Positions 1-64,000 of a stretch of DNA of 64,000 nt are shown here, piece after piece (position 1 is the first letter of the stretch; every line of letters starts with the position of its first letter). The notes beneath the pieces are model-generated. The model did no database searches and was not told the origin of the DNA. It saw only the letters and a program-made list of their open reading frames with translations. The DNA is from Tropicimonas sp. IMCC34043 (GTDB lineage Bacteria; Pseudomonadota; Alphaproteobacteria; Rhodobacterales; Rhodobacteraceae): the NCBI RefSeq assembly GCF_003390845.1, contig NZ_QMEK01000004.1, positions 1 to 64,000 on the forward strand, in the 5' to 3' direction. A program made the position numbers and the translations under genes.

Positions 1-36
1 TCTCAAGACGTGGGAGAGTAGGTCACCGCCAAACCT
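1..36 (+). rRNA. rrf: 5S ribosomal RNA, 3' end (partial)
   Basis: The first 36 bases match the conserved 3' arm of alphaproteobacterial 5S rRNA: the CAAGACGTGGGAGAGTAGGTC block followed by a CGCCAAACCT 3' end, which closes helix I. The body of the gene lies upstream of the window. This implies that a ribosomal RNA operon on the plus strand ends here. The exact 3' end is an estimate. Confidence 0.85.
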
Positions 37-394
37 AGCGAAATTCCCAATAACTCTCGACGATCGTCGCAAAATCCAAACCAACAAAACACAACGCCCT
101 AGGATAGTCATCCCAAGGCTGGCCAGTATCGAACCGCGCCGAAATGCCAAAGGTCCTTAAGCCAGACTGACCCACCCAAACGGATCCGGACCAAGTTTTC
201 CCAAAGGTCCGCGCATCGTGCACCCCCCGGCTATGTTCGGGACTGATCCCAAATCCGGACTTGGCAAACCCCGTTCCCGACGGATACTTTTGCGAAAGTT
301 CAATCCTCTTGCGGCCCGCGGGTGCGGGCTCAACCGGCTCTCGGTTGCCACCGGCAAGCGGTTTTGGGTCGCACTGGAAACGAATGGATCAGGC
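37..394. other. Intergenic spacer after the rrn operon
   Basis: This 358-base stretch between 5S rRNA and the haem-protein gene holds no tRNA or convincing ORF. Its first 90 bases are noticeably more AT-rich than the rest of the window. A perfect 12-base palindrome (CGACGATCGTCG, 58-69) followed by CAAAA could help terminate the rRNA transcript but has no loop. The promoter of the following signalling operon should lie here; I could not pick out convincing -35/-10 boxes. Confidence 0.5.
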
Positions 395-1144
395 ATGACC
401 CGCACCTCCCTTCTTGTATTCATGGCCATTTCTATCCTGACAGCACCCGGCAGGTCTGTCGCCGAGACCAGCCAACAGGCTCTTGTTGACAGCGGCAACC
501 GGCTTGCAGCGCTTTTGCGCGCAGGTCGCAGTGTGATCTCGGAAAACCAGGCGCTGATCAATGACCCCGACATCGCCGACAAGGGACTTACCCCGGAGGT
601 CTTCCTCGATCAGGTTGTCGCGGTCTTCGAGGCGCGCAATGGCGCGCCGCCGCTCGGGCCTGATCTGACCGAGATGCAGGCGCGCCTGACCGAAGCCCAG
701 CTTGCCGCAATGGCGGGCGTGATCGCCGATGCGCAGGGCCTGATCAATACCGAGGGGTTGGGGTTCAAGGGCTTCATCCCGGCGGTTTTCGCGCGGCTGA
801 CCAACGAACGCTTCGGCGAGGCGGTGGGGGGGCTGGCCAGCGTCAAGGTCACGGCGCCGCCCGAACTGGTGCGCAACCGTACCGCACGTCCGGACCCCTG
901 GGAAAAAGCGGTGATCGTGGAACGGTTCCTTGCTCCCGACTGGGTGAAGGGCGCGGCCTATTTCGAGGAAACCGACGGGGCCGACGGGCCGGCCTTTCGC
1001 ATGTTGATCCCGGAGTATTACAGTCCCTCGTGCCTTAGTTGCCATGGGCAACCGAAGGGTGAGGTGGACGTCACGGGCTTTCCCAAGGAGGGCGGAGCCG
1101 AGGGCGATCTTGGTGGTGCGATTTCCATCACGTTGAAGCCTTGA
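395..1144 (+). CDS. Exported Tll0287-like (DUF3365) c-haem sensor protein
   Basis: The 249-residue protein has a signal peptide (about residues 1-23, with SVA before the likely cleavage site) and one CxxCH haem c site, CLSCH at residues 213-217, near its C-terminus. The spacing and the preceding PEYYSPSC stretch are typical of the Tll0287-like/DUF3365 family, a periplasmic haem-binding fold often found alone or as the sensor module of receptor kinases. The ATG at 395 was chosen because it directly precedes the signal peptide; the frame is open back to 218. The stop overlaps the TTG start of the next kinase gene by 4 bases, so the two are almost certainly translationally coupled. I infer that the protein reports redox state or a gas ligand to that kinase. 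Confidence 0.8.
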
Positions 1145-3813
1145 GCCCGACCTCGACCCTGCGCCGGATCACGGCGAACCGGATCCCCTGGCGCATCGGG
1201 TCGCTGACCGCGATCCTGCTCGGCGCGCTTGTGGTTTCGACCCTTGTCGTCGCGCTTGAATTCACCGCCAATCAAGGGCGCATTGCCGAGGCCACGCAAC
1301 GGTTCCACCGGCTGCAGATCGCCGCCGAGGCGGAACGAAATTTCGGTGCAATGCGGTACTGGTTGACCGAACTGGCGGTCAGCCTGCTGACTCTGTCCGA
1401 GACAAAGGCGCACGAGGCCCGTGACAGGCTTGAATCGAGCCTCGAAAACCTCGGCAGCTTTGCGCCGGAAACCGCCGGGCAAATCGGCAGCGCGGTCGAT
1501 GGCTATTGGGACACCTCGATCGCTGCGGTCGACGCCTATACCGACGGCAACCGGATCATCGGCAACACGCTCGGGGCGCAGGCACGTCAGCAAGGCGCGG
1601 CGGTGAACGAGGCTTTTACCGCGCTGGTCAACGACCTTGCCAGAGAGGCCGACGCCGCCAATGCGGTGTCGGCCGAGGCCTCGCGCGCGGCCAAGACCCG
1701 GGCGGTGCTCGTCTGCCTCGCCATTGTCGGACTCGGCGCGTTGCTGACGGTTCGGGTGCTGCGCCAGATCCTCGGTCCGCTGCGCCGGATCAATGCTGCG
1801 ATGTCCGATGTCCAGGAGGGGCGCCCACCGCAGGATCTGCCTCCCGATGGCCCGGACGAATTCGGCCGTCTGGCGCATACCTTGCGCGATCTCTACGAAA
1901 CCCAGCAGGCGCGCCGCCAGCTTGAAGCGGCGGCGGCCGAACAGCGGCGCACCGTGGTGACGGCAATCGAGACCATCCCGGACGGCTTTTCGCTCTACGA
2001 TGCCAATGACCGGCTGATGCTGCGCAACCAACGCTTCCTCGAGATGTTCCCTGCCGCGGCCAACCTGCCCGAGGGGGCAGGCTATGGCGATTTCCTCGAT
2101 GCAGCGATCGCGACCGGAGAGGTGGATCTGGGCGATCGTGACCCCGGCGCCTGGAAGGCCGGACGAATGAAGATACATGCCGATCCGGCCGGATCGCGCA
2201 AGGAGATGCCCTATGCCAGCGGCTGGATGATGGTCACCCGGCGCAAGACCCCCGATGGCGGCACGGTCTGTGTCTATTCCGACATCACGGAACTGCGCCG
2301 GCGCCAGACCGAACTGGAGGTTGCGCGGGCGGAGGCAGAGGCCGCCAACGAGTCGAAAAGCCGTTTTCTCGCATCGATGAGCCACGAATTGCGGACGCCG
2401 CTGAACGCCATCATCGGCTATTCCGAGATGCTGATCGAGGATAGCGAGGATGAGGGCAACACGGCGATGGTGCCGGATCTGGAGAAGATCATGGCCTCGG
2501 GTCGGCATCTTCTGGCGTTGATAAACGACATTCTCGACCTGTCGAAGGTCGAGGCCGGCAAGATGGAGCTGCATCTGGAGCGGATCGACCTGACCGCGCT
2601 GCTGCGCGAGGTCGAGGCGACAGTGGCGCCGCTGGTCGCGCGCAATGGCAACCGGCTGCAGGTCACCCTTGGCCCCGATCTTGGCGACATCGAGAGCGAT
2701 CGCACCAAGCTGCGGCAGAACCTGTTCAACCTGCTGTCGAACGCGGCGAAATTCACCGACCACGGACAGATCGAGCTCGAGGTGCGCCGGGAGGACGAGG
2801 CGGTGCGCTTTGATGTGCGCGACGACGGGATCGGCATGAGCGAGGAGCAGATGGCGCGATTGTTCCAGCCGTTCTCGCAGGCCGAAAGCTCGACTGCCAG
2901 CACCTATGGCGGCACCGGACTGGGGCTGTCCATTGTCCGCAGCTTCACCGAGATGATGGGCGGCGAGGTCACGGTGCGTTCGGCGCCCGGCAAGGGCGCG
3001 TGCTTTACCCTGACCCTGCCGGCGCGGTCCGAGGCTGCCGTCGTCGGGCGCGACGCGCATTTCAAGGTCCTGATCATCGACGACGACACGGCGGCGCTGT
3101 CCTCGCTGGCCGAATTCGTCCGCGGCGAGGGCTATACCGTCTTTGCCTCCTGCGACGGGCAGACAGGGGTCGATCTGGCGCGGACGCACCATCCCGACGT
3201 GATCCTTCTCGACGTCATCATGCCCGAACGCGATGGCTGGTCGGTGCTGCGCGAGTTGAAGCAGGACCCGGTCCTGTGCGAGACCCCGGTCATTCTGGTC
3301 ACCGTGGTTGCCGACCGCGACATGGGGCTTGCCTTTGGCGCCGTCGATCACATGATCAAGCCGGTCGATCCCGAACGCCTGATCGACCGCATCCAGCGTC
3401 TGGTGGGCGACCGGGCGCGCGAGGTGCTGGTGGTGGACGACGACCCGGCGACCCGGGCGCTGTTCCGCCGGCTGCTGGTGCGCGAGGGATGGGCGGTGCG
3501 CGAGGCATCGGACGGCGCGCGGGCGCTGGCGCTGATCGCCGAACATGCCCCGGGGCTGGTGATTCTCGATCTGATGATGCCGAATATCGACGGGTTCGAG
3601 GTGCTGCGCCACCTGCGCAGCGCGAGTGACTCGGCCGACATCCCGGTTATAGTTGCCACATCCAAGGATCTGACCCGGCGCGAGATCGACTGGCTTGGCG
3701 CGCATGCCCGCGACGTGGTGCGCAAGGGGGCCGACGGGCGCGGCGATCTTCTTGCGGCGATCCACAGACATGTCGGCGGGGCGCCCGCCACGCAGAAAGG
3801 CACCGACGAATGA
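1141..3813 (+). CDS. Hybrid sensor histidine kinase with two receivers
   Basis: This is an 890-residue membrane kinase. Order: TM1 (about 17-40), a roughly 145-residue periplasmic helical region, TM2 (about 186-208), HAMP (about 209-262), a PAS domain (about 270-385), HisKA with the phospho-acceptor His415 in SHELRTPLN, and HATPase_c with N-box NLLSNAAKF and the GGTGLGLSI lid. Receiver 1 follows (Asp691 in LLDVIMPE), then receiver 2 (Asp810 in [10 protein letters not shown]). Translation probably starts at TTG 1141, inside a TTGA overlap with the haem-protein gene; no in-frame ATG precedes TM1. The stop overlaps the next ATG (ATGA). Phosphate could pass from His415 to either receiver and on to the downstream response regulators. 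It is most likely the partner of the haem protein, by coupling and by its periplasmic domain. Confidence 0.9.
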
Positions 3814-4175
3814 CGAAGGTCCTGATTGTCGAAGACAATGAAATGAACCTCGACATGCTGTCGCGGCGGTTGTCGCGCAAGGGATTCACGGTGATCTCGG
3901 CGCGCGACGGCGAAGCCGCGGTCAGGACGTGCCGCGAGGCTGTGCCGGATGTGGTGCTGATGGACATGAGTCTGCCGGTCATGGATGGCTGGACCGCGAC
4001 CCGCGCTCTGAAGGGCGATCCCGCGACCGAGGGTATTCCGGTGATCGCGCTGACCGCGCATGCCATGGAGGCCGACCGCGAAAAGGCGCTGGCCGCTGGC
4101 TGCGACGCATTTGCGACCAAACCCATCGACCTGCCCGACCTGCTTGCGACCATCGACAGCCTGCTGTCCGGCTGA
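3810..4175 (+). CDS. Single-domain response regulator (CheY/DivK-like)
   Basis: The 121 residues form a complete receiver domain and nothing else. It has the acidic pair Glu8-Asp9, phospho-acceptor Asp52 in [12 protein letters not shown], the conserved Thr in ALTAHAM, and Lys in TKPID. It overlaps the kinase gene by 4 bases and lies 3 bases before the cyclase gene. Lone receivers of this type shuttle phosphate in phosphorelays or act through protein contacts, as DivK does. Here it could link the hybrid kinase to the His82 site of the cyclase protein; that link is inference. Confidence 0.9.
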
Positions 4176-4178
4176 TCC

Positions 4179-5702
4179 ATGGCCGTTGAGGACAAGATCC
4201 GCCGCAGGGCGATGTCGATCCGCATCGCGCAGCGGCTGTTCGGACCGGCCGAGGCAATCGCCGGGTTTCAGGACATCGTGCTGGAGGAACTGCGCAAGTC
4301 TGGCCCGGACGAGGCGCTGGCCGATGCCTTGAAGGTCCAGGCCGCCGCACATGATCTGCTGGCGCTGGTCGCCGCACTAAAGAACGGCGAGGTCGAGCCC
4401 GGCGACAAGACGCGGCTTCGCCACGATCTGCGCACGCCGGTCAATGCGATCCTCGGTTACTCAGAACTGATCGTCGAGGATTTCGGCGACCGCATCGCGC
4501 CCTCGGTTCTGGCCGACATCCGCACCGTGACCGGCGAATGTGCCATCCTCGTCAGTCAGATCGACCGCGTTCTCGACACCAACCCCGATACCGCCGAGAC
4601 AACCATCGACGCCCTGACCGCGCGGTCGCTGGAACAGACGCTGTCGCTGAGCCGGACCGAGCAAAGCGCGCTTTGCGGCCGGATCCTGGTGGTGGACGAC
4701 ACTGCCCAGAACCGCGATCTGCTGAAACGCCAGCTGGTGCGGCAGGGCCACGAGGTGACGCTGGCCGCCTCTGCCACCGAGGCGCTGGCGCTGGTCGAGA
4801 CCGGGGATTTCGATCTGGCCCTGGTCGATATCCTGATGCCGGATCTGAACGGCATCGAGCTGCTCGGCCGGCTGAAGGCGCATCAGGACTGGCGCCAGAT
4901 CCCGGTGATCATGGTCTCGGGCCTGAACGAGATCCGCGCCGTCACCCGCTGCATCGAGGCGGGCGCCGAGGATTATCTGGAAAAGCCGGTGGACCCGGTG
5001 CTGCTGGAAAGCCGCGTCAGGGCCTGCCTTGAACGCCGCCGGTGGCAGCTGCGCGAGCGCGAATATGTCGCCCGGATCGAATACGAACGCGACCGGGCCG
5101 ATGCGCTGCTGCATGCCATGCTGCCTGCGCCCGTCATCCGCCGGTTGCGCGACGGCGAAGATGTCATCGCCGACCGTTTCGAGGTCGCCACCATCGTCTT
5201 TGCCGACATCGTCGGTTTCACGCCGCTGGTGGCCAGCATCGATCCCGCGGAACTGGTGCAACGCCTGACCGCGGTGTTCCTTACCTTCGACGATATCGCC
5301 GACCGGCACGGCGTCGAAAAGATCAAGACCATCGGCGATGCCTATATGGCCGCCTGCGGTGTGCCCGTGCCGCGCCGTGACCACGCCCACCGCGCATTCG
5401 ATTTTGCCCGCGACATGATCCGGGCAACCGAGGCCGGGCACGGCGGCGGGCTGTCGATCCGGGTCGGGTTGCACTCGGGCCCCGTGATCGCCGGCCTCGT
5501 CGGGCGTGTGCGCTTCGTCTATGACGTCTGGGGCGCGACGGTGAACCTCGCCAGCCGGCTCGAGGCAAGCGGCGTGCCGGGGCGCATCCATCTGTCGGGC
5601 GACGCCCGCAGGCTGCTGGCCGACCGTCTGATAGGCGAGCCCGAGGCGCGCACCCAAAACATCAAGGGGGTAGGGGTTATGACGACCTATCTGGTCGACT
5701 GA
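4179..5702 (+). CDS. Adenylate cyclase with DHp-like and receiver domains
   Basis: This 507-residue cytoplasmic protein has three parts. First is a HisKA-like dimerisation/phospho-acceptor segment (His82 in RHDLRTPVNAILGYSE) with no ATPase domain after it. A receiver follows (about 166-285, Asp217 in LVDILMPDLNG). A class III nucleotide cyclase domain ends it (about 325-507). Cyclase metal aspartates are visible in FADIVGFT and in GDAYM. The purine-selecting residues are Lys (KIKTIGDAY) and Asp (YDVWG), the adenylyl-cyclase pair, and the transition-state Asn and Arg occur in VNLASR. It should therefore make cAMP under phosphorelay control. It is the last gene of the operon and converges on cyoD, 18 bases away. 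The kinase-like segment cannot autophosphorylate without an ATPase domain, so it probably works as a phosphotransfer hub. Confidence 0.88.
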   Translation: MAVEDKIRRRAMSIRIAQRLFGPAEAIAGFQDIVLEELRKSGPDEALADALKVQAAAHDLLALVAALKNGEVEPGDKTRLRHDLRTPVNAILGYSELIVEDFGDRIAPSVLADIRTVTGECAILVSQIDRVLDTNPDTAETTIDALTARSLEQTLSLSRTEQSALCGRILVVDDTAQNRDLLKRQLVRQGHEVTLAASATEALALVETGDFDLALVDILMPDLNGIELLGRLKAHQDWRQIPVIMVSGLNEIRAVTRCIEAGAEDYLEKPVDPVLLESRVRACLERRRWQLREREYVARIEYERDRADALLHAMLPAPVIRRLRDGEDVIADRFEVATIVFADIVGFTPLVASIDPAELVQRLTAVFLTFDDIADRHGVEKIKTIGDAYMAACGVPVPRRDHAHRAFDFARDMIRATEAGHGGGLSIRVGLHSGPVIAGLVGRVRFVYDVWGATVNLASRLEASGVPGRIHLSGDARRLLADRLIGEPEARTQNIKGVGVMTTYLVD

Positions 5703-5720
5703 ACGCCGCCGCAGCCGCTT

Positions 5721-6071
5721 TTACATATCCCCGCCCGGCATGACCAGCATGCGCAGGTTCAGGTTGACCATGATCCAGATCGTGCCGGCGACCATGATGA
5801 TCAGAAGCAGCAGCGAGAACAGGATCAGGTGCAACTCGTCCCGCTTGCCCGGGCTCAGATCCACATGCAAAAAATACCGCAAGTGGACGCCGAACTGGAC
5901 GATGCCGCAGCCAGCGATCACCGCGATCGTGGCGACAGCCGAAAGACGCCCGGTCGCCACCGCCCAGAATGGCACGGCGGTCAGCAGCGCGGCGATCAGG
6001 AATCCGCTGAGATAGCCGCGCAGGCCGCGGCGGTACCCGTCGTCGTTCGACTGCGGGGCGGGGTCTGACAT
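5721..6071 (-). CDS. cyoD: Cytochrome bo3 quinol oxidase subunit IV
   Basis: The 116-residue protein has three predicted membrane helices (around AALLTAVPFWAV, VIAGCGIVQFGVHL and LILFSLLLLIIMVAG). The VQFGVHLRYFLHVD stretch is characteristic of CyoD, the small subunit that assists CuB binding during assembly. The start ATG shares one base with the TGA stop of cyoC. It is the last gene of the cyoABCD operon; no cyoE haem O synthase follows it. Confidence 0.93.
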   Translation of the reverse strand: MSDPAPQSNDDGYRRGLRGYLSGFLIAALLTAVPFWAVATGRLSAVATIAVIAGCGIVQFGVHLRYFLHVDLSPGKRDELHLILFSLLLLIIMVAGTIWIMVNLNLRMLVMPGGDM

Positions 6072-6694
6072 CAGGCGAGCCCTCCAAGATAGACGACCGA
6101 GAAGATCCCGATCCAGATCAGGTCGAGGAAATGCCAGAACAGCGCCAGCCGCGCCGCGCCGGCCCTGACCCGGCCGGTAACACCCTGTGTGCCCATCTGC
6201 ACCAGAAGGATCGTCAGCCAGATCACCCCTGCGGTGACATGCAGCCCGTGCAGCGGCACCAGACCCCACAACGCCGAAAGATACCCCGACCGCTGTGGCA
6301 CAGCGCCGATATCGAGCAGCCGGGCGAACTCGCGCCCCTCGAGCCCGAGGAACACGAGCCCCAGCGCCAGCGTCACCAGAAGCCAGCCCATCGCCTGCGC
6401 CCGGCCCCGGCCATGGGCGATGGCCAGCGAGGCAAGGCCGAAGGTGAAGGTGCTGGTCAGCAGCGCGCCGGTTTCGAACGCGGCACTTCTGAGTTCGAGA
6501 ATGTCTTTCGGTCCTGGCCCACCGGCAATGCTCATCGGTGTCAGCATGGTGGCATAGGTGGCGAAGAACAGGCTGAAGATGATCAGATCGCTCATCATGA
6601 ACAGCCAGAAGCCCGAGATCGCCTTGCCCGGATCGTCGTTGTGCATGGTCGGGGTTGCGTCAAAGCTGAACCCTGTCTGCGCGATGTCGCTCAT
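6071..6694 (-). CDS. cyoC: Cytochrome bo3 quinol oxidase subunit III
   Basis: This 207-residue, five-helix membrane protein is of the haem-copper oxidase subunit III family. It opens with a hydrophilic N-terminus, then GFWLFMMSDLIIFSLFFATY, and contains the typical LHGLHVTAGVIWL segment with its histidines. Its length matches E. coli CyoC. The start overlaps the stop of cyoB (ATGA) and its stop overlaps the start of cyoD, so translation is coupled throughout. Confidence 0.95.
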   Translation of the reverse strand: MSDIAQTGFSFDATPTMHNDDPGKAISGFWLFMMSDLIIFSLFFATYATMLTPMSIAGGPGPKDILELRSAAFETGALLTSTFTFGLASLAIAHGRGRAQAMGWLLVTLALGLVFLGLEGREFARLLDIGAVPQRSGYLSALWGLVPLHGLHVTAGVIWLTILLVQMGTQGVTGRVRAGAARLALFWHFLDLIWIGIFSVVYLGGLA

Positions 6695-8793
6695 GGCCGA
6701 AGGTCCCTGTATTCGGGCGCCGCCATGCCGCGATTGGCCGGGCTACGCTCCTGGGTGCGGGGCGCCGCGGGCAGGGCGCGGATGCGCGCCAGCCAGGCGC
6801 GGTGTTCGGCCGCGACCTCGGCGGCGGGGATCACCCTGGGATGCCTGTCGCCGCGGATCGCCCGCCCGATCAGCGTCACCGCAATGACCGCGAAGGACAG
6901 CGCCGCCAGCCACCACATGTACCAGATCAGCCCGAAGCCCAGCGTCGTGCCGAAGATCGCCATGACCAGCCCGGTCCAGGTCGGCCCCGGCAGATCGATG
7001 TCGGCATAGGACGCAGGCTCGGGATAGCCGGCGCCCGCCGCCTTCGCGCTGGCAAAGGCCTCGCGGGAATGGACCCGGGGGATCACGGCAAAGTTGTACT
7101 CGGGCACCGGCGAGGGTGTGGCCCATTCCAGCGTCCGTCCGTCCCAGGGGTCGCCGCCGATGTCGCGGGTCTGCTCTCGGTTGCGGATCGAGACCCAGAG
7201 CTGCACGCAAAGGCTGGCAAGCCCGGCTGTCAGCAGCGCGGCACCGACGCCCGCGATATGGAACCAGATCTGAAACGCCGGTTCGGCATAGGCCATGGTG
7301 CGACGGGTCATCCCCATGGCGCCAACGACATAAAGCGGAAAGAAGGCCAGCATGAACCCGGCGATCCAGTTGAAGGCCGCGATCCGGCCCCAGACCTCGT
7401 TCAGGCGAAAGCCGAAGATCTTGGGAAACCAGTAGGTATAGCCCGCGAACAGACCGAACAGCACCCCGGGGATCAGCATGTTGTGGAAATGCGCGACCAG
7501 AAACAGCGTGTTGTGAACCTGGAAATCGACCGCCGGATTGGCCAGCAGGATGCCGGTCAGCCCGCCGAGGACGAACAGCATCATGAAGGCGAGCAGATAG
7601 ATCACCGGCACCGTAAACCGGATCCGCCCGCGAAACAGCGTCGCCATCCAGTCATAGATCTTCACGCCCGTGGGCACGCCGATCAGCATGGTGGCGATGC
7701 CGAAGGCGGCGTTGACATCGGCCGACTGACCCATGGTGAAGAAATGGTGCAGCCAGACGGTGAACGACAGCAGCGCGATCACCATGGTCGCCGCGACCAG
7801 CGACCCATAGCCATAGAGCCGCTTGCCGGAGAAGGTCGAGGCAACCTCGGAATAGACCCCGAAGGCGGGCAGGACCAGGATATAGACCTCGGGGTGGCCG
7901 AACAGCCAGAAGATGTTGGCATAGTTCATCATGTTGCCGCCAAGGTCGTTGGTGAAGAAATGGAACCCCAGATAGCGGTCGAGCACCAGCATCGCCGACG
8001 AAACGGTGACCGCGGGCATGGCAAAGATCATCATGATCGCGGTGCAAAGTGCCGTCCAGGTGAACATCGGCATCTGCATGAACCCCATGCCGGGTGCGCG
8101 TTCCTTGTAGATCGTGACCACGAAATTGATGCCGGTGAGGGTCGATCCAACCCCTGACAGGATCACCGCCCACAGCCAGTAATCCGGCCCCACCCCGGGC
8201 TGGAACACGCGGCCGGTATAGGGCGGATAGGCGGTCCAGCCGCCGGTCGAGAATTCGCCGATCACCAGCGAGATCATGATCAGTGCGGCGCCCGCAGTGG
8301 TGAAGCCAAGACTGACCGAATTCAGCATCGGAAAGCTGACGTCGCGGGCCCCGATCTGCAGCGGCACCACGATGTTGATCAGGCCGGTCAGGAACGGCAT
8401 CGCCATGAACAGGACCATGATCGTGCCGTGGGTGGAAAACAGCTGCCCGAAATGGTTGGCCGACAGGAACCCGCCGGTCAGCCCGTCCGCCTGCTGGGCG
8501 CGCATCACCACGCCCTCCAGCACGCCGCGCACCAGCATCACCATGGCAAGCACGATGTACATCACCCCGATCTTCTTGTGATCGACGCTGGTCAGCCAGT
8601 CGCGAAACAGCGGCCGCCAGGCCCGGAAGATCGTCAGCAGCGCCACTACGGTGACCGCGCCAAGGATCACCACCCAGGCCGCGCCCGACAGGATGTCGTC
8701 GTTCTCGGACGGGGCATAAAAGGCCTTCAGGAAATCGAGCGCGTCGACGTCGAGCCGACCGAGGGCCAGTGACCAGAGTTCCTGCGATGTCAT
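6691..8793 (-). CDS. cyoB: Cytochrome bo3 quinol oxidase subunit I
   Basis: The 700-residue catalytic subunit has the haem-copper oxidase landmarks: FGHPEVYILVLPAFG (CuB histidine and cross-linked tyrosine), WLHHFFTMG (CuB His-His pair) and VAHFHNMLIPG (haem ligands). The length and the long N- and C-terminal extensions (extra helices) are typical of CyoB rather than of aa3 subunit I. It reduces oxygen to water with ubiquinol electrons and pumps protons. A good ribosome-binding site (AAGGTGG) lies in the 15-base gap after cyoA. Confidence 0.97.
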   Translation of the reverse strand: MTSQELWSLALGRLDVDALDFLKAFYAPSENDDILSGAAWVVILGAVTVVALLTIFRAWRPLFRDWLTSVDHKKIGVMYIVLAMVMLVRGVLEGVVMRAQQADGLTGGFLSANHFGQLFSTHGTIMVLFMAMPFLTGLINIVVPLQIGARDVSFPMLNSVSLGFTTAGAALIMISLVIGEFSTGGWTAYPPYTGRVFQPGVGPDYWLWAVILSGVGSTLTGINFVVTIYKERAPGMGFMQMPMFTWTALCTAIMMIFAMPAVTVSSAMLVLDRYLGFHFFTNDLGGNMMNYANIFWLFGHPEVYILVLPAFGVYSEVASTFSGKRLYGYGSLVAATMVIALLSFTVWLHHFFTMGQSADVNAAFGIATMLIGVPTGVKIYDWMATLFRGRIRFTVPVIYLLAFMMLFVLGGLTGILLANPAVDFQVHNTLFLVAHFHNMLIPGVLFGLFAGYTYWFPKIFGFRLNEVWGRIAAFNWIAGFMLAFFPLYVVGAMGMTRRTMAYAEPAFQIWFHIAGVGAALLTAGLASLCVQLWVSIRNREQTRDIGGDPWDGRTLEWATPSPVPEYNFAVIPRVHSREAFASAKAAGAGYPEPASYADIDLPGPTWTGLVMAIFGTTLGFGLIWYMWWLAALSFAVIAVTLIGRAIRGDRHPRVIPAAEVAAEHRAWLARIRALPAAPRTQERSPANRGMAAPEYRDLRP

Positions 8794-8808
8794 TCCGGCA
8801 TTTCCACC

Positions 8809-9771
8809 TTATTCGCCCGACGTTTGGGGGTGATAGTCCGGCGCGCCGGGCTGTGCGGCATCGGCCAGCGCCCGGCCCGACATATAGCGGCCGAGAACGC
8901 CGTCGAAGAGTCCGGGCGCGATGCCCGAGAAATAGGTGACGTCTTCGGGCATTCCTGCGGTGCCAAAGCCCTTGCGGACCTCGGCTGGCGTCGACTGCCC
9001 GGCCAGCCTTGCATAGGTGGCGGCATCGAGCGGCACGCCTTGGTCCTTCACCTCGGCCACCCAGGCGTCGAACGCCGCCGGCTCCATCGCCCGCGCCGCG
9101 AACCGTTGCTCGTGAAACCCCTTGCCGTTGTACTGGGTGTTGAAACCGGCGAAATCGCCGGTCTGGTCGGCGGCAAAGTTCAGCTTCGTGCGCATTCCCG
9201 GCATGGCATAGATCTGACCGACGAGTTGCGGGATCATGAACGACTGCATCACGGTGTCGGTGGTCAGCTCCAGCGACACCGCGCGATCCTGCGGGAATGC
9301 CAGCTCGCCCACCGTCGCGATGCCTTGTTCGGGGTAGAGGAACAGCCACTTCCAGTCGAGCCCCACCACCTGAACCTGCAGCGGCGGCGTCGGGCCGGCA
9401 ATCGGGCGATAGGGGTCGAGTTTGTGCGTGTCCTGCCACAGGAAGGTGCCCAGCACGACGACGATGCCGGCCGGCACCAGCCACATCACCCATTCAAGCG
9501 GGCGCGAGAGGTCCCAATGCGGGGCATAGCGGGCACGGGCATTGCCATGACGATAGCGCCAGGCCAGCAGCGGCACGCCCAGCAGGACCGGCACCACCAC
9601 GATCATCGTTATCACTATGATCCGCCAGAACTGCTCGCGTTGCAGCGCCGCAACCGGCCCTTCGGGCGACAGGAACCCGATCCCCGCCTGCGCGCTGCCC
9701 GCCATCAGGGCAATCGCCATCGCAAGTGGAATGGCCGCGGTCATTGCGGGCTGCGGCCGGGGCGGGGGCAT
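8809..9771 (-). CDS. cyoA: Cytochrome bo3 quinol oxidase subunit II
   Basis: This 320-residue subunit II has an exported N-terminus (signal sequence about 1-30), two membrane helices and a cupredoxin domain. The cupredoxin domain contains no cysteine, so the CuA site is absent. That loss distinguishes quinol oxidases from cytochrome c oxidases. WKWLFLYPEQGIATV and SFMIPQLVGQIYAMPGM are typical CyoA stretches. The ATG at 9771 was chosen for its AAGGAG site 7 bases upstream and because the frame before it encodes low-complexity sequence. First gene of cyoABCD; the promoter should lie in 9772-9953, where I saw no FNR box. Confidence 0.94.
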   Translation of the reverse strand: MPPPRPQPAMTAAIPLAMAIALMAGSAQAGIGFLSPEGPVAALQREQFWRIIVITMIVVVPVLLGVPLLAWRYRHGNARARYAPHWDLSRPLEWVMWLVPAGIVVVLGTFLWQDTHKLDPYRPIAGPTPPLQVQVVGLDWKWLFLYPEQGIATVGELAFPQDRAVSLELTTDTVMQSFMIPQLVGQIYAMPGMRTKLNFAADQTGDFAGFNTQYNGKGFHEQRFAARAMEPAAFDAWVAEVKDQGVPLDAATYARLAGQSTPAEVRKGFGTAGMPEDVTYFSGIAPGLFDGVLGRYMSGRALADAAQPGAPDYHPQTSGE

Positions 9772-9953
9772 GGCGGCTCCTTGCGGGGGGACGTTACCGT
9801 GATCGGTGAGTTCAGGCCTGGCAACGCTAGCATCCGGTCGGTGCCGCGAACAAGCCGTCACAGCCATGCCAGCCCCCGGCGGGCCCGAAATCCACAAAGC
9901 GCCCGCAGGCCGTGACCGCGGGCAGAAGGCCGGAGTCTCCGGGTGCGGCCGCC

Positions 9954-10973
9954 TCACTCCATAGACGGGAAGATCGTTGCCCAGTCGTTCTTCATGCTGA
10001 TGATGTTCCAGCCCTGTTTCCCGGCGTCGTCCATCAGGTCCTGCGGGAAAGTGCCGAATTTTGTGTCAGGCTCGCCATTGGCCGGGCCATAGGCATATTC
10101 GCGGTCGGCATCGTCGTGAAACACCAGCATCATCAGCCGCGCGCCGTCGCCGTCTTGGGTCCATTCCAGCATCTGACGGTCGCCGGCCGAGTTGCCGAAG
10201 GCCGCAATCGGACGCCGGCCGATGTGCGAGTTGATCCCGACCGGCTTGCCGTCCTTGTCATCGATAAAGTCGACTTCGGCCAGACGCATCAGCACCGGCT
10301 TGCCATCGACCATCTTGAACTCGGTCTTGATCGAGGATCCGACGACCTGCTCGGGCGGGATGCCATAGACCTGTTCCGTCCAGGGCCGCATGAATTCGAT
10401 CCCGCCGCCCGAGACGATGAACGTCTTGAAATCGTTGTCCTGCAGATACCCCAGCAGTTCCAGCATCGGCTGATAGACCAGATCGGTATAGGGGCGGTCG
10501 AATTTCGGATGCTTCGCCGTCGCCATCCAGTCGCGAACGATCGTCTCGAAATCCGCGGTACTCATGCCCGCATGCGTGGCGGCGACGATCTGCATCAATC
10601 CGTGCTCGCCCGACGCGGCCAGCGCCTTGATGTCGCCCTCCAGCACTGCCTGGAATGGCTGGGTCGTCTGCCATTCCGGGTGGTCGGGGGCCAGCGCCTT
10701 CACCCGGTCGAGCGCAAAGGCGAGCTGGGTATACATCGGGTGTTCTGTCCACAGCGTACCGTCGTTGTCGAAAGTGGCGATGCGCGCCGCCGGGGGCACA
10801 TAGTCGGCGCCCGACGCGTCCGTTACGGTCTGCACGAAGCTGACGATTGCCGCCTTGGCATCGCCATCGTTCCAGGACGGCAGCGGATCGTCCTGTGCGA
10901 GCGACGGGAAGGCAAATGCGAGAACCGACAGGGCGGGGATCGCACCGCGTGCGACAAGCAACGACAAGTTCAT
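9954..10973 (-). CDS. Exported HAD-superfamily phosphatase
   Basis: The 339-residue protein has a signal peptide (about 1-26, cleavage after SLA) and HAD motifs: FDNDGTLW (nucleophile Asp and acid/base Asp), FIVSGGG as motif II, and AFGNSAGDRQM as the Mg-binding motif. It resembles periplasmic phosphoserine-phosphatase-like or nonspecific acid phosphatases; the substrate is unknown. It lies 95 bases downstream of the arylsulfatase on the same strand and is probably co-transcribed, suggesting joint scavenging of sulfate and phosphate from organic esters. The ATG at 10973 is chosen because it starts the signal peptide. Confidence 0.8.
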   Translation of the reverse strand: MNLSLLVARGAIPALSVLAFAFPSLAQDDPLPSWNDGDAKAAIVSFVQTVTDASGADYVPPAARIATFDNDGTLWTEHPMYTQLAFALDRVKALAPDHPEWQTTQPFQAVLEGDIKALAASGEHGLMQIVAATHAGMSTADFETIVRDWMATAKHPKFDRPYTDLVYQPMLELLGYLQDNDFKTFIVSGGGIEFMRPWTEQVYGIPPEQVVGSSIKTEFKMVDGKPVLMRLAEVDFIDDKDGKPVGINSHIGRRPIAAFGNSAGDRQMLEWTQDGDGARLMMLVFHDDADREYAYGPANGEPDTKFGTFPQDLMDDAGKQGWNIISMKNDWATIFPSME

Positions 10974-11068
10974 TCGATTATCCTCTCTGGCGGAGATTTC
11001 ACCTGACACTGGGCGCCTGTGAAAGGCCGGGCCCGTTTCGGGGCCCGGCCAGGTCTGGCGTGTCGGGG

Positions 11069-12769
11069 TCAGTTGCCCGTGGGCATGCCGATGTTGACGC
11101 CATCCTTGGCAAGCGCGTCTTTCGCCCACTGGAACCGCTGATAGTTCGTGATGGTGATCGGGCCCGAATAGCTTTCGCTCTGAAGCTTGCGCGGCGGATA
11201 CTGGACATAGGTCTTCATGAGGTTGGTGATCGAGTCGTTGGCCTGCACCATCGCCCAGGTCGTCTCGGTCCAGTTGGTCATGAAGATGTCATAGCGCTCC
11301 TGCGGATCTTGCAGCAGGTCGAACACCTGCGGAACCGTCGCGACATAGCTTTCCGGCCCCTTCCAGCCGCGGTTGGTGTCGACCGCCAGACCGCCGGTCT
11401 GGGCGCCGTCGTCGCCGCGCAGGTTGAAGACATACTTGAACTGGCCGACACGGGCCGCGCCGGGGCTCAACTCGTTCTCGGTGAAGTAGAACCAGCTCTT
11501 GCGATCCGACGGGCCGGCGCCGGTCCAGACCGGGGTCATGTCATAGCTGTCGAAGATGATCGGCTGGCCGTCGCGGTCGTTCTCGGGCAGCTTCTCGCCC
11601 GCAATCGAGGCGAAGGTTGCCATCAGGTCGAGCCCGCCGAGGATATCGTCGCTCTTCGAGCCCGGCGCCACATGTCCGGGCCAGCGCACCATGGTCGGCA
11701 CCCGGTTGCCGCCTTCGCGAACCGTGCCCTTGGTGCCGCGGAACGGGGTATAGCCGGCATCGGGGTAGACATCCTGCCAGGCGCCGTTGTCGACGGTGTA
11801 GAAGACCACGGTATTGTCTGCCAACCCGAGTTCACCGAGCTTGGCCAGCACATTGCCGACCCTTGTGTCGAGTTCGACTACGGAATCGGCATATTTGGTT
11901 TTCGAGATCGACTTGCCCTCGAATTCCGGTGCCGGCATGTTCGGCTGGTGGTTCTTCATGAAGTTGACGTTGATGAAGAACGGCGTGTCCGGGGCTTTGG
12001 CGGCGTCTTCAAGGAATTCGACCGCGGCCTTTTCGACGTAGGCGTCGAGGAAGGGGATGCCCACGACGCCCTTGTCCGGGGTGTCGACATATTCGCCGTT
12101 GACCATGAAATCCTGCTTGACCGGCTCGCCGGCATTGCCCGACAGCGCGCCCTTGGTCGCCTTGACGAAGACCTCGCGCAGGTCGTCCGACATCTCCGGA
12201 AACCACTTCGGGTCGGCATAGGTATAGGCGTTGAGGTGATAGAGAAAGGCGTACTTCATCACGTCATAGCCCTGGGCATTCGGCAGCGCATAGTCGCTTT
12301 CGCCCAGATGCCACTTGCCGGTGAAGTAGGTCTTGTAGCCGGCTTCCTTCAGCACCGACCCGAGCGTCCATTCCGCGGCCGGCAAGCCGCCGCCCTGGCC
12401 CTGGAACGCGACGGTCGTCATGCCCGAGCGGTTCGGGATGCGCCCGGTCTGGATCGCCGCGCGGCCCGGCGTGCAGCTTGGCTGACCATAGAAATTGGTA
12501 AAGATCATTCCGTCTTCGGCCAGCTTGTCAAAGTTCGGCGTCGGCATCCCGCGCGCGGCACCACCGAGATAGGGGCCAAGATCCCCCCAGCCGGTGTCGT
12601 CCGAGACGATCAGCAGAATGTTCGGTTTGGCCTCTGCTGTGGCCTCGGTCTGCGCCGAGGCAGAAAAGGCAAAAGACCCGCCGATGCCGGTGGCGACCAC
12701 AAGGACGGCGGTCAGCGACAGTCGCCAGCCTCCGCTCAAATCCCGGCTGTTCGGCCATGAATTCGTCAT
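11069..12769 (-). CDS. Exported arylsulfatase (formylglycine type)
   Basis: The 566-residue sulfatase has an N-terminal signal/anchor (about 1-40, FSASAQ). The metal-binding start is NILLIVSDDTGWGDLGPY, and the catalytic cysteine motif SCTPGRAAIQTGR fits the C-x-P-x-R core modified to formylglycine. Further down are KWHLGE and the second metal site FYTVDNGAWQD. It hydrolyses sulfate esters in the periplasm or outside the cell; the true substrate cannot be read from sequence. The fourth motif position is Gly rather than the common Ser. No formylglycine-generating enzyme or choline-sulfate genes are in the window. The start is supported by GGGAG about 10 bases upstream. Confidence 0.88.
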   Translation of the reverse strand: MTNSWPNSRDLSGGWRLSLTAVLVVATGIGGSFAFSASAQTEATAEAKPNILLIVSDDTGWGDLGPYLGGAARGMPTPNFDKLAEDGMIFTNFYGQPSCTPGRAAIQTGRIPNRSGMTTVAFQGQGGGLPAAEWTLGSVLKEAGYKTYFTGKWHLGESDYALPNAQGYDVMKYAFLYHLNAYTYADPKWFPEMSDDLREVFVKATKGALSGNAGEPVKQDFMVNGEYVDTPDKGVVGIPFLDAYVEKAAVEFLEDAAKAPDTPFFINVNFMKNHQPNMPAPEFEGKSISKTKYADSVVELDTRVGNVLAKLGELGLADNTVVFYTVDNGAWQDVYPDAGYTPFRGTKGTVREGGNRVPTMVRWPGHVAPGSKSDDILGGLDLMATFASIAGEKLPENDRDGQPIIFDSYDMTPVWTGAGPSDRKSWFYFTENELSPGAARVGQFKYVFNLRGDDGAQTGGLAVDTNRGWKGPESYVATVPQVFDLLQDPQERYDIFMTNWTETTWAMVQANDSITNLMKTYVQYPPRKLQSESYSGPITITNYQRFQWAKDALAKDGVNIGMPTGN

Positions 12770-13227
12770 ATGTATTTCTCCCAGTTCGCTATTCGTTTCC
12801 CGACCGGGCGATGAAAAGATCGCCGTCTGACCGCGCCGTCCCTAATTGCGCGGCGGGTGCAGGGATATTGCAACCCACTGCTCAATGGTACCGCAAATCC
12901 CCAATCGGCTCACCAGAAAAGTTCCCGAAAAACGCCTGGTCGTCCTGCGGCCAACGGTCCGCGTCCGTGCCGTTGCCTCAATCCGGGCAGGCGAAGCCCT
13001 TGATTCGCGGCGCTCTGGCCGGACCCTGCGCGAATACGGGCAGAGCCTCGGGAAATATGCGGCGAGAATGTGCAAATCGCTGCTGTATCCTTGAAGGAAC
13101 TGGACGGCCCCGAAAATCTGCGCTGAGGTACGAGACATGGATTGATCGATCCCGCTATGGCAGGGTCGGTTGGCAGTCGCCCCTGACAGCAGGGTACGGC
13201 GCAGGGTCGGCAGGGGGTGCGTTTGAC
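12770..13227. promoter_or_regulatory. Divergent promoter region, sulfatase / ABC importer
   Basis: This 458-base gap between two divergent transcripts must contain both promoters. No coding sequence is convincing in it. An imperfect inverted repeat, GGGTGCA-N6-TTGCAACCC, occurs at about 12856-12877 and may be an operator nearer the sulfatase side. I found no clear sigma-54, FNR or NtrC site. Confidence 0.45.
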
Positions 13228-14016
13228 GTGACGACAAACGGAAACGGCAATGCGGCAGTTGCCCTCGAGGTCAACGAAATCCACAAGACCTTCGGTACGC
13301 ATGAGGTCCTCAAGGGGATCTCGCTGACCGCGCATGACCACGATGTGGTCGCGATCCTTGGCTCGTCCGGTTCGGGCAAGTCGACGTTCCTGCGCTGCAT
13401 CAACCTGCTCGAGACCCCGACCAGCGGCGAGGTCCGCGTGAAGGGCGAACAGATCAGGATGACGATCCGGCGCGGCGAGCCGGCTCCGGCCGACATGAAG
13501 CAGGTCGACCGCATCCGCTCGAAGCTCGCCATGGTGTTCCAGCAGTTCAACCTCTGGCAGCACATGACGATCCTCGACAATGTGGTTGCGGGTCAGGTCC
13601 ACGTGCTCGGCCGCGACAAGCACGAGGCCACCGCCAAGGCCGAGGAAATGCTCAAGAAGGTCGGCGTCTCGGACAAGGTCGGCCACTATCCCAGCCAGCT
13701 CTCCGGCGGTCAGCAGCAGCGCGTCGCGATCGCCCGTGCGCTGGCCATGGATCCGGAGGTCATGCTGTTCGACGAACCAACCTCGGCGCTCGACCCGGAA
13801 CTGGTGAATGAAGTGCTCAAGGTGATGCGCGGGCTGGCCGAAGAAGGACGGACCATGCTGGTCGTCACCCACGAGATGGGGTTTGCCCGCGAGGCCGCCA
13901 ACCGGCTGATGTTCCTGCATCAGGGGCTGGTCGAGGACGAGGGCGACCCCCGAGAGGTGATGAAGAACCCCAATTCGGAACGCTTCCGGCAATTCCTGAC
14001 CGGAAGCCTGAAATAA
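13228..14016 (+). CDS. Polar amino-acid ABC importer, ATP-binding protein
   Basis: The 262-residue HisP/ArtP/AotP-type ATPase has Walker A GSSGSGKST, a Q-loop in VFQQFNLW, signature LSGGQQQRVAIARAL, Walker [13 protein letters not shown] and switch His in VVTHEM. Translation probably starts at GTG 13228; the frame is open upstream but carries no family sequence. It is the first of four genes (ATPase, binding protein, two permeases) that together make a complete importer. The family takes up basic amino acids (His, Arg, Orn, Lys) or glutamine; the neighbouring cyanophycin genes favour arginine/ornithine. Confidence 0.92.
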   Translation: MTTNGNGNAAVALEVNEIHKTFGTHEVLKGISLTAHDHDVVAILGSSGSGKSTFLRCINLLETPTSGEVRVKGEQIRMTIRRGEPAPADMKQVDRIRSKLAMVFQQFNLWQHMTILDNVVAGQVHVLGRDKHEATAKAEEMLKKVGVSDKVGHYPSQLSGGQQQRVAIARALAMDPEVMLFDEPTSALDPELVNEVLKVMRGLAEEGRTMLVVTHEMGFAREAANRLMFLHQGLVEDEGDPREVMKNPNSERFRQFLTGSLK

Positions 14017-14128
14017 CACAACGCCGGCGCCGACAGGCACCGCGACCAGACAGGCCGGGCGCCCGTGGCGCCAGGATCAGACCAGCCGGCGCTGAGGCGT
14101 CGAAACCAAAACCAAACGGGGAGCCGTC

Positions 14129-14896
14129 ATGAAGCTGAAGATTGCCACGCTATTCGGAGCCGCCCTTGTGGCACTGGCCCTGCCCGCGATGGCGCAGGAC
14201 AAGATCAGGATCGGAACCGAGGCAGCCTATCCGCCGTTCGCCTTTGTCCTGCCGTCGGGCGAGTTGTCCGGGTTCGACGTCGATATCGCGGTCGCGCTTT
14301 GCGAACAGATGCAGGCCGATTGCGAGATCATCAACCAGTCTTTCGACGGTCTGATCCCGGCGCTGAACGTCAAGAAGATCGACGCCATCATCGCCTCGAT
14401 GTTCATTACCGAGGACCGGCTGAAGGCAATCGACTTTGCCGGCCCCTATTATGTCACCCCGGCGCTGTTCATCGGCCCCAAGGGATCCGAGCTCGACCTG
14501 AGCGAGGCGGGGCTGAAGCGCAAGACCATCGGCCTGCAGCGCGGCACGACCATGGCCGACTATGTCTCGGCCAAGTTCCCGAAAGCCCGCGTCCAGTATT
14601 ATGACACGATCGAGGCTGCGAACCTCGATCTGGTCAGCGGCCGCGTCGATCTGGTGTTCGCCGACTCGGTGGTGATCGAGGAGTTCCTCGCCTCGGCCGA
14701 TGGCGCCAATTTTGAACAGGTGGGCGAACCCGTCTTCGATCCGCTTCTGGGCGAGGGCGCGGGCATCGGCCTGCGCAAGGGCGACGACGCGTTGAAGCAG
14801 AAGTTCAACGATGCACTGGCGGCGCTGATTGCCTCTGGGAAATACAAGGAAATCAACGACAAGTACATGGCCACCAGCATCATGCCGCCGCAGTAG
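14129..14896 (+). CDS. Periplasmic amino-acid binding protein (LAO/HisJ type)
   Basis: This 255-residue solute-binding protein has a signal peptide ending ALPAMA, then IRIGTEAAYPPFAFV and GFDVDIAVALCEQM. KIDAIIASMFITEDR follows, a block matching the lysine-arginine-ornithine/histidine-binding family. The two cysteines (in ALCEQM and the following ADCEI) are placed like the disulfide of LAO/HisJ. It should capture a basic amino acid, or conceivably beta-Asp-Arg dipeptide, and deliver it to the permeases. A GGGGAG site precedes the ATG. Confidence 0.9.
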   Translation: MKLKIATLFGAALVALALPAMAQDKIRIGTEAAYPPFAFVLPSGELSGFDVDIAVALCEQMQADCEIINQSFDGLIPALNVKKIDAIIASMFITEDRLKAIDFAGPYYVTPALFIGPKGSELDLSEAGLKRKTIGLQRGTTMADYVSAKFPKARVQYYDTIEAANLDLVSGRVDLVFADSVVIEEFLASADGANFEQVGEPVFDPLLGEGAGIGLRKGDDALKQKFNDALAALIASGKYKEINDKYMATSIMPPQ

Positions 14897-14969
14897 GCCA
14901 CCGCAGTAAGCCAGCCACGGCGGGCCGCCCCGGCGGCCCGCCCCGGCCCTTGGGACAAAGACCGCACGA

Positions 14970-15650
14970 ATGGCACATGTGACCGAATACCTGCCGCTCC
15001 TTCTTGCGGGGCTGCGCACGACGCTACTGCTCGCGATCTCGACCATGGTGGTGGGGCTCATACTCGGCATGCTGCTTGCATTGGCGAAGCTGTCGAAAAG
15101 CCCCTGGCTGTCGCGGCCGGCCTATGCCTTTACCAATTTCATGCGCGGCATCCCCGAATTCCTGGTGCTGCTGCTGATCTACTTCGGTGGAACGCAGGTT
15201 CTGAACGGGATGCTTCCGGAAGGCGGGTTCGAGGTATCGCCCTTCGGGGCCGGTCTGGCAGCCTTGTCGGTAATCTTCGGCGCCTATGCCTCCGAGACGT
15301 TCCGCGCCGCCTTTCAGTCCGTGCCCAAGGGCCAGATCGAAGCCGGCCGCGCCTATGGCTTCTCGACCTGGAAGACCTTCCGCTACATTCAGATCCCGCA
15401 GATCTGGCGGGTCGCGATCCCCGGCCTTGGCAATCTGTGGCAGGGGTCGGTCAAGGACACGGCGCTGGTGTCGATCGTCGGGCTCGACGATCTGATGCGC
15501 AAGGCGCAGCAGGCGTCCCAGACCACCCGCGAACCCTTTACCTTCTTTTTCGTCGCCTCGCTGATGTTCCTTGCGATTACCCTCGTCTCGATGTGGATCA
15601 TCGCCCGGCTGGAAAGACGCGCCAGCCGCGGCTTTGCAGGGGCGCGCTGA
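14970..15650 (+). CDS. Amino-acid ABC importer permease (HisQ-like)
   Basis: The 226-residue permease has about five membrane helices. The NFMRGIPEFLVLLLIYFG stretch and the EAGRAYGFSTWKTFRYIQIPQ coupling region (EAA loop) fit the HisQ/AotQ half of polar amino-acid importers. It ends 1 base before the second permease, so the two are translationally coupled and should form the heterodimeric membrane channel. Confidence 0.92.
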   Translation: MAHVTEYLPLLLAGLRTTLLLAISTMVVGLILGMLLALAKLSKSPWLSRPAYAFTNFMRGIPEFLVLLLIYFGGTQVLNGMLPEGGFEVSPFGAGLAALSVIFGAYASETFRAAFQSVPKGQIEAGRAYGFSTWKTFRYIQIPQIWRVAIPGLGNLWQGSVKDTALVSIVGLDDLMRKAQQASQTTREPFTFFFVASLMFLAITLVSMWIIARLERRASRGFAGAR

Positions 15651-15651
15651 G

Positions 15652-16347
15652 ATGCAGATCCTTGTCGACATCCTCTCGCGCTATGGCTGGGACTTCGTCT
15701 CGGGCACATGGCTGACGATCCAGCTGGTCACGATCTCGGCCATTCTGGGGGTTCTGCTGGCGATTCCGGTTGCGCTGGGCCGGCTGTCGCCGAACCCGTT
15801 CGTCTCGGGCATTGCCGCGGCCTATTCGCTGTTCTTTCGCGGCACGCCGCTGCTGGTGCAGATCTTCCTGATCTATTTCGGCCTCGGCCAGTTCGATTTC
15901 GTCCGCGATTCCATCCTGTGGCCGATCCTGCGCGAGGCCTATGTCTGCGCGCTGATCGCCTTTGTCCTGAACACCGCCGCCTATTCGGGCGAAATCGTGC
16001 GAAGCGGCATCCTTGCCGTACCCCGCGGCGAGATCGAAGCGGCGCACGCCTGCGGGATGTCGGCTGTCACGACATACCGGATGGTGATCCTGCCGCGCGC
16101 TTTCTCGATCTGTCTGCCGGCCTATTCCAACGAGGTGATCATCCTGCTGAAGGGCACCTCGCTTGCCTCGACCATCACGCTGATGGAGCTGATGGGGGTC
16201 TCGCGGCTGGCCGCCTCGGCCACCTACGAGCCGATCCAGGTCTTCGCCATCGCGGGCGTGATCTATTACCTGCTGACGCTGGTCATTACCCGGATCTTCC
16301 GGCTGCTGGAAAACCGCTACAACCGCTATATCCTTCACGCCCGCTAG
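15652..16347 (+). CDS. Amino-acid ABC importer permease (HisM-like)
   Basis: The 231-residue partner permease has membrane helices flanking FFRGTPLLVQIFLIYFG and an EAA loop (EAAHACGMSAVTTYRMVILP) of the HisM/AotM type. It starts at ATG 15652, straight after the stop of the first permease. It is the last gene of the importer operon and converges on the cyanophycinase gene 58 bases away. Confidence 0.92.
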   Translation: MQILVDILSRYGWDFVSGTWLTIQLVTISAILGVLLAIPVALGRLSPNPFVSGIAAAYSLFFRGTPLLVQIFLIYFGLGQFDFVRDSILWPILREAYVCALIAFVLNTAAYSGEIVRSGILAVPRGEIEAAHACGMSAVTTYRMVILPRAFSICLPAYSNEVIILLKGTSLASTITLMELMGVSRLAASATYEPIQVFAIAGVIYYLLTLVITRIFRLLENRYNRYILHAR

Positions 16348-16405
16348 GGCAGGTTCGTCGCGCCGAACGGGGCCGCCCCGCCCGGCGCGGCCGGAAGCCG
16401 GTTGT

Positions 16406-18595
16406 TCAATCGTCGTCGTCGCGCGGGCATTCGAGGTCGAGCCAGGCCGTGCCGCCCTCGGCGTCGCCCGGCCGCACAGCGACCCCGGGAATGCCCGAGT
16501 TCTGGCCGCCGACCGCCGCGCCTGCCTCTGTTGCAAGCCCCGAGACCAGGCGCGCCAGCAAGCCGGTGATGACATCGGTCACCGGGGATGCACGGTTCAC
16601 GACGCCGGTTCGCAGATCTACGCTGTCGCCGGGGCCCAGCACCGTCAGCCGGACGCCATTGGCGACAAAGCTGTCGCTTTGCAGGATCAGCTGCATCGGG
16701 TCGATCTCGACCAGGATGAATCCGTTGCGGCCGACGGCTTGCAGGTGCATTCCGGCGCTGGTGGCGATGACGGCGCTGTCCTCGAAAACGCCGATGCCGA
16801 AACGCTCGCTCTCCTCGGCACATGCGACGACCAGACGGCCCAGTCGCTTGCTGCCGATCAGGTTCTGATCGACGATCCCGCCGGCGAACAGACCGACCCC
16901 TTCCTGGATTGCCAGCCCCTGATGCCCGACGTCCGAGGACACGCCATAGCGCAGCGCCTCATAGGTCGATCCACCCGCGATCATCACGCCCGACAGCGCC
17001 GAGGCGGCGCCGCTCGCGGCGATCAGCGGCACGCCCTTGGCATGCGCCCGCGCGATGGCGCGCAGCAGCGCGCTTTCCTCGCCCCGGTGCAGCAGGGTCT
17101 CGACCAGCCGGGTCTGGTTGCCGCCGCACATCAGGATGCCCGACATCGTGTCGATGCTTTCCAGCATTTCGGTGTCGTGGGCGGTGAATTCCACCGTGTC
17201 GATGCTGACCCCCAGATCGACCCCACGGATGCCATATCGCGCCAGCAGCTCGACATGCTCGCGTGCGACTGCGCGCGGCTCGGACGAGGCGGCGGCCAGC
17301 ACCGCGACCGGCCCCTCACCGAGAAGCCCGAAGGTCTGGTCCAGCATTTCCTTCGCGGAATTGAGCGGTGAGGAGCCGAGGAAGACGATCCGCGCCTCGG
17401 CCTTGGGATCCATGCCATAGGTGCGGGCGGGCCGGCCCATCCGGTCGGCGATCCGCGTGGCGCTCAGCACCTCGCTGTTGATCGTGGCGCGGAAATTCAG
17501 CGCCGTCATCCTCAGCCCCGCCTCGGGGGTCGCGATCAGGCAGCGGGTCTCGCCCGAGATCCGTTCCAGCAGCACCGAGACGTTGATACCCGACCGGGCA
17601 TCGAAGGCCTCGACCCGGTCCTCGCCATAGACCCGCGGATCCCCCAGCACCAGCCGCGCCATCAGGTCATAGAGCGTGTAGGCGCCGAAGGCATTGCGCC
17701 GCGACCGGACCCTGGCCCGATAGGCGACGTCGCGCATCAGCACCCGGCGCTTGCCCTCGCCCGGAAACACGCTGCATCGGCGCAGGTCGATGGTATCGCC
17801 GTCGTCGAGATAACTGAGGCCGAAATCCTGGAAGGTGCGGCCGCGGCGGTCGGTCCTGGAATGTTTCAGGTCGATCATCATCACGCCGTATTCGCCGACG
17901 ACCTTGCCGGCCGCGCCTTCGACGATCAGGGCGGTGTTCTCGTCGATGCCGAATCCCAGCGGCTGCCCGGCGGCGGTCATTGCCACGACCATCCGGCCAA
18001 GGCGTCCACGCTTGATGAAATGCTGGTCGACCATGCCGAAGGGAAAGAACCCGAGGCCGTCGCCCACCAGCAGGCCCGGCTGGTCCGGGTCCTTGGTGAC
18101 GCCATGGATCACCGCCTCGAGCGATGTGCCCCCGAGCAGCATCGGTTGCGACATCATCGCCGCACCCGCGCTTGACCCGGCCACCAGCCCGCCGTGCTTC
18201 TGGGCCTTGCGGATCGCATTCAGCGCCGGGCTTGGGACACCTCCAGGGGCCAGCGCCTGCAGGATCTTGGCCTGATCGCCGCCAGTGAAATAGCAGCTGC
18301 CAAAACGCCCGATCTGGTCGATCAGCGCCGGGTCTGACGACCGCGCAGCCGCATTCTTGCCGTGAAGCGGCGCGATCTCGACCTCGAATCCGTGCGCGCG
18401 AAAGACCTCTGCGCTTTCGTCGCCGACCTCTTCGGGGACCGAAGACGCGGTTGGAAAGATCAGGATGCGGCCGCCCGACAGCCGGTGCATTTCGGAGTAG
18501 ATGGCAGTATTGTCATCCTCCAGCCGCCCACCGATCACCGCAAGCTTTCTGCCCCCCTCAGCCTTGTGAGCTGCCCGGGACGGAACTCTAACCAT
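16406..18595 (-). CDS. cphB: Tandem cyanophycinase; C-terminal half lacks Ser and His
   Basis: The 729 residues contain two cyanophycinase-like (peptidase S51) units, about 15-300 and about 400-690. The first keeps the expected triad: Ser142 in GSSAGAA, His192 in VDQHF and Glu219 in GIDENTAL. Aligning the second by eye (LVAGSSAG against LIAASGAA, VDQHF against VDQNL) puts Gly529 at the nucleophile and Asn578 at the histidine; its Glu is kept in GVFEDSAV. The first half should cut cyanophycin to beta-Asp-Arg dipeptides; the second is probably non-catalytic, perhaps for polymer binding or a built-in dimer interface. Ordinary CphB is roughly half this size. It lies 14 bases downstream of cphA, as an operon. 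The C-terminus ends in an acidic tail. Confidence 0.88.
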   Translation of the reverse strand: MVRVPSRAAHKAEGGRKLAVIGGRLEDDNTAIYSEMHRLSGGRILIFPTASSVPEEVGDESAEVFRAHGFEVEIAPLHGKNAAARSSDPALIDQIGRFGSCYFTGGDQAKILQALAPGGVPSPALNAIRKAQKHGGLVAGSSAGAAMMSQPMLLGGTSLEAVIHGVTKDPDQPGLLVGDGLGFFPFGMVDQHFIKRGRLGRMVVAMTAAGQPLGFGIDENTALIVEGAAGKVVGEYGVMMIDLKHSRTDRRGRTFQDFGLSYLDDGDTIDLRRCSVFPGEGKRRVLMRDVAYRARVRSRRNAFGAYTLYDLMARLVLGDPRVYGEDRVEAFDARSGINVSVLLERISGETRCLIATPEAGLRMTALNFRATINSEVLSATRIADRMGRPARTYGMDPKAEARIVFLGSSPLNSAKEMLDQTFGLLGEGPVAVLAAASSEPRAVAREHVELLARYGIRGVDLGVSIDTVEFTAHDTEMLESIDTMSGILMCGGNQTRLVETLLHRGEESALLRAIARAHAKGVPLIAASGAASALSGVMIAGGSTYEALRYGVSSDVGHQGLAIQEGVGLFAGGIVDQNLIGSKRLGRLVVACAEESERFGIGVFEDSAVIATSAGMHLQAVGRNGFILVEIDPMQLILQSDSFVANGVRLTVLGPGDSVDLRTGVVNRASPVTDVITGLLARLVSGLATEAGAAVGGQNSGIPGVAVRPGDAEGGTAWLDLECPRDDDD

Positions 18596-18609
18596 TTCTC
18601 ACTATCCGA

Positions 18610-21351
18610 TCAGACGTCTGGAACGAGGCGCACGCCACGCTCGTCGCTGGTCAGCCTGTAGCCTGCGGGAACATCGAATCCCGCGGCCGCGACCTTTTCT
18701 TCGGCCGGAACCGGCTGTGCCGGAACCGTCGGCTTGAAGTAGATGATCTCCTTCCAGGACCGGGTGATGCCATCGCAGAAGATCAGCAACAGGTCGCTCG
18801 GACGTGCCATCTCCAGCCCGGTTCGCACCGATTTCTCTTCCTCCGGCACGACCTGGATCGCGTCTTCGGGCACGCCGTTCGCGATCAGTTCGGCCTTGAT
18901 CATCTCGGGCACCTCTTCGGGGGTGCGGCCGCGCGGGTTATCGTCGCTGTGGCAGAGGTAGAAATCGAAGTGCCCGGCCACCTTGCGCGCGATGGCCCTG
19001 ACGTCCTCGTCGCGGCGGTCGCCGGGGCAGGTGACGCAGACGATCTTGCGCCCGGCCGGGTTCAGGCGGTCGACGAGATCGACCATCGAGCCGACCGCGG
19101 CCTCGTTGTGGCCATAATCGAGGATCACCCGGAAGCCGTGTTCGTCATAGACGTTCATCCGCCCCGGGCTCTGGAAGAAGGTATTGTCGAAGGTGCGCAG
19201 ACCGGTGCGGATCTGGTCGAGGCTTAGCCCCAGCGCATAGGCCATGGCGGCGGTGAACATCGCATTCTCGACATTGTGCAGCGCCTTGCCTTCCAGCGTT
19301 GCCGGGATCAGATGCGTCCACATCAGCGGCATGTGCGCGCCATGATCGAAGATCACGATCTGGCCGCCGTTCAGGCCCTCTTCCAGCACGACGGCGCGCT
19401 TGCCGAGCTTGATATGCTCGCGCACCAGCGAATTGTCGGGATTGCGGGTGACATAGCAGATGTGCTTGGCATCGGTGAAGGCCGCCATCTTCAATGTGTG
19501 CTCGTCGTCGGCATTCAGCACCGCGCAGTCCTTTGCGACCTCGACGACCAGCCGCTTGACCTCGGCCAACCCCTCGACGGTATCGACACCGCCAAGGCCC
19601 AGATGGTCCGAGGTGACGTTCAGCACCGCCCCCACATCGCAGAAGTTATAGCCGAGTCCGGCACGCACGATGCCGCCCCGCGCCGTTTCCAGCACCGCCA
19701 TGTCGACGGTCGGGTCGCGCAGCACCATCGAGGCCGCCATCGGCCCGGTCATGTCGCCCTTCACGGTGACGTTGCCATCGACATAGACCGCGTCGGTCGA
19801 TGTCTGCCCGACGGTGAAGCCCGCCATCTTCATCACATGCGCCAGCATCCGCGCCGTGGTGGTCTTGCCGTTGGTGCCGGTCAGCGCGGCAATCGGGATC
19901 CGCGCAGGTGCGCCTTCGGGAAACAGCATGTCCATGACCGCGCCGCCGACGTCGCGGCCCTTGCCTTCGGAGGGCGCGATGTGCATCCGCATGCCGGGGC
20001 CTGCGTTGATTTCGCAGATCGCACCGCCGGTCTCGCGGAAGCTCTGGGTGATATCGGTGGTCAGGAAATCGACCCCGCCGAGGTCGAGCCCCACGGCGCG
20101 GATCGCGCGCTCGGCCATCAGCTTGTTATCGGGGTGGATCACGTCGGTCACGTCGATTGCGGTGCCGCCGGTGGACAGGTTCGCGGTCTTGCGCAGATAG
20201 ACGACCTCGCCCTCCGGCGGCACGCTGTCGTGCGTATAGCCCTTTTCGGCCAGCATCCGGTCTGCGACCTCGTCGAGCTCCAGCCGGGTCAGCATGTTTT
20301 CGTGGCCCTTGCCGCGGCGCGGGTCCTCGTTCACCTTTGCCACCAGTTCGGCGATGCTGTCGCTGCCGTTGCCGACCACATGGCCCGGCATCCGCTTGGC
20401 CGCCGCAACGAGTTTGCCGTTCACCACCAGCAGCCGGTGGTCGTCGCCCAGGATCATGCTTTCGACGACGACGCCGCTGCCCTCCTGCTCGGCGATCAGA
20501 AAGGCCTCTTCGGCCTGCTCGTCGGTCTGGACGTTGACCACGACGCCGCGGCCATGGTTGCCGTCGACGGGTTTGATCACCACCGGATAGCCGATCCGGG
20601 ACGCGGCATCGGCGGCGCCTTCGGGATCGCGCACGACCCGCTGTTTCGGCACTGGCAGCCCCAGATCGTGCAGCAGCCGGGTGCAAAGCTCCTTGTCGGC
20701 GGCAATCTCGACCGCGATATGCGAGGTCTGGCTGGTCAGCGCCGCCTCGATCCGTTTCTGGTACTTGCCCTGACCGACCTGAATGAGGCTGGCATCGTTC
20801 AACCGGACCCAAGGGATGTCGCGCGCCTCGGCGGCGCTGACAAGGGCCAGCGCCGAGGGGCCGAGCGCCCGACGCGAGGCGAAATACATGAAGTCTTCCA
20901 GCGCCTCTTCGGTCGTCTCGCGGCTGGTGTCGTCCTCGGGCGCGATCAGGTCGAGGATCAGGTCGCGGGCCAGATCGCCGGCCTCGAGCCCGATTTCCTC
21001 ATGCTCATAGCCGAACAGCACCTCGACCTCGTCGGGGTAGGCGCCGGGGCGCGAGAACGCGAGCCTGCCCGGAGCGCCCGCCTGACCTTCGAGCGCCAGC
21101 GCCACCTGCGCCATCAACTCGCCCAGGCCGCAATCGGCGGCGCTGCGGGCGCGTTCGATGAACGGCTCGCCGGTCTCGGTGACGGCATTGGCAAGCCCCG
21201 GAACCATGTCCAGCAACGGGTCGATCAGAACATCGGCATATTCGGAAACCGGCACACCGGCACGCCGGTGCAGATCCACGGTCAAGCGAATCAGGGGCTG
21301 TTTCGAATAGATATTGGGACCCACATAGACCGACGTCTTGACGACCTGCAT
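18610..21351 (-). CDS. cphA: Cyanophycin synthetase
   Basis: The 913-residue enzyme has the three-part CphA architecture. An N-terminal domain (about 1-160) is followed by an ATP-grasp domain that adds Asp (NHGRGVVVNV and GGAICEINAGPGMRMH). Last is a Mur-ligase-like domain that adds Arg, with P-loop LTGTNGKTTTARML and VLETARGGIVRAGLGY. It polymerises aspartate and arginine into insoluble multi-L-arginyl-poly-aspartate granules, a nitrogen reserve. The ATG at 21351 was chosen over an upstream in-frame ATG because CGGAG lies at the right distance and the protein then begins MQVVKTSVYVGPN. First gene of cphA-cphB. A perfect palindrome sits 24 bases upstream of the start. Confidence 0.96.
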   Translation of the reverse strand: MQVVKTSVYVGPNIYSKQPLIRLTVDLHRRAGVPVSEYADVLIDPLLDMVPGLANAVTETGEPFIERARSAADCGLGELMAQVALALEGQAGAPGRLAFSRPGAYPDEVEVLFGYEHEEIGLEAGDLARDLILDLIAPEDDTSRETTEEALEDFMYFASRRALGPSALALVSAAEARDIPWVRLNDASLIQVGQGKYQKRIEAALTSQTSHIAVEIAADKELCTRLLHDLGLPVPKQRVVRDPEGAADAASRIGYPVVIKPVDGNHGRGVVVNVQTDEQAEEAFLIAEQEGSGVVVESMILGDDHRLLVVNGKLVAAAKRMPGHVVGNGSDSIAELVAKVNEDPRRGKGHENMLTRLELDEVADRMLAEKGYTHDSVPPEGEVVYLRKTANLSTGGTAIDVTDVIHPDNKLMAERAIRAVGLDLGGVDFLTTDITQSFRETGGAICEINAGPGMRMHIAPSEGKGRDVGGAVMDMLFPEGAPARIPIAALTGTNGKTTTARMLAHVMKMAGFTVGQTSTDAVYVDGNVTVKGDMTGPMAASMVLRDPTVDMAVLETARGGIVRAGLGYNFCDVGAVLNVTSDHLGLGGVDTVEGLAEVKRLVVEVAKDCAVLNADDEHTLKMAAFTDAKHICYVTRNPDNSLVREHIKLGKRAVVLEEGLNGGQIVIFDHGAHMPLMWTHLIPATLEGKALHNVENAMFTAAMAYALGLSLDQIRTGLRTFDNTFFQSPGRMNVYDEHGFRVILDYGHNEAAVGSMVDLVDRLNPAGRKIVCVTCPGDRRDEDVRAIARKVAGHFDFYLCHSDDNPRGRTPEEVPEMIKAELIANGVPEDAIQVVPEEEKSVRTGLEMARPSDLLLIFCDGITRSWKEIIYFKPTVPAQPVPAEEKVAAAGFDVPAGYRLTSDERGVRLVPDV

Positions 21352-21374
21352 GATACATCTCCGCTGCGGCATTG

Positions 21375-21390
21375 CCTGTCGCGCGACAGG
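21375..21390. promoter_or_regulatory. Perfect 16-base palindrome upstream of cphA
   Basis: CCTGTCGCGCGACAGG is a perfect inverted repeat in the 223-base divergent gap between cphA and the CphZ-like gene, much closer to cphA (24 bases from its ATG). That position suits a repressor site over a promoter or leader. The binding protein is unknown; the sequence does not match NtrC, FNR or Lrp-type motifs. Confidence 0.5.
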
Positions 21391-21574
21391 GCTTTGGCTT
21401 CAATAGCTACAGACAAGCCGCGGGCTCGGAAAGCCCTTCTCATCCCCGCATCGCGCCGCTGGCGGCTTCGGCGCCGGCCGGGGGAACCTTTGCCCGTTTT
21501 CCTTGCTTGACCCTCATGACCGTCCGCAGGACAGAGAATCAGACCCGATGCCTGAAGCCCTAGGAGCCCAGCCA

Positions 21575-22831
21575 ATGCAGGACCCGCACCCGACCGATTC
21601 CACCACCTCCGCCACGCCCGATACCGCAGCCGAGACCCCGCTGCCCGAGGCCCCCACGGCCGATGTGTCCGCGTCCCACCCTGTCTCGAAACCCGCCTCG
21701 CAGCCGTCGCCCGTTTCGCGCGATCACCTGGCATTGCCAGCTGGTGGCGCAGGGGCGGAACGCGGGCTCGAAGTTCTGCGCTTCGGTACCCCCGGCGCGC
21801 GGCCCAAGGTCTATCTTCAAGCCGGGCTTCACGCCGACGAACTGCCCGGAATGCTGGTCCTGCGCGAGATTGCGCTGCGCCTGCAGGAAGAGGCGGCGCA
21901 CGGCAAGATCGTGGGCGAGATCGTCGTGGTGCCGGTCGCCAATCCGATCGGGCTGGCCCAACACGGCTTCGGCGTGCTTCAGGGCCGGTTCGAGACCGAG
22001 AGCGGCGAGAACTTCAACCGTGGCTATCCTGACCTCGCACCTGCCGTGGCGCAGGCGGTCTCGGGCCAGATCGGGCCCGATCCGGTGGCAAACGTGGCTG
22101 CGATCCGGGCCGCGATGCAACGGACGCTGGCCGGGATGACGCCAGAAGGTGCGCTCGACACCCTGCGCCACCACCTGCTGGCGCTTGCCTGTGACGCGGA
22201 TATCGTGCTCGACCTGCATGCCGACAACCAGGCGCTTGTCCATATGTACACCGGCACCGCGCTCTGGCCTGACGCGCAGGATCTGGCAGCCGAGCTTGAC
22301 GCCCGCGCCGTCCTGCTCTGTGCGCTGTCGGGCGGCAATCCGTTCGACGAGGCCTGCTCGGGTCCCTGGTGGGCGCTGGCCGAGGCCTTCCCCGACCAGC
22401 CGATCCCGCCTGCCTGCCTGTCGGTGACGGTCGAGTTGCGGTCGAACAACGATGTCGCCGAACGGCTGGTGCGCGATGATGCGATGGCGATCCTCAGCTT
22501 CCTGCGCCGGCGCGGGGCACTTGCGGGCGAGGCGGGCGTGATGCCCCGGCTGCTCTGCGTCGCGACCCCGCTCGAGGCGATGCAGCAGGTGATCGCGCCG
22601 GTCGAGGGCATCGTGCTGTATCACGCGCGGCTTGGCGATACGATCCGGGATGGCGACCTGATCGCGACCATCGTCGATCCGCTTGGCGACAGCACCGAGG
22701 TGCGGGCGCATACCGAGGGCGTGCTGTTCGCCCGCCACGACCAGCCCTTTGCCTGGCCCGGCAAGGTGATCGGCAAGATCGCGGGCGCGACGCCCCTGCC
22801 GGAACGCACCGGAAACCTGCTGACCGATTGA
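21575..22831 (+). CDS. cphZ: Probable cyanophycin dipeptide hydrolase (CphZ-like)
   Basis: This 418-residue zinc hydrolase belongs to the succinylglutamate desuccinylase/aspartoacylase (M14-like) family. The first zinc motif is in GLHADELPGM (H-x-x-E), followed by VVPVANPIG, NFNRGYPDL and VLDLHADNQ (third zinc ligand). The first 70 residues are a low-complexity Pro/Thr/Ser-rich leader. From memory, a proteobacterial enzyme of this family, CphZ (related to Pseudomonas AotO), splits beta-Asp-Arg and clusters with cyanophycin genes. The neighbourhood here (cphA, cphB, AotJQMP-like importer, arginase) fits that role, and no isoaspartyl dipeptidase (IadA/IaaA) is in the window. The ATG at 21575 has TAGGAG upstream; ATG 21548 is an alternative. 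It could instead be another deacylase of the family. Confidence 0.75.
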   Translation: MQDPHPTDSTTSATPDTAAETPLPEAPTADVSASHPVSKPASQPSPVSRDHLALPAGGAGAERGLEVLRFGTPGARPKVYLQAGLHADELPGMLVLREIALRLQEEAAHGKIVGEIVVVPVANPIGLAQHGFGVLQGRFETESGENFNRGYPDLAPAVAQAVSGQIGPDPVANVAAIRAAMQRTLAGMTPEGALDTLRHHLLALACDADIVLDLHADNQALVHMYTGTALWPDAQDLAAELDARAVLLCALSGGNPFDEACSGPWWALAEAFPDQPIPPACLSVTVELRSNNDVAERLVRDDAMAILSFLRRRGALAGEAGVMPRLLCVATPLEAMQQVIAPVEGIVLYHARLGDTIRDGDLIATIVDPLGDSTEVRAHTEGVLFARHDQPFAWPGKVIGKIAGATPLPERTGNLLTD

Positions 22832-22884
22832 AGCGCCAGGGGGGGGCGTCCAGCCCCCTCCCGGCCCTGCTGCGCCAGCGGCCG

Positions 22885-23310
22885 CTAGAGCACGGAGTCG
22901 AGCAGGATGCTGGTCTCGCTGTTCAGCACGCCCGGGATCTCGCGGATCGCCCGCAGCACCCGGTCGAAGTCCTGCAGCGACCCGGCGCGCAGATCGGCCA
23001 CCAGATCCCAGGCGCCGTTGGTCGAGTGAAGCGAGGCGACCTCGGGGATCGCCCGCATCGCCCGGATCACCTGACGCGACAGGCTGCCCTGCAATTGCAC
23101 TGTCATCACCGCCCGCACCGCCGCCTGCTCGGCGGTGCGGGTGACGATGGTGAACCGGCGGATCGTGCCCTCGGCAACCATCCGCTCCAGCCGTGCCGCA
23201 ACCGTGGTCCGGCTTATCCCCAGGCGGTCGGCGAGGACTGTGACAGGCACCCGGGCATCCTCGGTCAGGGCGGCCAGTATGCGCCTGTCAGTTTCGGTCA
23301 GTTCCACCAT
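22885..23310 (-). CDS. Lrp/AsnC-family transcription regulator
   Basis: The 141-residue regulator has an N-terminal winged HTH (LTETDRRILAALTEDARVPV, then LADRLGISRTTVAARLERM) and a C-terminal RAM/effector domain. I place the start at ATG 23310, which has AGGA upstream. An upstream in-frame ATG at 23343 lacks a ribosome-binding site and abuts the palindrome at 23345-23373. Lrp-type proteins sense amino acids. Divergent orientation to arginase and ornithine cyclodeaminase makes it their likely regulator, with arginine or ornithine as probable effector (inference). Confidence 0.88.
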   Translation of the reverse strand: MVELTETDRRILAALTEDARVPVTVLADRLGISRTTVAARLERMVAEGTIRRFTIVTRTAEQAAVRAVMTVQLQGSLSRQVIRAMRAIPEVASLHSTNGAWDLVADLRAGSLQDFDRVLRAIREIPGVLNSETSILLDSVL

Positions 23311-23344
23311 GGGCTTGTCATCCTGTCGAATACCGCCGGTCATG

Positions 23345-23373
23345 TTGCATATCTATATCATAAATATGTGCAA
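23345..23373. promoter_or_regulatory. Likely Lrp-type operator between regulator and arginase
   Basis: A 29-base AT-rich inverted repeat, with TTGCATATCTATAT facing ATAAATATGTGCAA around a single central C, has 11 of 14 arm positions matching. It stands out in GC-rich surroundings and lies between the divergent Lrp-family gene and arginase. Lrp/AsnC proteins bind AT-rich, weakly palindromic sites of this kind, so it is a good candidate operator for autoregulation and arginase control. Confidence 0.65.
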
Positions 23374-23456
23374 GTTGGCCCTTCGGTTTGATCACGCCTG
23401 CCGTCACTCTGGTGGCGAACAGGACACTACATCTCCAAGACATCGAAAGGGCCTTC

Positions 23457-24386
23457 GTGACCTATCCGAACAGCACGTGCATTCTGGGCGCGCCGGTCGA
23501 CACCGGCGCCGGGATTTCGGGATGCGCAGAGGGGCCCGGGGCCTGGCGTGCGGCGGGCCTGATTGGCGAGCTGCAACAAAACGGCCGTGCGGTCGTCGAT
23601 CTGGGCGACGCGCGGCCGCAACCGGGGCCGGCGCTGTCCCATGCCAATCCCGCGCTCAGAAACCTGTCCGAAACCGCCGCGATGATCCGCGGGCTGGGGG
23701 CTGCGGCGCGGCAGGCCGGGCGGCGCTGTGCCCTGCCGGTGTTCCTTGGCGGCGATCATTCGATCTCGGCCGCGACCGTGCCCGCGATGGCGGCGCGCGC
23801 GGCCGAGGTCGGGCGACCGTTTTTCGTGCTCTGGCTCGACGCGCATCCGGACCTGCACGATCTGCACAGCACGGTCAGCGGCAATCTGCACGGCACGCCC
23901 GCGGCCTATTCCCTGGGTCTTCCGGGGTTCGAGGCGTTTTCGCCGCTGCCGGCGCGGGTAAACCCGGCCAATCTGTGCATGATGGGGCTGCGGTCTGTGG
24001 ATGGCGCAGAGGCGCGCCGACTTGCAGCACTCGGGATCGACGCCCATCCGATGGCCGACCTTCACCGTACCGGGGTCACCGCCCCGCTTGCGGCCTTCCT
24101 TGACCGGGTTGCACGCGAAGGCGGCGATCTCCATGTCAGCTTCGATGTCGATTTCCTTGACCCCGCAATCGCGCCCGGCACCGGCACCACCGAGGCCGGG
24201 GGCGCGACCGAAGCGCAGGCCGGACAGATCGCTGCCATGCTGCGCGACAGCGGCCTTGTCAGCTCGCTCGACCTCGTGGAACTGAACCCGCGCCTCGATG
24301 ATCGGGCGTGCACCGCAACCCTGATGTGCCGTCTTGCAGCCGGGCTGCTGCCGCCCGGTGAGGCGCTTCGCCATACCGGATCGTGA
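23457..24386 (+). CDS. rocF: Arginase
   Basis: The 309-residue ureohydrolase has the manganese motifs LGGDHS, LDAHPDLH and SFDVDFLDP in order. It hydrolyses arginine to ornithine and urea in the cytoplasm. The SxxGNLHGTPAAYSLG stretch fits arginase better than agmatinase. GTG 23457 is preferred because AAAGG lies just upstream and the protein then has the normal family length; an ATG at 23388 would add 23 unrelated residues. It is followed 4 bases later by ornithine cyclodeaminase. Together with the CphZ-like gene it would process arginine released from cyanophycin. Confidence 0.9.
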   Translation: MTYPNSTCILGAPVDTGAGISGCAEGPGAWRAAGLIGELQQNGRAVVDLGDARPQPGPALSHANPALRNLSETAAMIRGLGAAARQAGRRCALPVFLGGDHSISAATVPAMAARAAEVGRPFFVLWLDAHPDLHDLHSTVSGNLHGTPAAYSLGLPGFEAFSPLPARVNPANLCMMGLRSVDGAEARRLAALGIDAHPMADLHRTGVTAPLAAFLDRVAREGGDLHVSFDVDFLDPAIAPGTGTTEAGGATEAQAGQIAAMLRDSGLVSSLDLVELNPRLDDRACTATLMCRLAAGLLPPGEALRHTGS

Positions 24387-24390
24387 TGCC

Positions 24391-25476
24391 ATGAACGACA
24401 TGAAATTCGATATCGACGCGGCCGCCCCGAAGCCGTCGGCGCTGGCCATGGTGCCGTTCGTTTCGGTCGCCGACATGATGCGGCAGGTCAATCAGGCCGG
24501 CATCGACCGCGTGCTGCGCGACCTTGCGGCCTATATCGAGGCCGATTTTCGCCGCTGGCCCGAGTTCGACAAGACCCCGCGGGTGGCCAGCCATTCGCCC
24601 GAGGGCGTGATCGAACTGATGCCGACCGCGGATGCCGAGGCCTATGGTTTCAAATACGTCAACGGCCATCCGAAGAACATGCGCGAGGGCTTCCAGACGG
24701 TGACTGCCTTTGGCGTTCTTGCCTCGGTTGCGACCGGCTATCCGCTGCTGTTGTCCGAGATGACGCTGCTGACCGCGCTGCGCACGGCCGCGACCTCGGC
24801 GCTGGCCGGGAAATACCTTGCCCCCGAGGGGGCCGAAGTGATGGCCATGATCGGCAATGGCGCGCAATGCGAGTTTCAGGCCCTGGCCTTCCGTGCGCTG
24901 ACCGGCATCAACCGGCTGCGGCTCTATGACATCGACACCGAGGCGACCGACAAGGCGATCCGCAACCTCGCCGCGCTCGATTTCCAGATTGCCCGCTGCG
25001 CTAGTACGGAAGAGGCCGTCGAGGGCGCGCAGGTCATCACCACCTGTACCGCCGACAAGCGCAACGCGACCATCCTGACCGACAACATGGTGGGGGCGGG
25101 CGTTCACATCAACGCCATCGGCGGCGACTGCCCGGGCAAGACCGAGATCCATCCCGACATCCTGCGACGCGCGGCGATCTTCGTCGAATATCCCGAACAG
25201 ACCCGGATCGAAGGCGAGATCCAGCAGCTCGACGCCGATCACCCGGTGACCGAGCTGTGGCAGGTGCTGACCGGGGCCGCGGCCGGCCGGTCCGATGCCC
25301 GCCAGATCACGCTGTTCGACAGCGTCGGCTTCGCGATCGAGGATTTCTCGGCGCTGCGCTATGTCCACGACCGGGTGCGGGCGGGCGCGCCCCACGTCCT
25401 TCTCGACATGATCGCCGATCCCGACGATCCGCGCGACCTGTTCGGAATGCTGCGGCGCGCCGAGGGGACCGGCTGA
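24391..25476 (+). CDS. ocd: Ornithine cyclodeaminase
   Basis: This 361-residue protein is of the ornithine cyclodeaminase/mu-crystallin family. It has PTADAEAYGFKYVNGHPKN near the N-terminus, the NAD-binding IGNGAQCEFQALAF loop, and AIGGDCPGKTEI, the segment with the catalytic Asp. It converts ornithine to proline and ammonia. It directly follows arginase, making a two-step arginine-to-proline route. The long form with the HPKN motif is the type found with arginase in proteobacteria. Confidence 0.93.
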   Translation: MNDMKFDIDAAAPKPSALAMVPFVSVADMMRQVNQAGIDRVLRDLAAYIEADFRRWPEFDKTPRVASHSPEGVIELMPTADAEAYGFKYVNGHPKNMREGFQTVTAFGVLASVATGYPLLLSEMTLLTALRTAATSALAGKYLAPEGAEVMAMIGNGAQCEFQALAFRALTGINRLRLYDIDTEATDKAIRNLAALDFQIARCASTEEAVEGAQVITTCTADKRNATILTDNMVGAGVHINAIGGDCPGKTEIHPDILRRAAIFVEYPEQTRIEGEIQQLDADHPVTELWQVLTGAAAGRSDARQITLFDSVGFAIEDFSALRYVHDRVRAGAPHVLLDMIADPDDPRDLFGMLRRAEGTG

Positions 25477-25479
25477 CAC

Positions 25480-25505
25480 GAAAACGCCGCCTCAAGGGGC
25501 GGCGT
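25480..25505 (-). terminator. Terminator hairpin of the GNAT gene
   Basis: An 8-base GC stem (ACGCCGCC/GGCGGCGT on the plus strand) with a 6-base loop lies between convergent ocd and the acetyltransferase gene. Read on the minus strand it is followed by TTTTCG, so it should stop minus-strand transcription. It may also slow transcription from ocd. Confidence 0.65.
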
Positions 25506-25542
25506 GTGGTCTGGTTGCGGGGCTGCCGGTGTGTGGCGCAGA

Positions 25543-26091
25543 TCAGGCCGCCGCCGGAATGACCAACTGCATCTCGCTGTGGGCCATCGCCGATTTTGCC
25601 CCGCTTTTGTGGGCAAGGCGGATCATGTCGACATTGGTCATCTGGGTGTAGAAGATCAGGCTCTTGTGTTCGTCCGAACAGACCCGTTCGCGGGCTGCGC
25701 GCACCAGCGCCTCGCCCAGACCCTGCCGCTGCCAGTCCTTCAGCACCGAGATCGCGGCCTCGCGCTCGCCCTCGCCGGGAATGTCGCACAGCTCGATCAG
25801 GCCGACGATCTTCGATCCCGACATGAAGGCCAGAAATTCGATCTCGGCCCAATTGATCGAGGAGTAGCGCTGCAGCAGCGCGCGCAGCGGCATCTTGCCG
25901 TTGAACCGCTGATAGCGTTCCTCGGGCGTCATCTGGGCATAGTGAAGAACGATCGGCACCAGATGCTTGCGGGTCAGAACGACGGGGCCGCGCAGCGGCT
26001 CGCGCATCGGAAATCCCAGGCCGGGCCGGAAAAGACGCGAGATCCAGCTGGATCCGTTGCGGCGCCTGCGGAGAGAGGGAAATGCGGACAT
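25543..26091 (-). CDS. GNAT-family N-acetyltransferase
   Basis: The 182-residue protein has a GNAT fold in its C-terminal half. Beta strands run through FLAFMSGSKIVGLIEL, and the acetyl-CoA loop is AAISVLKDWQRQGLGEALV (RQGLGEA matches the Q/R-x-x-G-x-G/A motif). The N-terminal 60 residues are basic and of unknown role. The ATG at 26091 is used; the frame continues to a TTG at 26199. The substrate is unknown. It converges on ocd and may be unrelated to arginine catabolism. Confidence 0.75.
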   Translation of the reverse strand: MSAFPSLRRRRNGSSWISRLFRPGLGFPMREPLRGPVVLTRKHLVPIVLHYAQMTPEERYQRFNGKMPLRALLQRYSSINWAEIEFLAFMSGSKIVGLIELCDIPGEGEREAAISVLKDWQRQGLGEALVRAARERVCSDEHKSLIFYTQMTNVDMIRLAHKSGAKSAMAHSEMQLVIPAAA

Positions 26092-26390
26092 GACCTGTTC
26101 AAAGACCTTTTCCAGAAGCCCGCCGATCTTTCGGCCCTGCTTCCCGATGGCGCCTGTCTGGCGCACTGTTATCGCTTGATATACCTCAGTGAATTGCAAC
26201 GGAGGCGTTCCGGATTCGAGTTTCCCCCTAGGAACAGAAGATGAATTCTCTCGCGCAGGATATCAATCGGCTGGCGTTGATGATTCGGAATTGCTGCCAG
26301 TCTCCTGACGCAAGGACGATGCGGCGGGCGCTGCATGGCAGCGGCGACGGGCAGCGCCAGCAATCTGGCCGGGCGCCGCCGGAGGCGCGC
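26092..26390. other. Spacer between two minus-strand genes
   Basis: This gap of about 300 bases separates the glucosylglycerate operon (transcribed into it from the right) from the acetyltransferase gene. Short frames here have no recognisable protein. The section around 26160-26260 is AT-richer than its surroundings and probably carries the acetyltransferase promoter. Confidence 0.4.
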
Positions 26391-27611
26391 TCAGGAAAAC
26401 TCGGCCGCGTCGCGGTCGACGGCGTTCAGCATGTCGGACAGCAGGTCGGGGTCGGCCGAATGCACCCGGTTCCAGGTCGGGATAAACGGTGTCTCGGCCA
26501 GATTATCGAGGAAGATCGAGCCTGCGACCACGATATTGCGGGCGAACAGTTCGATCGACTGTTCCTCGCGGTGCCGGTCGATGGCAAGGCCGTTCATCTT
26601 GGCGTCGTTGTAATACCCCTCCAGCAGATCCAGTGCCGAGCGGTAATAGGTCGCCTTCAGCGTGCGGAACATCTCTTCGGTGAAGATCGTGCCATCCGCT
26701 GCAAGCTTGCGGAAGATCGCCTTGCAGATGTCGATCGACATCCGCGACAGTCCTTCCGAGGCATCCTCTTCGCTCAAGGGCTGGTGTTTGTGGTCGTAGC
26801 GGTCGGAGATTTCGACCTGACAGACCGACTTGGGAGCAAGGTTCCGCCAGGCTTCCGACAGGATCCCGATTTCCAGCCCCCAGTCCGAGGGGATGCGCAG
26901 ATCGGCAAGCGTGCCAGCCCGCATGGCGAATTCGCCCGACAGCGGATAGCGGAATTCGCGCAGATAATCGATATAGTCGCGATCCCCGATCACCCGTTTC
27001 AGCGCGATCAGCAGCGGCGAGACCAGCAGTCGCGTTACCCGGCCGTTCATCCGTGTGCCGTCGGTGCGGGGATAGAACCCCTTGGCAAGCTGATAAGGAA
27101 AGCTCGGGTTGGCGACCGGATAAACGAGCCGCGCCAGCATCTCGCGGGTATAGGTGACGATGTCGCAATCGTGCACCGCCACCACCGCGGTGTCCTGGCA
27201 GGCCAGCACATAGCCAAGGCAGGTCCAGACGTTGCGGCCCTTGCCGGGTTCGGCCGGACCCAGCCCCAGCGCGCGCAGCCGGTTCTGGATTTCGAGCATC
27301 CGCGGGCTGTCGTTCCAGATTACCACGTGGTTCTGGGGCAGCCGGCCAAAGAACTCCCGCGCGTGGCGGAACTGTGCCTTGTCGGCGCGGTCGAGCCCGA
27401 CGATGATCCGGTGCAGGAACGGCACCTGGGCAAGTTCCTCGAGGATATTGGGCAGCGCGTCGCCCTCCAGCTCGGAAAACAGCGAGGGCAGGATCAGGCT
27501 GATTTTCCGGCTGTGGCCGAAATTGGTCAGCTCCTTCGACAGCGCCTCGCCAGAGGTGGTGCGCAGGTTGTGCAGGGTGGCAATATTGCCGTTCTGGTGA
27601 AAGTCGGCCAT
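26391..27611 (-). CDS. gpgS: Glucosyl-3-phosphoglycerate synthase
   Basis: The 406-residue GT-A type glycosyltransferase has SLILPSLFSELEGDALPNI near the N-terminus, GKGRNVWTCLGY, and the metal-binding VAVHDCDIVTY (D-C-D). YPLSGEFAMR lies downstream. These features fit the GT81/GpgS-like family, which transfers glucose from NDP-glucose to 3-phosphoglycerate. It lies 15 bases after an HAD phosphatase gene of the matching type; together they would make the compatible solute glucosylglycerate. A mannosyl analogue is possible, as NDP-sugar specificity cannot be read by eye. Confidence 0.8.
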   Translation of the reverse strand: MADFHQNGNIATLHNLRTTSGEALSKELTNFGHSRKISLILPSLFSELEGDALPNILEELAQVPFLHRIIVGLDRADKAQFRHAREFFGRLPQNHVVIWNDSPRMLEIQNRLRALGLGPAEPGKGRNVWTCLGYVLACQDTAVVAVHDCDIVTYTREMLARLVYPVANPSFPYQLAKGFYPRTDGTRMNGRVTRLLVSPLLIALKRVIGDRDYIDYLREFRYPLSGEFAMRAGTLADLRIPSDWGLEIGILSEAWRNLAPKSVCQVEISDRYDHKHQPLSEEDASEGLSRMSIDICKAIFRKLAADGTIFTEEMFRTLKATYYRSALDLLEGYYNDAKMNGLAIDRHREEQSIELFARNIVVAGSIFLDNLAETPFIPTWNRVHSADPDLLSDMLNAVDRDAAEFS

Positions 27612-27626
27612 GTCGGCATCCCGTTC

Positions 27627-28400
27627 CTAAAGGTTCATCTCGTCAAGCAGTGCTGTGACAGCATCGTTCCAGCCCTCGGGGCCGGGGGCAGCGGTTCGGC
27701 GGATCTGTCCGGTTGCCTCTCCCGGCAGGGCGGGCAACGGCGTGCCGTGGGGATTTGCGACGATGACGCCATGCGTGGCGGCGGCGATCATCTCGGCATC
27801 GTTCGGGGCGTCGCCAAGCGCAAGGCTGGTCGGCGTGCCATACCGGGCGGCGATCGCGGCCATGCGGTCGGCCTTGGTGCCGCCGAAGGACAGCGTCAGG
27901 AACCGCCCGCCGTGACGCGCCGAAATGCCAAGGGCCGCAAGGCTGGTGCGAAAAGACGCGAGCATCGCCGCGTTGCCCTTCCAGAGCCCGGGTTCCGAAA
28001 ATTGTCGCCGCGCCGCAAGCCGTGCCGCCGCGGGCGGCAGGCCGGTGGCGCGCGCGACGCCCGCCGCGCCCATGTCGCCAAAGCCGGTGAACTGCGCCCG
28101 CAACGCAGGCGGCACCTCGTCGAGCGCGGCGCGCAGCCGGTCGTAGGTGCCGGTATCGGCGTCTGGCGTCGCCTCGAGGATGCCGGCGCCATTCTCGACA
28201 ATGGCGGGAAAGGCGCGGCATCCGATCTCGTCGCGCAACAGATCGATCTCGGCCGCGGTCTTCGACGAGGCAAGGATCAGCGGGATTCCAAGCCGCGCCA
28301 GCCGGTCCAGCGCCGGCCGGGCAGCTTCGGGAGAATAGCTCCGGTGATCCAGCAGCGTGCCGTCGAGATCGGTGAAGACGATCAGCGGAGGCTGGCTCAT
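27627..28400 (-). CDS. HAD-IIB phosphatase, glucosyl/mannosyl-3-phosphoglycerate type
   Basis: The 257-residue HAD-IIB (Cof/MpgP-like) phosphatase has motif I VFTDLDGTLLD, motif II LILASSKT, and motif IV LALGDAPNDAEM. IVENGAGI matches the mannosyl-3-phosphoglycerate phosphatase family. In front of gpgS it most likely removes the phosphate from glucosyl-3-phosphoglycerate to give glucosylglycerate (the GpgP role). First gene of the two-gene operon. Confidence 0.8.
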   Translation of the reverse strand: MSQPPLIVFTDLDGTLLDHRSYSPEAARPALDRLARLGIPLILASSKTAAEIDLLRDEIGCRAFPAIVENGAGILEATPDADTGTYDRLRAALDEVPPALRAQFTGFGDMGAAGVARATGLPPAAARLAARRQFSEPGLWKGNAAMLASFRTSLAALGISARHGGRFLTLSFGGTKADRMAAIAARYGTPTSLALGDAPNDAEMIAAATHGVIVANPHGTPLPALPGEATGQIRRTAAPGPEGWNDAVTALLDEMNL

Positions 28401-28535
28401 GGCAGGGTCCTTCGGGGTGCGACGAAAGCCATGGTAACGGCATAGCGCGATCCGTCCCCGGCGACGAGGCCGTTAGTGCCGCGGCCGGGGCGCGAAGAGC
28501 TGTCAAGGCTCGAATAGCGCCCGGAGGTTCCCGCC

Positions 28536-30515
28536 TCAGAGCGTGATCCGATAGAGTGCAAAGCCGTCCGACCCGTCTCCGGCCGGCTCGATCTTCACTG
28601 CCTTGACGTCGGCGATATGCTCGTCCGCCCCGGGCCCGGTCTCGAACAGGACGGTGGTGCCCGGCATCGGCGCGAAGGACCAGTTGCTGTCGGCCGTCGG
28701 GCTGATCGTGCCCTTTTCGACGATATAGCGTACGATCACGTCGCGGTTGGTGTCGGGCGCCTCGAGGATGATCGTGTCGCCCGTCGCGCCGGGAAAGTCT
28801 CCGCCGCCCGAGGCGCGATAGTTGTTGGTCGCGATGACGAATTCCATGTCGTCGGTCACCGGCTGACCGTTCCAGCTCAGATCGGCGATCCGGCTGGCGT
28901 CCGGGGCGATCACTGCCCCCTTGGCGTCAAAGCGCGAGGGCTGGCTGAGGTCGATGCGATAGCTCACCCCGTCGATCACGTCGAAATTATAGCTGGGGAA
29001 GTCGGGGTTGAGCAGCACCGCATCCTGGCTGCCCGGGGCGATCCGGTTGAACATCCCGGCCGAGCGTTCGAGCCAGCCGCGCAACTGTGCCCCGTTCACT
29101 TTCACCGCCCGCACCGTGTTGGGGTAAAGGTACAGATCGGCGACGTTCTTGATCGCCACCGCCCCGACCGGCACGTCGGTGTAGTATTCCGGCCCGCCCC
29201 GGCCGCCGGCCTTGAAGGGCGCCGCCGCCGACAAAAGCGGCAGTCCGGCATAGGCGGTGCCCTCCAGCAACTGGCCGACATACCAGCGCTGCGCGTTCGA
29301 CACGACCTGCACCGAGGGATCGTCGGCCACCAGTGCGAAATAGGAATAGAGCGGCGCGTCGGTCCAGCCCACCGGACGGCGGACATATTCGAGCGTCTGA
29401 TCGTGAATGTCGGCGATGGAGGCTAGCACCGAGGCATCGTCGTCGACCAGCGCCGTGATCGAGCGGTCCTCGTTGCGCTGCGCGATCGGCCGGGCGGAGG
29501 TTTCGAAATTGACCACCCGCCATTCGTTGCCGTCGCGTTCGAGCATCAGGTCGATCAGCCCCATGTGCGATCCCCAGAACCCGGCCATCACCGCAGGCTT
29601 GCCGTGGATCGTGCCGGCCTCGGCATCGACCGCGGCAAATCCGGCATAGGTGGGCGAGGGGAAGACCAGATGCGAATGCCCGGTCATCAGCCCGTCGATC
29701 CCCTCGACAGCCGCCAGCGGCACCGAGGCGTTCTCCAGCATCCCGGTCCGCTCGGCCGAGCCGATCCCCGAATGCGACAGCGCGATGATCAGGTCGCACC
29801 CCGCCTCGCGCATCTGCGGAACCCAGGCCTCGGCGGTCTCGACGATGTCGCGCGTGGTGACGCTGCCTTCCAGGTGCTTGCGGTCCCAGTTCATGATCTG
29901 CGGCGGCACGAAGCCGATGATGCCGACGCGGATCGGAATCGCCTGCCCGTCCCCCATGACGACCTCGCGCTCGAGAATGACATAGGGCTTCAGCAGGGTC
30001 TGGTCCCGGGTCGGATCGGCGCCGGGCGAGGTGACCACATTGGCCGAAACCACCGGGAATTGCGCGCCCGCGAGCGACGTCATCAGGAAGTCGAGGCCAT
30101 AGTTGAATTCGTGATTGCCAAGCGTCGAGGCGTCGAAGCCGACCGTGTTCATCGCGGTGATCACCGGGTGCATGTCGCCCTCCTTCATGCCCCGTTCATA
30201 GGCGATGTAATCGCCCATCGGGTTGCCCTGAAGGAAGTCGCCATTGTCGAGCAGCATCGAGTTGGTGGCCTCGGCCCGGATGCCGTCGATGATCGAGGCG
30301 GTACGGCTGAGCCCCACGGTGTCGACCGGGCGGTCGGAATAATAGTCATAGGGATAGACGTGAACGTGAAGGTCCGTCGTCTCCATGATCCGCAGATGCG
30401 CCTGATTGGTGGCGGCGCGGACCGAAAATGGGTGCAATGAGATCAAGCTGGCCCCGGCAAGGCTGCCCGCCATGAAACGACGACGGGAAATTTTGAAGTC
30501 GACCGATTGCGGCAT
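28536..30515 (-). CDS. cpdB: Tat-exported 2',3'-cyclic-nucleotide phosphodiesterase / 3'-nucleotidase
   Basis: The 659-residue protein begins with a twin-arginine signal ([12 protein letters not shown]). A metallophosphatase domain follows ([52 protein letters not shown]), then a C-terminal nucleotidase domain with [11 protein letters not shown] and [12 protein letters not shown]. The YDYYSD stretch marks CpdB rather than UshA. It scavenges nucleotides in the periplasm, providing phosphate and nucleosides. The ATG at 30515 has AAGGAG upstream; the frame is open further back. Confidence 0.87.
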
Positions 30516-30725
30516 GGAGGGCTCCTTGGGGATAGGGCTCTGTCCAGAATGATCCACTCGCGTCACAAGTATGCAAATTCAATATGTCGATCGTGCCCGT
30601 GACGCGAGCCAAAAAAGACCCATCTGCCATGATTTCCGCAAGATCACCTTGCCAGGCTGACGCGGGCGTTTGCCTCTGACGCGCGCACATGCCAAATCCG
30701 GGCGGAATTGACAGTGGGGTTTCCG

Positions 30726-31691
30726 ATGAGTCTGGACGAGCAGGTGACCTTTGGCGGCGGTGGCCTAGACCGTGCGGCGCAGGTGCGTGGGCAGCGCGAT
30801 GAACAGGCGCGGATGCTGGCGGATCCTGCGACCCGGATCCTGCCGCTTTGGCAGTTGCGGCCGCTGCTGCGGGGCGAGGATCGGGTGGAACTGGCGCCGG
30901 TTGCGCCGGGGGCCGAGGTTCTGTTGCACGCAAGCCGGTCGCCGATCTTTCTGGGCCTTGACGAAGGCGTGGCGTGGTTTGCCGCCGATGTCTCGGCCTG
31001 GCAGCCCGAGGATCAGGCGGCGCCGGGCGACGATTTCGCCGACGCGACCGAACAGCGCCATCCGTCGCTGCCCTCGGACCACCGCTTTGCCGAGCTGCGG
31101 TCGGTCATGGCACGGCTCGACCCGCGCGAGGCTGAGCTTGTCGCCACTGCCCGCGGCCTGTTCGCCTGGCACGGCAACCACAGCTTCTGCGCCCGCTGCG
31201 GTGCCGCCACCGAGGAGGCCGAGGCGGGCTGGCAGCGTCATTGCCCGGCCTGCGGCGCGATGCATTTCCCGCGCACCGACCCGGTGGTGATCATGCTGAT
31301 CACGCATGGCAATTCCGTTCTGATGGGGCGGGCGCCAAGCTGGGGCGAGGGGTTCTTTTCGCTGCTCGCAGGCTTTGTCGAACCGGGCGAGACCGTCGAG
31401 GCGGCGGTGCGGCGCGAAGTCTGGGAGGAAACCGGGGTGCGTGTCGGCCCGGTCCGCTATCTTGCGTCGCAGCCCTGGCCGTTTCCGGCCTCGCTGATGC
31501 TGGGGTTCCAGGGCGAGGCCGAGACCACCGAGATCACCGTCGATCCGAAGGAGATCGCCGAGGCGATGTGGGTCAGCCGCGAGGAGATGATGACGATCTT
31601 TGCCGGCGACCATCCAAAGATCCGCGCCGCCCGGCCCGGGGCGATTGCGCGGTTCATCCTGCAGAACTGGCTGGCAGACCGGATGGGGTGA
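30726..31691 (+). CDS. nudC: NADH pyrophosphatase / RNA de-capping Nudix enzyme
   Basis: The 321-residue NudC has an N-terminal domain, a four-cysteine zinc ribbon (CARCG and CPACG), and a Nudix box (GFVEPGETVEAAVRREVWEE). The family signature SQPWPFPAS follows the box. It hydrolyses NADH and NAD, and in E. coli also removes NAD caps from RNA. The ATG at 30726 is used instead of an upstream TTG. It converges on pheA with 12 bases between stops. Confidence 0.93.
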   Translation: MSLDEQVTFGGGGLDRAAQVRGQRDEQARMLADPATRILPLWQLRPLLRGEDRVELAPVAPGAEVLLHASRSPIFLGLDEGVAWFAADVSAWQPEDQAAPGDDFADATEQRHPSLPSDHRFAELRSVMARLDPREAELVATARGLFAWHGNHSFCARCGAATEEAEAGWQRHCPACGAMHFPRTDPVVIMLITHGNSVLMGRAPSWGEGFFSLLAGFVEPGETVEAAVRREVWEETGVRVGPVRYLASQPWPFPASLMLGFQGEAETTEITVDPKEIAEAMWVSREEMMTIFAGDHPKIRAARPGAIARFILQNWLADRMG

Positions 31692-31703
31692 CCCGCAGGC
31701 GGG

Positions 31704-32543
31704 CTACAACCGCCGCGGGTCGGCCGGATAGACGCCGAGGATGCCGACATGGTCGGTGAAATAGTCGAGCTCCTCCAACGCCAGTTTCACGCCTGGGTCC
31801 TCGGGGTGCCCCTCGATATCGGCATAGAACTGGGTGGCGGTGAACGAGCCCTTGACCATGTAGCTTTCGAGCTTGGTCATGTTGATCCCGTTGGTGGCAA
31901 AGCCGCCGAGCGCCTTGTAGAGCGCGGCCGGGATGTTGCGGACCCGGAACACGAAGGTCGTGACCATGCCATGGTCGCCGCGTCGGGTGAAGTCGGGCGC
32001 GCGAGCCATGATCAGGAAGCGGGTGGTGTTGTGGGCCTGATCCTCGATGTGATGGGCAAGGATGTTCAGCCCATAGGCGTCGGCGGCCAGATCCGAGGCA
32101 AGCGCACCCACATTGCGCAGGCCGCGCCGGGCGATCTCGGCCGCGGCGCCGGCACTGTCGGCGGCCGCCTCGCCGCGGATGCCGTAGCGATCGAGGAAAT
32201 CGCGGCATTGCGGCAGCAGCACCAGATGGGCGCGCACCAGCTCGATTTCCTCCATCGTCACGCCGGGCAGCGCCATCAGGCTGATGTGGACCCGGACGAA
32301 GGCCTCGTCGACGATGTTGAGCCCGCTTTCGGGCAGCAGCCGGTGGATGTCGGCGACCCGGCCATAGGTCGTGTTCTCGACCGGCAGCATGGCCAGTTCG
32401 GCCGTGCCGTCCTTGACCGCGTCGATCACGTCCTCGAACGTGTGGCAGGGGAGCGGGACGTAATCGGGGCGTGCGTCCTGGCAGGCCTGGTGCGAATAGG
32501 CGCCAAGCTCTCCCTGGAAAGCGATGCGCGGATGGTCTGTCAT
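31704..32543 (-). CDS. pheA: Prephenate dehydratase
   Basis: This 279-residue stand-alone prephenate dehydratase begins IAFQGELGAYSHQAC. It has the PVENTTYGRV active-site region and a C-terminal ACT domain (LYKALGGFATNGINMTKLESYM) containing the GALA/ESRP-like Phe-binding elements. It makes phenylpyruvate for phenylalanine synthesis and should be feedback-inhibited by Phe. No chorismate mutase domain is attached. It is divergent from cycM, a neighbour arrangement I recall from other Rhodobacterales. Confidence 0.95.
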   Translation of the reverse strand: MTDHPRIAFQGELGAYSHQACQDARPDYVPLPCHTFEDVIDAVKDGTAELAMLPVENTTYGRVADIHRLLPESGLNIVDEAFVRVHISLMALPGVTMEEIELVRAHLVLLPQCRDFLDRYGIRGEAAADSAGAAAEIARRGLRNVGALASDLAADAYGLNILAHHIEDQAHNTTRFLIMARAPDFTRRGDHGMVTTFVFRVRNIPAALYKALGGFATNGINMTKLESYMVKGSFTATQFYADIEGHPEDPGVKLALEELDYFTDHVGILGVYPADPRRL

Positions 32544-32687
32544 GGCATGTACGACGCGGATTTCAACGTGAGGACGTGGACTTCGGGCGGATGCGGCGTT
32601 ATAGCTGGCCGACGGCCGAACTATACCTTGCGTGAGGTTTCAGGAAGGCCGATAGATGCGCGAAAAGACCATTTAGCGGGATGCGAC

Positions 32688-33221
32688 ATGTTCGACACGA
32701 TGACTATCACCAAGACCGTAGGCGCGCTTTGCGGCTCACTTCTGGTCTTTCTGCTAGGCAGCTGGGCCGCCGAAGCGATATTCCATGTCGGCCCCAGCGG
32801 GCACGGCGCCGATGGTAAGGTCGAGCAGGCCTATTATATCGACACAGGTGGAGACGACGCCGCAGCCGAGACCGAGGCCGCCCCCGTCGACTTCGACACG
32901 CTGATGGCCAATGCCGATGTCTCGAAGGGCGAGAAGCTGTTCAAGAAGTGCCAAGCCTGCCACAAGCTGGAAGAAGGCGCCAATGCCACCGGCCCGTCGC
33001 TTTACCACGTTGTCGGCCGCCCGGTGGAGTCGGTTGACAGCTTCGGTGGCTATTCCGGCGCACTCAAAGAGGCCGCCGACGTCTGGACGCCCGAGAACCT
33101 GTTCGCCTATCTGGAAGACCCCAAGGCCTTTGCCCCGGGCAACAAGATGGCCTTCGCCGGTTTCAAGAAACCCGAGGAACGCGCCGACATCATCGCCTAT
33201 CTCGAAAGCACCGAGAACTGA
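32688..33221 (+). CDS. cycM: Membrane-anchored cytochrome c (CycM / c552 type)
   Basis: The 177-residue protein has an uncleaved N-terminal membrane anchor (ALCGSLLVFLLGSWAAEAIF), an acidic Ala/Glu/Asp linker, and a class I cytochrome c domain. The haem site is CQACH; the sixth ligand Met is probably in GNKMAFAGF. Its length and layout match Paracoccus c552/CycM, which carries electrons between the bc1 complex and terminal oxidases. The ATG at 32688 starts the anchor. A strong terminator follows. Confidence 0.92.
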   Translation: MFDTMTITKTVGALCGSLLVFLLGSWAAEAIFHVGPSGHGADGKVEQAYYIDTGGDDAAAETEAAPVDFDTLMANADVSKGEKLFKKCQACHKLEEGANATGPSLYHVVGRPVESVDSFGGYSGALKEAADVWTPENLFAYLEDPKAFAPGNKMAFAGFKKPEERADIIAYLESTEN

Positions 33222-33536
33222 GGCAGGACACGGCGCGCGGGCTTCGGCCCTCGCCAGGATTTCGCCCGCAGGCTGCAAGGCCTGCGGGTTTTCCGTTTCA
33301 GGGGGCTGGTCGGCGCCGTTGTCCGGCCGGCCGGCAGGGTTGTATCGCGCTGCGCGGCGTCGCATGCAGCCTTGTGCGGCATTGCGGTGCCGGAATCGCG
33401 GGCGCGGCGCCGGTGAACTGGACGCAACCCCGTCGATCACGGCCGCTCACGGAATCGCGGCTTGTTACCTCCCGACGCCATCACTAGCGTAACATGGAAC
33501 GATCACAGGGCCACACGATCCCGGAGGTATGACCCG
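33222..33536. other. Spacer between cycM and yejA
   Basis: This 315-base gap contains the cycM terminator near its left end. The rest (33299-33536) has no recognisable gene and should hold the yejABEF promoter. The ribosome-binding stretch CCGGAGG at 33521-33527 precedes the yejA start. Confidence 0.5.
33265..33298 (+). terminator. Rho-independent terminator of cycM
   Basis: The 9-base perfect stem CCCGCAGGC/GCCTGCGGG has a 6-base loop (TGCAAG) and is followed by TTTTCCGTTT. It begins 43 bases after the cycM stop. Stem strength and T-run make it one of the clearest terminators in the window. Confidence 0.9.
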
Positions 33537-35429
33537 ATGACCTTTCTCGACCGACGTCCGTCTTTCTGCGGCGCCCGCCTTCTGCTCGCCGGGGCCGCGC
33601 TCTGGGCCATGGCGGCGGCCGGTCAGGCGGCGCCCGAGGGCTGGATTTCAGCCCACGGCATCTCGACCTTTCCCGGCGAGATGAAATACCCCGCCGACTT
33701 CGCCCACCTCGACTATGTCAATCCCGATGCGCCGAAGGGCGGCGAGATCTCGGTCTGGGCCTTTGGCGGGTACGATTCAATGAACCCCTATTCGGTCAAG
33801 GGGCGCGGCGAACGGCTGTCCTCGATCCCCTATGAGAGCCTTTTGACCAGCACGGCCGACGAAATCGGTTCGGATTACGGCCTGCTGGCCGAAAGGATCG
33901 AATATCCCGAGGACCGGACCGAGGTGATCTTTACCCTCAGGCCCGAAGCGAAGTTCTCCGACGGTTCGCCGGTCACCGCCGAAGACGTGTTGTTTTCCTA
34001 CGAGATCTTCCGCGACAAGGGCCTGCCGAGCTTCCGCGCCGTGTTGCGCGAACAGGTGGCATCGGCCGAAGTGCTGGACGACCGGCGCATCCGCTATGTC
34101 TTTGCCTCGGAAGAGCCCAAGCGCGACCTGATCCAGACCGTGGGCGGGCTGCCGGTGTTCTCGAAGGCGCAATACCAAGCCGAGGGGCTCGACCTCGAAG
34201 ATACCTCGATGACGCCGTTCCTCGGATCGGGGCCATATGTTCCCGCCGTACTCGACGTCGGCAAGCGCGCCGTCTATCAGCGCAATCCCGACTACTGGGG
34301 CAAGGACCTGCCGATCAATGTTGGCCGGAACAACTTCGATGCGCTCCGGGTCGAATATTTCGGCGATTACAATGTGGCGCTCGAAGGCTTCAAGGGCGGC
34401 ACCTATACCTTCCGCGACGAGGCAAGCTCCAAAAGCTGGGCGACGAGCTATGACTTCCCGGCCGTCCAGGAGGGCTATGTCAAGAAGGTCGAATTGCCGG
34501 ACGGCACTCTTGCGACCGGCCAGGCCTTTGTCATGAACCTGCGCCGCGAACAGTTTCAGGACCCCCGCGTGCGCGAGGCGATCGGCCTGCTGTTCAACTT
34601 CCAATGGTCGAACGAGCAGTTGTTCTATGGCATTTACGAGCGGGTCAATTCGTTCTGGGAGAACTCGGACCTGGCGGCCACCGGCCTGCCGTCCGAGGCC
34701 GAACTGGCGCTGCTGGAACCGTTGAAGGACAAGCTGCCCGCGGGTGTGCTGGACGAGCCTGCGGTCATGGCGCCGGTCTCGGGCGCCCGGCAGCTTGACC
34801 GCGGAAACCTGCGCAAGGCGTCCGATCTGCTGGATCAGGCGGGCTGGGTCGTCGACCAGGAAGGCACCGGCAGCGACGGATTGCGCCGCAAGGACGGCAA
34901 GACGCTGCGGGTCGAATTCCTGAACGACAGTCAGACCTTCGATCGGGTGATCAATCCCTATGTCGAAAACCTGCGCCGCGCCGGCATCGACGCCGTGCAC
35001 AGCCGGGTCGATCAGGCCGAGGCGACCAATCGCGAACGCAACTTCGATTTCGACATCATCACCGACCAGTTCCCGATGGGGTATATCCCGGGCGCCGGGT
35101 TGAAGCAGTATTTCGGCTCGGAGACTGCGGATACCTCGGTCTTCAACTCCATGGGGCTGAAATCCGAGGCAGTGGATTCGCTGATCGACACCATCATCGC
35201 CGCCGAGACCCAGGAAGAGATGCAGGTCGGCGTGCGTGCGCTCGACCGGGTTCTGAGGGCCTATCGGTTCTGGGTGCCGCAATGGTACAAGAACGTGCAT
35301 ACCGTTGCCTACTACGACATGTACGAGTATCCCGATCCGCTGCCGCCCTATGCCCTCGGCAACCTCGACTTCTGGTGGTACAACGCCGAGAAGGCCGAGA
35401 AACTGAAGGCGGCCGGCGTACTCAAGTAA
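33537..35429 (+). CDS. yejA: Peptide-type ABC importer, solute-binding protein
   Basis: The 630-residue family 5 binding protein has a signal peptide (cleavage after AAGQAA), then [21 protein letters not shown]. The block [18 protein letters not shown] is characteristic of the YejA/oligopeptide group. Long length and the [12 protein letters not shown]-terminus also fit. It delivers oligopeptides (in E. coli the Yej system also admits microcin C) to the YejBE permease. The ATG at 33537 starts the signal sequence. First gene of yejABEF. Confidence 0.88.
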
Positions 35430-35481
35430 CGAGCGCAGCAGTCGCACACAGAACCAAGAACGACAGGGGCAGAAAAGCCGT

Positions 35482-36642
35482 ATGGGCGCCTATATCCTGA
35501 GGCGAGTGTTGCTGATCATTCCGACCCTGTTCGGGATCATGCTGATCAACTTCGTGCTGACCCAGTTCGTCCCGGGCGGGCCGATCGAACAGATCATTGC
35601 CCAGGTGCAGGGCAATGGCGACGTGTTCGAGGGCATCGCCGGCGGCGGCGATTCCGGCGGTGGCAGCGGTGGCGCCCAGGGTGCCAGCGACGGCTATCTT
35701 GGTGCCCGCGGCCTGCCGCAGGATTTCCTCGACCAGCTCGAGATCGAGATGGGCTTTTCCCGGATCGTTTGCGATGCGGGCTTTGCTGGGACGCCCAGCG
35801 TCAAGGACCCGGCCTGCCACACCGAGAAGATCGCCATCGCCGAGCGGTTCTTCATCATGATCGGCAACTATCTGCGCTTCGATTTCGGCGAGAGCTATTT
35901 CCGGTCGATCTCGGTGATCGATCTGGTGATCGAGAAGATGCCGGTGTCGATCACACTCGGTCTGTGGTCGACGTTGATCGCCTATATCGTCTCGATCCCG
36001 ATGGGCATCCACAAGGCGGTGCGCGATGGCCAGCCCTTCGATACCTGGACCTCGGGCTTCATCATCGTGGCCTATGCGGTGCCGGGGTTCCTGTTCGCGA
36101 TCCTGCTGCTGGTGCTGTTCGCCGGCGGATCGTATTGGCAGATTTTTCCCTTGCGCGGTCTGGTCAGCGACGGCTGGCACGAAATGAGCGTACCGGGAAA
36201 GATCCTCGACTATTTCTGGCACATCACCCTGCCGGTGCTGGCCTCGACGATATCGAGCTTTGCGACGCTGACGCTGCTGACCAAGAATTCGTTCCTTGAC
36301 GAGATCAAGAAGCAATACGTGATCACCGCCAAGGCCAAGGGCCTGTCCGAGCGTCGCGTGCTCTATGGCCATGTGTTCCGCAACGCCATGCTGATCGTGA
36401 TCGCGGGGTTTCCGGCGGCCTTCCTGTCGGTGTTCTTTGGCGCCTCGATCATTATCGAGACGATCTTCTCGCTCGACGGTCTCGGGCGGCTCGGGTTCGA
36501 GGCGGCGGTGGCGCGCGACTACCCGGTGGTTTTCGGCACGCTCTATGTCTTTGGCCTCATCGGTCTGCTGATCGGGATCCTGTCGGACATGATGTATGTG
36601 CTGGTCGATCCGCGGATCGATTTCGAAAGCCGGAAGGTGTGA
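35482..36642 (+). CDS. yejB: Peptide-type ABC importer permease
   Basis: The 386-residue DppB/YejB-type permease begins with [21 protein letters not shown], the usual first helix, and has an EAA-like loop around [24 protein letters not shown] Gly/Ser-rich insertion of about 25 residues (around 53-80) follows the first helix. The long insert before the second helix is typical of YejB. The next permease gene starts 1 base after its stop. Confidence 0.93.
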
Positions 36643-36643
36643 G

Positions 36644-37846
36644 ATGGCGATGAACGATCCCGCCCTCCCCGAAACCGCGCCCGCAGGCAAGCGGCCCGAG
36701 GTCATGGTCCCGGCGGCGCCGCGGCGCAAACGCTTCACGCTGTCGCCGCTGAACCAGCGGCGCTGGCGCAATTTCAAGCGCAATCGCCGGGCCTATTGGT
36801 CGCTCGGGATCTTTGCGGTGATCTTCGTGCTGTCGCTGTTTGCCGAATACATCGCCAACGACCGGCCGATCGCGATCAATTTCCGCGGCGAGATGTATTT
36901 CCCGATCCACCGCTTCTATCCCGAAACCGCCTTTGGCGGCGATTTCCCGACCGAGGCGGTCTATCGCGACATTGAGGTCAAGTGCCTGATCGTGACGGGC
37001 GGGATCGTCGATTGCTTTGACGATCCCGACACGATCATCGACGAGGTGCGGAACGGTGCGACCGAGATCAACGGCGAAGCGGTCGTGCGCGGCTGGATGA
37101 TCTGGCCGATCATTCCGTTCAGCTACAACACGCCCAACACGCTTGGCCAGCCGGCCCCGTCGCCGCCCGATTCCGTGCATTGGCTGGGCACCGACGACGC
37201 GACCCGCGATGTGCTGGCACGGGTGATCTATGGCTTCCGGCTGTCGATCCTGTTCACGCTGATCGTGACCGTCCTTGCCTCGGTCATCGGCGTCGTCGCG
37301 GGGGCCGTGCAGGGGTTCTTTGGCGGCTGGGTCGACCTGACATTCCAGCGCTTCATCGAGATCTGGGTGTCGACGCCCTCGCTTTACATCATCATCATCA
37401 TGTTCGCGATCCTCGGGCGAAGTTTCTGGCTGCTGGTGTTCCTGACCGTGCTGTTCGGCTGGCCGGCGCTGGTGGGCGTGGTGCGGGCAGAGTTCCTGCG
37501 GGCGCGCAACTTCGAATATGTCCGGGCGGCGCGCGCGCTCGGCGTCTCGAACGGCAAGATCATGTTCCGCCACATGCTGCCGAACGCCATGGTGGCGACC
37601 CTGACCATGCTGCCCTTCATCGTCACCGGCACCATCGGATCGCTCGCCTCGCTGGATTTTCTGGGCTTCGGGCTGCCATCCTCGGCGCCATCGCTGGGCG
37701 AACTGACGCTGCAGGCCAAGCAGAACCTGCAGGCGCCATGGCTTGGCTTCACCGCCTTTTTCGTCTTTGCGATCATGCTGTCGCTGCTGGTGTTCATCTT
37801 CGAGGGCATCCGCGATGCCTTTGACCCGAGAAAGACCTTTCAGTGA
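36644..37846 (+). CDS. yejE: Peptide-type ABC importer permease
   Basis: The 400-residue DppC/YejE-type permease has an N-terminal cytoplasmic extension, a first helix (YWSLGIFAVIFVLSLFAEYI) and a large periplasmic insert. WLGTDDATRDVLARVIYGFR and the EAA loop in YVRAARALGVSNGKIMFRHM follow. It pairs with YejB to form the membrane channel. The ATG at 36644 follows the yejB stop by 1 base. Confidence 0.93.
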   Translation: MAMNDPALPETAPAGKRPEVMVPAAPRRKRFTLSPLNQRRWRNFKRNRRAYWSLGIFAVIFVLSLFAEYIANDRPIAINFRGEMYFPIHRFYPETAFGGDFPTEAVYRDIEVKCLIVTGGIVDCFDDPDTIIDEVRNGATEINGEAVVRGWMIWPIIPFSYNTPNTLGQPAPSPPDSVHWLGTDDATRDVLARVIYGFRLSILFTLIVTVLASVIGVVAGAVQGFFGGWVDLTFQRFIEIWVSTPSLYIIIIMFAILGRSFWLLVFLTVLFGWPALVGVVRAEFLRARNFEYVRAARALGVSNGKIMFRHMLPNAMVATLTMLPFIVTGTIGSLASLDFLGFGLPSSAPSLGELTLQAKQNLQAPWLGFTAFFVFAIMLSLLVFIFEGIRDAFDPRKTFQ

Positions 37847-37871
37847 TGGCGCCGATGACAGTGGCAGGGAC

Positions 37872-37950
37872 GGGGGGCTGTCTGCCCCCCGCCGCGCCCC
37901 GAGGGGCGCGCGCCCCGAGGATATTTTCCAACAGAAGAAATCCGGGCATC
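37872..37950. repeat. GC hairpins plus repeat-like motif between yejE and yejF
   Basis: Two hairpins stand side by side: GGGGGG/CCCCCC (37872-37890) and GCGCCCC/GGGGCGC (about 37894-37910). They are followed by a CCGAGGATATTTTCCAACAGAA stretch, split here as CCGAGGATATTTT then CCAACAGAA. Similar intergenic elements are, from memory, dispersed in Rhodobacterales genomes. In this operon the element could lower downstream expression or stabilise upstream mRNA. No second copy was seen in the window. Confidence 0.45.
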
Positions 37951-37963
37951 GGGGGAGCGGCGC

Positions 37964-39580
37964 ATGGCTGAGCAGACCCTTCTGACAGTGCGCGACCTGC
38001 GCGTGTCCTTCCGCCAGGACGGACGGGACATTCCGGCGGTGAAGGGCGTGTCGTTCGAGATCGCGAAGGGGGAAACTGTGGCGCTGGTGGGCGAGTCCGG
38101 TTCGGGCAAGTCGGTGACCGCGCTGTCGACCGTGTCGCTGCTGGGCGACAACGCGACGATCACGGGCTCCATCGACTACAGGGGCCGGCAGATGGTGGGC
38201 GCGGCGGAGAAGGATCTGCTGGCGGTGCGCGGCAACGACATCAGTTTCATCTTCCAGGAACCGATGACCTCGCTCAATCCGCTGCACACGCTCGAGCGCC
38301 AGTTGACCGAGTCGATCGCGCTTCACCAGGGTCTGGTCGGCGCCCCGGCACGGGTTCGGGTGCTGGAGCTGTTGACCAAGGTCGGGATCCGCGATCCCGA
38401 GAGCCGGCTCGACGCCTATCCGCACCAGTTGTCGGGCGGTCAGCGGCAGCGGGTGATGATCGCCATGGCGCTGGCCAACGGTCCAGATCTGCTGATCGCG
38501 GACGAGCCGACGACCGCGCTCGACGTCACGATCCAGGCGCAGATCCTCGAACTGCTGAAGCAATTGAAGGATGCCGAGGGGATGAGCCTTTTGTTCATCA
38601 CCCACGATCTTGGCATCGTGCGGCGGATCGCCGACCGGGTCTGTGTGATGAAGGATGGCGAGATCGTCGAGTCGGGTCCGGCGGACGAGATCTTTGCCAA
38701 CCCGCAGCATGCCTATACCAGAAAGCTGCTCGAGGCCGAGCCCGAGGGGATCATGGCCCCGCTCGAAGGCGACCCCGAAGAGATCGTGGCGACGGATGCC
38801 TTGCGGATCTGGTTCCCGATCCAGCGCGGGTTCCTGCGCAAGACCGTCGGCTACGTGAAGGCCGTGAACGACGCCACGCTGTCGGTCCGTGCCGGCGAAA
38901 CGCTCGGGATCGTCGGCGAGAGCGGGTCGGGCAAGACCACGCTGGCGCTTGCCATCATGCGGCTGATCGCGTCCGAAGGGCCGATCGTGTTCATGGGCGA
39001 GGATGTGCAGGGCCAGTCGCAGCGGGCGCTGCGCGACCTGCGCCGGCACATGCAGATCGTGTTTCAGGATCCCTATGGCAGCCTTTCGCCGCGGATGACG
39101 GTCGAACAGATCATTGCCGAGGGTCTGGGGGTGCACCGCGTCGACCGGACCCGCGGCCCGCGCGAACTGGTGGCCGAGATCATGGTCGAGGTCGGGCTCG
39201 ATCCCTTGACGATGGACCGCTATCCCCACGAGTTCTCGGGCGGTCAGCGCCAGCGGATCGCGATTGCGCGGGCGATGATCCTGCGGCCGCGGCTCGTCGT
39301 GCTCGACGAGCCGACATCGGCGCTCGACATGACCGTGCAGGTGCAGATCGTCGATCTGCTGCGGCGGCTGCAGGCGCGCTATGGGCTCGCCTATCTGTTC
39401 ATCAGCCACGATCTGCGCGTGGTCCGGGCGCTGAGCCACAAGGTCATCGTGATGCGGAACGGCGATATCGTCGAAAGCGGGACCGCAGTCGAGATCTTCC
39501 GGAACCCGCGCAGCGACTATACCCGCGAGTTGATGGCGGCGGCGTTCAATCTGGGCGAGGCGCTGCCAGAGACCGCGTAG
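37964..39580 (+). CDS. yejF: Peptide-type ABC importer, fused ATP-binding protein
   Basis: This 538-residue protein has two complete ABC domains in tandem. Each has a Walker A (GESGSGKSV and GESGSGKTT), a signature (LSGGQRQR and FSGGQRQR) and a Walker B ([12 protein letters not shown] and [12 protein letters not shown]). The DppD-DppF fusion is the normal form of YejF. It is separated from yejE by 117 bases with strong hairpins. Last gene of the importer. Confidence 0.94.
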
Positions 39581-39759
39581 ACGGCCGGGTCCCTGCGGCA
39601 GGCCGTAACAAAGCCCCGGATGGGGCCAGATTGTTCGAGAATCGTGGGGATTGGACGGTCAGCCGTCGCTATGACCCCGGCAAGATTAACTATTTTTAAT
39701 GAAACTCTTTGAACTGCCCGGCTGGATCCGGCAGGTTGATCTCAGGTGAACGGTCCTGG

Positions 39760-39778
39760 TCCGGACGATATGTCCGGA
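39760..39778. promoter_or_regulatory. Inverted repeat upstream of the VPLPA-CTERM gene
   Basis: TCCGGAC-GATAT-GTCCGGA has perfect 7-base arms and a 5-base spacer, 73 bases before the start codon. The position suits an operator or a leader hairpin. The preceding AT-rich patch (about 39685-39712, containing CTATTTTTAATGAAA) is the likeliest promoter. Confidence 0.45.
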
Positions 39779-39851
39779 TCCTGCTGTCGAAGCGCAGCAC
39801 GAGAGAGATGACCCCCGAAAGCGGGTGGTCCCCCGGACAACGGAGTATCAG

Positions 39852-40412
39852 ATGAAATTCATTAAATCGGCTGCGGTCGCCGCAGCGGCCACTATCTTTT
39901 CCATGGGCGCCGCCAATGCGCTGACCTATGCGACCGCGGTCGACTGGAATCCTGGCGCCGGTGCCGGAACGCCGGGCCGGTCGGACATTGCGAATGCGCT
40001 TGGCGCGACCGACGGCAGCTTTCTGTCGCTCGGCCTTGGCGGTACGGCGATCTTCGAATTCGGCACCGACTTCACCTCTCCGGGGGCGGTGGTCGAGGTG
40101 ACCTTCGGCAATGTCGGCGGCTATCCGGAATCGGTCGCTGTCTTTGTCGGCAACAGCTACAACAATTATGGCGATGTGCTGTCCTGGCAGAGCGCGGGCG
40201 TGCTGTCGAATGCCGATGCCCAGTCGGGCGGCGCCATCGCCTTCAGCGGCAACTGGAAGTACCTGGCGCTGGTCGACACCACAAGCGGCGGGCCCAGCAC
40301 CGATGGCTTCGATGTCGATTCGGTCGGCGTCTCGGCGGTGCCGCTGCCGGCCGGCGGGCTGCTGCTGCTGTCGGGCCTCGGCATTGCGGCGTTGCGCCGC
40401 CGCCGCAAGTGA
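39852..40412 (+). CDS. Secreted VPLPA-CTERM sorting-domain protein
   Basis: The 186-residue protein has an N-terminal signal peptide (cleavage near AANA) and a body rich in Gly, Ser and Asp. Its C-terminal tripartite sorting signal is VPLPAGGLLLLSGLGIAAL followed by RRRRK. That tail defines the VPLPA-CTERM group, the Rhodobacterales form of PEP-CTERM proteins handled by exosortases. No exosortase is in the window. The body has no recognisable enzyme motif; such proteins usually end up on the cell surface or in the extracellular matrix. The ATG at 39852 has GGAG upstream. A monocistronic unit bounded by its own terminator. Confidence 0.88.
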   Translation: MKFIKSAAVAAAATIFSMGAANALTYATAVDWNPGAGAGTPGRSDIANALGATDGSFLSLGLGGTAIFEFGTDFTSPGAVVEVTFGNVGGYPESVAVFVGNSYNNYGDVLSWQSAGVLSNADAQSGGAIAFSGNWKYLALVDTTSGGPSTDGFDVDSVGVSAVPLPAGGLLLLSGLGIAALRRRRK

Positions 40413-40437
40413 CCTGCGAGCGGACCTGAACGAAGAC

Positions 40438-40471
40438 GACCCGGCGGAGCCCTCCGCCGGGTCGGTTCTTT
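40438..40471 (+). terminator. Rho-independent terminator
   Basis: The perfect 11-base stem GACCCGGCGGA/TCCGCCGGGTC with loop GCCC is followed by GGTTCTTT. It lies 26 bases after the VPLPA-CTERM stop and before the convergent hemN stop. The T-tract is on the plus side, so it mainly ends the plus-strand transcript. Confidence 0.88.
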
Positions 40472-40495
40472 CAGCGATGGCGCGATGTCGCGCGA

Positions 40496-41851
40496 TCAGA
40501 TGGCGTGGCTGTGGCCCATCTGGGCCATCTCGTAGCTGTCGAAGCTGCGCGCGATCATCCGGGTCAGCGGTCGGCCTTCGGGCGGGATTTCGAACCCTTC
40601 GGCGGTGATCTGGACGAAGTCGCCGAAGCGCTGCCGGACATCGCAGAACATTCCGTCAAGCCGGTCGCCGGTGATGTCGAAATCGCGCAGGATCTCGGCC
40701 CTGTCGATGCGGAAGTCGCACATCAGCGCCTCGATCAGCCTTGCCCGCATCAGATCTTCGCCGGCGAAGGTGTGGCCGCGTCCGGTGGCGAACCGTCCCT
40801 CGCGGACCTCGCGGGTATAGTCGCCGGTGCCCGATAGGTTCTGCGCATAGCCTTGCGGGAAGCGCGATATCGCCGAGGCGCCCAGCCCGATCAGCGCCGG
40901 CGCCGGATCGACGGTATAGCCCTGGAAGTTGCGCCGCAGCGTGCCCTCGCGGGCCGCCGTTGCCATGCTGTCGCCGGACCGTGCGAAATGGTCGATGCCG
41001 ATCTCGTCATAGCCGTCCCACAGCAGCAGCCTGCGCGCGGTGTCGAACAGGTGCAGCCGCTCTTGCGGGGTCGGAAGGGCATCCGACGGGATCAGGGTCT
41101 GGCGTCGCGCCATCCAGGGAACATGGGCATAGCCATAAAGCGCCACCCGGTCGGGAGAGAGCGACAGCAGCTTCTGCGCGCTTTCCGTGATTCGGGCCCG
41201 GCTCTGCTGTGGCAGGCCGTAGAGGATGTCGACATTGAGGCTGTTGACGCCGCGGGCGCGGATCCCGTCGACGGCGGCCTGCGTCACTTCGAAGCTCTGT
41301 TCGCGGCCGATGACCTTCTGGATCTCGGGGTCGAAATCCTGAACGCCGATCGACGCACGGGTGATGCCCGCCGCAGCCAGCGCGTCCAGTCGCTCGTCGT
41401 CGATCTCGTTCGGGTCGATCTCGACCGAGAACTCGCCGCCCGGTGCCATCGGCAGATTCGACAGAATCGTGTTGGCGAGATCGGTCATCATGCCGGCATC
41501 AAGAAGCGTCGGCGTGCCGCCGCCCCAGTGCAGTGCAGACAGCCTGACCCCTGACGGCAGCTGCGAAACAAGCAGATCGATCTCTGCCTTCAGGGTCTCG
41601 AGATAGGCCGCGACCGGCTTCAGGCTGGAAGTACCCTGGGTTCGACAAGCGCAGAACCAGCAGAGTCTTCTACAAAACGGAATATGTATATAGAGTGACA
41701 CATCCGAATCGTCCGGCAGGGACTTGACCCAGCCGGCGAATTGGTTCGGTCCCACATCGTTGGCGAAGTGCGGCGCCGTGGGATAGCTGGTGTAGCGTGG
41801 CACCCGGGCGTCGAACAGTCCGAGCTTCGCGAGTTGTTCTTCAGTGTTCAT
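40496..41851 (-). CDS. hemN: Oxygen-independent coproporphyrinogen III oxidase
   Basis: The 451-residue radical-SAM enzyme begins GLFDARVPRYTSYPTAPHF. It has the iron-sulfur motif CRRLCWFCAC (C-x3-C-x2-C plus the HemN-specific next Cys), GGGTPTLL, and the HemN C-terminal domain. It decarboxylates coproporphyrinogen III without oxygen, complementing hemF. The FNR box at 41887-41900 is centred 42 bases upstream of the ATG, so activation by FnrL at low oxygen is expected. With that spacing the mRNA would start at or within a few bases of the start codon. Confidence 0.96.
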   Translation of the reverse strand: MNTEEQLAKLGLFDARVPRYTSYPTAPHFANDVGPNQFAGWVKSLPDDSDVSLYIHIPFCRRLCWFCACRTQGTSSLKPVAAYLETLKAEIDLLVSQLPSGVRLSALHWGGGTPTLLDAGMMTDLANTILSNLPMAPGGEFSVEIDPNEIDDERLDALAAAGITRASIGVQDFDPEIQKVIGREQSFEVTQAAVDGIRARGVNSLNVDILYGLPQQSRARITESAQKLLSLSPDRVALYGYAHVPWMARRQTLIPSDALPTPQERLHLFDTARRLLLWDGYDEIGIDHFARSGDSMATAAREGTLRRNFQGYTVDPAPALIGLGASAISRFPQGYAQNLSGTGDYTREVREGRFATGRGHTFAGEDLMRARLIEALMCDFRIDRAEILRDFDITGDRLDGMFCDVRQRFGDFVQITAEGFEIPPEGRPLTRMIARSFDSYEMAQMGHSHAI

Positions 41852-41886
41852 GCGCCTACATTTATTGTGCGGAAGCTTAGGGGACC

Positions 41887-41900
41887 TTGATTGAGATCAA
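41887..41900. promoter_or_regulatory. FNR box shared by hemN and fnrL
   Basis: TTGATTGAGATCAA is a perfect match to the FNR/FnrL consensus TTGAT-N4-ATCAA. Its centre lies about 42 bases upstream of the hemN ATG and about 21 bases upstream of the fnrL ATG. The first spacing suits class II activation of hemN; the second is so close that FnrL could block its own transcription or leader. Confidence 0.92.
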
Positions 41901-41914
41901 GAGGGCACATTCGG

Positions 41915-42661
41915 ATGGAGACGCCGGAGTTGGGAACGACACACGTGGAGTGTGAGGAATGTCCGATTCGGCATCGTGCAGTCTGTGCCCGATGCGATGA
42001 CAGGGAACTCGGGCTTCTTGAGGAAATCAAGTACTACCGCAGCTTCGACGCGGGGCAGACCATTGCCTGGACCGGCGACAAGCTCGATTTTGTTGCCTCG
42101 GTGGTCAGTGGCATCGCAACGCTCAGCCAGACGCTGGAGGACGGCCGCACCCAAATGGTCGGCCTGCTGCTGCCGTCGGATTTCATGGGGCGGCCCGGGC
42201 GCGAGACGGCTGCCTATGACGTGACCGCGACGACCGAGGTCGTGATGTGCTGTTTCCGCCGCCGACCCTTTGAAGAACTGATGAACCGGACCCCGCACAT
42301 TGCCCATCGCCTGCTCGAGATGACGCTGGACGAGCTGGACGCGGCGCGGGAATGGATGCTGTTGCTTGGCCGAAAGACCGCGCGCGAGAAAATGGCGAGC
42401 CTGCTTGCGATCATCGCCCGGCGCGACGCGGCGCTGAGGCCGACGACCATGGGGCGGACGCTGGAGTTCGATCTGCCGCTGACCCGCGAGGCGATGGCCG
42501 ATTATCTCGGGCTGACGCTGGAAACGGTGAGCCGCCAGGTTTCGGCGCTGAAACGCGAGGGCGTCATCTCGCTGGAGGGCAAGCGTCACATCTGCGTGCC
42601 CGATTTCGACCGGCTGCTGGTCGAGACCGGCGATGACGCCGACGGCGGGATGCTGGTCTAG
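41915..42661 (+). CDS. fnrL: FnrL, oxygen-sensing Crp/Fnr-family regulator
   Basis: The 248-residue regulator has N-terminal cysteines 13, 16, 24 and 27 (CEECPIRHRAVCARC) and a central CC pair (112-113), providing ligands for an oxygen-labile 4Fe-4S cluster. A cyclic-nucleotide-binding-like fold and a C-terminal HTH follow. Its recognition helix ETVSRQVSALK carries the Glu-x-x-Ser-Arg pattern that reads TTGAT. It should activate hemN, ccoNOQP and other boxes in this window when oxygen falls. The ATG at 41915 is used; an upstream in-frame start at 41891 would overlap the FNR box. Confidence 0.96.
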   Translation: METPELGTTHVECEECPIRHRAVCARCDDRELGLLEEIKYYRSFDAGQTIAWTGDKLDFVASVVSGIATLSQTLEDGRTQMVGLLLPSDFMGRPGRETAAYDVTATTEVVMCCFRRRPFEELMNRTPHIAHRLLEMTLDELDAAREWMLLLGRKTAREKMASLLAIIARRDAALRPTTMGRTLEFDLPLTREAMADYLGLTLETVSRQVSALKREGVISLEGKRHICVPDFDRLLVETGDDADGGMLV

Positions 42662-42722
42662 CCCCCGGGGATCGACTGCCGCTTCGCATCGAAACGGCAG
42701 TCGATATTGCAACATCACTCCA

Positions 42723-43859
42723 TTACCTGCCCGACGCCATTGTCGGGCGCCGTACGTACAGCGGCCGGATCAGGCGGCGCCAGGCAAGCGCGAGCCCGGT
42801 CCAGACCAGCACCGCGGCGGCAAGCGAGGCCAGTGCCGCGATGGCCTGTCCGACGACCCCATAGACCTCTCCGGTATGGACGAATCGCAACCAGATCCGC
42901 GCCCGCGTGGCCGGCGTCTGGTCGGCGATGCCTTTCTGGCCCAGCAGCGTGCCATCGGTCGCGGCGAAGGTCAGCGTGGTCTGGCGCGCGGGCTGGTGCC
43001 CGGTGCCGGTGTCGGCCATCACGGTGATCTTGTCGTCCCCGGCCTTTGGCAGGGTCAGGGTCAGCCGGTTCCAGTCCGGCACCTGGCTGGCGGCATTGTC
43101 GAGCGCGGCTTGCAGCCCGACACCGGGCGCAATCACGGCCGGCGCACCGCCGCCCGGGGCACCGCCAGGGCGCCCGCCACCGGCCGAGGCGGTCTCGCCA
43201 TAGGCGGCAAAAACCAGGCGGCTCGCCCAGGGATAGCTGATCACCACACCCGACAGCACGATCAGGACCAGCGGGATTGCGGCCCAGGAGGCCAGAACGT
43301 GATGCCAGTTGTAATCGCGCGCCTTGGCGTTCGGCAGTCCGTGGCGAAACAGGATCTGGTTGCGCAAAAGCCGCGCCTTCCAGGCACGCGGCCACCAAAG
43401 CACGACGCCCGATACCAGCAGGAACAGGAACAGCAGGTTCGCGGCGCCGGTGATCGCGCCGCCGGTTTGCCGATCAAACAGCGGCACCAGCCAGCGATGG
43501 ATCTGGGTGACGGCGCCGAAGAAGGCGTGGACCCCTTCCGGGCCAGCGCCGAGCGCGGCGCCGGTATAAGGGTCGAGCAGGATCTGCTCGCCGCGTCCCC
43601 AGCCCGCGGCTGCCGGTCGGGTCGCGTCGGCAGACAGGGTGAGCGTGCTTGCCTTGCCGCCAGATTCGGCCAGCGCGATGGCGCCAAGCGCCTCGGCCGG
43701 CAGCATTGCAGCGGCGGGCGTGACTTTGGGGTCGGCCCAGCGGGTGATCTGGGTCTCGAAGGCGAGGAGGGCGCCCGTCACCGACATCACCAGAATGACA
43801 AGACCTGCAGCCACCCCGGTGACGAGGTGGCTCCAGAAAACGACGCGGCGGATACGCAT
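42723..43859 (-). CDS. PepSY-domain inner-membrane protein
   Basis: This 378-residue PepSY_TM family protein has an N-terminal helix (VVFWSHLVTGVAAGLVILVMSVTG with ALLAFE after it). Large periplasmic PepSY regions follow, then HRWLVPLF, VVLWWPRAWK, and a C-terminal helix pair. Family members include FsrB/PiuB-type proteins linked to iron or reductase functions, but no specific role is visible. The ATG at 43859 is supported by ACGGAG upstream. A Gly/Pro-rich insert (SAGGGRPGGAPGGG) lies mid-protein. Its place between fnrL and usp suggests a membrane role in low-oxygen metabolism, but I saw no FNR box in front of it. Confidence 0.8.
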   Translation of the reverse strand: MRIRRVVFWSHLVTGVAAGLVILVMSVTGALLAFETQITRWADPKVTPAAAMLPAEALGAIALAESGGKASTLTLSADATRPAAAGWGRGEQILLDPYTGAALGAGPEGVHAFFGAVTQIHRWLVPLFDRQTGGAITGAANLLFLFLLVSGVVLWWPRAWKARLLRNQILFRHGLPNAKARDYNWHHVLASWAAIPLVLIVLSGVVISYPWASRLVFAAYGETASAGGGRPGGAPGGGAPAVIAPGVGLQAALDNAASQVPDWNRLTLTLPKAGDDKITVMADTGTGHQPARQTTLTFAATDGTLLGQKGIADQTPATRARIWLRFVHTGEVYGVVGQAIAALASLAAAVLVWTGLALAWRRLIRPLYVRRPTMASGR

Positions 43860-43936
43860 GAGATACTCCGTAAAAACCTGCAAGGGACGAGGCTCTTACG
43901 GTCGTGAGGCGGCGTTCCGTCGCCGCCGCGGCGGGA

Positions 43937-44773
43937 TCAGTGGCTCATCAGCACCGGAATTTGCGCGGCTTCCAGCATGTCGCGGGTCGCCCCGCCCATG
44001 ATCGCCTCGCGGAACCGGGAATGACCATAGGCGCCCATCACCAGCAGATCGGCCTGCTGATCCTCGCAATGCCGGGCGAGCACATCGGAGGTGCGCGGCA
44101 TGGTGCCCGCGATCACCGAGATCTCGGCCCGAATGCCATGGCGCGCCAACATCTGCGACAGCATCCCGCCCGGATCGGACCGGTCCGGGGCATGGCGCGG
44201 CGGATCGATGATGACGATGTTCGTGGCCTGGGCCTGTTGCAGCAAGGGCATCGCGCTGCGGATCGCATCCATCGCCTCGGCGCTCTGGTTCCAGGCCAGC
44301 ACCACCTTCTGCGGCCGGCCAAGGCTGACCCCGCGGGGCAGCACCAGCACCGGGACGTTGCCGGCAAAGAGCGCGGCCTCGACCACCGCTTCGTCGACGA
44401 TCCCGCGGTCGTCTCCATAGGGCTTGCTCAGCACCACGAGGTCCGAGAACCGGGCCCGGACACCGACCAGATTCTGGATTGTGCCGACCTGGGCAATGCC
44501 GGATTCGGTCGACGATCGGCAGTCGGATTTATCGAGCACGGCCCGCGCCGCGGATTCGATTGCCGAAGCTTCTTCACGCGCCCGGTCGAGCGTTGCCTGC
44601 TCGATCAGCGCATTTGTCCCGGCATAGTAGTAGCCAGGCGTCGAGTGGTCGATGCCAAGTGCGAGCACGTCGACATGGGCGTCCTGGGCCCGGGCCATGG
44701 CCAACGCGCCCTCCAAGGCGCTTTGGGACAGGTCCGGATTGGTGATCACTGTAAGTAAGGACTTGTACGCCAA
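43937..44773 (-). CDS. Universal stress protein with two Usp domains
   Basis: The 278-residue protein has two UspA-like units. The second carries the nucleotide-binding pattern LLVMGAYGHSRFREAIMGGAT (G-x2-G-x9-G-S/T type); the first is degenerate there. The start is placed at TTG 44773, giving MAYKSLLTVITNP with GGGAGG 8 bases upstream. No ATG lies near, and a longer frame to 44833 has no family similarity. It is divergent from ccoN across FNR-like boxes, an arrangement I recall from related bacteria. Confidence 0.88.
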   Translation of the reverse strand: MAYKSLLTVITNPDLSQSALEGALAMARAQDAHVDVLALGIDHSTPGYYYAGTNALIEQATLDRAREEASAIESAARAVLDKSDCRSSTESGIAQVGTIQNLVGVRARFSDLVVLSKPYGDDRGIVDEAVVEAALFAGNVPVLVLPRGVSLGRPQKVVLAWNQSAEAMDAIRSAMPLLQQAQATNIVIIDPPRHAPDRSDPGGMLSQMLARHGIRAEISVIAGTMPRTSDVLARHCEDQQADLLVMGAYGHSRFREAIMGGATRDMLEAAQIPVLMSH

Positions 44774-44832
44774 GGCTGTAGCCTCCCATTGGTCTTTCGT
44801 TGATACCGTAAATCTATAGCATTCGGGAGACA

Positions 44833-44846
44833 TTGACCTGTCTCAA
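44833..44846. promoter_or_regulatory. FNR-like box, usp-proximal
   Basis: TTGACCTGTCTCAA has an imperfect fit to TTGAT-N4-ATCAA (positions 5 and 10 differ). It lies 60 bases upstream of the usp TTG and 32 bases (three helical turns) from the next box. It may be a second, weaker FnrL site. Confidence 0.55.
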
Positions 44847-44864
44847 CCTGTTCCTGCGACGACA

Positions 44865-44878
44865 TTGACCTAGATCAA
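44865..44878. promoter_or_regulatory. FNR box upstream of ccoNOQP
   Basis: TTGACCTAGATCAA differs from the FNR consensus at one position. Its centre is about 101 bases upstream of the ccoN ATG. A TAACAT hexamer at 44895-44900 is a possible -10 box at about the spacing expected for class II activation. FnrL control of cbb3 oxidase is the usual arrangement in Rhodobacterales. Confidence 0.85.
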
Positions 44879-44972
44879 GGTGTTCCCCTACCCGTAACAT
44901 CACAAGCAACCAAGAAACGACGTGGGGGAATCCGCGCCCCCACTATGTTTAACTTCACTGTAGGGACAATAC

Positions 44973-46595
<1,623 letters not shown>

Positions 46596-46610
46596 GGGAG
46601 GGCACGACAA

Positions 46611-47336
46611 ATGGCTCTTATCGACAAACACAAGTTGATCGAGACCAACGCGACGCTGCTGCTCGCGTTGAGCTTCCTGGTGGTGACCATCGGCGGCATC
46701 GTCGAGATCGTGCCGCTGTTCTATCTGGAAAACACGATCGAGGATGTGGACGGCGTGCGTCCCTACTCCCCGCTCGAGCTGACCGGGCGGGACATCTTCG
46801 TGCGCGAAGGCTGCTATGTCTGCCACAGCCAGATGATCCGGCCGTTCCGCGACGAGGAAGAGCGCTATGGCCACTACTCGCTGGCGGCGGAGTCGATGTA
46901 TGACCATCCGTTCCAGTGGGGGTCAAAGCGGACCGGGCCGGATCTGGCACGGGTCGGCGGCCGGTATTCGGATGCCTGGCACGTGGATCACCTGACCGAC
47001 CCGCAGTCGGTTGTGCCGGAATCGGTGATGCCGAAATACGGCTTCCTGTTGCGGCAGCCGGTCAGCGACGAATACATCGTCGACGTGATGAAGACCAATC
47101 GCACGGTCGGCGTGCCCTATACCGACGAGATGCTCGAAAACGCGCGTGCGGACTTCGCCGCCCAGGCCGATCCGGACAGCGATTATGACGGGTTGCTGGC
47201 GCGCTATCCCAAAGCGGTGGTGAGCAACTTCGACGGTCAGCCCGGGATCAGCGAGATGGACGCACTTATCGCCTATCTGCAGATGCTTGGCACGCTCGTC
47301 GACTTCTCGACCTTCGAACCTGTCGCCAGCCGATAG
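46611..47336 (+). CDS. ccoO: cbb3-type cytochrome c oxidase subunit II (mono-haem)
   Basis: The 241-residue membrane-anchored cytochrome c has an N-terminal helix ([21 protein letters not shown]) and one CxxCH site in [21 protein letters not shown], the CcoO signature. A Met ligand region lies in [11 protein letters not shown]. It passes electrons from CcoP to CcoN. Its position and length are as expected for the operon. Confidence 0.97.
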
Positions 47337-47348
47337 GGGCTGCATAGG

Positions 47349-47549
47349 ATGGATCATTACTCCTTCCTGCGAGAGCTTGCAGACAGCTGGGCGCTGCTGG
47401 CTCTCGTACTCTTCTTCGTTGGCGTGATCGTCTGGGTGTTTCGCCCCGGCAGTGCCAAGGCGCAACGCGACAGTGCAAATATCATCTTCCGTCACGACGA
47501 CGCTCCGGCGGCCGCGGCGGAACTCGACCCCAAGGAGGATCGGGAATGA
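47349..47549 (+). CDS. ccoQ: cbb3-type oxidase small subunit
   Basis: The 66-residue single-helix protein ([20 protein letters not shown], then RPGSAK) has the usual CcoQ/FixQ form. CcoQ stabilises the CcoP-CcoNO contact and protects the enzyme from oxygen. Its stop overlaps the ATG of ccoP by 4 bases. Confidence 0.93.
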
Positions 47550-48442
47550 GCAGACAACCCGTTAAGAAGCAGCCCGAGGTGGAAACGACTGGCCACAGCT
47601 GGGACGGGATCGAGGAACTGAACAACCCGTTGCCGCGCTGGTGGCTCTGGACCTTCTATGCCTGCATCGTCTACGCGCTGATCTATTCGGTGTTGTGGCC
47701 GGCCTGGCCGCTGGTGCATGGCGCGACGCCGGGTCTGCTGGGCAAGTCGACCCGCGCCGACGTGGCCGTCGAAATGGCCCGGTTCGAGGCGGCGAATGCC
47801 CCGATCCAGGCCCGGCTGGTTGCAACCGACCTGAACGAGGTCGCCAACGATCCCGAACTTCTGAGCTATGCCCAGAATGCCGGGGCGGCGGTGTTCCGCG
47901 GCTGGTGCGCCCAATGCCACGGCTCGGGGGCGCAGGGGGCGCAGAACCTCGGCTATCCCAGCCTTCTGGATGACGACTGGCTGTGGGGCGGGACGCTGGA
48001 CGACATCTACTACACCGTCACCCATGGTGTCCGTAACGAACAGGACCCGGACGCCCGCTATTCGCAGATGCCGGCTTTCGGGCGGGACGAGCTGCTGACC
48101 GGCGACGAAATCAACCAGGTGGTCAATCACGTGCTGCAGATTTCGGGACAGGAATACGATGCAGACCTGGCCGAAGCGGGCGCGACGGTCTTTGCCGACA
48201 ATTGTGCGGCCTGCCATGGCGAGGACGGCACCGGCGATCAGACCCAGGGCGCGCCAAACCTGACGGACGCGATCTGGCTTTACGGCGGCGATGCGGCGAC
48301 GATCCACGAGACCGTGACCAACGCGCGATTCGGCATCATGCCGCCGCAGGGCGGTTCGCCCAAGACCGCGGTCGGCGACGCCGAGCGTCGCGCGGTTGCG
48401 CTCTACGTCTATGGGCTTGGTGGCGGCGTGCAGGCCGACTAG
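47546..48442 (+). CDS. ccoP: cbb3-type cytochrome c oxidase subunit III (di-haem)
   Basis: The 298-residue protein has an N-terminal cytoplasmic segment containing [18 protein letters not shown], one membrane helix, and two cytochrome c domains ([11 protein letters not shown] and [11 protein letters not shown]). It receives electrons from soluble or anchored cytochromes such as CycM. Last gene of ccoNOQP, followed by a strong terminator. Confidence 0.97.
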
Positions 48443-48481
48443 CGCCGACATCAGCCAATTCTCAGCGTTCCAGCGCCCCGT

Positions 48482-48511
48482 CCCCGTCCCCCGGGGGCGG
48501 GGTGTTCTTTT
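48482..48511 (+). terminator. Rho-independent terminator of ccoNOQP
   Basis: The GC hairpin CCCCG(T)CCCCC/GGGGGCGGGG has one bulged T and is followed by TGTTCTTTT. It begins about 40 bases after the ccoP stop and separates ccoNOQP from the ccoG side. Confidence 0.85.
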
Positions 48512-48570
48512 GCGGTGGCGGAGAATTTTTCTGCGTTGCCGCGAAGAAAATGCGCATCCACCAAGCACAT

Positions 48571-48584
48571 TTGATCTGGATCAA
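48571..48584. promoter_or_regulatory. Perfect FNR box downstream of ccoP
   Basis: TTGATCTGGATCAA fully matches TTGAT-N4-ATCAA. It lies past the ccoP terminator and 366 bases before ccoG, far for direct control of ccoG. A CATAAA hexamer at about 48605-48610 is placed as a -10 box for class II activation, predicting a transcript start near 48617-48619. Confidence 0.88.
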
Positions 48585-48617
48585 GGTGGCCTCTGGCCGG
48601 TGGTCATAAACAGACTT

Positions 48618-48765
48618 CACGGCACCGGTTGAACCGCCAGCAAGACGGAACGGCCGAGCCAACGAAACACCGAGTTTCCAGTGGGTGTCCTCCCCTGGAA
48701 TATTCGCCCCGATCCTTCGTCCTGTTCGCGCGTTTCCTAGGAGGATCGGGGCGCCTTTCGTTTCT
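48618..48765 (+). ncRNA. Candidate FNR-dependent small RNA or attenuated leader
   Basis: The predicted transcript of about 148 bases begins at the start expected from the FNR box and ends in a terminator. The terminator has a perfect 12-base stem, CGCCCCGATCCT (48705-48716) with AGGATCGGGGCG (48742-48753), and a CCTTTCGTTTCT tail. A second hairpin (48678-48698) exposes TGTCCT and overlaps a TCCTCCCC stretch, which could pair with Shine-Dalgarno sequences, as in other alphaproteobacterial small RNAs. No convincing coding frame is present. Alternatively it is a leader whose hairpin attenuates ccoGHIS expression. Confidence 0.55.
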
Positions 48766-48868
48766 GGCGCCCAGCACACGCTCAATTTACCACCTCGCGA
48801 CACGCGGGCGCAGTTTATGTCTCGGCCCGATTTGCTATCAGGGCTGTGCTTGCGGTGGGCGGTTCGAA

Positions 48869-48882
48869 TTGATGTAAGTCAA
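48869..48882. promoter_or_regulatory. FNR-like box upstream of ccoG
   Basis: TTGATGTAAGTCAA matches the FNR consensus except for one base (GTCAA in place of ATCAA). Its centre is about 75 bases upstream of the ccoG ATG, a good distance for direct FnrL activation of ccoGHIS. Confidence 0.75.
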
Positions 48883-48949
48883 AGACGCCTTTTCCCAGCT
48901 GCCTGAAGAAGGGCGAACACTAATTCACTCAGCCACCGGAGACCCATCC

Positions 48950-50416
48950 GTGAGCGACACCGACAGCCAGCCTGAACAGCTATATTCCGCAAGGGAACCG
49001 ATCTTTCCCCGAAGGGTCAGCGGCAAGTTCCGCAACCTGAAATGGGTCATTATGATCGTGACCCTTGGCATCTACTATCTGATGCCCTGGATACGCTGGG
49101 ATCGTGGCCCGAATCTGCCCGATCAGGCGGTGCTGGTCGATCTTGCGAACCGCAGGTTCTTCTTTTTCTGGATCGAGATCTGGCCGCACGAGTTCTATTT
49201 CGTGGCCGGCCTGCTGATCATGGCCGGGCTCGGGCTGTTCCTGTTCACCTCGGCGCTGGGGCGGGTCTGGTGTGGCTATACCTGCCCGCAGACGGTCTGG
49301 ACCGACCTCTATATCCTGGTCGAACGCTGGATCGAGGGCGACCGCAACGCCCGCCTGCGGCTGCACCGCCAGGAAAAGATGGATGCGCGAAAGCTGCGTC
49401 TGAGAGTCACCAAATACGCCTCCTGGCTTGCCATCGCGGTCGCCACGGGCGGTGCCTGGGTGTTCTATTTTACCGACGCGCCGACGCTCTTGAAGGATCT
49501 GGTGACCTTCAACGCCCATCCGGCCTCCTATACCTCGATCGCGGTGCTGACTTTCACCACCTTCGTCTTTGGCGGCTTCATGCGCGAACAGGTCTGCATC
49601 TACATGTGCCCCTGGCCGCGGATCCAGGGCGCCATGATGGACCCCGACACGCTCACGGTGGCCTATCGCGACTGGCGCGGCGAACCGCGCGGCAAGCTGA
49701 AGAAGGGCGCGCCATTGGCCGAGGCGCTGCTGGCCGGCGACTGCATCGACTGCATGGCCTGCGTCAATGTCTGCCCGATGGGGATCGACATCCGCGAGGG
49801 CCAGCAGCTGGAGTGCATTACCTGCGCGCTCTGCATCGACGCCTGCAACGACGTCATGGACAAGATCGGCAAGCCGCGCGGATTGATCGGCTATCTGGCA
49901 CTCAGCGACGAGGTGCGCGAGCGCGACGGCAAGACGCCGATTTCGGTCTGGCGGCACGTGTTCCGGGTCCGCACGGTGCTTTATACAGCGCTGTGGTCCG
50001 CGGTCGGCATCGGCCTTGTCGTGGCGCTGTTCATCCGGCCCGACATCTCGGCCACTGTCCATCCGGTTCGCAATCCGATGTACGTGACGCTGTCGGACGG
50101 GACGATCCGCAACAACTTTGACTTCGGCCTGCGCAACAAACACGGCGACGACCGCCGGTTCCGGATCTCGCTGAAAGGCGATCCCGACATGCGGCTGTCG
50201 ATCGAGGGCACGCCCTACGAATCTTTCATCGTGCCCGCCAACGCGACCGGCAAGCAGCGCGTCCATGTGATGGCGCCGAAGGGCAGTGCGGCGGCAAACG
50301 CAGAACGGACCGCGGTCCGGTTCTGGATCGAGGATCTGGCCAGCGGCGAACGGGTCTTCAAGGACAGTACATTCTTCGGGAACGGGACAAAGATAGATGG
50401 TGCTCACGGGCCGTAA
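48950..50416 (+). CDS. ccoG: cbb3 oxidase accessory ferredoxin-like protein
   Basis: The 488-residue membrane protein (RdxA/FixG family) has several helices and two 4Fe-4S cysteine clusters, DCIDCMACVNVCPMGIDI and CITCALCIDACNDV. It also has the NapH-like GYTCPQTVW and YMCPWPRIQGAM motifs and a C-terminal Ig-like domain. CcoG acts in copper reduction/insertion for cbb3 oxidase assembly. Its 3' end overlaps ccoH by 20 bases. Confidence 0.96.
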   Translation: MSDTDSQPEQLYSAREPIFPRRVSGKFRNLKWVIMIVTLGIYYLMPWIRWDRGPNLPDQAVLVDLANRRFFFFWIEIWPHEFYFVAGLLIMAGLGLFLFTSALGRVWCGYTCPQTVWTDLYILVERWIEGDRNARLRLHRQEKMDARKLRLRVTKYASWLAIAVATGGAWVFYFTDAPTLLKDLVTFNAHPASYTSIAVLTFTTFVFGGFMREQVCIYMCPWPRIQGAMMDPDTLTVAYRDWRGEPRGKLKKGAPLAEALLAGDCIDCMACVNVCPMGIDIREGQQLECITCALCIDACNDVMDKIGKPRGLIGYLALSDEVRERDGKTPISVWRHVFRVRTVLYTALWSAVGIGLVVALFIRPDISATVHPVRNPMYVTLSDGTIRNNFDFGLRNKHGDDRRFRISLKGDPDMRLSIEGTPYESFIVPANATGKQRVHVMAPKGSAAANAERTAVRFWIEDLASGERVFKDSTFFGNGTKIDGAHGP

Positions 50417-50846
50417 GGTACTCATAATCACGGTTTCTTTCTTTGCCGTTGTCATCGGGGTGAACCTGTCCCTCGCGTTTCTCGCGGTGGACACGTTCCC
50501 CGGGCTTGAAAGCCACAACTCCTATGCGGATTCGCAAACCTTCGATGCGGATCGTGCGGCGCAGAAGGCGCTTGGCTGGACCGCCGAAGTCGAGGTCGAC
50601 TACGGCGTTCTGGTCCTGACCTTCAAGGATCGCGACGGCGACCCGATCGAGGTGGCGACGCTTGACACCCTCGTCGGCCGTCCGACCCACACGCGCGATG
50701 ATATTCGCCCCGAACTGAGCTATCACGACGGCGTGTACCGCGGCCCTGTGGACCTTGGTGCCGGGCACTGGGATATTCACATCGTGGCGACCGCAAGCGA
50801 CGGCACCAGATTCAAGCAGCGCATTCCGCTGCACATCGTTAAATGA
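50397..50846 (+). CDS. ccoH: cbb3 oxidase assembly protein
   Basis: The 149-residue FixH-family protein has one N-terminal helix (VLIITVSFFAVVIGVNLSLAF) and a periplasmic domain beginning FPGLESHNSYADSQ, the family hallmark. It is needed for late assembly of the cbb3 complex. It overlaps ccoG by 20 bases and is followed by ccoI after 6 bases. Confidence 0.93.
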   Translation: MVLTGRKVLIITVSFFAVVIGVNLSLAFLAVDTFPGLESHNSYADSQTFDADRAAQKALGWTAEVEVDYGVLVLTFKDRDGDPIEVATLDTLVGRPTHTRDDIRPELSYHDGVYRGPVDLGAGHWDIHIVATASDGTRFKQRIPLHIVK

Positions 50847-50852
50847 CGGGGA

Positions 50853-53060
50853 ATGACTGACAGCACCTTTCCCGAGGCTCCCGCAGCCTCTGCCTGCCCT
50901 GCCTGCGTCGCCGCGCCGATGGCGCGGCGTATCGCTGCAAGCGGCGCACGCGCGGACGGCGCCGAGCGGGGCGCGCTGATGCTGTCTTTGCCCGACATTC
51001 GCTGTGCGGCCTGCATCACCATCGTCGAGAAGGCGTTGGAGCGGCATCCGGGTGTGCGCTCGGCCCGGGTCAACCTGACCCTGAAGCGGGCAATCGTCGA
51101 TACCGATCCCGGGATCACGGCCGAGGCGCTGATCGATACCGTCGCATCCGTCGGCTATACCGCACACGAGCTCGATCCCGCGGCGCTCAGTGCCACCGCG
51201 ACAGACCGGCAGGGCCGCGAGCTGCTGATGCGGCTGGCGGTTGCGGGCTTTGCGGCGATGAATGTGATGCTGCTGTCGGTCGCCGTCTGGTCGGGCGCCG
51301 AACATGCTACGCGCGACATGTTCCACTGGATCTCGGCGCTGATTGCGGTGCCGGCCATCGCCTTTGCCGGGCAGCCGTTTTTCCGCAGTGCCTGGGCTGC
51401 GCTGCGTCACGGGCGGCTGAACATGGATGTGCCGATCACGCTGGCGATCCTTCTGGCGCTTGGCACCTCGCTCTATGAGACTGCGCATTCGGGCGAGAAT
51501 GCCTATTTCGACGCGGCGATCTCGCTGACGTTCTTCCTGCTTGCCGGGCGTTATCTGGACCACCGGACCCGCGCCATCGCACGCTCGGCGGCCGAGGAAC
51601 TGGCCGCGCTCGAGGTGCCGCGGGCCGAGCGGGTGACGCTGGACGGCACCGAAACCGTCGATGTCGCCACGCTGGTTGCAGGCGAGACGATCCTGGTTCG
51701 TCCGGGCGGGCGGATGCCGGTCGACGGCGTGATCGCATTGGGCACGAGCGAGCTTGACCGGTCGCTGCTGACGGGCGAGACCCTGCCTGTCTTCGCCGGT
51801 CCCGGACAGGCGGTCAGCGCTGGCGAGGTCAACCTGACCGGGCCGCTGCGGGTCACCGTGACGGCGGCGGGGCGCGACAGCTCTCTGCACCGGATGGCCG
51901 ATCTGGTGGCGATCGCCGAAAGCACGCGCAACCGCTATACCTCGCTCGCCGACAGGGCCGCCGGTCTTTATGCGCCGGGCGTCCACATCCTGTCGTTTCT
52001 CGCGGGTGTCGGCTGGTATGCCTATACCGGCGACGCGCGGCTGGCGATCAACATCGCGGCCGCGGTCCTGATCATCACCTGCCCCTGTGCACTGGGGCTT
52101 GCGGTGCCTGCCGTGACCACGGCGGCCTCGGGCCGGCTGTTCCGCCGCGGCCTGTTGATCAAGGACGGCACGGCGCTGGAGCGGCTGGCCGAGGTCGACA
52201 CCGTTGTGTTCGACAAGACCGGGACGCTGACACTCGGCACGCCGGTCATGCTGTCGCCCGAAACCGCCGATCCTGCGCTGCTTGCGCTGGCCGCGGGGTT
52301 GGCCGCGGGGTCGTCGCATCCGCTGTCGCGGGCGGTGGCGGATGGCGCTGCGGTGGTCGGTGTCGTGCCCGAGACGGTCGAAGACCTGCGCGAGGTGCCG
52401 GGATACGGCACCGAGGCGGTCTGGCGCGGCCGCCGGGTGCGTCTGGGACGGGCTGCCTGGGTCGGGGCCGAGGCGGCAGAACAGACCTCGGCCTGGCTGG
52501 GGGTAGAGGGGCAGGCGCCCACCGCCTTCCTGTTCGAGGATCGTCTGCGGCCCGGCGCCGAAGCCGCTGTCGCGGGCCTGCGTGAGGCGGGGCTGACGGT
52601 CGCGATGATCTCGGGCGATTCGGGCCCGGCGGTGCGCCGCTTTGCCGAACGGCTCGGTATTTCAGACTGGACAGCCGAGGCGCTGCCCGAAGACAAGGCG
52701 GCGCGGATTGCAGCGCTGTCGGCCGAGGGGCGGCGGGTGCTGATGGTGGGCGACGGTCTGAACGACACGGCGGCGCTCGCCTCGGCCCATGTCTCGATCT
52801 CGCCGGCGACGGCACTCGACGCCGCGCGGGTCGCCTCGGACATCGTTCTGCTCGGCGAGGATATCGCGCCGGTGGCCGAAGCGGTCAGGACGGCGCGTCG
52901 TGCAGTGCGCCGGATCCGCGAGAATTTCCGGATCGCGACGGTCTATAATGTGGTTGCGGTGCCTTTGGCGATCGCGGGCTTTGCCACGCCGCTGGTTGCG
53001 GCGCTGGCCATGTCGGCCTCGTCGATCACGGTCTCGCTCAACGCTTTGCGGCTGAGGTGA
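50853..53060 (+). CDS. ccoI: Copper-exporting P-type ATPase for cbb3 assembly
   Basis: This 735-residue P1B-type ATPase has an N-terminal Cys pair (ACPACVAAP), then a heavy-metal domain with IRCAACITIVEKAL. The membrane copper motif is TCPCALGLAVP, the phosphorylation site is FDKTGTLTLG, and the hinge is MVGDGLNDTAAL. CcoI/FixI supplies copper to the periplasmic side for the CuB centre. It lies between ccoH and ccoS, the standard order. Confidence 0.95.
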   Translation: MTDSTFPEAPAASACPACVAAPMARRIAASGARADGAERGALMLSLPDIRCAACITIVEKALERHPGVRSARVNLTLKRAIVDTDPGITAEALIDTVASVGYTAHELDPAALSATATDRQGRELLMRLAVAGFAAMNVMLLSVAVWSGAEHATRDMFHWISALIAVPAIAFAGQPFFRSAWAALRHGRLNMDVPITLAILLALGTSLYETAHSGENAYFDAAISLTFFLLAGRYLDHRTRAIARSAAEELAALEVPRAERVTLDGTETVDVATLVAGETILVRPGGRMPVDGVIALGTSELDRSLLTGETLPVFAGPGQAVSAGEVNLTGPLRVTVTAAGRDSSLHRMADLVAIAESTRNRYTSLADRAAGLYAPGVHILSFLAGVGWYAYTGDARLAINIAAAVLIITCPCALGLAVPAVTTAASGRLFRRGLLIKDGTALERLAEVDTVVFDKTGTLTLGTPVMLSPETADPALLALAAGLAAGSSHPLSRAVADGAAVVGVVPETVEDLREVPGYGTEAVWRGRRVRLGRAAWVGAEAAEQTSAWLGVEGQAPTAFLFEDRLRPGAEAAVAGLREAGLTVAMISGDSGPAVRRFAERLGISDWTAEALPEDKAARIAALSAEGRRVLMVGDGLNDTAALASAHVSISPATALDAARVASDIVLLGEDIAPVAEAVRTARRAVRRIRENFRIATVYNVVAVPLAIAGFATPLVAALAMSASSITVSLNALRLR

Positions 53061-53064
53061 TACG

Positions 53065-53223
53065 ATGCAGATCCTGACGATCCTGATCCCGGTCTCGCTG
53101 CTGCTTGGCGGCGTCGGGCTGGCCGCTTTCTTCTGGATGGTGCGCCACAACCAGTTCGACGATCCCGAAGGCGACAGCCAGCGGATCCTGTCGAAGGAAT
53201 TCGACGACCAACCCAAGCAATAG
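53065..53223 (+). CDS. ccoS: cbb3 oxidase maturation small protein
   Basis: The 52-residue protein starts 4 bases after ccoI. It has a single helix (ILTILIPVSLLLGGVGLAAFFWMV) followed by RHNQFDDPEGDSQRIL, the conserved CcoS/FixS stretch. It is required for cofactor insertion into cbb3 oxidase. Last gene of ccoGHIS. Confidence 0.93.
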   Translation: MQILTILIPVSLLLGGVGLAAFFWMVRHNQFDDPEGDSQRILSKEFDDQPKQ

Positions 53224-53336
53224 GCGCGTGTGCGGGCCTGTGTCCCAGTCCGGGATTCGAACGGCTGCGCTGCAATCAGCTGGCAGGGCAGGGGACGGGC
53301 GCCGGTCTGCGGCCGAACCCGGCCGCCAGGCTCCGG

Positions 53337-55034
53337 TCAGGAGCCGCTGGGGCCGAAGGTCGAGCAGTCGTTGCCGGCGGCCGAGATCCGCTTGCAGGCA
53401 AGCACGGCCTGTTCGGCGCTGAGCCCGACGAAATTGGCATCGAACCCGGTCTTGCCGCGCTGGACCTTGCGCAGCGCGCCGTCAAGCGTGCCCATTTCCT
53501 GCAGCGCGGTCATCAGCAGGACACGCTCGGCCTTGGACTGAGAATTGTAGCGGCCGATATTGATCCCCCATTGCCGGCCACCGGAGGTGGAGGCGCGGCT
53601 GACCACGACCGGTTCGGCCTTGGCCGAGGCCGGGATCGCGGCAGGGACGGTCGCGGTGAAGTCGATGCGGCGCGGCTGGGCACGGGGCGCCTTTGACGGG
53701 GCAACGGGCGAGGCGGAGGCAAGCACGACCTGCGCGGGCTGCGGCGCGGGTTTGGCCTGAGGCTCGATCACCGGTTCGACGGAGGCAATGGCCTGCGGAG
53801 CGGCGACGGGCTGCTGCGCCAGGGCAACGGCGGTGGCGATCGCCGGGGCCGGCTGGCTGCGGCCGGGTGCCGGTGGCGGTGGGCTGACTGTGGCGGGGGC
53901 GACCGCTGACGCGACGACCAGCGGCTGGGCGGCTGCCTGCGCGACGGCCGCCTGAACGGGGGGCACGGCCGCAATGGCTGCGGTCGATGCCGCGGCCACG
54001 GCGGCGTTGATCCCCGATTTCATGGCGGCCACCTGGACTGCGGCGGCCGTGCCCTGGCCCGGGCGGCCAAGCGGGCGAATCGACTGCGCGACGCTCAACG
54101 TGGCAGTGGCGACGGTACTGGCCGCCCCGGAGGTGGCGTCGGCCACCAGCACCCTGCTGCCGCTGCCCTGATAGGCCGGGCGCGCCGGTGCCGCGACCCT
54201 GACCTTGCGCGGCGCCTTCTTGAAGCCGAGGTCCATCAACTCGGCCACGCGGGCATTGCGCGCGGCACTCGACGGCGCGCCCATCACGGTGGTGATGATG
54301 CGCACGTCGCCGCGCTGTGCCGATGCGACGAGGTTCGATCCCGCCGCCGAGGTATAGCCGGTCTTGATGCCGTCGGCGCCCTTATAGGCGTCGAGGAAGC
54401 GCCGGTTGGTGTTCTGCACCATGCGGATCTTGGCGTCGGTGGTCCGGCGGGAGAACAGGTTGTAATATTGCGGGTAGTCATAGAACAGGTGCCGGCCGAG
54501 GGTCGACATGTCGTTGGCGGTCGACATGTGGCCATCTTCGGTCAGCCCGTTGGCGTTCTTGAAGGTGGTGCGCGACATCCCCAATGCCTTGGCGGTGCGG
54601 TTCATGCGCCGGGCAAAGGCGGCCTCGCTGCCCTCGATCGCCTCGCCGATGGCGGTGGCGGCGTCGTTTGCCGACTTCACCGCTGCGGCGCGAATCAGAT
54701 AGCGCAGCTCGATCTTCTGGCCAGCTCGCAGGCCGAGCTTGGAGGGCACCTCGTTCGCCGCATTGCTGGAGACGGTGACCATCGTGTCGAGACCGATCTC
54801 ACCATGCTCGATCGCCTCGAAGGTGATGTAGAGCGTCATCATCTTGGTCAGCGAGGCCGGATGGACCCGGGTATTCGCGTTCTGGGAATAATAGACCTTG
54901 CCGGTCCGGGCATCCATCACCATGGCCGCCGACGTTGCCGCGCTTGCCCGCAACGACGTGCCCAGAAGTACAACGAATGCCAAAAGAAATAGCACGGAAA
55001 AGACGAGGGCCGTGCGCCCACGATTGCTCGTCAT
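53337..55034 (-). CDS. D-alanyl-D-alanine carboxypeptidase with SPOR domain
   Basis: The 565-residue penicillin-binding protein (peptidase S11) has a signal peptide (cleavage near SLRASA) and the active-site motifs SLTK, SAN and KTG (DGIKTGYTS). A roughly 200-residue Ala/Pro/Val-rich linker leads to a C-terminal SPOR domain (RQWGINIGRYNSQSKAERVL). It trims the peptidoglycan stem pentapeptide. The SPOR domain targets denuded glycan at the division site. The combination and long linker are a known alphaproteobacterial form of DacC/DacF-like enzymes. It converges on ccoS. Confidence 0.92.
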   Translation of the reverse strand: MTSNRGRTALVFSVLFLLAFVVLLGTSLRASAATSAAMVMDARTGKVYYSQNANTRVHPASLTKMMTLYITFEAIEHGEIGLDTMVTVSSNAANEVPSKLGLRAGQKIELRYLIRAAAVKSANDAATAIGEAIEGSEAAFARRMNRTAKALGMSRTTFKNANGLTEDGHMSTANDMSTLGRHLFYDYPQYYNLFSRRTTDAKIRMVQNTNRRFLDAYKGADGIKTGYTSAAGSNLVASAQRGDVRIITTVMGAPSSAARNARVAELMDLGFKKAPRKVRVAAPARPAYQGSGSRVLVADATSGAASTVATATLSVAQSIRPLGRPGQGTAAAVQVAAMKSGINAAVAAASTAAIAAVPPVQAAVAQAAAQPLVVASAVAPATVSPPPPAPGRSQPAPAIATAVALAQQPVAAPQAIASVEPVIEPQAKPAPQPAQVVLASASPVAPSKAPRAQPRRIDFTATVPAAIPASAKAEPVVVSRASTSGGRQWGINIGRYNSQSKAERVLLMTALQEMGTLDGALRKVQRGKTGFDANFVGLSAEQAVLACKRISAAGNDCSTFGPSGS

Positions 55035-55211
55035 CTCGAATCCTGCCTAACACTGCCTCTTGCCGCCCTGTTTTCAGAGTCGGCGCTTTTGCTCGGGATC
55101 AGCCTAGCACGGTTCTTGATCTCCGAAAAGTGTTGAGATTCAATGTCTTTCCGGGCGACTTTCGGGCCACATCGCAACATGTGGCCCAAGTCGATGGAAT
55201 CTGTACAAGAT

Positions 55212-55910
55212 TCAGCCGATTTCCGCCACGAGATCGGGCAACCCGCTGAGGTCGGGCAAGGTGCGGAACCGCAAGTGGCCGACCGGCGGTTCGGCATGTT
55301 CCAGCGCCCAGGCCAGATGGAACGGCACGTGGACCGCCCAGGATCCGGCCGCGATGGCGGGTAGAATGTCGGATTTCATCGAGTTTCCAACCATTAGCGC
55401 GTGATCCGGCCCCGACCCGAACTCGGCAAAGATCCGGGCATAGACCGCCGGTGTCTTTTCGGACACGATCTCGATGCCCTCGAAGAAGTCGCCCAGTCCC
55501 GACTGCGCCAGCTTGCGCTCCTGGTCGAGCAGGTCGCCCTTTGTGATCAGGACCACGTGGTGGCAGGTCTGGGCCATCGCTTCGACTGCAGCGCGGGCAT
55601 GGGGCAAAAGCTCGATCGGATGCTCGAGCATCTCCTGGCCGATCTCGAGGATCTGGCGGATCACGGTGGCGGGCACGCGCGCCTCGGTCACCTCGATCGC
55701 GGCTTCGATCATCGACAGCATAAAGCCCTTTATGCCATAGCCATAGCGGACGAGGTTGCGCTTTTCGGCCTCGAGCAGACGCTCGTCCAGATGATCGCGC
55801 GAACTGAAATCCTTCAACAGATCGGCGAATCGTTCTTGCGTGAGGACATAGAAGCGCTCGTTGTGCCAGAGTGTGTCGTCGGCATCGAAGCCGATTGTGG
55901 TGACATTCAT
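55212..55910 (-). CDS. HAD-family hydrolase
   Basis: The 232-residue protein has HAD motifs [13 protein letters not shown] (nucleophile Asp), [12 protein letters not shown] (motif II Thr, and Lys) and [10 protein letters not shown] (motif IV). The layout resembles YjjG/PGP-like phosphatases; the substrate is unknown. It is divergent from clpS with a 132-base gap. Confidence 0.85.
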
Positions 55911-56042
55911 GAGGCGGTTCCTCGCGCAGGGCGTCTGAACTCTTTTCAGATCACGTCTGGCGACTATATAACGCCTCTCAACACTCTTCTATCCACCAGC
56001 CACGGAGAGCGGCGCCACTTGCAACGTAGATGTGACCACAGA

Positions 56043-56366
56043 ATGTCAGGGGGCGACGGGGATCGGCCCGACGGGGGAACAGGTGTCATCACCAAGACCC
56101 GGTCGAAGACCGAGCGGCCGCCGCTGTACAAGGTGTTGCTGCTGAATGACGACTACACGCCGATGGAGTTCGTCGTGCATATTCTCGAGCGGTTTTTCGG
56201 CATGACCCATGCCCAGGCCTTCGAGGTGATGCTGGTGGTGCACAAAAAGGGCGTTGCAGTGGTCGGCGTGTTCAGTCACGAGGTGGCCGAGACCAAAGTG
56301 GCGCAGGTGATGGATTTTGCCCGCCGCCATCAGCATCCGCTGCAATGCACCATGGAAAAGGAATAG
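56043..56366 (+). CDS. clpS: ClpS, adaptor for N-degron proteolysis
   Basis: The 107-residue adaptor has a flexible N-terminus, then [20 protein letters not shown] (N-end binding pocket with NDD and the Met gate), [18 protein letters not shown] and [20 protein letters not shown]. It delivers proteins with N-terminal bulky residues to ClpAP. The ATG at 56043 has only a weak Shine-Dalgarno; an open frame continues upstream without homology. Confidence 0.94.
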
Positions 56367-56416
56367 GGGCGCTGACCGCGTGACCCGAACGTATCCCCAA
56401 TCAGGAGCGGGCCGGA

Positions 56417-57421
56417 ATGCCGGCTAGCCGCCTTGCCCTCGCGCTCGAGGCAGGCGCCGTACACCTGCCGTCTGCGGGTCCCATCGCCGTGTTCCGGCCG
56501 CGAGCCGATGCCGACCTTTCGCCCTTGCCGCGCGAGCGGGTGGAGATCGTGCAGGGCAACAAGGCCGATCACGATGCCTGGATGCGGCGCGGATATGCCG
56601 TCAGCACCGCGACCCCGCAGGATTTTGCCGCGGCCCTGGTCGAGTTGCCGCGCGCCAAGGCAGAGGCGCGCGCGCTGGTCGCCGAGGCCTCGGCCGCGGG
56701 CGGGCCGGTGATTGTCGAGGGGCAGAAGACAGACGGGGTCGATTCGATCCTGCGCGAGATCCGCGCCCGCGTTGCCGTCAGCGAAGCCTTCGCCAAGGCC
56801 CATGGCAAGATTTTCCAGTTTCAGGCCGCGCCCGCGACCTTTGGCGACTGGGCCTTGCCCGCGGTGCAGCGGCTGGCCAACGGCTGGGTCACCGCGCCGG
56901 GGCTTTTCTCGGCCGACGGGCCCGACCCGGGCTCGGTCGCGCTGGCCGCCGCGTTGCCGGAAAAGATGCCGGGGCGGGTCGCCGACCTTGGCGGTGGCTG
57001 GGGCTATCTCGCGTTCCATGTGTTGCAGCGGCGCGGCGTCACCGAATGCGCGCTGGTCGAGGTCGAACATGCGGCGCTGGAGGCTGCGCGGCAGAACGTC
57101 GTCGACCCGCGCGCCCAGTTCCATTGGGCGGATGCGCTGAGCTGGTCCGATCCCGAACCCTTCGATCATGTCGTCGCCAATCCGCCGTTTCACGTCGGCC
57201 GCGCTGCCGATCCGGGGCTTGGCGCCGGCTTCATCGCCGCCGCGGCGCGCCTGCTAAGCCCGCGCGGAACGCTCTGGCTTGTGGCGAACCGGCATCTGCC
57301 CTATGAGGGGGCGCTCAATGAGGCCTTCCGCGAGATCCGCGAACTCGACGGCACGCCGGGGTTCAAGATCTATTCCGCCCAACGGCCGCGAGTTCCCGCA
57401 ACCAGGCGCCAAGGCCGCTGA
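56417..57421 (+). CDS. rsmC: Probable 16S rRNA guanine-N2 methyltransferase (RsmC type)
   Basis: The 334-residue protein has an N-terminal degenerate methyltransferase-like half and a C-terminal SAM-dependent half. The SAM site is RVADLGGGWGYLAFHVL and the catalytic motif is VANPPFHVG (NPPF, for amino-group methylation). This two-half build is that of RsmC/RlmG. RsmC modifies G1207 of 16S rRNA. The AGGAG site is good. It lies in the same direction as clpS, with a 50-base gap. Confidence 0.85.
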   Translation: MPASRLALALEAGAVHLPSAGPIAVFRPRADADLSPLPRERVEIVQGNKADHDAWMRRGYAVSTATPQDFAAALVELPRAKAEARALVAEASAAGGPVIVEGQKTDGVDSILREIRARVAVSEAFAKAHGKIFQFQAAPATFGDWALPAVQRLANGWVTAPGLFSADGPDPGSVALAAALPEKMPGRVADLGGGWGYLAFHVLQRRGVTECALVEVEHAALEAARQNVVDPRAQFHWADALSWSDPEPFDHVVANPPFHVGRAADPGLGAGFIAAAARLLSPRGTLWLVANRHLPYEGALNEAFREIRELDGTPGFKIYSAQRPRVPATRRQGR

Positions 57422-57462
57422 GCGGCCCAACACTCCCGATACGACTTCACAGGACAGGAACG

Positions 57463-58281
57463 ATGACCTTCTCGATTGCAGGAAAGACTGCCATTGTGAC
57501 CGGTGCCGCGCACGGCATCGGGCTCGCCATCGCCCGCCACTTCGTGGAGAAGGGCGCCAACGTCATGCTGGCCGACATGGACGAGGCACGGTTGTGCGAC
57601 GAGGTCGGCGGATCGAATGGCGAAAGCGGCCGCGGCACCGCGCGTGCCTTTGCCGGCGATCTGCGCGAACGGCTGACCATTGCCAACCTTCTGTCCGCGA
57701 CGCTCGACAGTTTCGAACGTGTGGACATCCTGGTCAACGCCTGCCGGCAGGTCATGCCGTCCGACCCGCTCGATCCCGACAGCGACAATGTCGAGACCTT
57801 GCTGCAGCAGAACCTGATCGTGGCGCTGCGGCTAAGCCAGGCAACGGCGAAACGGTTCATCAAACAGGCCGAAGGCAAGGACCTGGCCGAAGAGCAGTCG
57901 ATCGGGGCGATCGTCAACCTGTCGTCGATTGCGGCGCGGCGCAGCAATCCAGGCCTGCTCGGCTATTCGATCTCGTCGGCAGCACTTGACCAGATGACGC
58001 GGAGCATGGCGGTCGGTCTGGCCCCGCACCGGATCCGGGTGAACGGCATCGCCTTCGGTTCGGTGCTGTCCGACAGCCTGAAGGTCGCGCTGAAACAGAA
58101 CCCCACCTATCGCGCCGAGGTTCGGGATCACACGCCGATGAAGCGGATTGCGAAGCCGAGCGAGGTTGCCTCGGCGGCCCAGTTCCTGGCCTCGGACGGC
58201 GCGGCCTTCATGACCGGACAGATCGTGACCGTGGATGGTGGACGCACACTCGTCGATCCGGTCGCCGTACCCGCCTACTGA
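57463..58281 (+). CDS. SDR-family protein lacking the catalytic lysine
   Basis: This 272-residue short-chain dehydrogenase fold has the nucleotide-binding VTGAAHGIGLAIA, NLSSIAARR (active-site Ser), and a C-terminal VTVDGGRT. The catalytic Y-x-x-x-K reads Tyr168-Ser-Ile-Ser-Ser172, so the lysine is replaced by serine. The NAG motif is also altered (LVNACRQ). It may be an inactive, binding or regulatory SDR, or use an unusual mechanism. It follows rsmC by 41 bases with AGGA upstream and is probably co-transcribed. Confidence 0.85.
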   Translation: MTFSIAGKTAIVTGAAHGIGLAIARHFVEKGANVMLADMDEARLCDEVGGSNGESGRGTARAFAGDLRERLTIANLLSATLDSFERVDILVNACRQVMPSDPLDPDSDNVETLLQQNLIVALRLSQATAKRFIKQAEGKDLAEEQSIGAIVNLSSIAARRSNPGLLGYSISSAALDQMTRSMAVGLAPHRIRVNGIAFGSVLSDSLKVALKQNPTYRAEVRDHTPMKRIAKPSEVASAAQFLASDGAAFMTGQIVTVDGGRTLVDPVAVPAY

Positions 58282-58334
58282 GCCGGCCCACCGATCGCGG
58301 CCCGCATGGGGACCGAACGCGCGGGGGCGCCGTG

Positions 58335-58742
58335 CTATCCGAGGGGGAACTGCGCCTCGCAGCTCTTCAGGCTCAACTCGGCCCGCGTTGTCGCCTTGGC
58401 GCGGCTCTGCTTCAATTCCGCCAGCTTGCGCTGTTCCGACACCCTGTCGATCGGTACCGGCACCGCGCGATAGCGGGTCTCGACCTGATTGCAATACCCC
58501 CAGCCAACCCCTACCAGGCCGCCATTGATCGCGCCGTAGCCGCTGCCGAGGCAGAGATCGAGGCCCGAGGTCACATAGGGTTCCTGCCGGATCGCATAGC
58601 CGCGGGCGAGGTTGCCCTCGACTTCGGCAATCAGACCTTCGAGGACGGCCACGTCCCGCGTCGCCTGTTGCAGGCAGGCCTGTCGCGGCGACACGCAGGC
58701 CGCAAGCAACAGCAGCAATACGAGGGGAATCAACCGCTTCAT
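58335..58742 (-). CDS. Small lipoprotein of unknown function
   Basis: The 135-residue protein starts with a lipoprotein signal (MKRLIPLVLLLLLAAC, lipobox LAAC). The mature part is predicted helical, then a Gly-rich middle (GSGYGAINGGLVGVGWGY) and a basic/Ala-rich C-terminus. Five cysteines besides the lipidated one are present. I do not recognise the family. Divergent from hemF. Confidence 0.72.
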   Translation of the reverse strand: MKRLIPLVLLLLLAACVSPRQACLQQATRDVAVLEGLIAEVEGNLARGYAIRQEPYVTSGLDLCLGSGYGAINGGLVGVGWGYCNQVETRYRAVPVPIDRVSEQRKLAELKQSRAKATTRAELSLKSCEAQFPLG

Positions 58743-58817
58743 CGCCAGAGCATAGCGTGGACGCGACCTGCCGCCAATGATAGCTCTGGCTGGCGTTCAG
58801 GGCAGGAGGAACAGCGC

Positions 58818-59708
58818 ATGTCAGAGGGGATGGAGGACCGCAAGGCGCAGGCAGCGGCGTGGTTTCGCGAGCTGCGCGACCGCATCGTCGCGGCCTTCGA
58901 GGCGCTCGAGCAAAGCCAGACCACGGGACCGACAGCGGCCCTTCCGGCGGGACGTTTCGAGGTGAGCGAAACCCGGCGCGCCTCGGACGATGGCAGCGAT
59001 GCCGGTGGCGGGCTGATGAGCGTGTTGCGCGGCGGCCGGGTGTTCGAGAAGGTGGGCGTCAACGTCTCGACCGTCCATGGCCTGCTCGGCGAGGCCGCGC
59101 AAAAGGCGATGGCGGCCCGCGGCGTGCCGGGGATTACCGCGGACCCGCGGTTCTGGGCCTCGGGGATCAGCCTTGTCGCACATATGCAGAACCCCCATTG
59201 TCCTGCGGTGCACATGAACACGCGGATGTTCTGGACGCCGAACGCCTGGTGGTTTGGCGGCGGGTCCGACCTGAACCCCTGTATCGAATATCCCGAGGAC
59301 ACCGCGGCCTTTCATGCGGTGCTGCGGGCGGCCTGCGCGCGCCATGGTGCGGGGTATTACGACCGCTTCAAGGCCTGGGCCGACGAGTATTTCTTTGTCC
59401 CCCATCGCGGCCGGGCCCGGGGCGTCGGCGGTATCTTCTATGACGATCACAACACCGGCGACTGGGATGCGGATTTTGCCCTGACCCGCGACGTCGGTTC
59501 GGCCTTCCTGCCGGCCTTCCTGCCGATCACCGAACGCCGAAGGGACCAGCCCTGGGGCGAGCCTGACCGCGACGTGCAACTGATCCACCGCGGGCTCTAT
59601 GCCGAATACAACCTCGTCTATGATCGCGGCACGAAGTTTGGCCTTGCGACCGGGCACGACGCCAATGCCGTGCTGATGAGCCTGCCGCCGCTGGCGAAAT
59701 GGGTCTGA
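58818..59708 (+). CDS. hemF: Oxygen-dependent coproporphyrinogen III oxidase
   Basis: The 296-residue HemF has PRFWASGISLVAHMQNPHCPAVHMN, WWFGGGSDLNPCI, and RGVGGIFYDDHNTGDW. The active-site Asp and His residues of the family are thus present. It is the aerobic counterpart of hemN, also in the window. The ATG at 58818 follows CAGGAGGAA. Confidence 0.97.
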   Translation: MSEGMEDRKAQAAAWFRELRDRIVAAFEALEQSQTTGPTAALPAGRFEVSETRRASDDGSDAGGGLMSVLRGGRVFEKVGVNVSTVHGLLGEAAQKAMAARGVPGITADPRFWASGISLVAHMQNPHCPAVHMNTRMFWTPNAWWFGGGSDLNPCIEYPEDTAAFHAVLRAACARHGAGYYDRFKAWADEYFFVPHRGRARGVGGIFYDDHNTGDWDADFALTRDVGSAFLPAFLPITERRRDQPWGEPDRDVQLIHRGLYAEYNLVYDRGTKFGLATGHDANAVLMSLPPLAKWV

Positions 59709-59897
59709 CCCAGCGCCCCATGCGGCCCATTCTTGCCCGCCGGGCCAGATTCTGACGATTTTGTGTGCCCTGACGACAGCTCTGCGGTCAGCGGAACCCG
59801 GGTTCTGTGTTAGCCTTGCCAGACTGGCCCTGTCACGGGACCGCCCGCTCTGCCGGGGCCGTATCCGTCGCGGGCGCGCGCAGGAGGAGGAGCGTCA

Positions 59898-60779
59898 ATG
59901 GTCAAGACTATCGGGAACCCTCTGTCATGGTCGGCCAATGCGGTCGGGGCGACAGGATCGGCCGTCGCGGGCAGCATCGCCCATATCGGCGGCGACGGCA
60001 TGGCCGCGCCAAAGGTGCGTCATGTCACCACGGCGGATGTGCGCAGTGCGCTCAGAAAGGGCGTCGATGACGCCATGGCGTTTCGCAGCGATGTGCCCTT
60101 CGTCGTCGTGATGTATCCAGCGATCGGCATCCTGCTGGCGATCTTTGCCTCGCACCTGACGCTGTTGCCGTTGCTGTTTCCTGTGGTCGCGGGCTTTGCG
60201 CTGATCGGGCCGGTTGCCGCAATCGGGCTGTATCAGATGAGCCGGCGCCGGGCGCTTGGCGAACCTGCCGGCTGGCAGGATGCCTTTGCGCTGGGCCGTT
60301 CGCCCGCCTTGGCACCGCTGCTGATGTTCGGGCTGCTGCTGATGGCGCTGTTCTTCCTGTGGCTCGGGGCGGCGGCGGTCATCTACGATCTGACGCTGGG
60401 GCCAGTGCCGCCACTGTCCCACACGGGTTTCCTTGGCGCAGTCTTCGGCACCGCAGCCGGTTGGGCGATGATCGTGCTTGGCTGCGGGGTCGGGGCGCTG
60501 TTTGCCGGGCTGGTTCTGTCGGTCAGCTTTGCCGCGCCGCTTCTGGTCGACCGCAACGTCGGATTCGTCACGGCCGTTGTAACATCGGTGCGGATCTGCC
60601 GCGAAAGCCCGCGCACCATGGTCGTCTGGGGGGCAATCGTGGCGGGCAGTCTTTTTCTGGGCATGCTGCCGCTGTTCCTCGGCCTGATCGTGGTGCTGCC
60701 GGTTCTGGGCCATGCGACCTGGCACCTCTATCGCGCCGCAACCGTTGATCCGGACGCCGTCAGTGACACCGTGGCCTAG
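59898..60779 (+). CDS. DUF2189 membrane protein
   Basis: The 293-residue protein has a hydrophilic N-terminal 65 residues and about six membrane helices. The stretch DVPFVVVMYPAIGILLAIF and the following QMSRRRALGEPAGWQDAF match the DUF2189 family (sometimes annotated as cytochrome c oxidase subunit I-like), whose function is unknown. It is a single gene with an AGGAGGAG site; no close partner is apparent. Confidence 0.78.
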   Translation: MVKTIGNPLSWSANAVGATGSAVAGSIAHIGGDGMAAPKVRHVTTADVRSALRKGVDDAMAFRSDVPFVVVMYPAIGILLAIFASHLTLLPLLFPVVAGFALIGPVAAIGLYQMSRRRALGEPAGWQDAFALGRSPALAPLLMFGLLLMALFFLWLGAAAVIYDLTLGPVPPLSHTGFLGAVFGTAAGWAMIVLGCGVGALFAGLVLSVSFAAPLLVDRNVGFVTAVVTSVRICRESPRTMVVWGAIVAGSLFLGMLPLFLGLIVVLPVLGHATWHLYRAATVDPDAVSDTVA

Positions 60780-60884
60780 GCTTTCCCTGCGCGCGGGCGC
60801 GGTGCGGGGTTCCGCATTGCCGCCGTTCCGGTTTATCACCGAAGGGCGGCACCAGCGCAGTGTCGCATGCAGCGGGAGGGCGCG

Positions 60885-61352
60885 ATGCGTGGAAGATGTA
60901 CCTGTGGCGAGGTTGTCTATGAACTGGCCGAGCGGCCGATGTTCGTGCACTGCTGCCATTGCCGCTGGTGTCAGCGCGAGACCGGTGCTGCCTTTGCGCT
61001 GAACGCGATCATCGAATTCGACCGGCTGCGGGTGCTCGCCGGCACGCCCGAGGTGATCGACACACCGTCGGAGAGCGGACGCGGCCAGAAGATCGCCCGC
61101 TGCCCGACCTGCAAGGTGGCGCTGTGGAGCACCTATTCCAGCCCGGCGTTCCGATTCGTCCGGGTCGGCACGCTCGACGATCCCGACGCCTGCCCGCCCG
61201 ACATTCACATCTTCACCGAAAGCAAACAGCCCTGGATGGTGATCCCGGAGGGCGCCATGGCGGTCCCGGTCTATTATGACGTCAAGAAGTGCTGGCCGGC
61301 CGAAAGCCTGCTGCGGCGCAACTTGGTGAAGGCGCGGCTCAACCCTTCCTGA
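60885..61352 (+). CDS. GFA/CENP-V family zinc protein
   Basis: The 155-residue protein begins [14 protein letters not shown]. It has the zinc-cysteine arrangement of the GFA family: CTCG, then [14 protein letters not shown], then CPTCKVALW. Members are called glutathione-dependent formaldehyde-activating enzymes, though few have a proven activity. The ATG at 60885 has GGGAGG at ideal spacing; an in-frame ATG lies at 60867. Its 3' end overlaps the convergent hemE by 14 bases. Confidence 0.88.
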
Positions 61353-62376
61353 TCGTCTCGACCATCAACGCGACGTTCTCGGGGTCGGCATCGGGGGTGA
61401 TGCCGTGCCCGAGGTTGAAGATATGCGGTCCCTTGGCAAAGGCGCGGACCACGGTGCGGGTCGCCTCGACCAGTGCCGGGCCGCCCGTGACCATGTGGGA
61501 CGGGTCGAGGTTGCCCTGGACGCAGCCGTCGACCTGCACCTTGGCAGCGGCCCAGGGGGCACTGACAGAATTGTCGACTGCGACGCAATCGGCGCCGGTG
61601 GCCCGGGCGAACCCGACATAGCGGGGCCCCGCCTCGCGCGGGAAGGCGATAACCGGCAGGCCCGGGTGGCGCGCCTTGAGCGCCGAGATGATCCGGCGGG
61701 CGGGTTCCAGCGCATAGCGGTCGAAATCCTCGCCATTCAGCGAGCCTGCCCAGCTGTCGAACAGCTTCACCACCTCGGCGCCGGCCTCGACCTGCGCCGA
61801 AAGGTACTCGATCGTCGCTTCGGTCAGCCGGTCGATCAGCGCCTCGAACAGCGGGCGGTTTTCGGCGATCAGCGCATGGGCCGGGCCCTGGTCGGGGGTG
61901 CCGCGGCCGGCGATCATATAGGTCGCGACGGTCCAGGGGGCGCCGGCAAAGCCGATCAGCGTCGTCTCGGCGGGCAGTTCGCGCGCGAGGATGCGCACGG
62001 TCTCATAGACCGGGGCGAGGTGGTCGTGGATGTCGTCCTTGCCCTTCAGCGCGTCGAAATCGGCCTGCGAGGCGATCGTCGACAGCCGCGGCCCTTCACC
62101 TGTGGCAAACCACAACTCGGCGCCAAGCGCCTGTGGTACCAGAAGAATGTCGGCAAACAGGATCGCCGCATCAAAGCCAAAGCGGCGAATCGGCTGCAGG
62201 GTGACTTCGGCCGCCAGATCGGGGGTATAGCACAGCGACAGGAAATCGCCCGCCTGCTCGCGTGTCGCGCGGTATTCCGGAAGGTAGCGCCCGGCCTGCC
62301 GCATCATCCAGATCGGCGGCGTTGGCAGGATCTCTCCGGCTAGGCTGCGCAGCAGCTTTTTGGTCTCGGTCATCAT
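61339..62376 (-). CDS. hemE: Uroporphyrinogen decarboxylase
   Basis: The 345-residue HemE has [17 protein letters not shown] at the N-terminus (active-site Arg residues), [12 protein letters not shown] (active-site Asp), [14 protein letters not shown], and [14 protein letters not shown] at the C-terminus. It converts uroporphyrinogen III to coproporphyrinogen III. The start is ATG 62376 (or the adjacent ATG 62373), with GAGGGG upstream. It is divergent from hemC with 103 bases between, an arrangement suited to shared control. Confidence 0.97.
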
Positions 62377-62479
62377 TACCCCCCTCACCAATCGCGTCCG
62401 TTGGGTGCGGTCTCTGCGACGGAAAGTCAAGCCGAGGGGGAGTTGCCAGTCAGCGGGGCGGCAATTATTCACCAGTGTC

Positions 62480-63442
62480 ATGAAACAGCCTCTCCCCTCC
62501 CCCGTATCGCCCCTGAAGATCGGTACCCGCGGCTCGCCGCTGGCGCTGTTTCAGGCCAATGAGACAAGGGCGAGGCTGGCATCGGCCTTCGACCTGCCGC
62601 TCGACGCCTTCGAGATCGTCGTGATCCGAACCACCGGAGACGACCGCGCGCTGATCGCGGCCGACAAGCCGCTGAAGGATATCGGCGGCAAGGGGCTGTT
62701 CACCAAGGAGATCGAAGAGGCCCTGCTGGACGGCACGATCGACATTGCAGTGCATTCGATGAAGGACATGCCGGTCGATCAGCCAGACGGGCTGACGCTC
62801 GACTGCCATCTGCCGCGCGAGGATGTGCGGGATGCTTTCGTCACGCTCGACGGCCGGGCGCTGGACGATCTGCCGTCGGGCGCGATTGTCGGCACGTCGT
62901 CGCTGCGCCGGCGGGCACAGTTGCTCTATCGCCGGCCCAACCTGCAGGTCGTCGAATTCCGCGGCAACGTGCAGACCCGGATGCGCAAGCTTGCCGAGGG
63001 CGTGGCCGATGCGACGTTTCTTGCCTGCGCCGGGCTGAACCGGCTGGGCCTGACCGAGGTCGCCCGGGTGCCGGTCTCGCCGGAAGAACTGTTGCCGGCG
63101 GTGGCGCAGGGCGCCATCGGGATCGAACGGCGCACCGACGACCCGCGGGTGGCGTCGATGCTGGAAGCGATCCACGACACGCCCACCGGGCAGCGGCTGG
63201 CCGCCGAAAGGGCCTATCTGGCAGCGCTTGACGGCTCCTGCGAGACGCCGATTGCCGGGTTGGCAGAACTTGACGGTGGAACGATCCAGCTTCGGGGCGA
63301 GATCCTGCGCCCCGATGGCAGCGAATGCCTGGCCGATGCCGGCAGCGCGCCGATCGAGGATGCTGCCGACCTGGGGCGCGAACTTGCGCTGCGGCTAAAA
63401 AAAGAAGCAGGTGATGGTTTTTTTGACTGGCGTACCGGCTAA
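62480..63442 (+). CDS. hemC: Porphobilinogen deaminase
   Basis: The 320-residue HemC has [12 protein letters not shown] at the start, [14 protein letters not shown] (active-site Asp region) and [12 protein letters not shown]. The dipyrromethane cofactor cysteine is Cys254 in [11 protein letters not shown]. It assembles four porphobilinogens into hydroxymethylbilane, two steps before HemE. Divergent from hemE. Confidence 0.97.
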
Positions 63443-63491
63443 ACGCCTGCAGGCGCAGCGCGCCTGTACCTGAAGTATCTTTTTCTATCCT

Positions 63492-63508
63492 TCGATGCTT
63501 TACATCGA
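63492..63508. promoter_or_regulatory. Inverted repeat upstream of the small ORF
   Basis: TCGATG-CTTTA-CATCGA has perfect 6-base arms with a 5-base spacer. It lies between the hemC stop and the small ORF, 58 bases before its start, in a locally AT-rich stretch. It could be an operator or the base of a leader hairpin. Confidence 0.45.
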
Positions 63509-63565
63509 GACTGTGGTACCCATATTCCAGTCTTGAGGTGTATTTTTGCAAGAAGGAGAAGGACT

Positions 63566-63664
63566 ATGCATCCATCCCACGGATTTCAGATGCTGATGAA
63601 AGAACGTCCCAACCGTCATCGTACGACATTGTGGACGGTGCTGCGGCGGAACTGGTTTCGCTGA
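63566..63664 (+). CDS. Small 32-residue basic protein, possible
   Basis: A 33-codon frame begins ATG CAT CCA and ends RRNWFR-stop. It has an excellent ribosome-binding site (AAGAAGGAGAAGG) and its own terminator 49 bases downstream. The peptide is basic, with Arg and Trp clustered in the second half (WTVLRRNWFR). An AT-rich promoter-like region with an inverted repeat precedes it. I know no family for it. It may be a real small protein, possibly membrane- or RNA-associated, or a leader of a small transcript. Confidence 0.5.
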   Translation: MHPSHGFQMLMKERPNRHRTTLWTVLRRNWFR

Positions 63665-63713
63665 TCCATTGACGCGACGGCCGGACGCGGTTTGACCCCG
63701 GCCTGGAATATAC

Positions 63714-63753
63714 GGCGCCCGCCCGAGAGACCGGACGGGCGCCCTTGCGTTTT
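63714..63753 (+). terminator. Rho-independent terminator after the small ORF
   Basis: The stem GGCGCCCG/CGGGCGCC extends by two pairs past one mismatch and is followed by CTTGCGTTTT. The T-run is on the plus side, so it ends the small-ORF transcript (and hemC read-through), not the convergent esterase gene. Confidence 0.8.
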
Positions 63754-63775
63754 GACACAGCCGAGCGCGAGTGGA

Positions 63776-64000
63776 TCACTGGCTTGCGGGTGGGGCGGCA
63801 TCAATCCGCGCCAGCAGCGCTTCGACCTGCGGCCCAAGCGAGCGCACCATCAGCGCGACGCCGGCGGGGTTCGGGTGCAGCCCGTCGGGCTGCAGATAGG
63901 TCTGGGCCAGCGTTTCGCGATCCGGTTGATCGCTGAGGCCCGACAGGAAGCTTTCGGCATAGAGCGTGTGGTGGGCAGCGGCGAGATCGGGGAAGATCGC
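63776..64000 (-). CDS. GDSL/SGNH esterase, C-terminal part (partial)
   Basis: The last 74 residues of a minus-strand gene continue beyond the window edge. They contain YLQPDGLHPNPAGVALM, the block with the catalytic Asp and His of SGNH hydrolases (arylesterase/TesA type). The serine and GDSL motif lie outside the window. The stop is TGA at 63776-63778. Confidence 0.85.
   Translation of the reverse strand, partial: AIFPDLAAAHHTLYAESFLSGLSDQPDRETLAQTYLQPDGLHPNPAGVALMVRSLGPQVEALLARIDAAPPASQ

Follow-up and report, generated by a model that had tools for sequence, protein, structure and literature searches.

A conserved four-gene set of Tropicimonas that may link a split periplasmic haem receptor to cAMP synthesis through a His-Asp relay

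In a stretch of 64,000 nucleotides from Tropicimonas sp. IMCC34043 (hereafter the window) we found four consecutive genes, encoding an exported haem protein, a hybrid kinase, a lone receiver and an adenylate cyclase, that, judged from sequence comparison, probably convert an extracellular signal, gas or redox, into an intracellular messenger. With somewhat better than even confidence, we read this operon as one in which a split periplasmic haem receptor controls cAMP synthesis via a His-Asp relay. The recurrence of the gene order in other genera, the tight junctions and the near-invariant phospho-acceptors indicate that the set reflects more than chance. A survey of the open-licence PMC literature, judged by titles and abstract openings, turned up no publication apparently describing this operon.

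Results

Layout and conservation of the four genes

The initial annotation of this region had proposed four genes with minimal spacing, and their junctions are, in order, a 4-nt overlap, a 4-nt overlap and a 3-nt gap (Table 1). The first overlap depends on a TTG start for the kinase, which is in register with the GTG start of a related locus (L002). The components that had been named were also all present, namely the exported c-haem Tll0287-like protein with its CxxCH motif (PF11845 match above the curated cut-off of 24.1 bits), the hybrid kinase with its phospho-acceptor His and two receivers, the lone receiver, and the receiver-bearing cyclase with intact catalytic residues (Pfam and residue inspection). 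An Rfam search over positions 1-6000 returned one match only, which was sub-threshold.

Table 1 Coordinates of the four genes, their domains and key residues, and the convergent neighbour, in the window
Feature	Position	Strand	Evidence
Four-gene set (haem protein, hybrid kinase, lone receiver, cyclase)	395-5702	+	
c-type haem Cache protein (sCache_heme / Tll0287-like), exported, 249 aa	395..1144	+	PF11845 48.9 bits
CLSCH haem-attachment motif, residues 213-217	1031..1045	+	sequence
Membrane hybrid histidine kinase (two TM, periplasmic helical domain, HAMP, PAS_7, HisKA, HATPase_c, REC, REC)	1141..3813	+	Pfam, hydropathy
Periplasmic partner domain "SENS", ~150 residues, helical by eye	1258..1710	+	alignments A2, A3
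His415, kinase phospho-acceptor	2383..2385	+	kept in 72/73 kinases (72 of 80 loci plus window), 1 gap
D691, first kinase receiver phospho-acceptor	3211..3213	+	72/73 (same kinases)
D810, second kinase receiver phospho-acceptor	3568..3570	+	72/73 (same kinases), 1 gap
Lone receiver, 121 aa, D52	3810..4175	+	Pfam; 4-nt overlap with kinase
Cyclase (orphan HisKA (DHp)-like domain, receiver, class III adenylate cyclase), 507 aa	4179..5702	+	Pfam, conservation
Orphan HisKA-like domain of cyclase, residues 80-133, no ATPase domain	4416..4577	+	HisKA 27.7 bits vs 26.9 cut-off
His82 of HisKA-like domain, motif HDLRTP	4422-4424	+	Pfam, alignment
Cyclase receiver, D217 at 4827-4829	4683..5018	+	Pfam, alignment
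Class III cyclase catalytic domain	5169..5696	+	PF00211 167.5 bits
cyoDCBA quinol oxidase, convergent neighbour outside conserved unit	5721..9783	-	Pfam, flank comparison

We compared the window with 80 related loci (23 haem loci and 57 haem-less cassettes) and with 23 further loci retrieved solely by the haem profile. Co-occurrence across genomes, which had been suggested as a check, held up: among the 23 haem-selected further loci the four genes stand in order in 15, and a linked cyclase is present in 18. Counting the window, junctions were measured from aligned starts in 24 haem loci, and in 19 of them none of the three exceeds 15 nt. The whole operon is also present in Sinorhizobium meliloti 1021, on pSymB.

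The haem protein and its periplasmic partner

The haem protein begins with a hydrophobic Sec-type signal at about residues 1-23 (by eye) and contains no Cys outside CLSCH; apart from the signal peptide it is fused to no transmembrane or signalling module, the kinase being encoded by a separate gene. Operon-type haem proteins, including that of the window, form a single clade (SH-aLRT 99). CxxCH is retained in 23 of 24, 13 of 13 and 8 of 9 operon haem genes in three locus sets, the exceptions being L060 in the first, whose frame stops before the motif, and L138 in the last, where RLTCH replaces it in a fragmented genome; the haem gene of L142 has a broken frame, with CLVCH in the second piece. 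Neither the haem protein nor the periplasmic domain of the kinase had a credible match in the PDB by phmmer or profile search.

Two stand-alone sCache_heme proteins, Tll0287 and that of P. putida, are described in one study as having Cys/His axial ligation (PMC12889525). At the aligned column this Cys is absent from 34/34 operon-type proteins and from 17/17 membrane-fused relatives and is present in 10/11 other stand-alone relatives, in a comparison that set aside near copies (L008, L011, L015), a repeat of L102 (L126), proteins lacking CxxCH (L060, L138) or broken (L142), seven of the 13 loci L160-L172 together with second matches of no assigned locus, and L120, which a too-tight position filter removed and whose Cys lies 83 residues before CxxCH, like that of other stand-alone proteins. 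The window protein, too, has no second Cys of the kind that serves as an axial ligand in stand-alone redox proteins of the Tll0287 and P. putida type. The one other stand-alone protein that also lacks the Cys is L131, so that its absence alone is no mark of a sensor.

The periplasmic domain of the kinase carries the motifs FGxMRYWLTDLxVS and AVDAYTxxNRxIGN and belongs to no credible Pfam family (scattered weak matches, most often to DUF7696, which 4 of 18 members hit with E 8e-4 at best). A haem gene lies directly upstream of a receptor with a SENS-type domain in 22 of the 23 further loci; for one of them, L140, this is a visual reading at the end of a contig. In L141 that receptor is a chemoreceptor, and L171 and L172 are haem-kinase-receiver loci without a cyclase. 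A reciprocal search found the haem gene adjoining in six of eight genomes that have the SENS domain, and a different small exported-looking protein adjacent in the remaining two. Because the pair occurs both with a chemoreceptor and without a cyclase, the haem protein belongs with the periplasmic domain of the kinase and not with the cyclase, and the two together look like a portable two-piece receptor. The chain that the initial annotation had drawn, from haem protein through kinase and receivers to cyclase, stands as regards the conserved gene set, but its input end needs revision, since the haem protein goes with the kinase and the box that follows has other sensors as well.

The relay and the cyclase

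The kinase has the HisKA His, HATPase_c domain and receiver Asp of a hybrid histidine kinase (Pfam, alignment). The Asp of the lone receiver is kept in 61/61 cases (60 loci within 600 nt plus the window), and that of the cyclase receiver in 81/81 cyclases and in 18/18 further ones. Alignment places in the catalytic domain K383 and D449, which we take to be the adenine-type residues, D343 and D387, presumably the metal Asp pair, and N456 and R460, presumably the Asn/Arg pair, the set expected of a class III adenylate cyclase.

The initial annotation had overlooked a further part of the cyclase, an orphan HisKA-like domain whose H82 is intact. This domain is 33% identical over 70 aa to the kinase's own HisKA region (E 1e-13), and it is the part that a true phosphorelay would need.

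Other sensors beside related boxes

Related kinase-receiver-cyclase boxes adjoin other sensor genes, encoding FIST proteins, solute-binding proteins and a P460-like protein; for the haem-less cassettes, upstream genes were read in 24 of 57, and a later search with four input proteins other than P460 covered all 57. FIST genes lie directly upstream of the kinase in eight related cassettes; FIST was found in related cassettes only, with no Pfam match in the four window proteins. By hydropathy, transmembrane segments are present in 24/24 haem-linked kinases, in 7/7 kinases beside solute-binding or P460-like genes and in 0/9 FIST-linked kinases. In all 40 cases examined, exported inputs accompany membrane kinases and FIST inputs accompany soluble ones.

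Discussion

We propose that the exported c-haem Cache protein would take up a small ligand at the vacant sixth position of its haem. It would then contact the SENS domain and alter autophosphorylation of His415, a step to which gene association points strongly. The intact conserved residues suggest that phosphate may reach D217 of the cyclase from the receivers of the kinase, the lone receiver or both, either directly or through H82; phosphorylation would then set adenylate cyclase activity, with cAMP acting via a Crp-type protein. In favour of this explanation, besides the gene associations and the match of compartments described above, are the near-invariant relay and cyclase residues and the existence of direct haem-Cache-cyclase fusions (L118, L119, L127, L129). 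Against it, the RLTCH of L138 would be intolerable for a haem sensor unless it is a sequence error, and the window protein is stand-alone, a class given redox roles in PMC12889525.

How phosphate would reach the cyclase bears on what the orphan domain does. A rather probable reading is that it serves as a dimerisation or docking scaffold only, phosphate going from the kinase to the cyclase receiver directly, as would suit the haem-linked cyclases that lack the domain altogether (L136, L138, L139) and the 11 of 12 verrucomicrobial relatives in which R, L or E replaces the His while much of the motif is kept. A pure scaffold sits less easily with the retention of the His in 67 of 81 cyclases and in 15/15 further cyclases that possess the domain; the 14 without a readable His82 comprise these 11, two that are cut or misaligned (L056, L076) and one that is masked (L063), and among the 81 no alphaproteobacterial cyclase with a readable aligned residue lacks it. 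Transfer to D217 through H82 is possible but on balance doubtful, and the missing domains and the verrucomicrobial replacements show that a four-step relay is not universal.

The identity of the signal can be argued from the haem protein and from the neighbouring genes. We tentatively place NO first among candidate ligands, at slightly less than even confidence, with oxygen, superoxide or redox as alternatives. Like the operon proteins, the fused P. azotoformans relative has no axial Cys, and the study reports tight binding of NO by this protein and no stable complex with oxygen (PMC12889525). The window genome has neither a NirK nor a NirS match and so no obvious denitrifying source of NO. 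Elsewhere, NirK scores over cut-off in 2/5 carriers of the operon against 2/28 non-carriers in one family (f1) and in 9/13 against 11/29 in the family of the L013 genome (stratified p 0.013, genome size uncontrolled); with NirS added, f1 becomes 2/5 against 10/28 (stratified p 0.084, genome size likewise uncontrolled), so that the association, NirS counted, is weak. The test covered 18 of 23 carriers, the other five being of other families without matched controls, two of them with NirK. A minority share of our confidence goes instead to a haem protein that reports periplasmic redox state, oxygen or superoxide, in which electron carriers or superoxide would change the haem and its redox state would be passed to the kinase. 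Stand-alone sCache_heme members have been given redox roles, and those tested reacted with oxygen to yield superoxide, according to the same study (PMC12889525). Genes for superoxide dismutase (SOD) with export-type N-termini follow the cyclase directly in 5/23 haem loci against 0/57 haem-less cassettes (Fe/Mn type in L013, L016 and L017, Cu/Zn type in L052 and L057), which hints at oxygen chemistry. However, the axial Cys of redox-type members is absent from operon proteins, the SOD link is confined to two clades, and its p value of 0.0014 is overstated owing to the relatedness of the loci. As a general companion SOD was rejected, being present in 5 of 80 related loci and not found in the 23 further loci, where little downstream sequence is available in L138, L164 and L169 (<600 nt past the cyclase) and in L140 and L142 (short contigs). 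S. meliloti SMb20360 was followed as a lead and set aside: the sodM in the title of the paper concerned is SMc00911, and SMb20360 itself is ClpP-like according to that paper. Covalent attachment of c-type haem depends on periplasmic maturation, so that apo and holo forms could differ and the protein might report the supply of haem or the maturation of cytochrome c instead of a gas; we give this very little credence, there being no widely recurring gene family in flanks compared for the most part without annotation. We give as little credence to the idea that the operon serves specifically to regulate the quinol oxidase next door. The convergent cyoABCD had been called a possible target or just a neighbour, and only the latter description survives: only three of 80 related loci, from Phyllobacterium (L007, L008, L010), have cyo near the operon, and there it is upstream, on the opposite side from the window's; the available sequence of the remaining 77, of L133-L142 and of L160-L172 yielded no cyo, and no flanking protein family is common to more than five of 32 haem loci compared. 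With adjacency not conserved, we rejected cyo as a functional partner.

To our knowledge, the inputs of class III cyclases are mostly unknown. The cyanobacterial adenylate cyclase CyaC is said, in work by Kasahara and Ohmori in 1999, to be activated through autophosphorylation and phosphotransfer; it is one polypeptide, whereas the kinase, receiver and cyclase of the operon are separate and have an outside haem sensor. TorT-TorS likewise pairs a periplasmic accessory protein with a kinase, and ChpT and Spo0B carry out HisKA-like phosphotransfer without kinase activity, as the orphan domain of the cyclase may, but we know of no haem or cyclase in these systems. NosP-NosK-NosR (FIST-type accessory NO sensor, kinase and response regulator) also has a separate haem accessory protein beside a kinase whose autophosphorylation it controls, and a second-messenger output; it differs in its FIST fold and c-di-GMP-type output, where the operon pairs a membrane kinase with an exported c-haem Cache protein and ends in a cAMP-type output (PMC12570481). 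The FIST_N and FIST_C domains of the NosP family are absent from the window proteins. With the fused sCache_heme receptors, such as that of P. azotoformans, the operon protein shares PF11845, CxxCH and the lack of an axial Cys, but sensor and transmembrane receptor are two proteins and the operon proteins form a separate clade; with Tll0287 and the P. putida protein it shares the stand-alone exported c-haem form, but differs in lacking their second Cys and in its link to a kinase operon (both compared with PMC12889525, whose text does not contain the word "operon"). In S. meliloti CyaC, a class III adenylate cyclase is also under haem-dependent control, but the haem is haem b in its own membrane anchor, the response is to quinone, and the available part of the source describes no kinase or relay (PMC10463352).

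A broader proposal, which we doubt more than we believe, is that the conserved kinase-receiver-(HisKA-receiver-cyclase) box may be a general plug-in cAMP relay with unrelated sensors beside it, the haem version of which would use the split receptor to convert outside NO into cAMP with H82 as a phosphotransfer step. If true, the haem version would be the bacterial counterpart of NO-cyclase signalling in animals, arrived at through a phosphorelay. The presence of the operon in S. meliloti 1021 makes the idea testable in a model plant symbiont. The proposal in PMC12889525 that stand-alone haem-Cache proteins are redox proteins would be qualified by a stand-alone clade tied to receptors, and a periplasmic domain without a credible Pfam family would gain a candidate partner. 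Were the split receptor and relay to operate as we suggest, they would show a coupling of periplasmic gas or redox chemistry to cAMP in bacteria beyond the well-studied enteric species.

Composition of the operon and of its cyclase

The four genes are co-directional, and the contig begins at base 1 of the window. The 5S-like piece found there is short and was not reported by Rfam; the operon probably lies just downstream of an rRNA operon. The cyclase contains a HisKA-like segment (27.7 bits; cut-off, 26.9) that is absent from the initial annotation, and that is related to the HisKA region of the kinase, as the two share 33% identity over 70 aa (E 1e-13). We read the cyclase gene as a putative descendant of a kinase–receiver–cyclase that lost its ATPase domain. 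The genome of the window also encodes a 2171-aa protein in which HisKA, HATPase, receiver and cyclase occur in a single chain.

Features of the operon, of related loci and of their surroundings
Locus	Feature	Position	Strand	Remarks
Window	5S-like piece	1–40		by eye resembles 3' end of 5S rRNA gene
Window	four-gene operon	395–5702	+	
Window	haem protein	395–1144	+	249 aa; PF11845; export-type N-terminus
Window	hybrid kinase	1141–3813	+	TTG start; two TM segments flanking periplasmic region, then HAMP, PAS_7, HisKA, HATPase_c, two receivers
Window	lone receiver	3810–4175	+	
Window	cyclase	4179–5702	+	HisKA-like segment, receiver, class III catalytic domain
Window	Crp/Fnr-family regulator	41891–42661		cyclic-nucleotide-binding fold; Cys-rich N-terminus; FnrL-like by eye
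L143 (window genome)	2171-aa protein	1679–8191	-	also protein kinase, AAA and GAF domains
L183 (S. meliloti 1021 pSymB)	haem gene	7956–8741		CLSCH
L183	kinase	8738–11491		RYWLTDL, HisKA motif
L183	lone receiver	11516–11881		
L183	cyclase	11890–13452		HDLRTP
L138	operon-type haem protein	4682–5692	-	RLTCH
L142	haem-Cache-like gene	2223–3032		directly upstream of chemoreceptor gene
L171	receiver–SpoIIE phosphatase gene	4842–6230		convergent
L179	small exported-looking protein; SENS chemoreceptor	848–1306; 1342–3132		
L180	small exported-looking protein; SENS chemoreceptor	838–1302; 1393–2847		
L013	Fe/Mn SOD	10027–10707		export-type N-terminus; directly after cyclase
L016	Fe/Mn SOD	10031–10708		as L013
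L017	Fe/Mn SOD	10020–10700		as L013
L052	Cu/Zn SOD	10006–10656		as L013
L057	Cu/Zn SOD	10113–10655		as L013
L020	very Cys-rich repeat protein	4496–5647		CNDCH; between lone receiver and kinase of a cassette of this type

The four genes are conserved together

Among the 80 loci kept as the best of 301 relatives in a cyclase scan, a hybrid kinase was nearby in 72, kinase and lone receiver genes were both within the set search distance in 69, and a haem gene was present in 23. As this sample is biased towards the cyclase, whole genomes were then searched with a haem-protein profile (A1). Matches occurred in 5/295 genomes of the window's family, 8/385 of its class and 13/297 genomes of the family of L013, a haem locus of the first set (window or L013 genome counted); the operon type is therefore sporadic. 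Any PF11845 match was found in 55/385 class genomes. In G007, the only other genome of the genus searched, this profile found no operon-type haem gene.

With the window and L013 left out, 23 new loci from 22 genomes were obtained, and the complete four-gene order was found in 15 of them (L133, L134, L135, L137 and L160–L170). Thus the four genes, which the initial annotation had described as a single operon, are conserved together, and the gene set is real and more general than was stated there. The receiver-cyclases of L138 and L139 are without the HisKA-like part; in L136 the receiver-cyclase is convergent and a lone receiver was not found; L171 and L172 have haem, kinase and receiver genes and no cyclase; in L141 and L142 the haem gene is upstream of a chemoreceptor; and L140 is cut by a contig end. 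The receiver–SpoIIE gene of L171, ~740 nt from the cyclase-less set, is perhaps a swapped output. In the Ruegeria cassettes (L022–L025, L027, L032, L041, L063 and L066) the lone receiver is convergent and downstream of the cyclase; the nearest upstream same-strand gene in L022 encodes an IclR-type regulator.

Conservation does not extend to the flanks of the operon: 32 of the 47 haem loci were compared, and none of their flanking protein families occurred in more than five. The cyo genes adjoin the operon in the window and, among the loci compared, are elsewhere near three Phyllobacterium operons only. In a protein search of plasmids, 79 records contained the haem gene, and Sinorhizobium accounted for 67; all four genes are open frames on pSymB of S. 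meliloti 1021, where they were recognised from their motifs and gene order and not from a domain scan.

The haem gene is accompanied by the SENS domain

The haem protein's constant companion is SENS, the periplasmic domain of the kinase (~150 residues, motif FGxMRYWLTDL), for which no credible match was found in Pfam or PDB. In 22 of the 23 new loci, the haem gene is followed immediately by a gene that encodes SENS (in L140 by eye from a partial frame). The exception is L142, where no SENS match was found in the chemoreceptor and where the haem-gene match is weak (E 2e-29) and has an in-frame stop. In the first set, strong SENS matches (>110 bits) occurred in 24 of the 80 loci; these are all 23 haem loci plus L051, in which the match is preceded by 241 bases of contig. 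A reverse search found SENS in 8/385 class genomes, with an adjoining haem gene in six. In the remaining two (G431 and G351), the domain belongs to chemoreceptors preceded by an exported-looking protein of 152 or 154 aa; these small proteins matched no Pfam family, the two genomes contained no PF11845 match, and the proteins are a possible second partner type. Because a haem gene or another gene for an exported-looking protein is found just upstream, before kinases and chemoreceptors alike, SENS seems to serve, regardless of output, as a docking domain for exported partners whose genes immediately precede its own.

The likely signal

A February 2026 preprint shows PF11845 to be a c-haem Cache domain; in one fused member, which lacks the axial Cys, NO is bound tightly and a stable complex with oxygen does not form, and a stand-alone member that has this Cys looks redox-like (PMC12889525). 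At the aligned column, with matching imperfect between groups so distant, this Cys was present in 0/34 operon-type proteins, 0/13 fused, 0/4 short membrane-anchored and 10/11 other stand-alone members; by eye, the mature chains of 18 aligned operon-type members contain no second Cys. The operon-type proteins break the preprint's division, being stand-alone yet without the axial Cys. They form a clade of their own (SH-aLRT 99, short-search tree) on a long branch, with placement in the family unsure. CxxCH is kept in 23/24, 13/13 and 8/9 operon haem genes of three sets. The RLTCH of L138 reflects either an error in the sequence or the genuine loss of the first Cys that binds haem; such a loss, if real, would count against a haem role at that locus.

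The absence of the axial Cys suggests an open or weakly held sixth haem position, and therefore a gas ligand, with NO ahead of others. Several observations count against this reading: neither NirK nor NirS had a match in the window genome, nitrite reductases showed no clear enrichment among haem-operon carriers when NirS was included (p 0.084), and in 5/23 first-set haem loci the operon is followed by an exported-looking SOD, which belongs to one or other of two unrelated families. These same observations keep in play a redox, oxygen or superoxide cue, which we consider a minority possibility beside the gas ligand.

Relay, output and other inputs

The relay residues are conserved: the kinase His in 72/73, the Asp of each of its two receivers in 72/73, the lone receiver Asp in 61/61, and the cyclase receiver Asp in 81/81 and then 18/18 further cyclases. 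The metal and adenine residues of the cyclase are conserved in 78–81 of 81, and its HisKA histidine is kept in 67/81 and in 15/15 further cyclases having the domain. A four-step His–Asp–His–Asp relay is possible, and would not be required, since this histidine is lost in 11/12 verrucomicrobial relatives and the whole HisKA-like domain is missing from three haem-linked cyclases. Direct fusions of c-haem Cache and class III cyclase in single proteins (L118, L119, L127 and L129) show that the sensor type has been joined to cyclase output by another route too; a figure legend of the preprint already names Guanylate_cyc as one domain with which the family is combined (PMC12889525).

The 57 haem-less loci contained FIST genes in nine (eight directly upstream of the kinase, one downstream), Peripla_BP_5-type genes in four, and an NMT1-like gene, an ABC_sub_bind gene and a c-haem protein whose match to cytochrome P460 is borderline (L020; 27.4 bits against a cut-off of 27) in one each; 41, some of them cut by contig ends, had no assigned input gene. 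TM segments were predicted in 24/24 haem-linked kinases (window included), in 7/7 beside other inputs taken as exported, and in 0/9 adjoining FIST genes, the products of which are taken as cytosolic (Fisher p 4e-9, overstated owing to relatedness among many of the loci). One of the FIST proteins is NosP, an accessory protein that binds NO and by which its kinase is controlled (PMC12570481). The operon resembles NosP–NosK–NosR in logic, whereas sensor fold, compartment and output all differ. We describe the kinase, receiver and cyclase as a box with swappable sensors.
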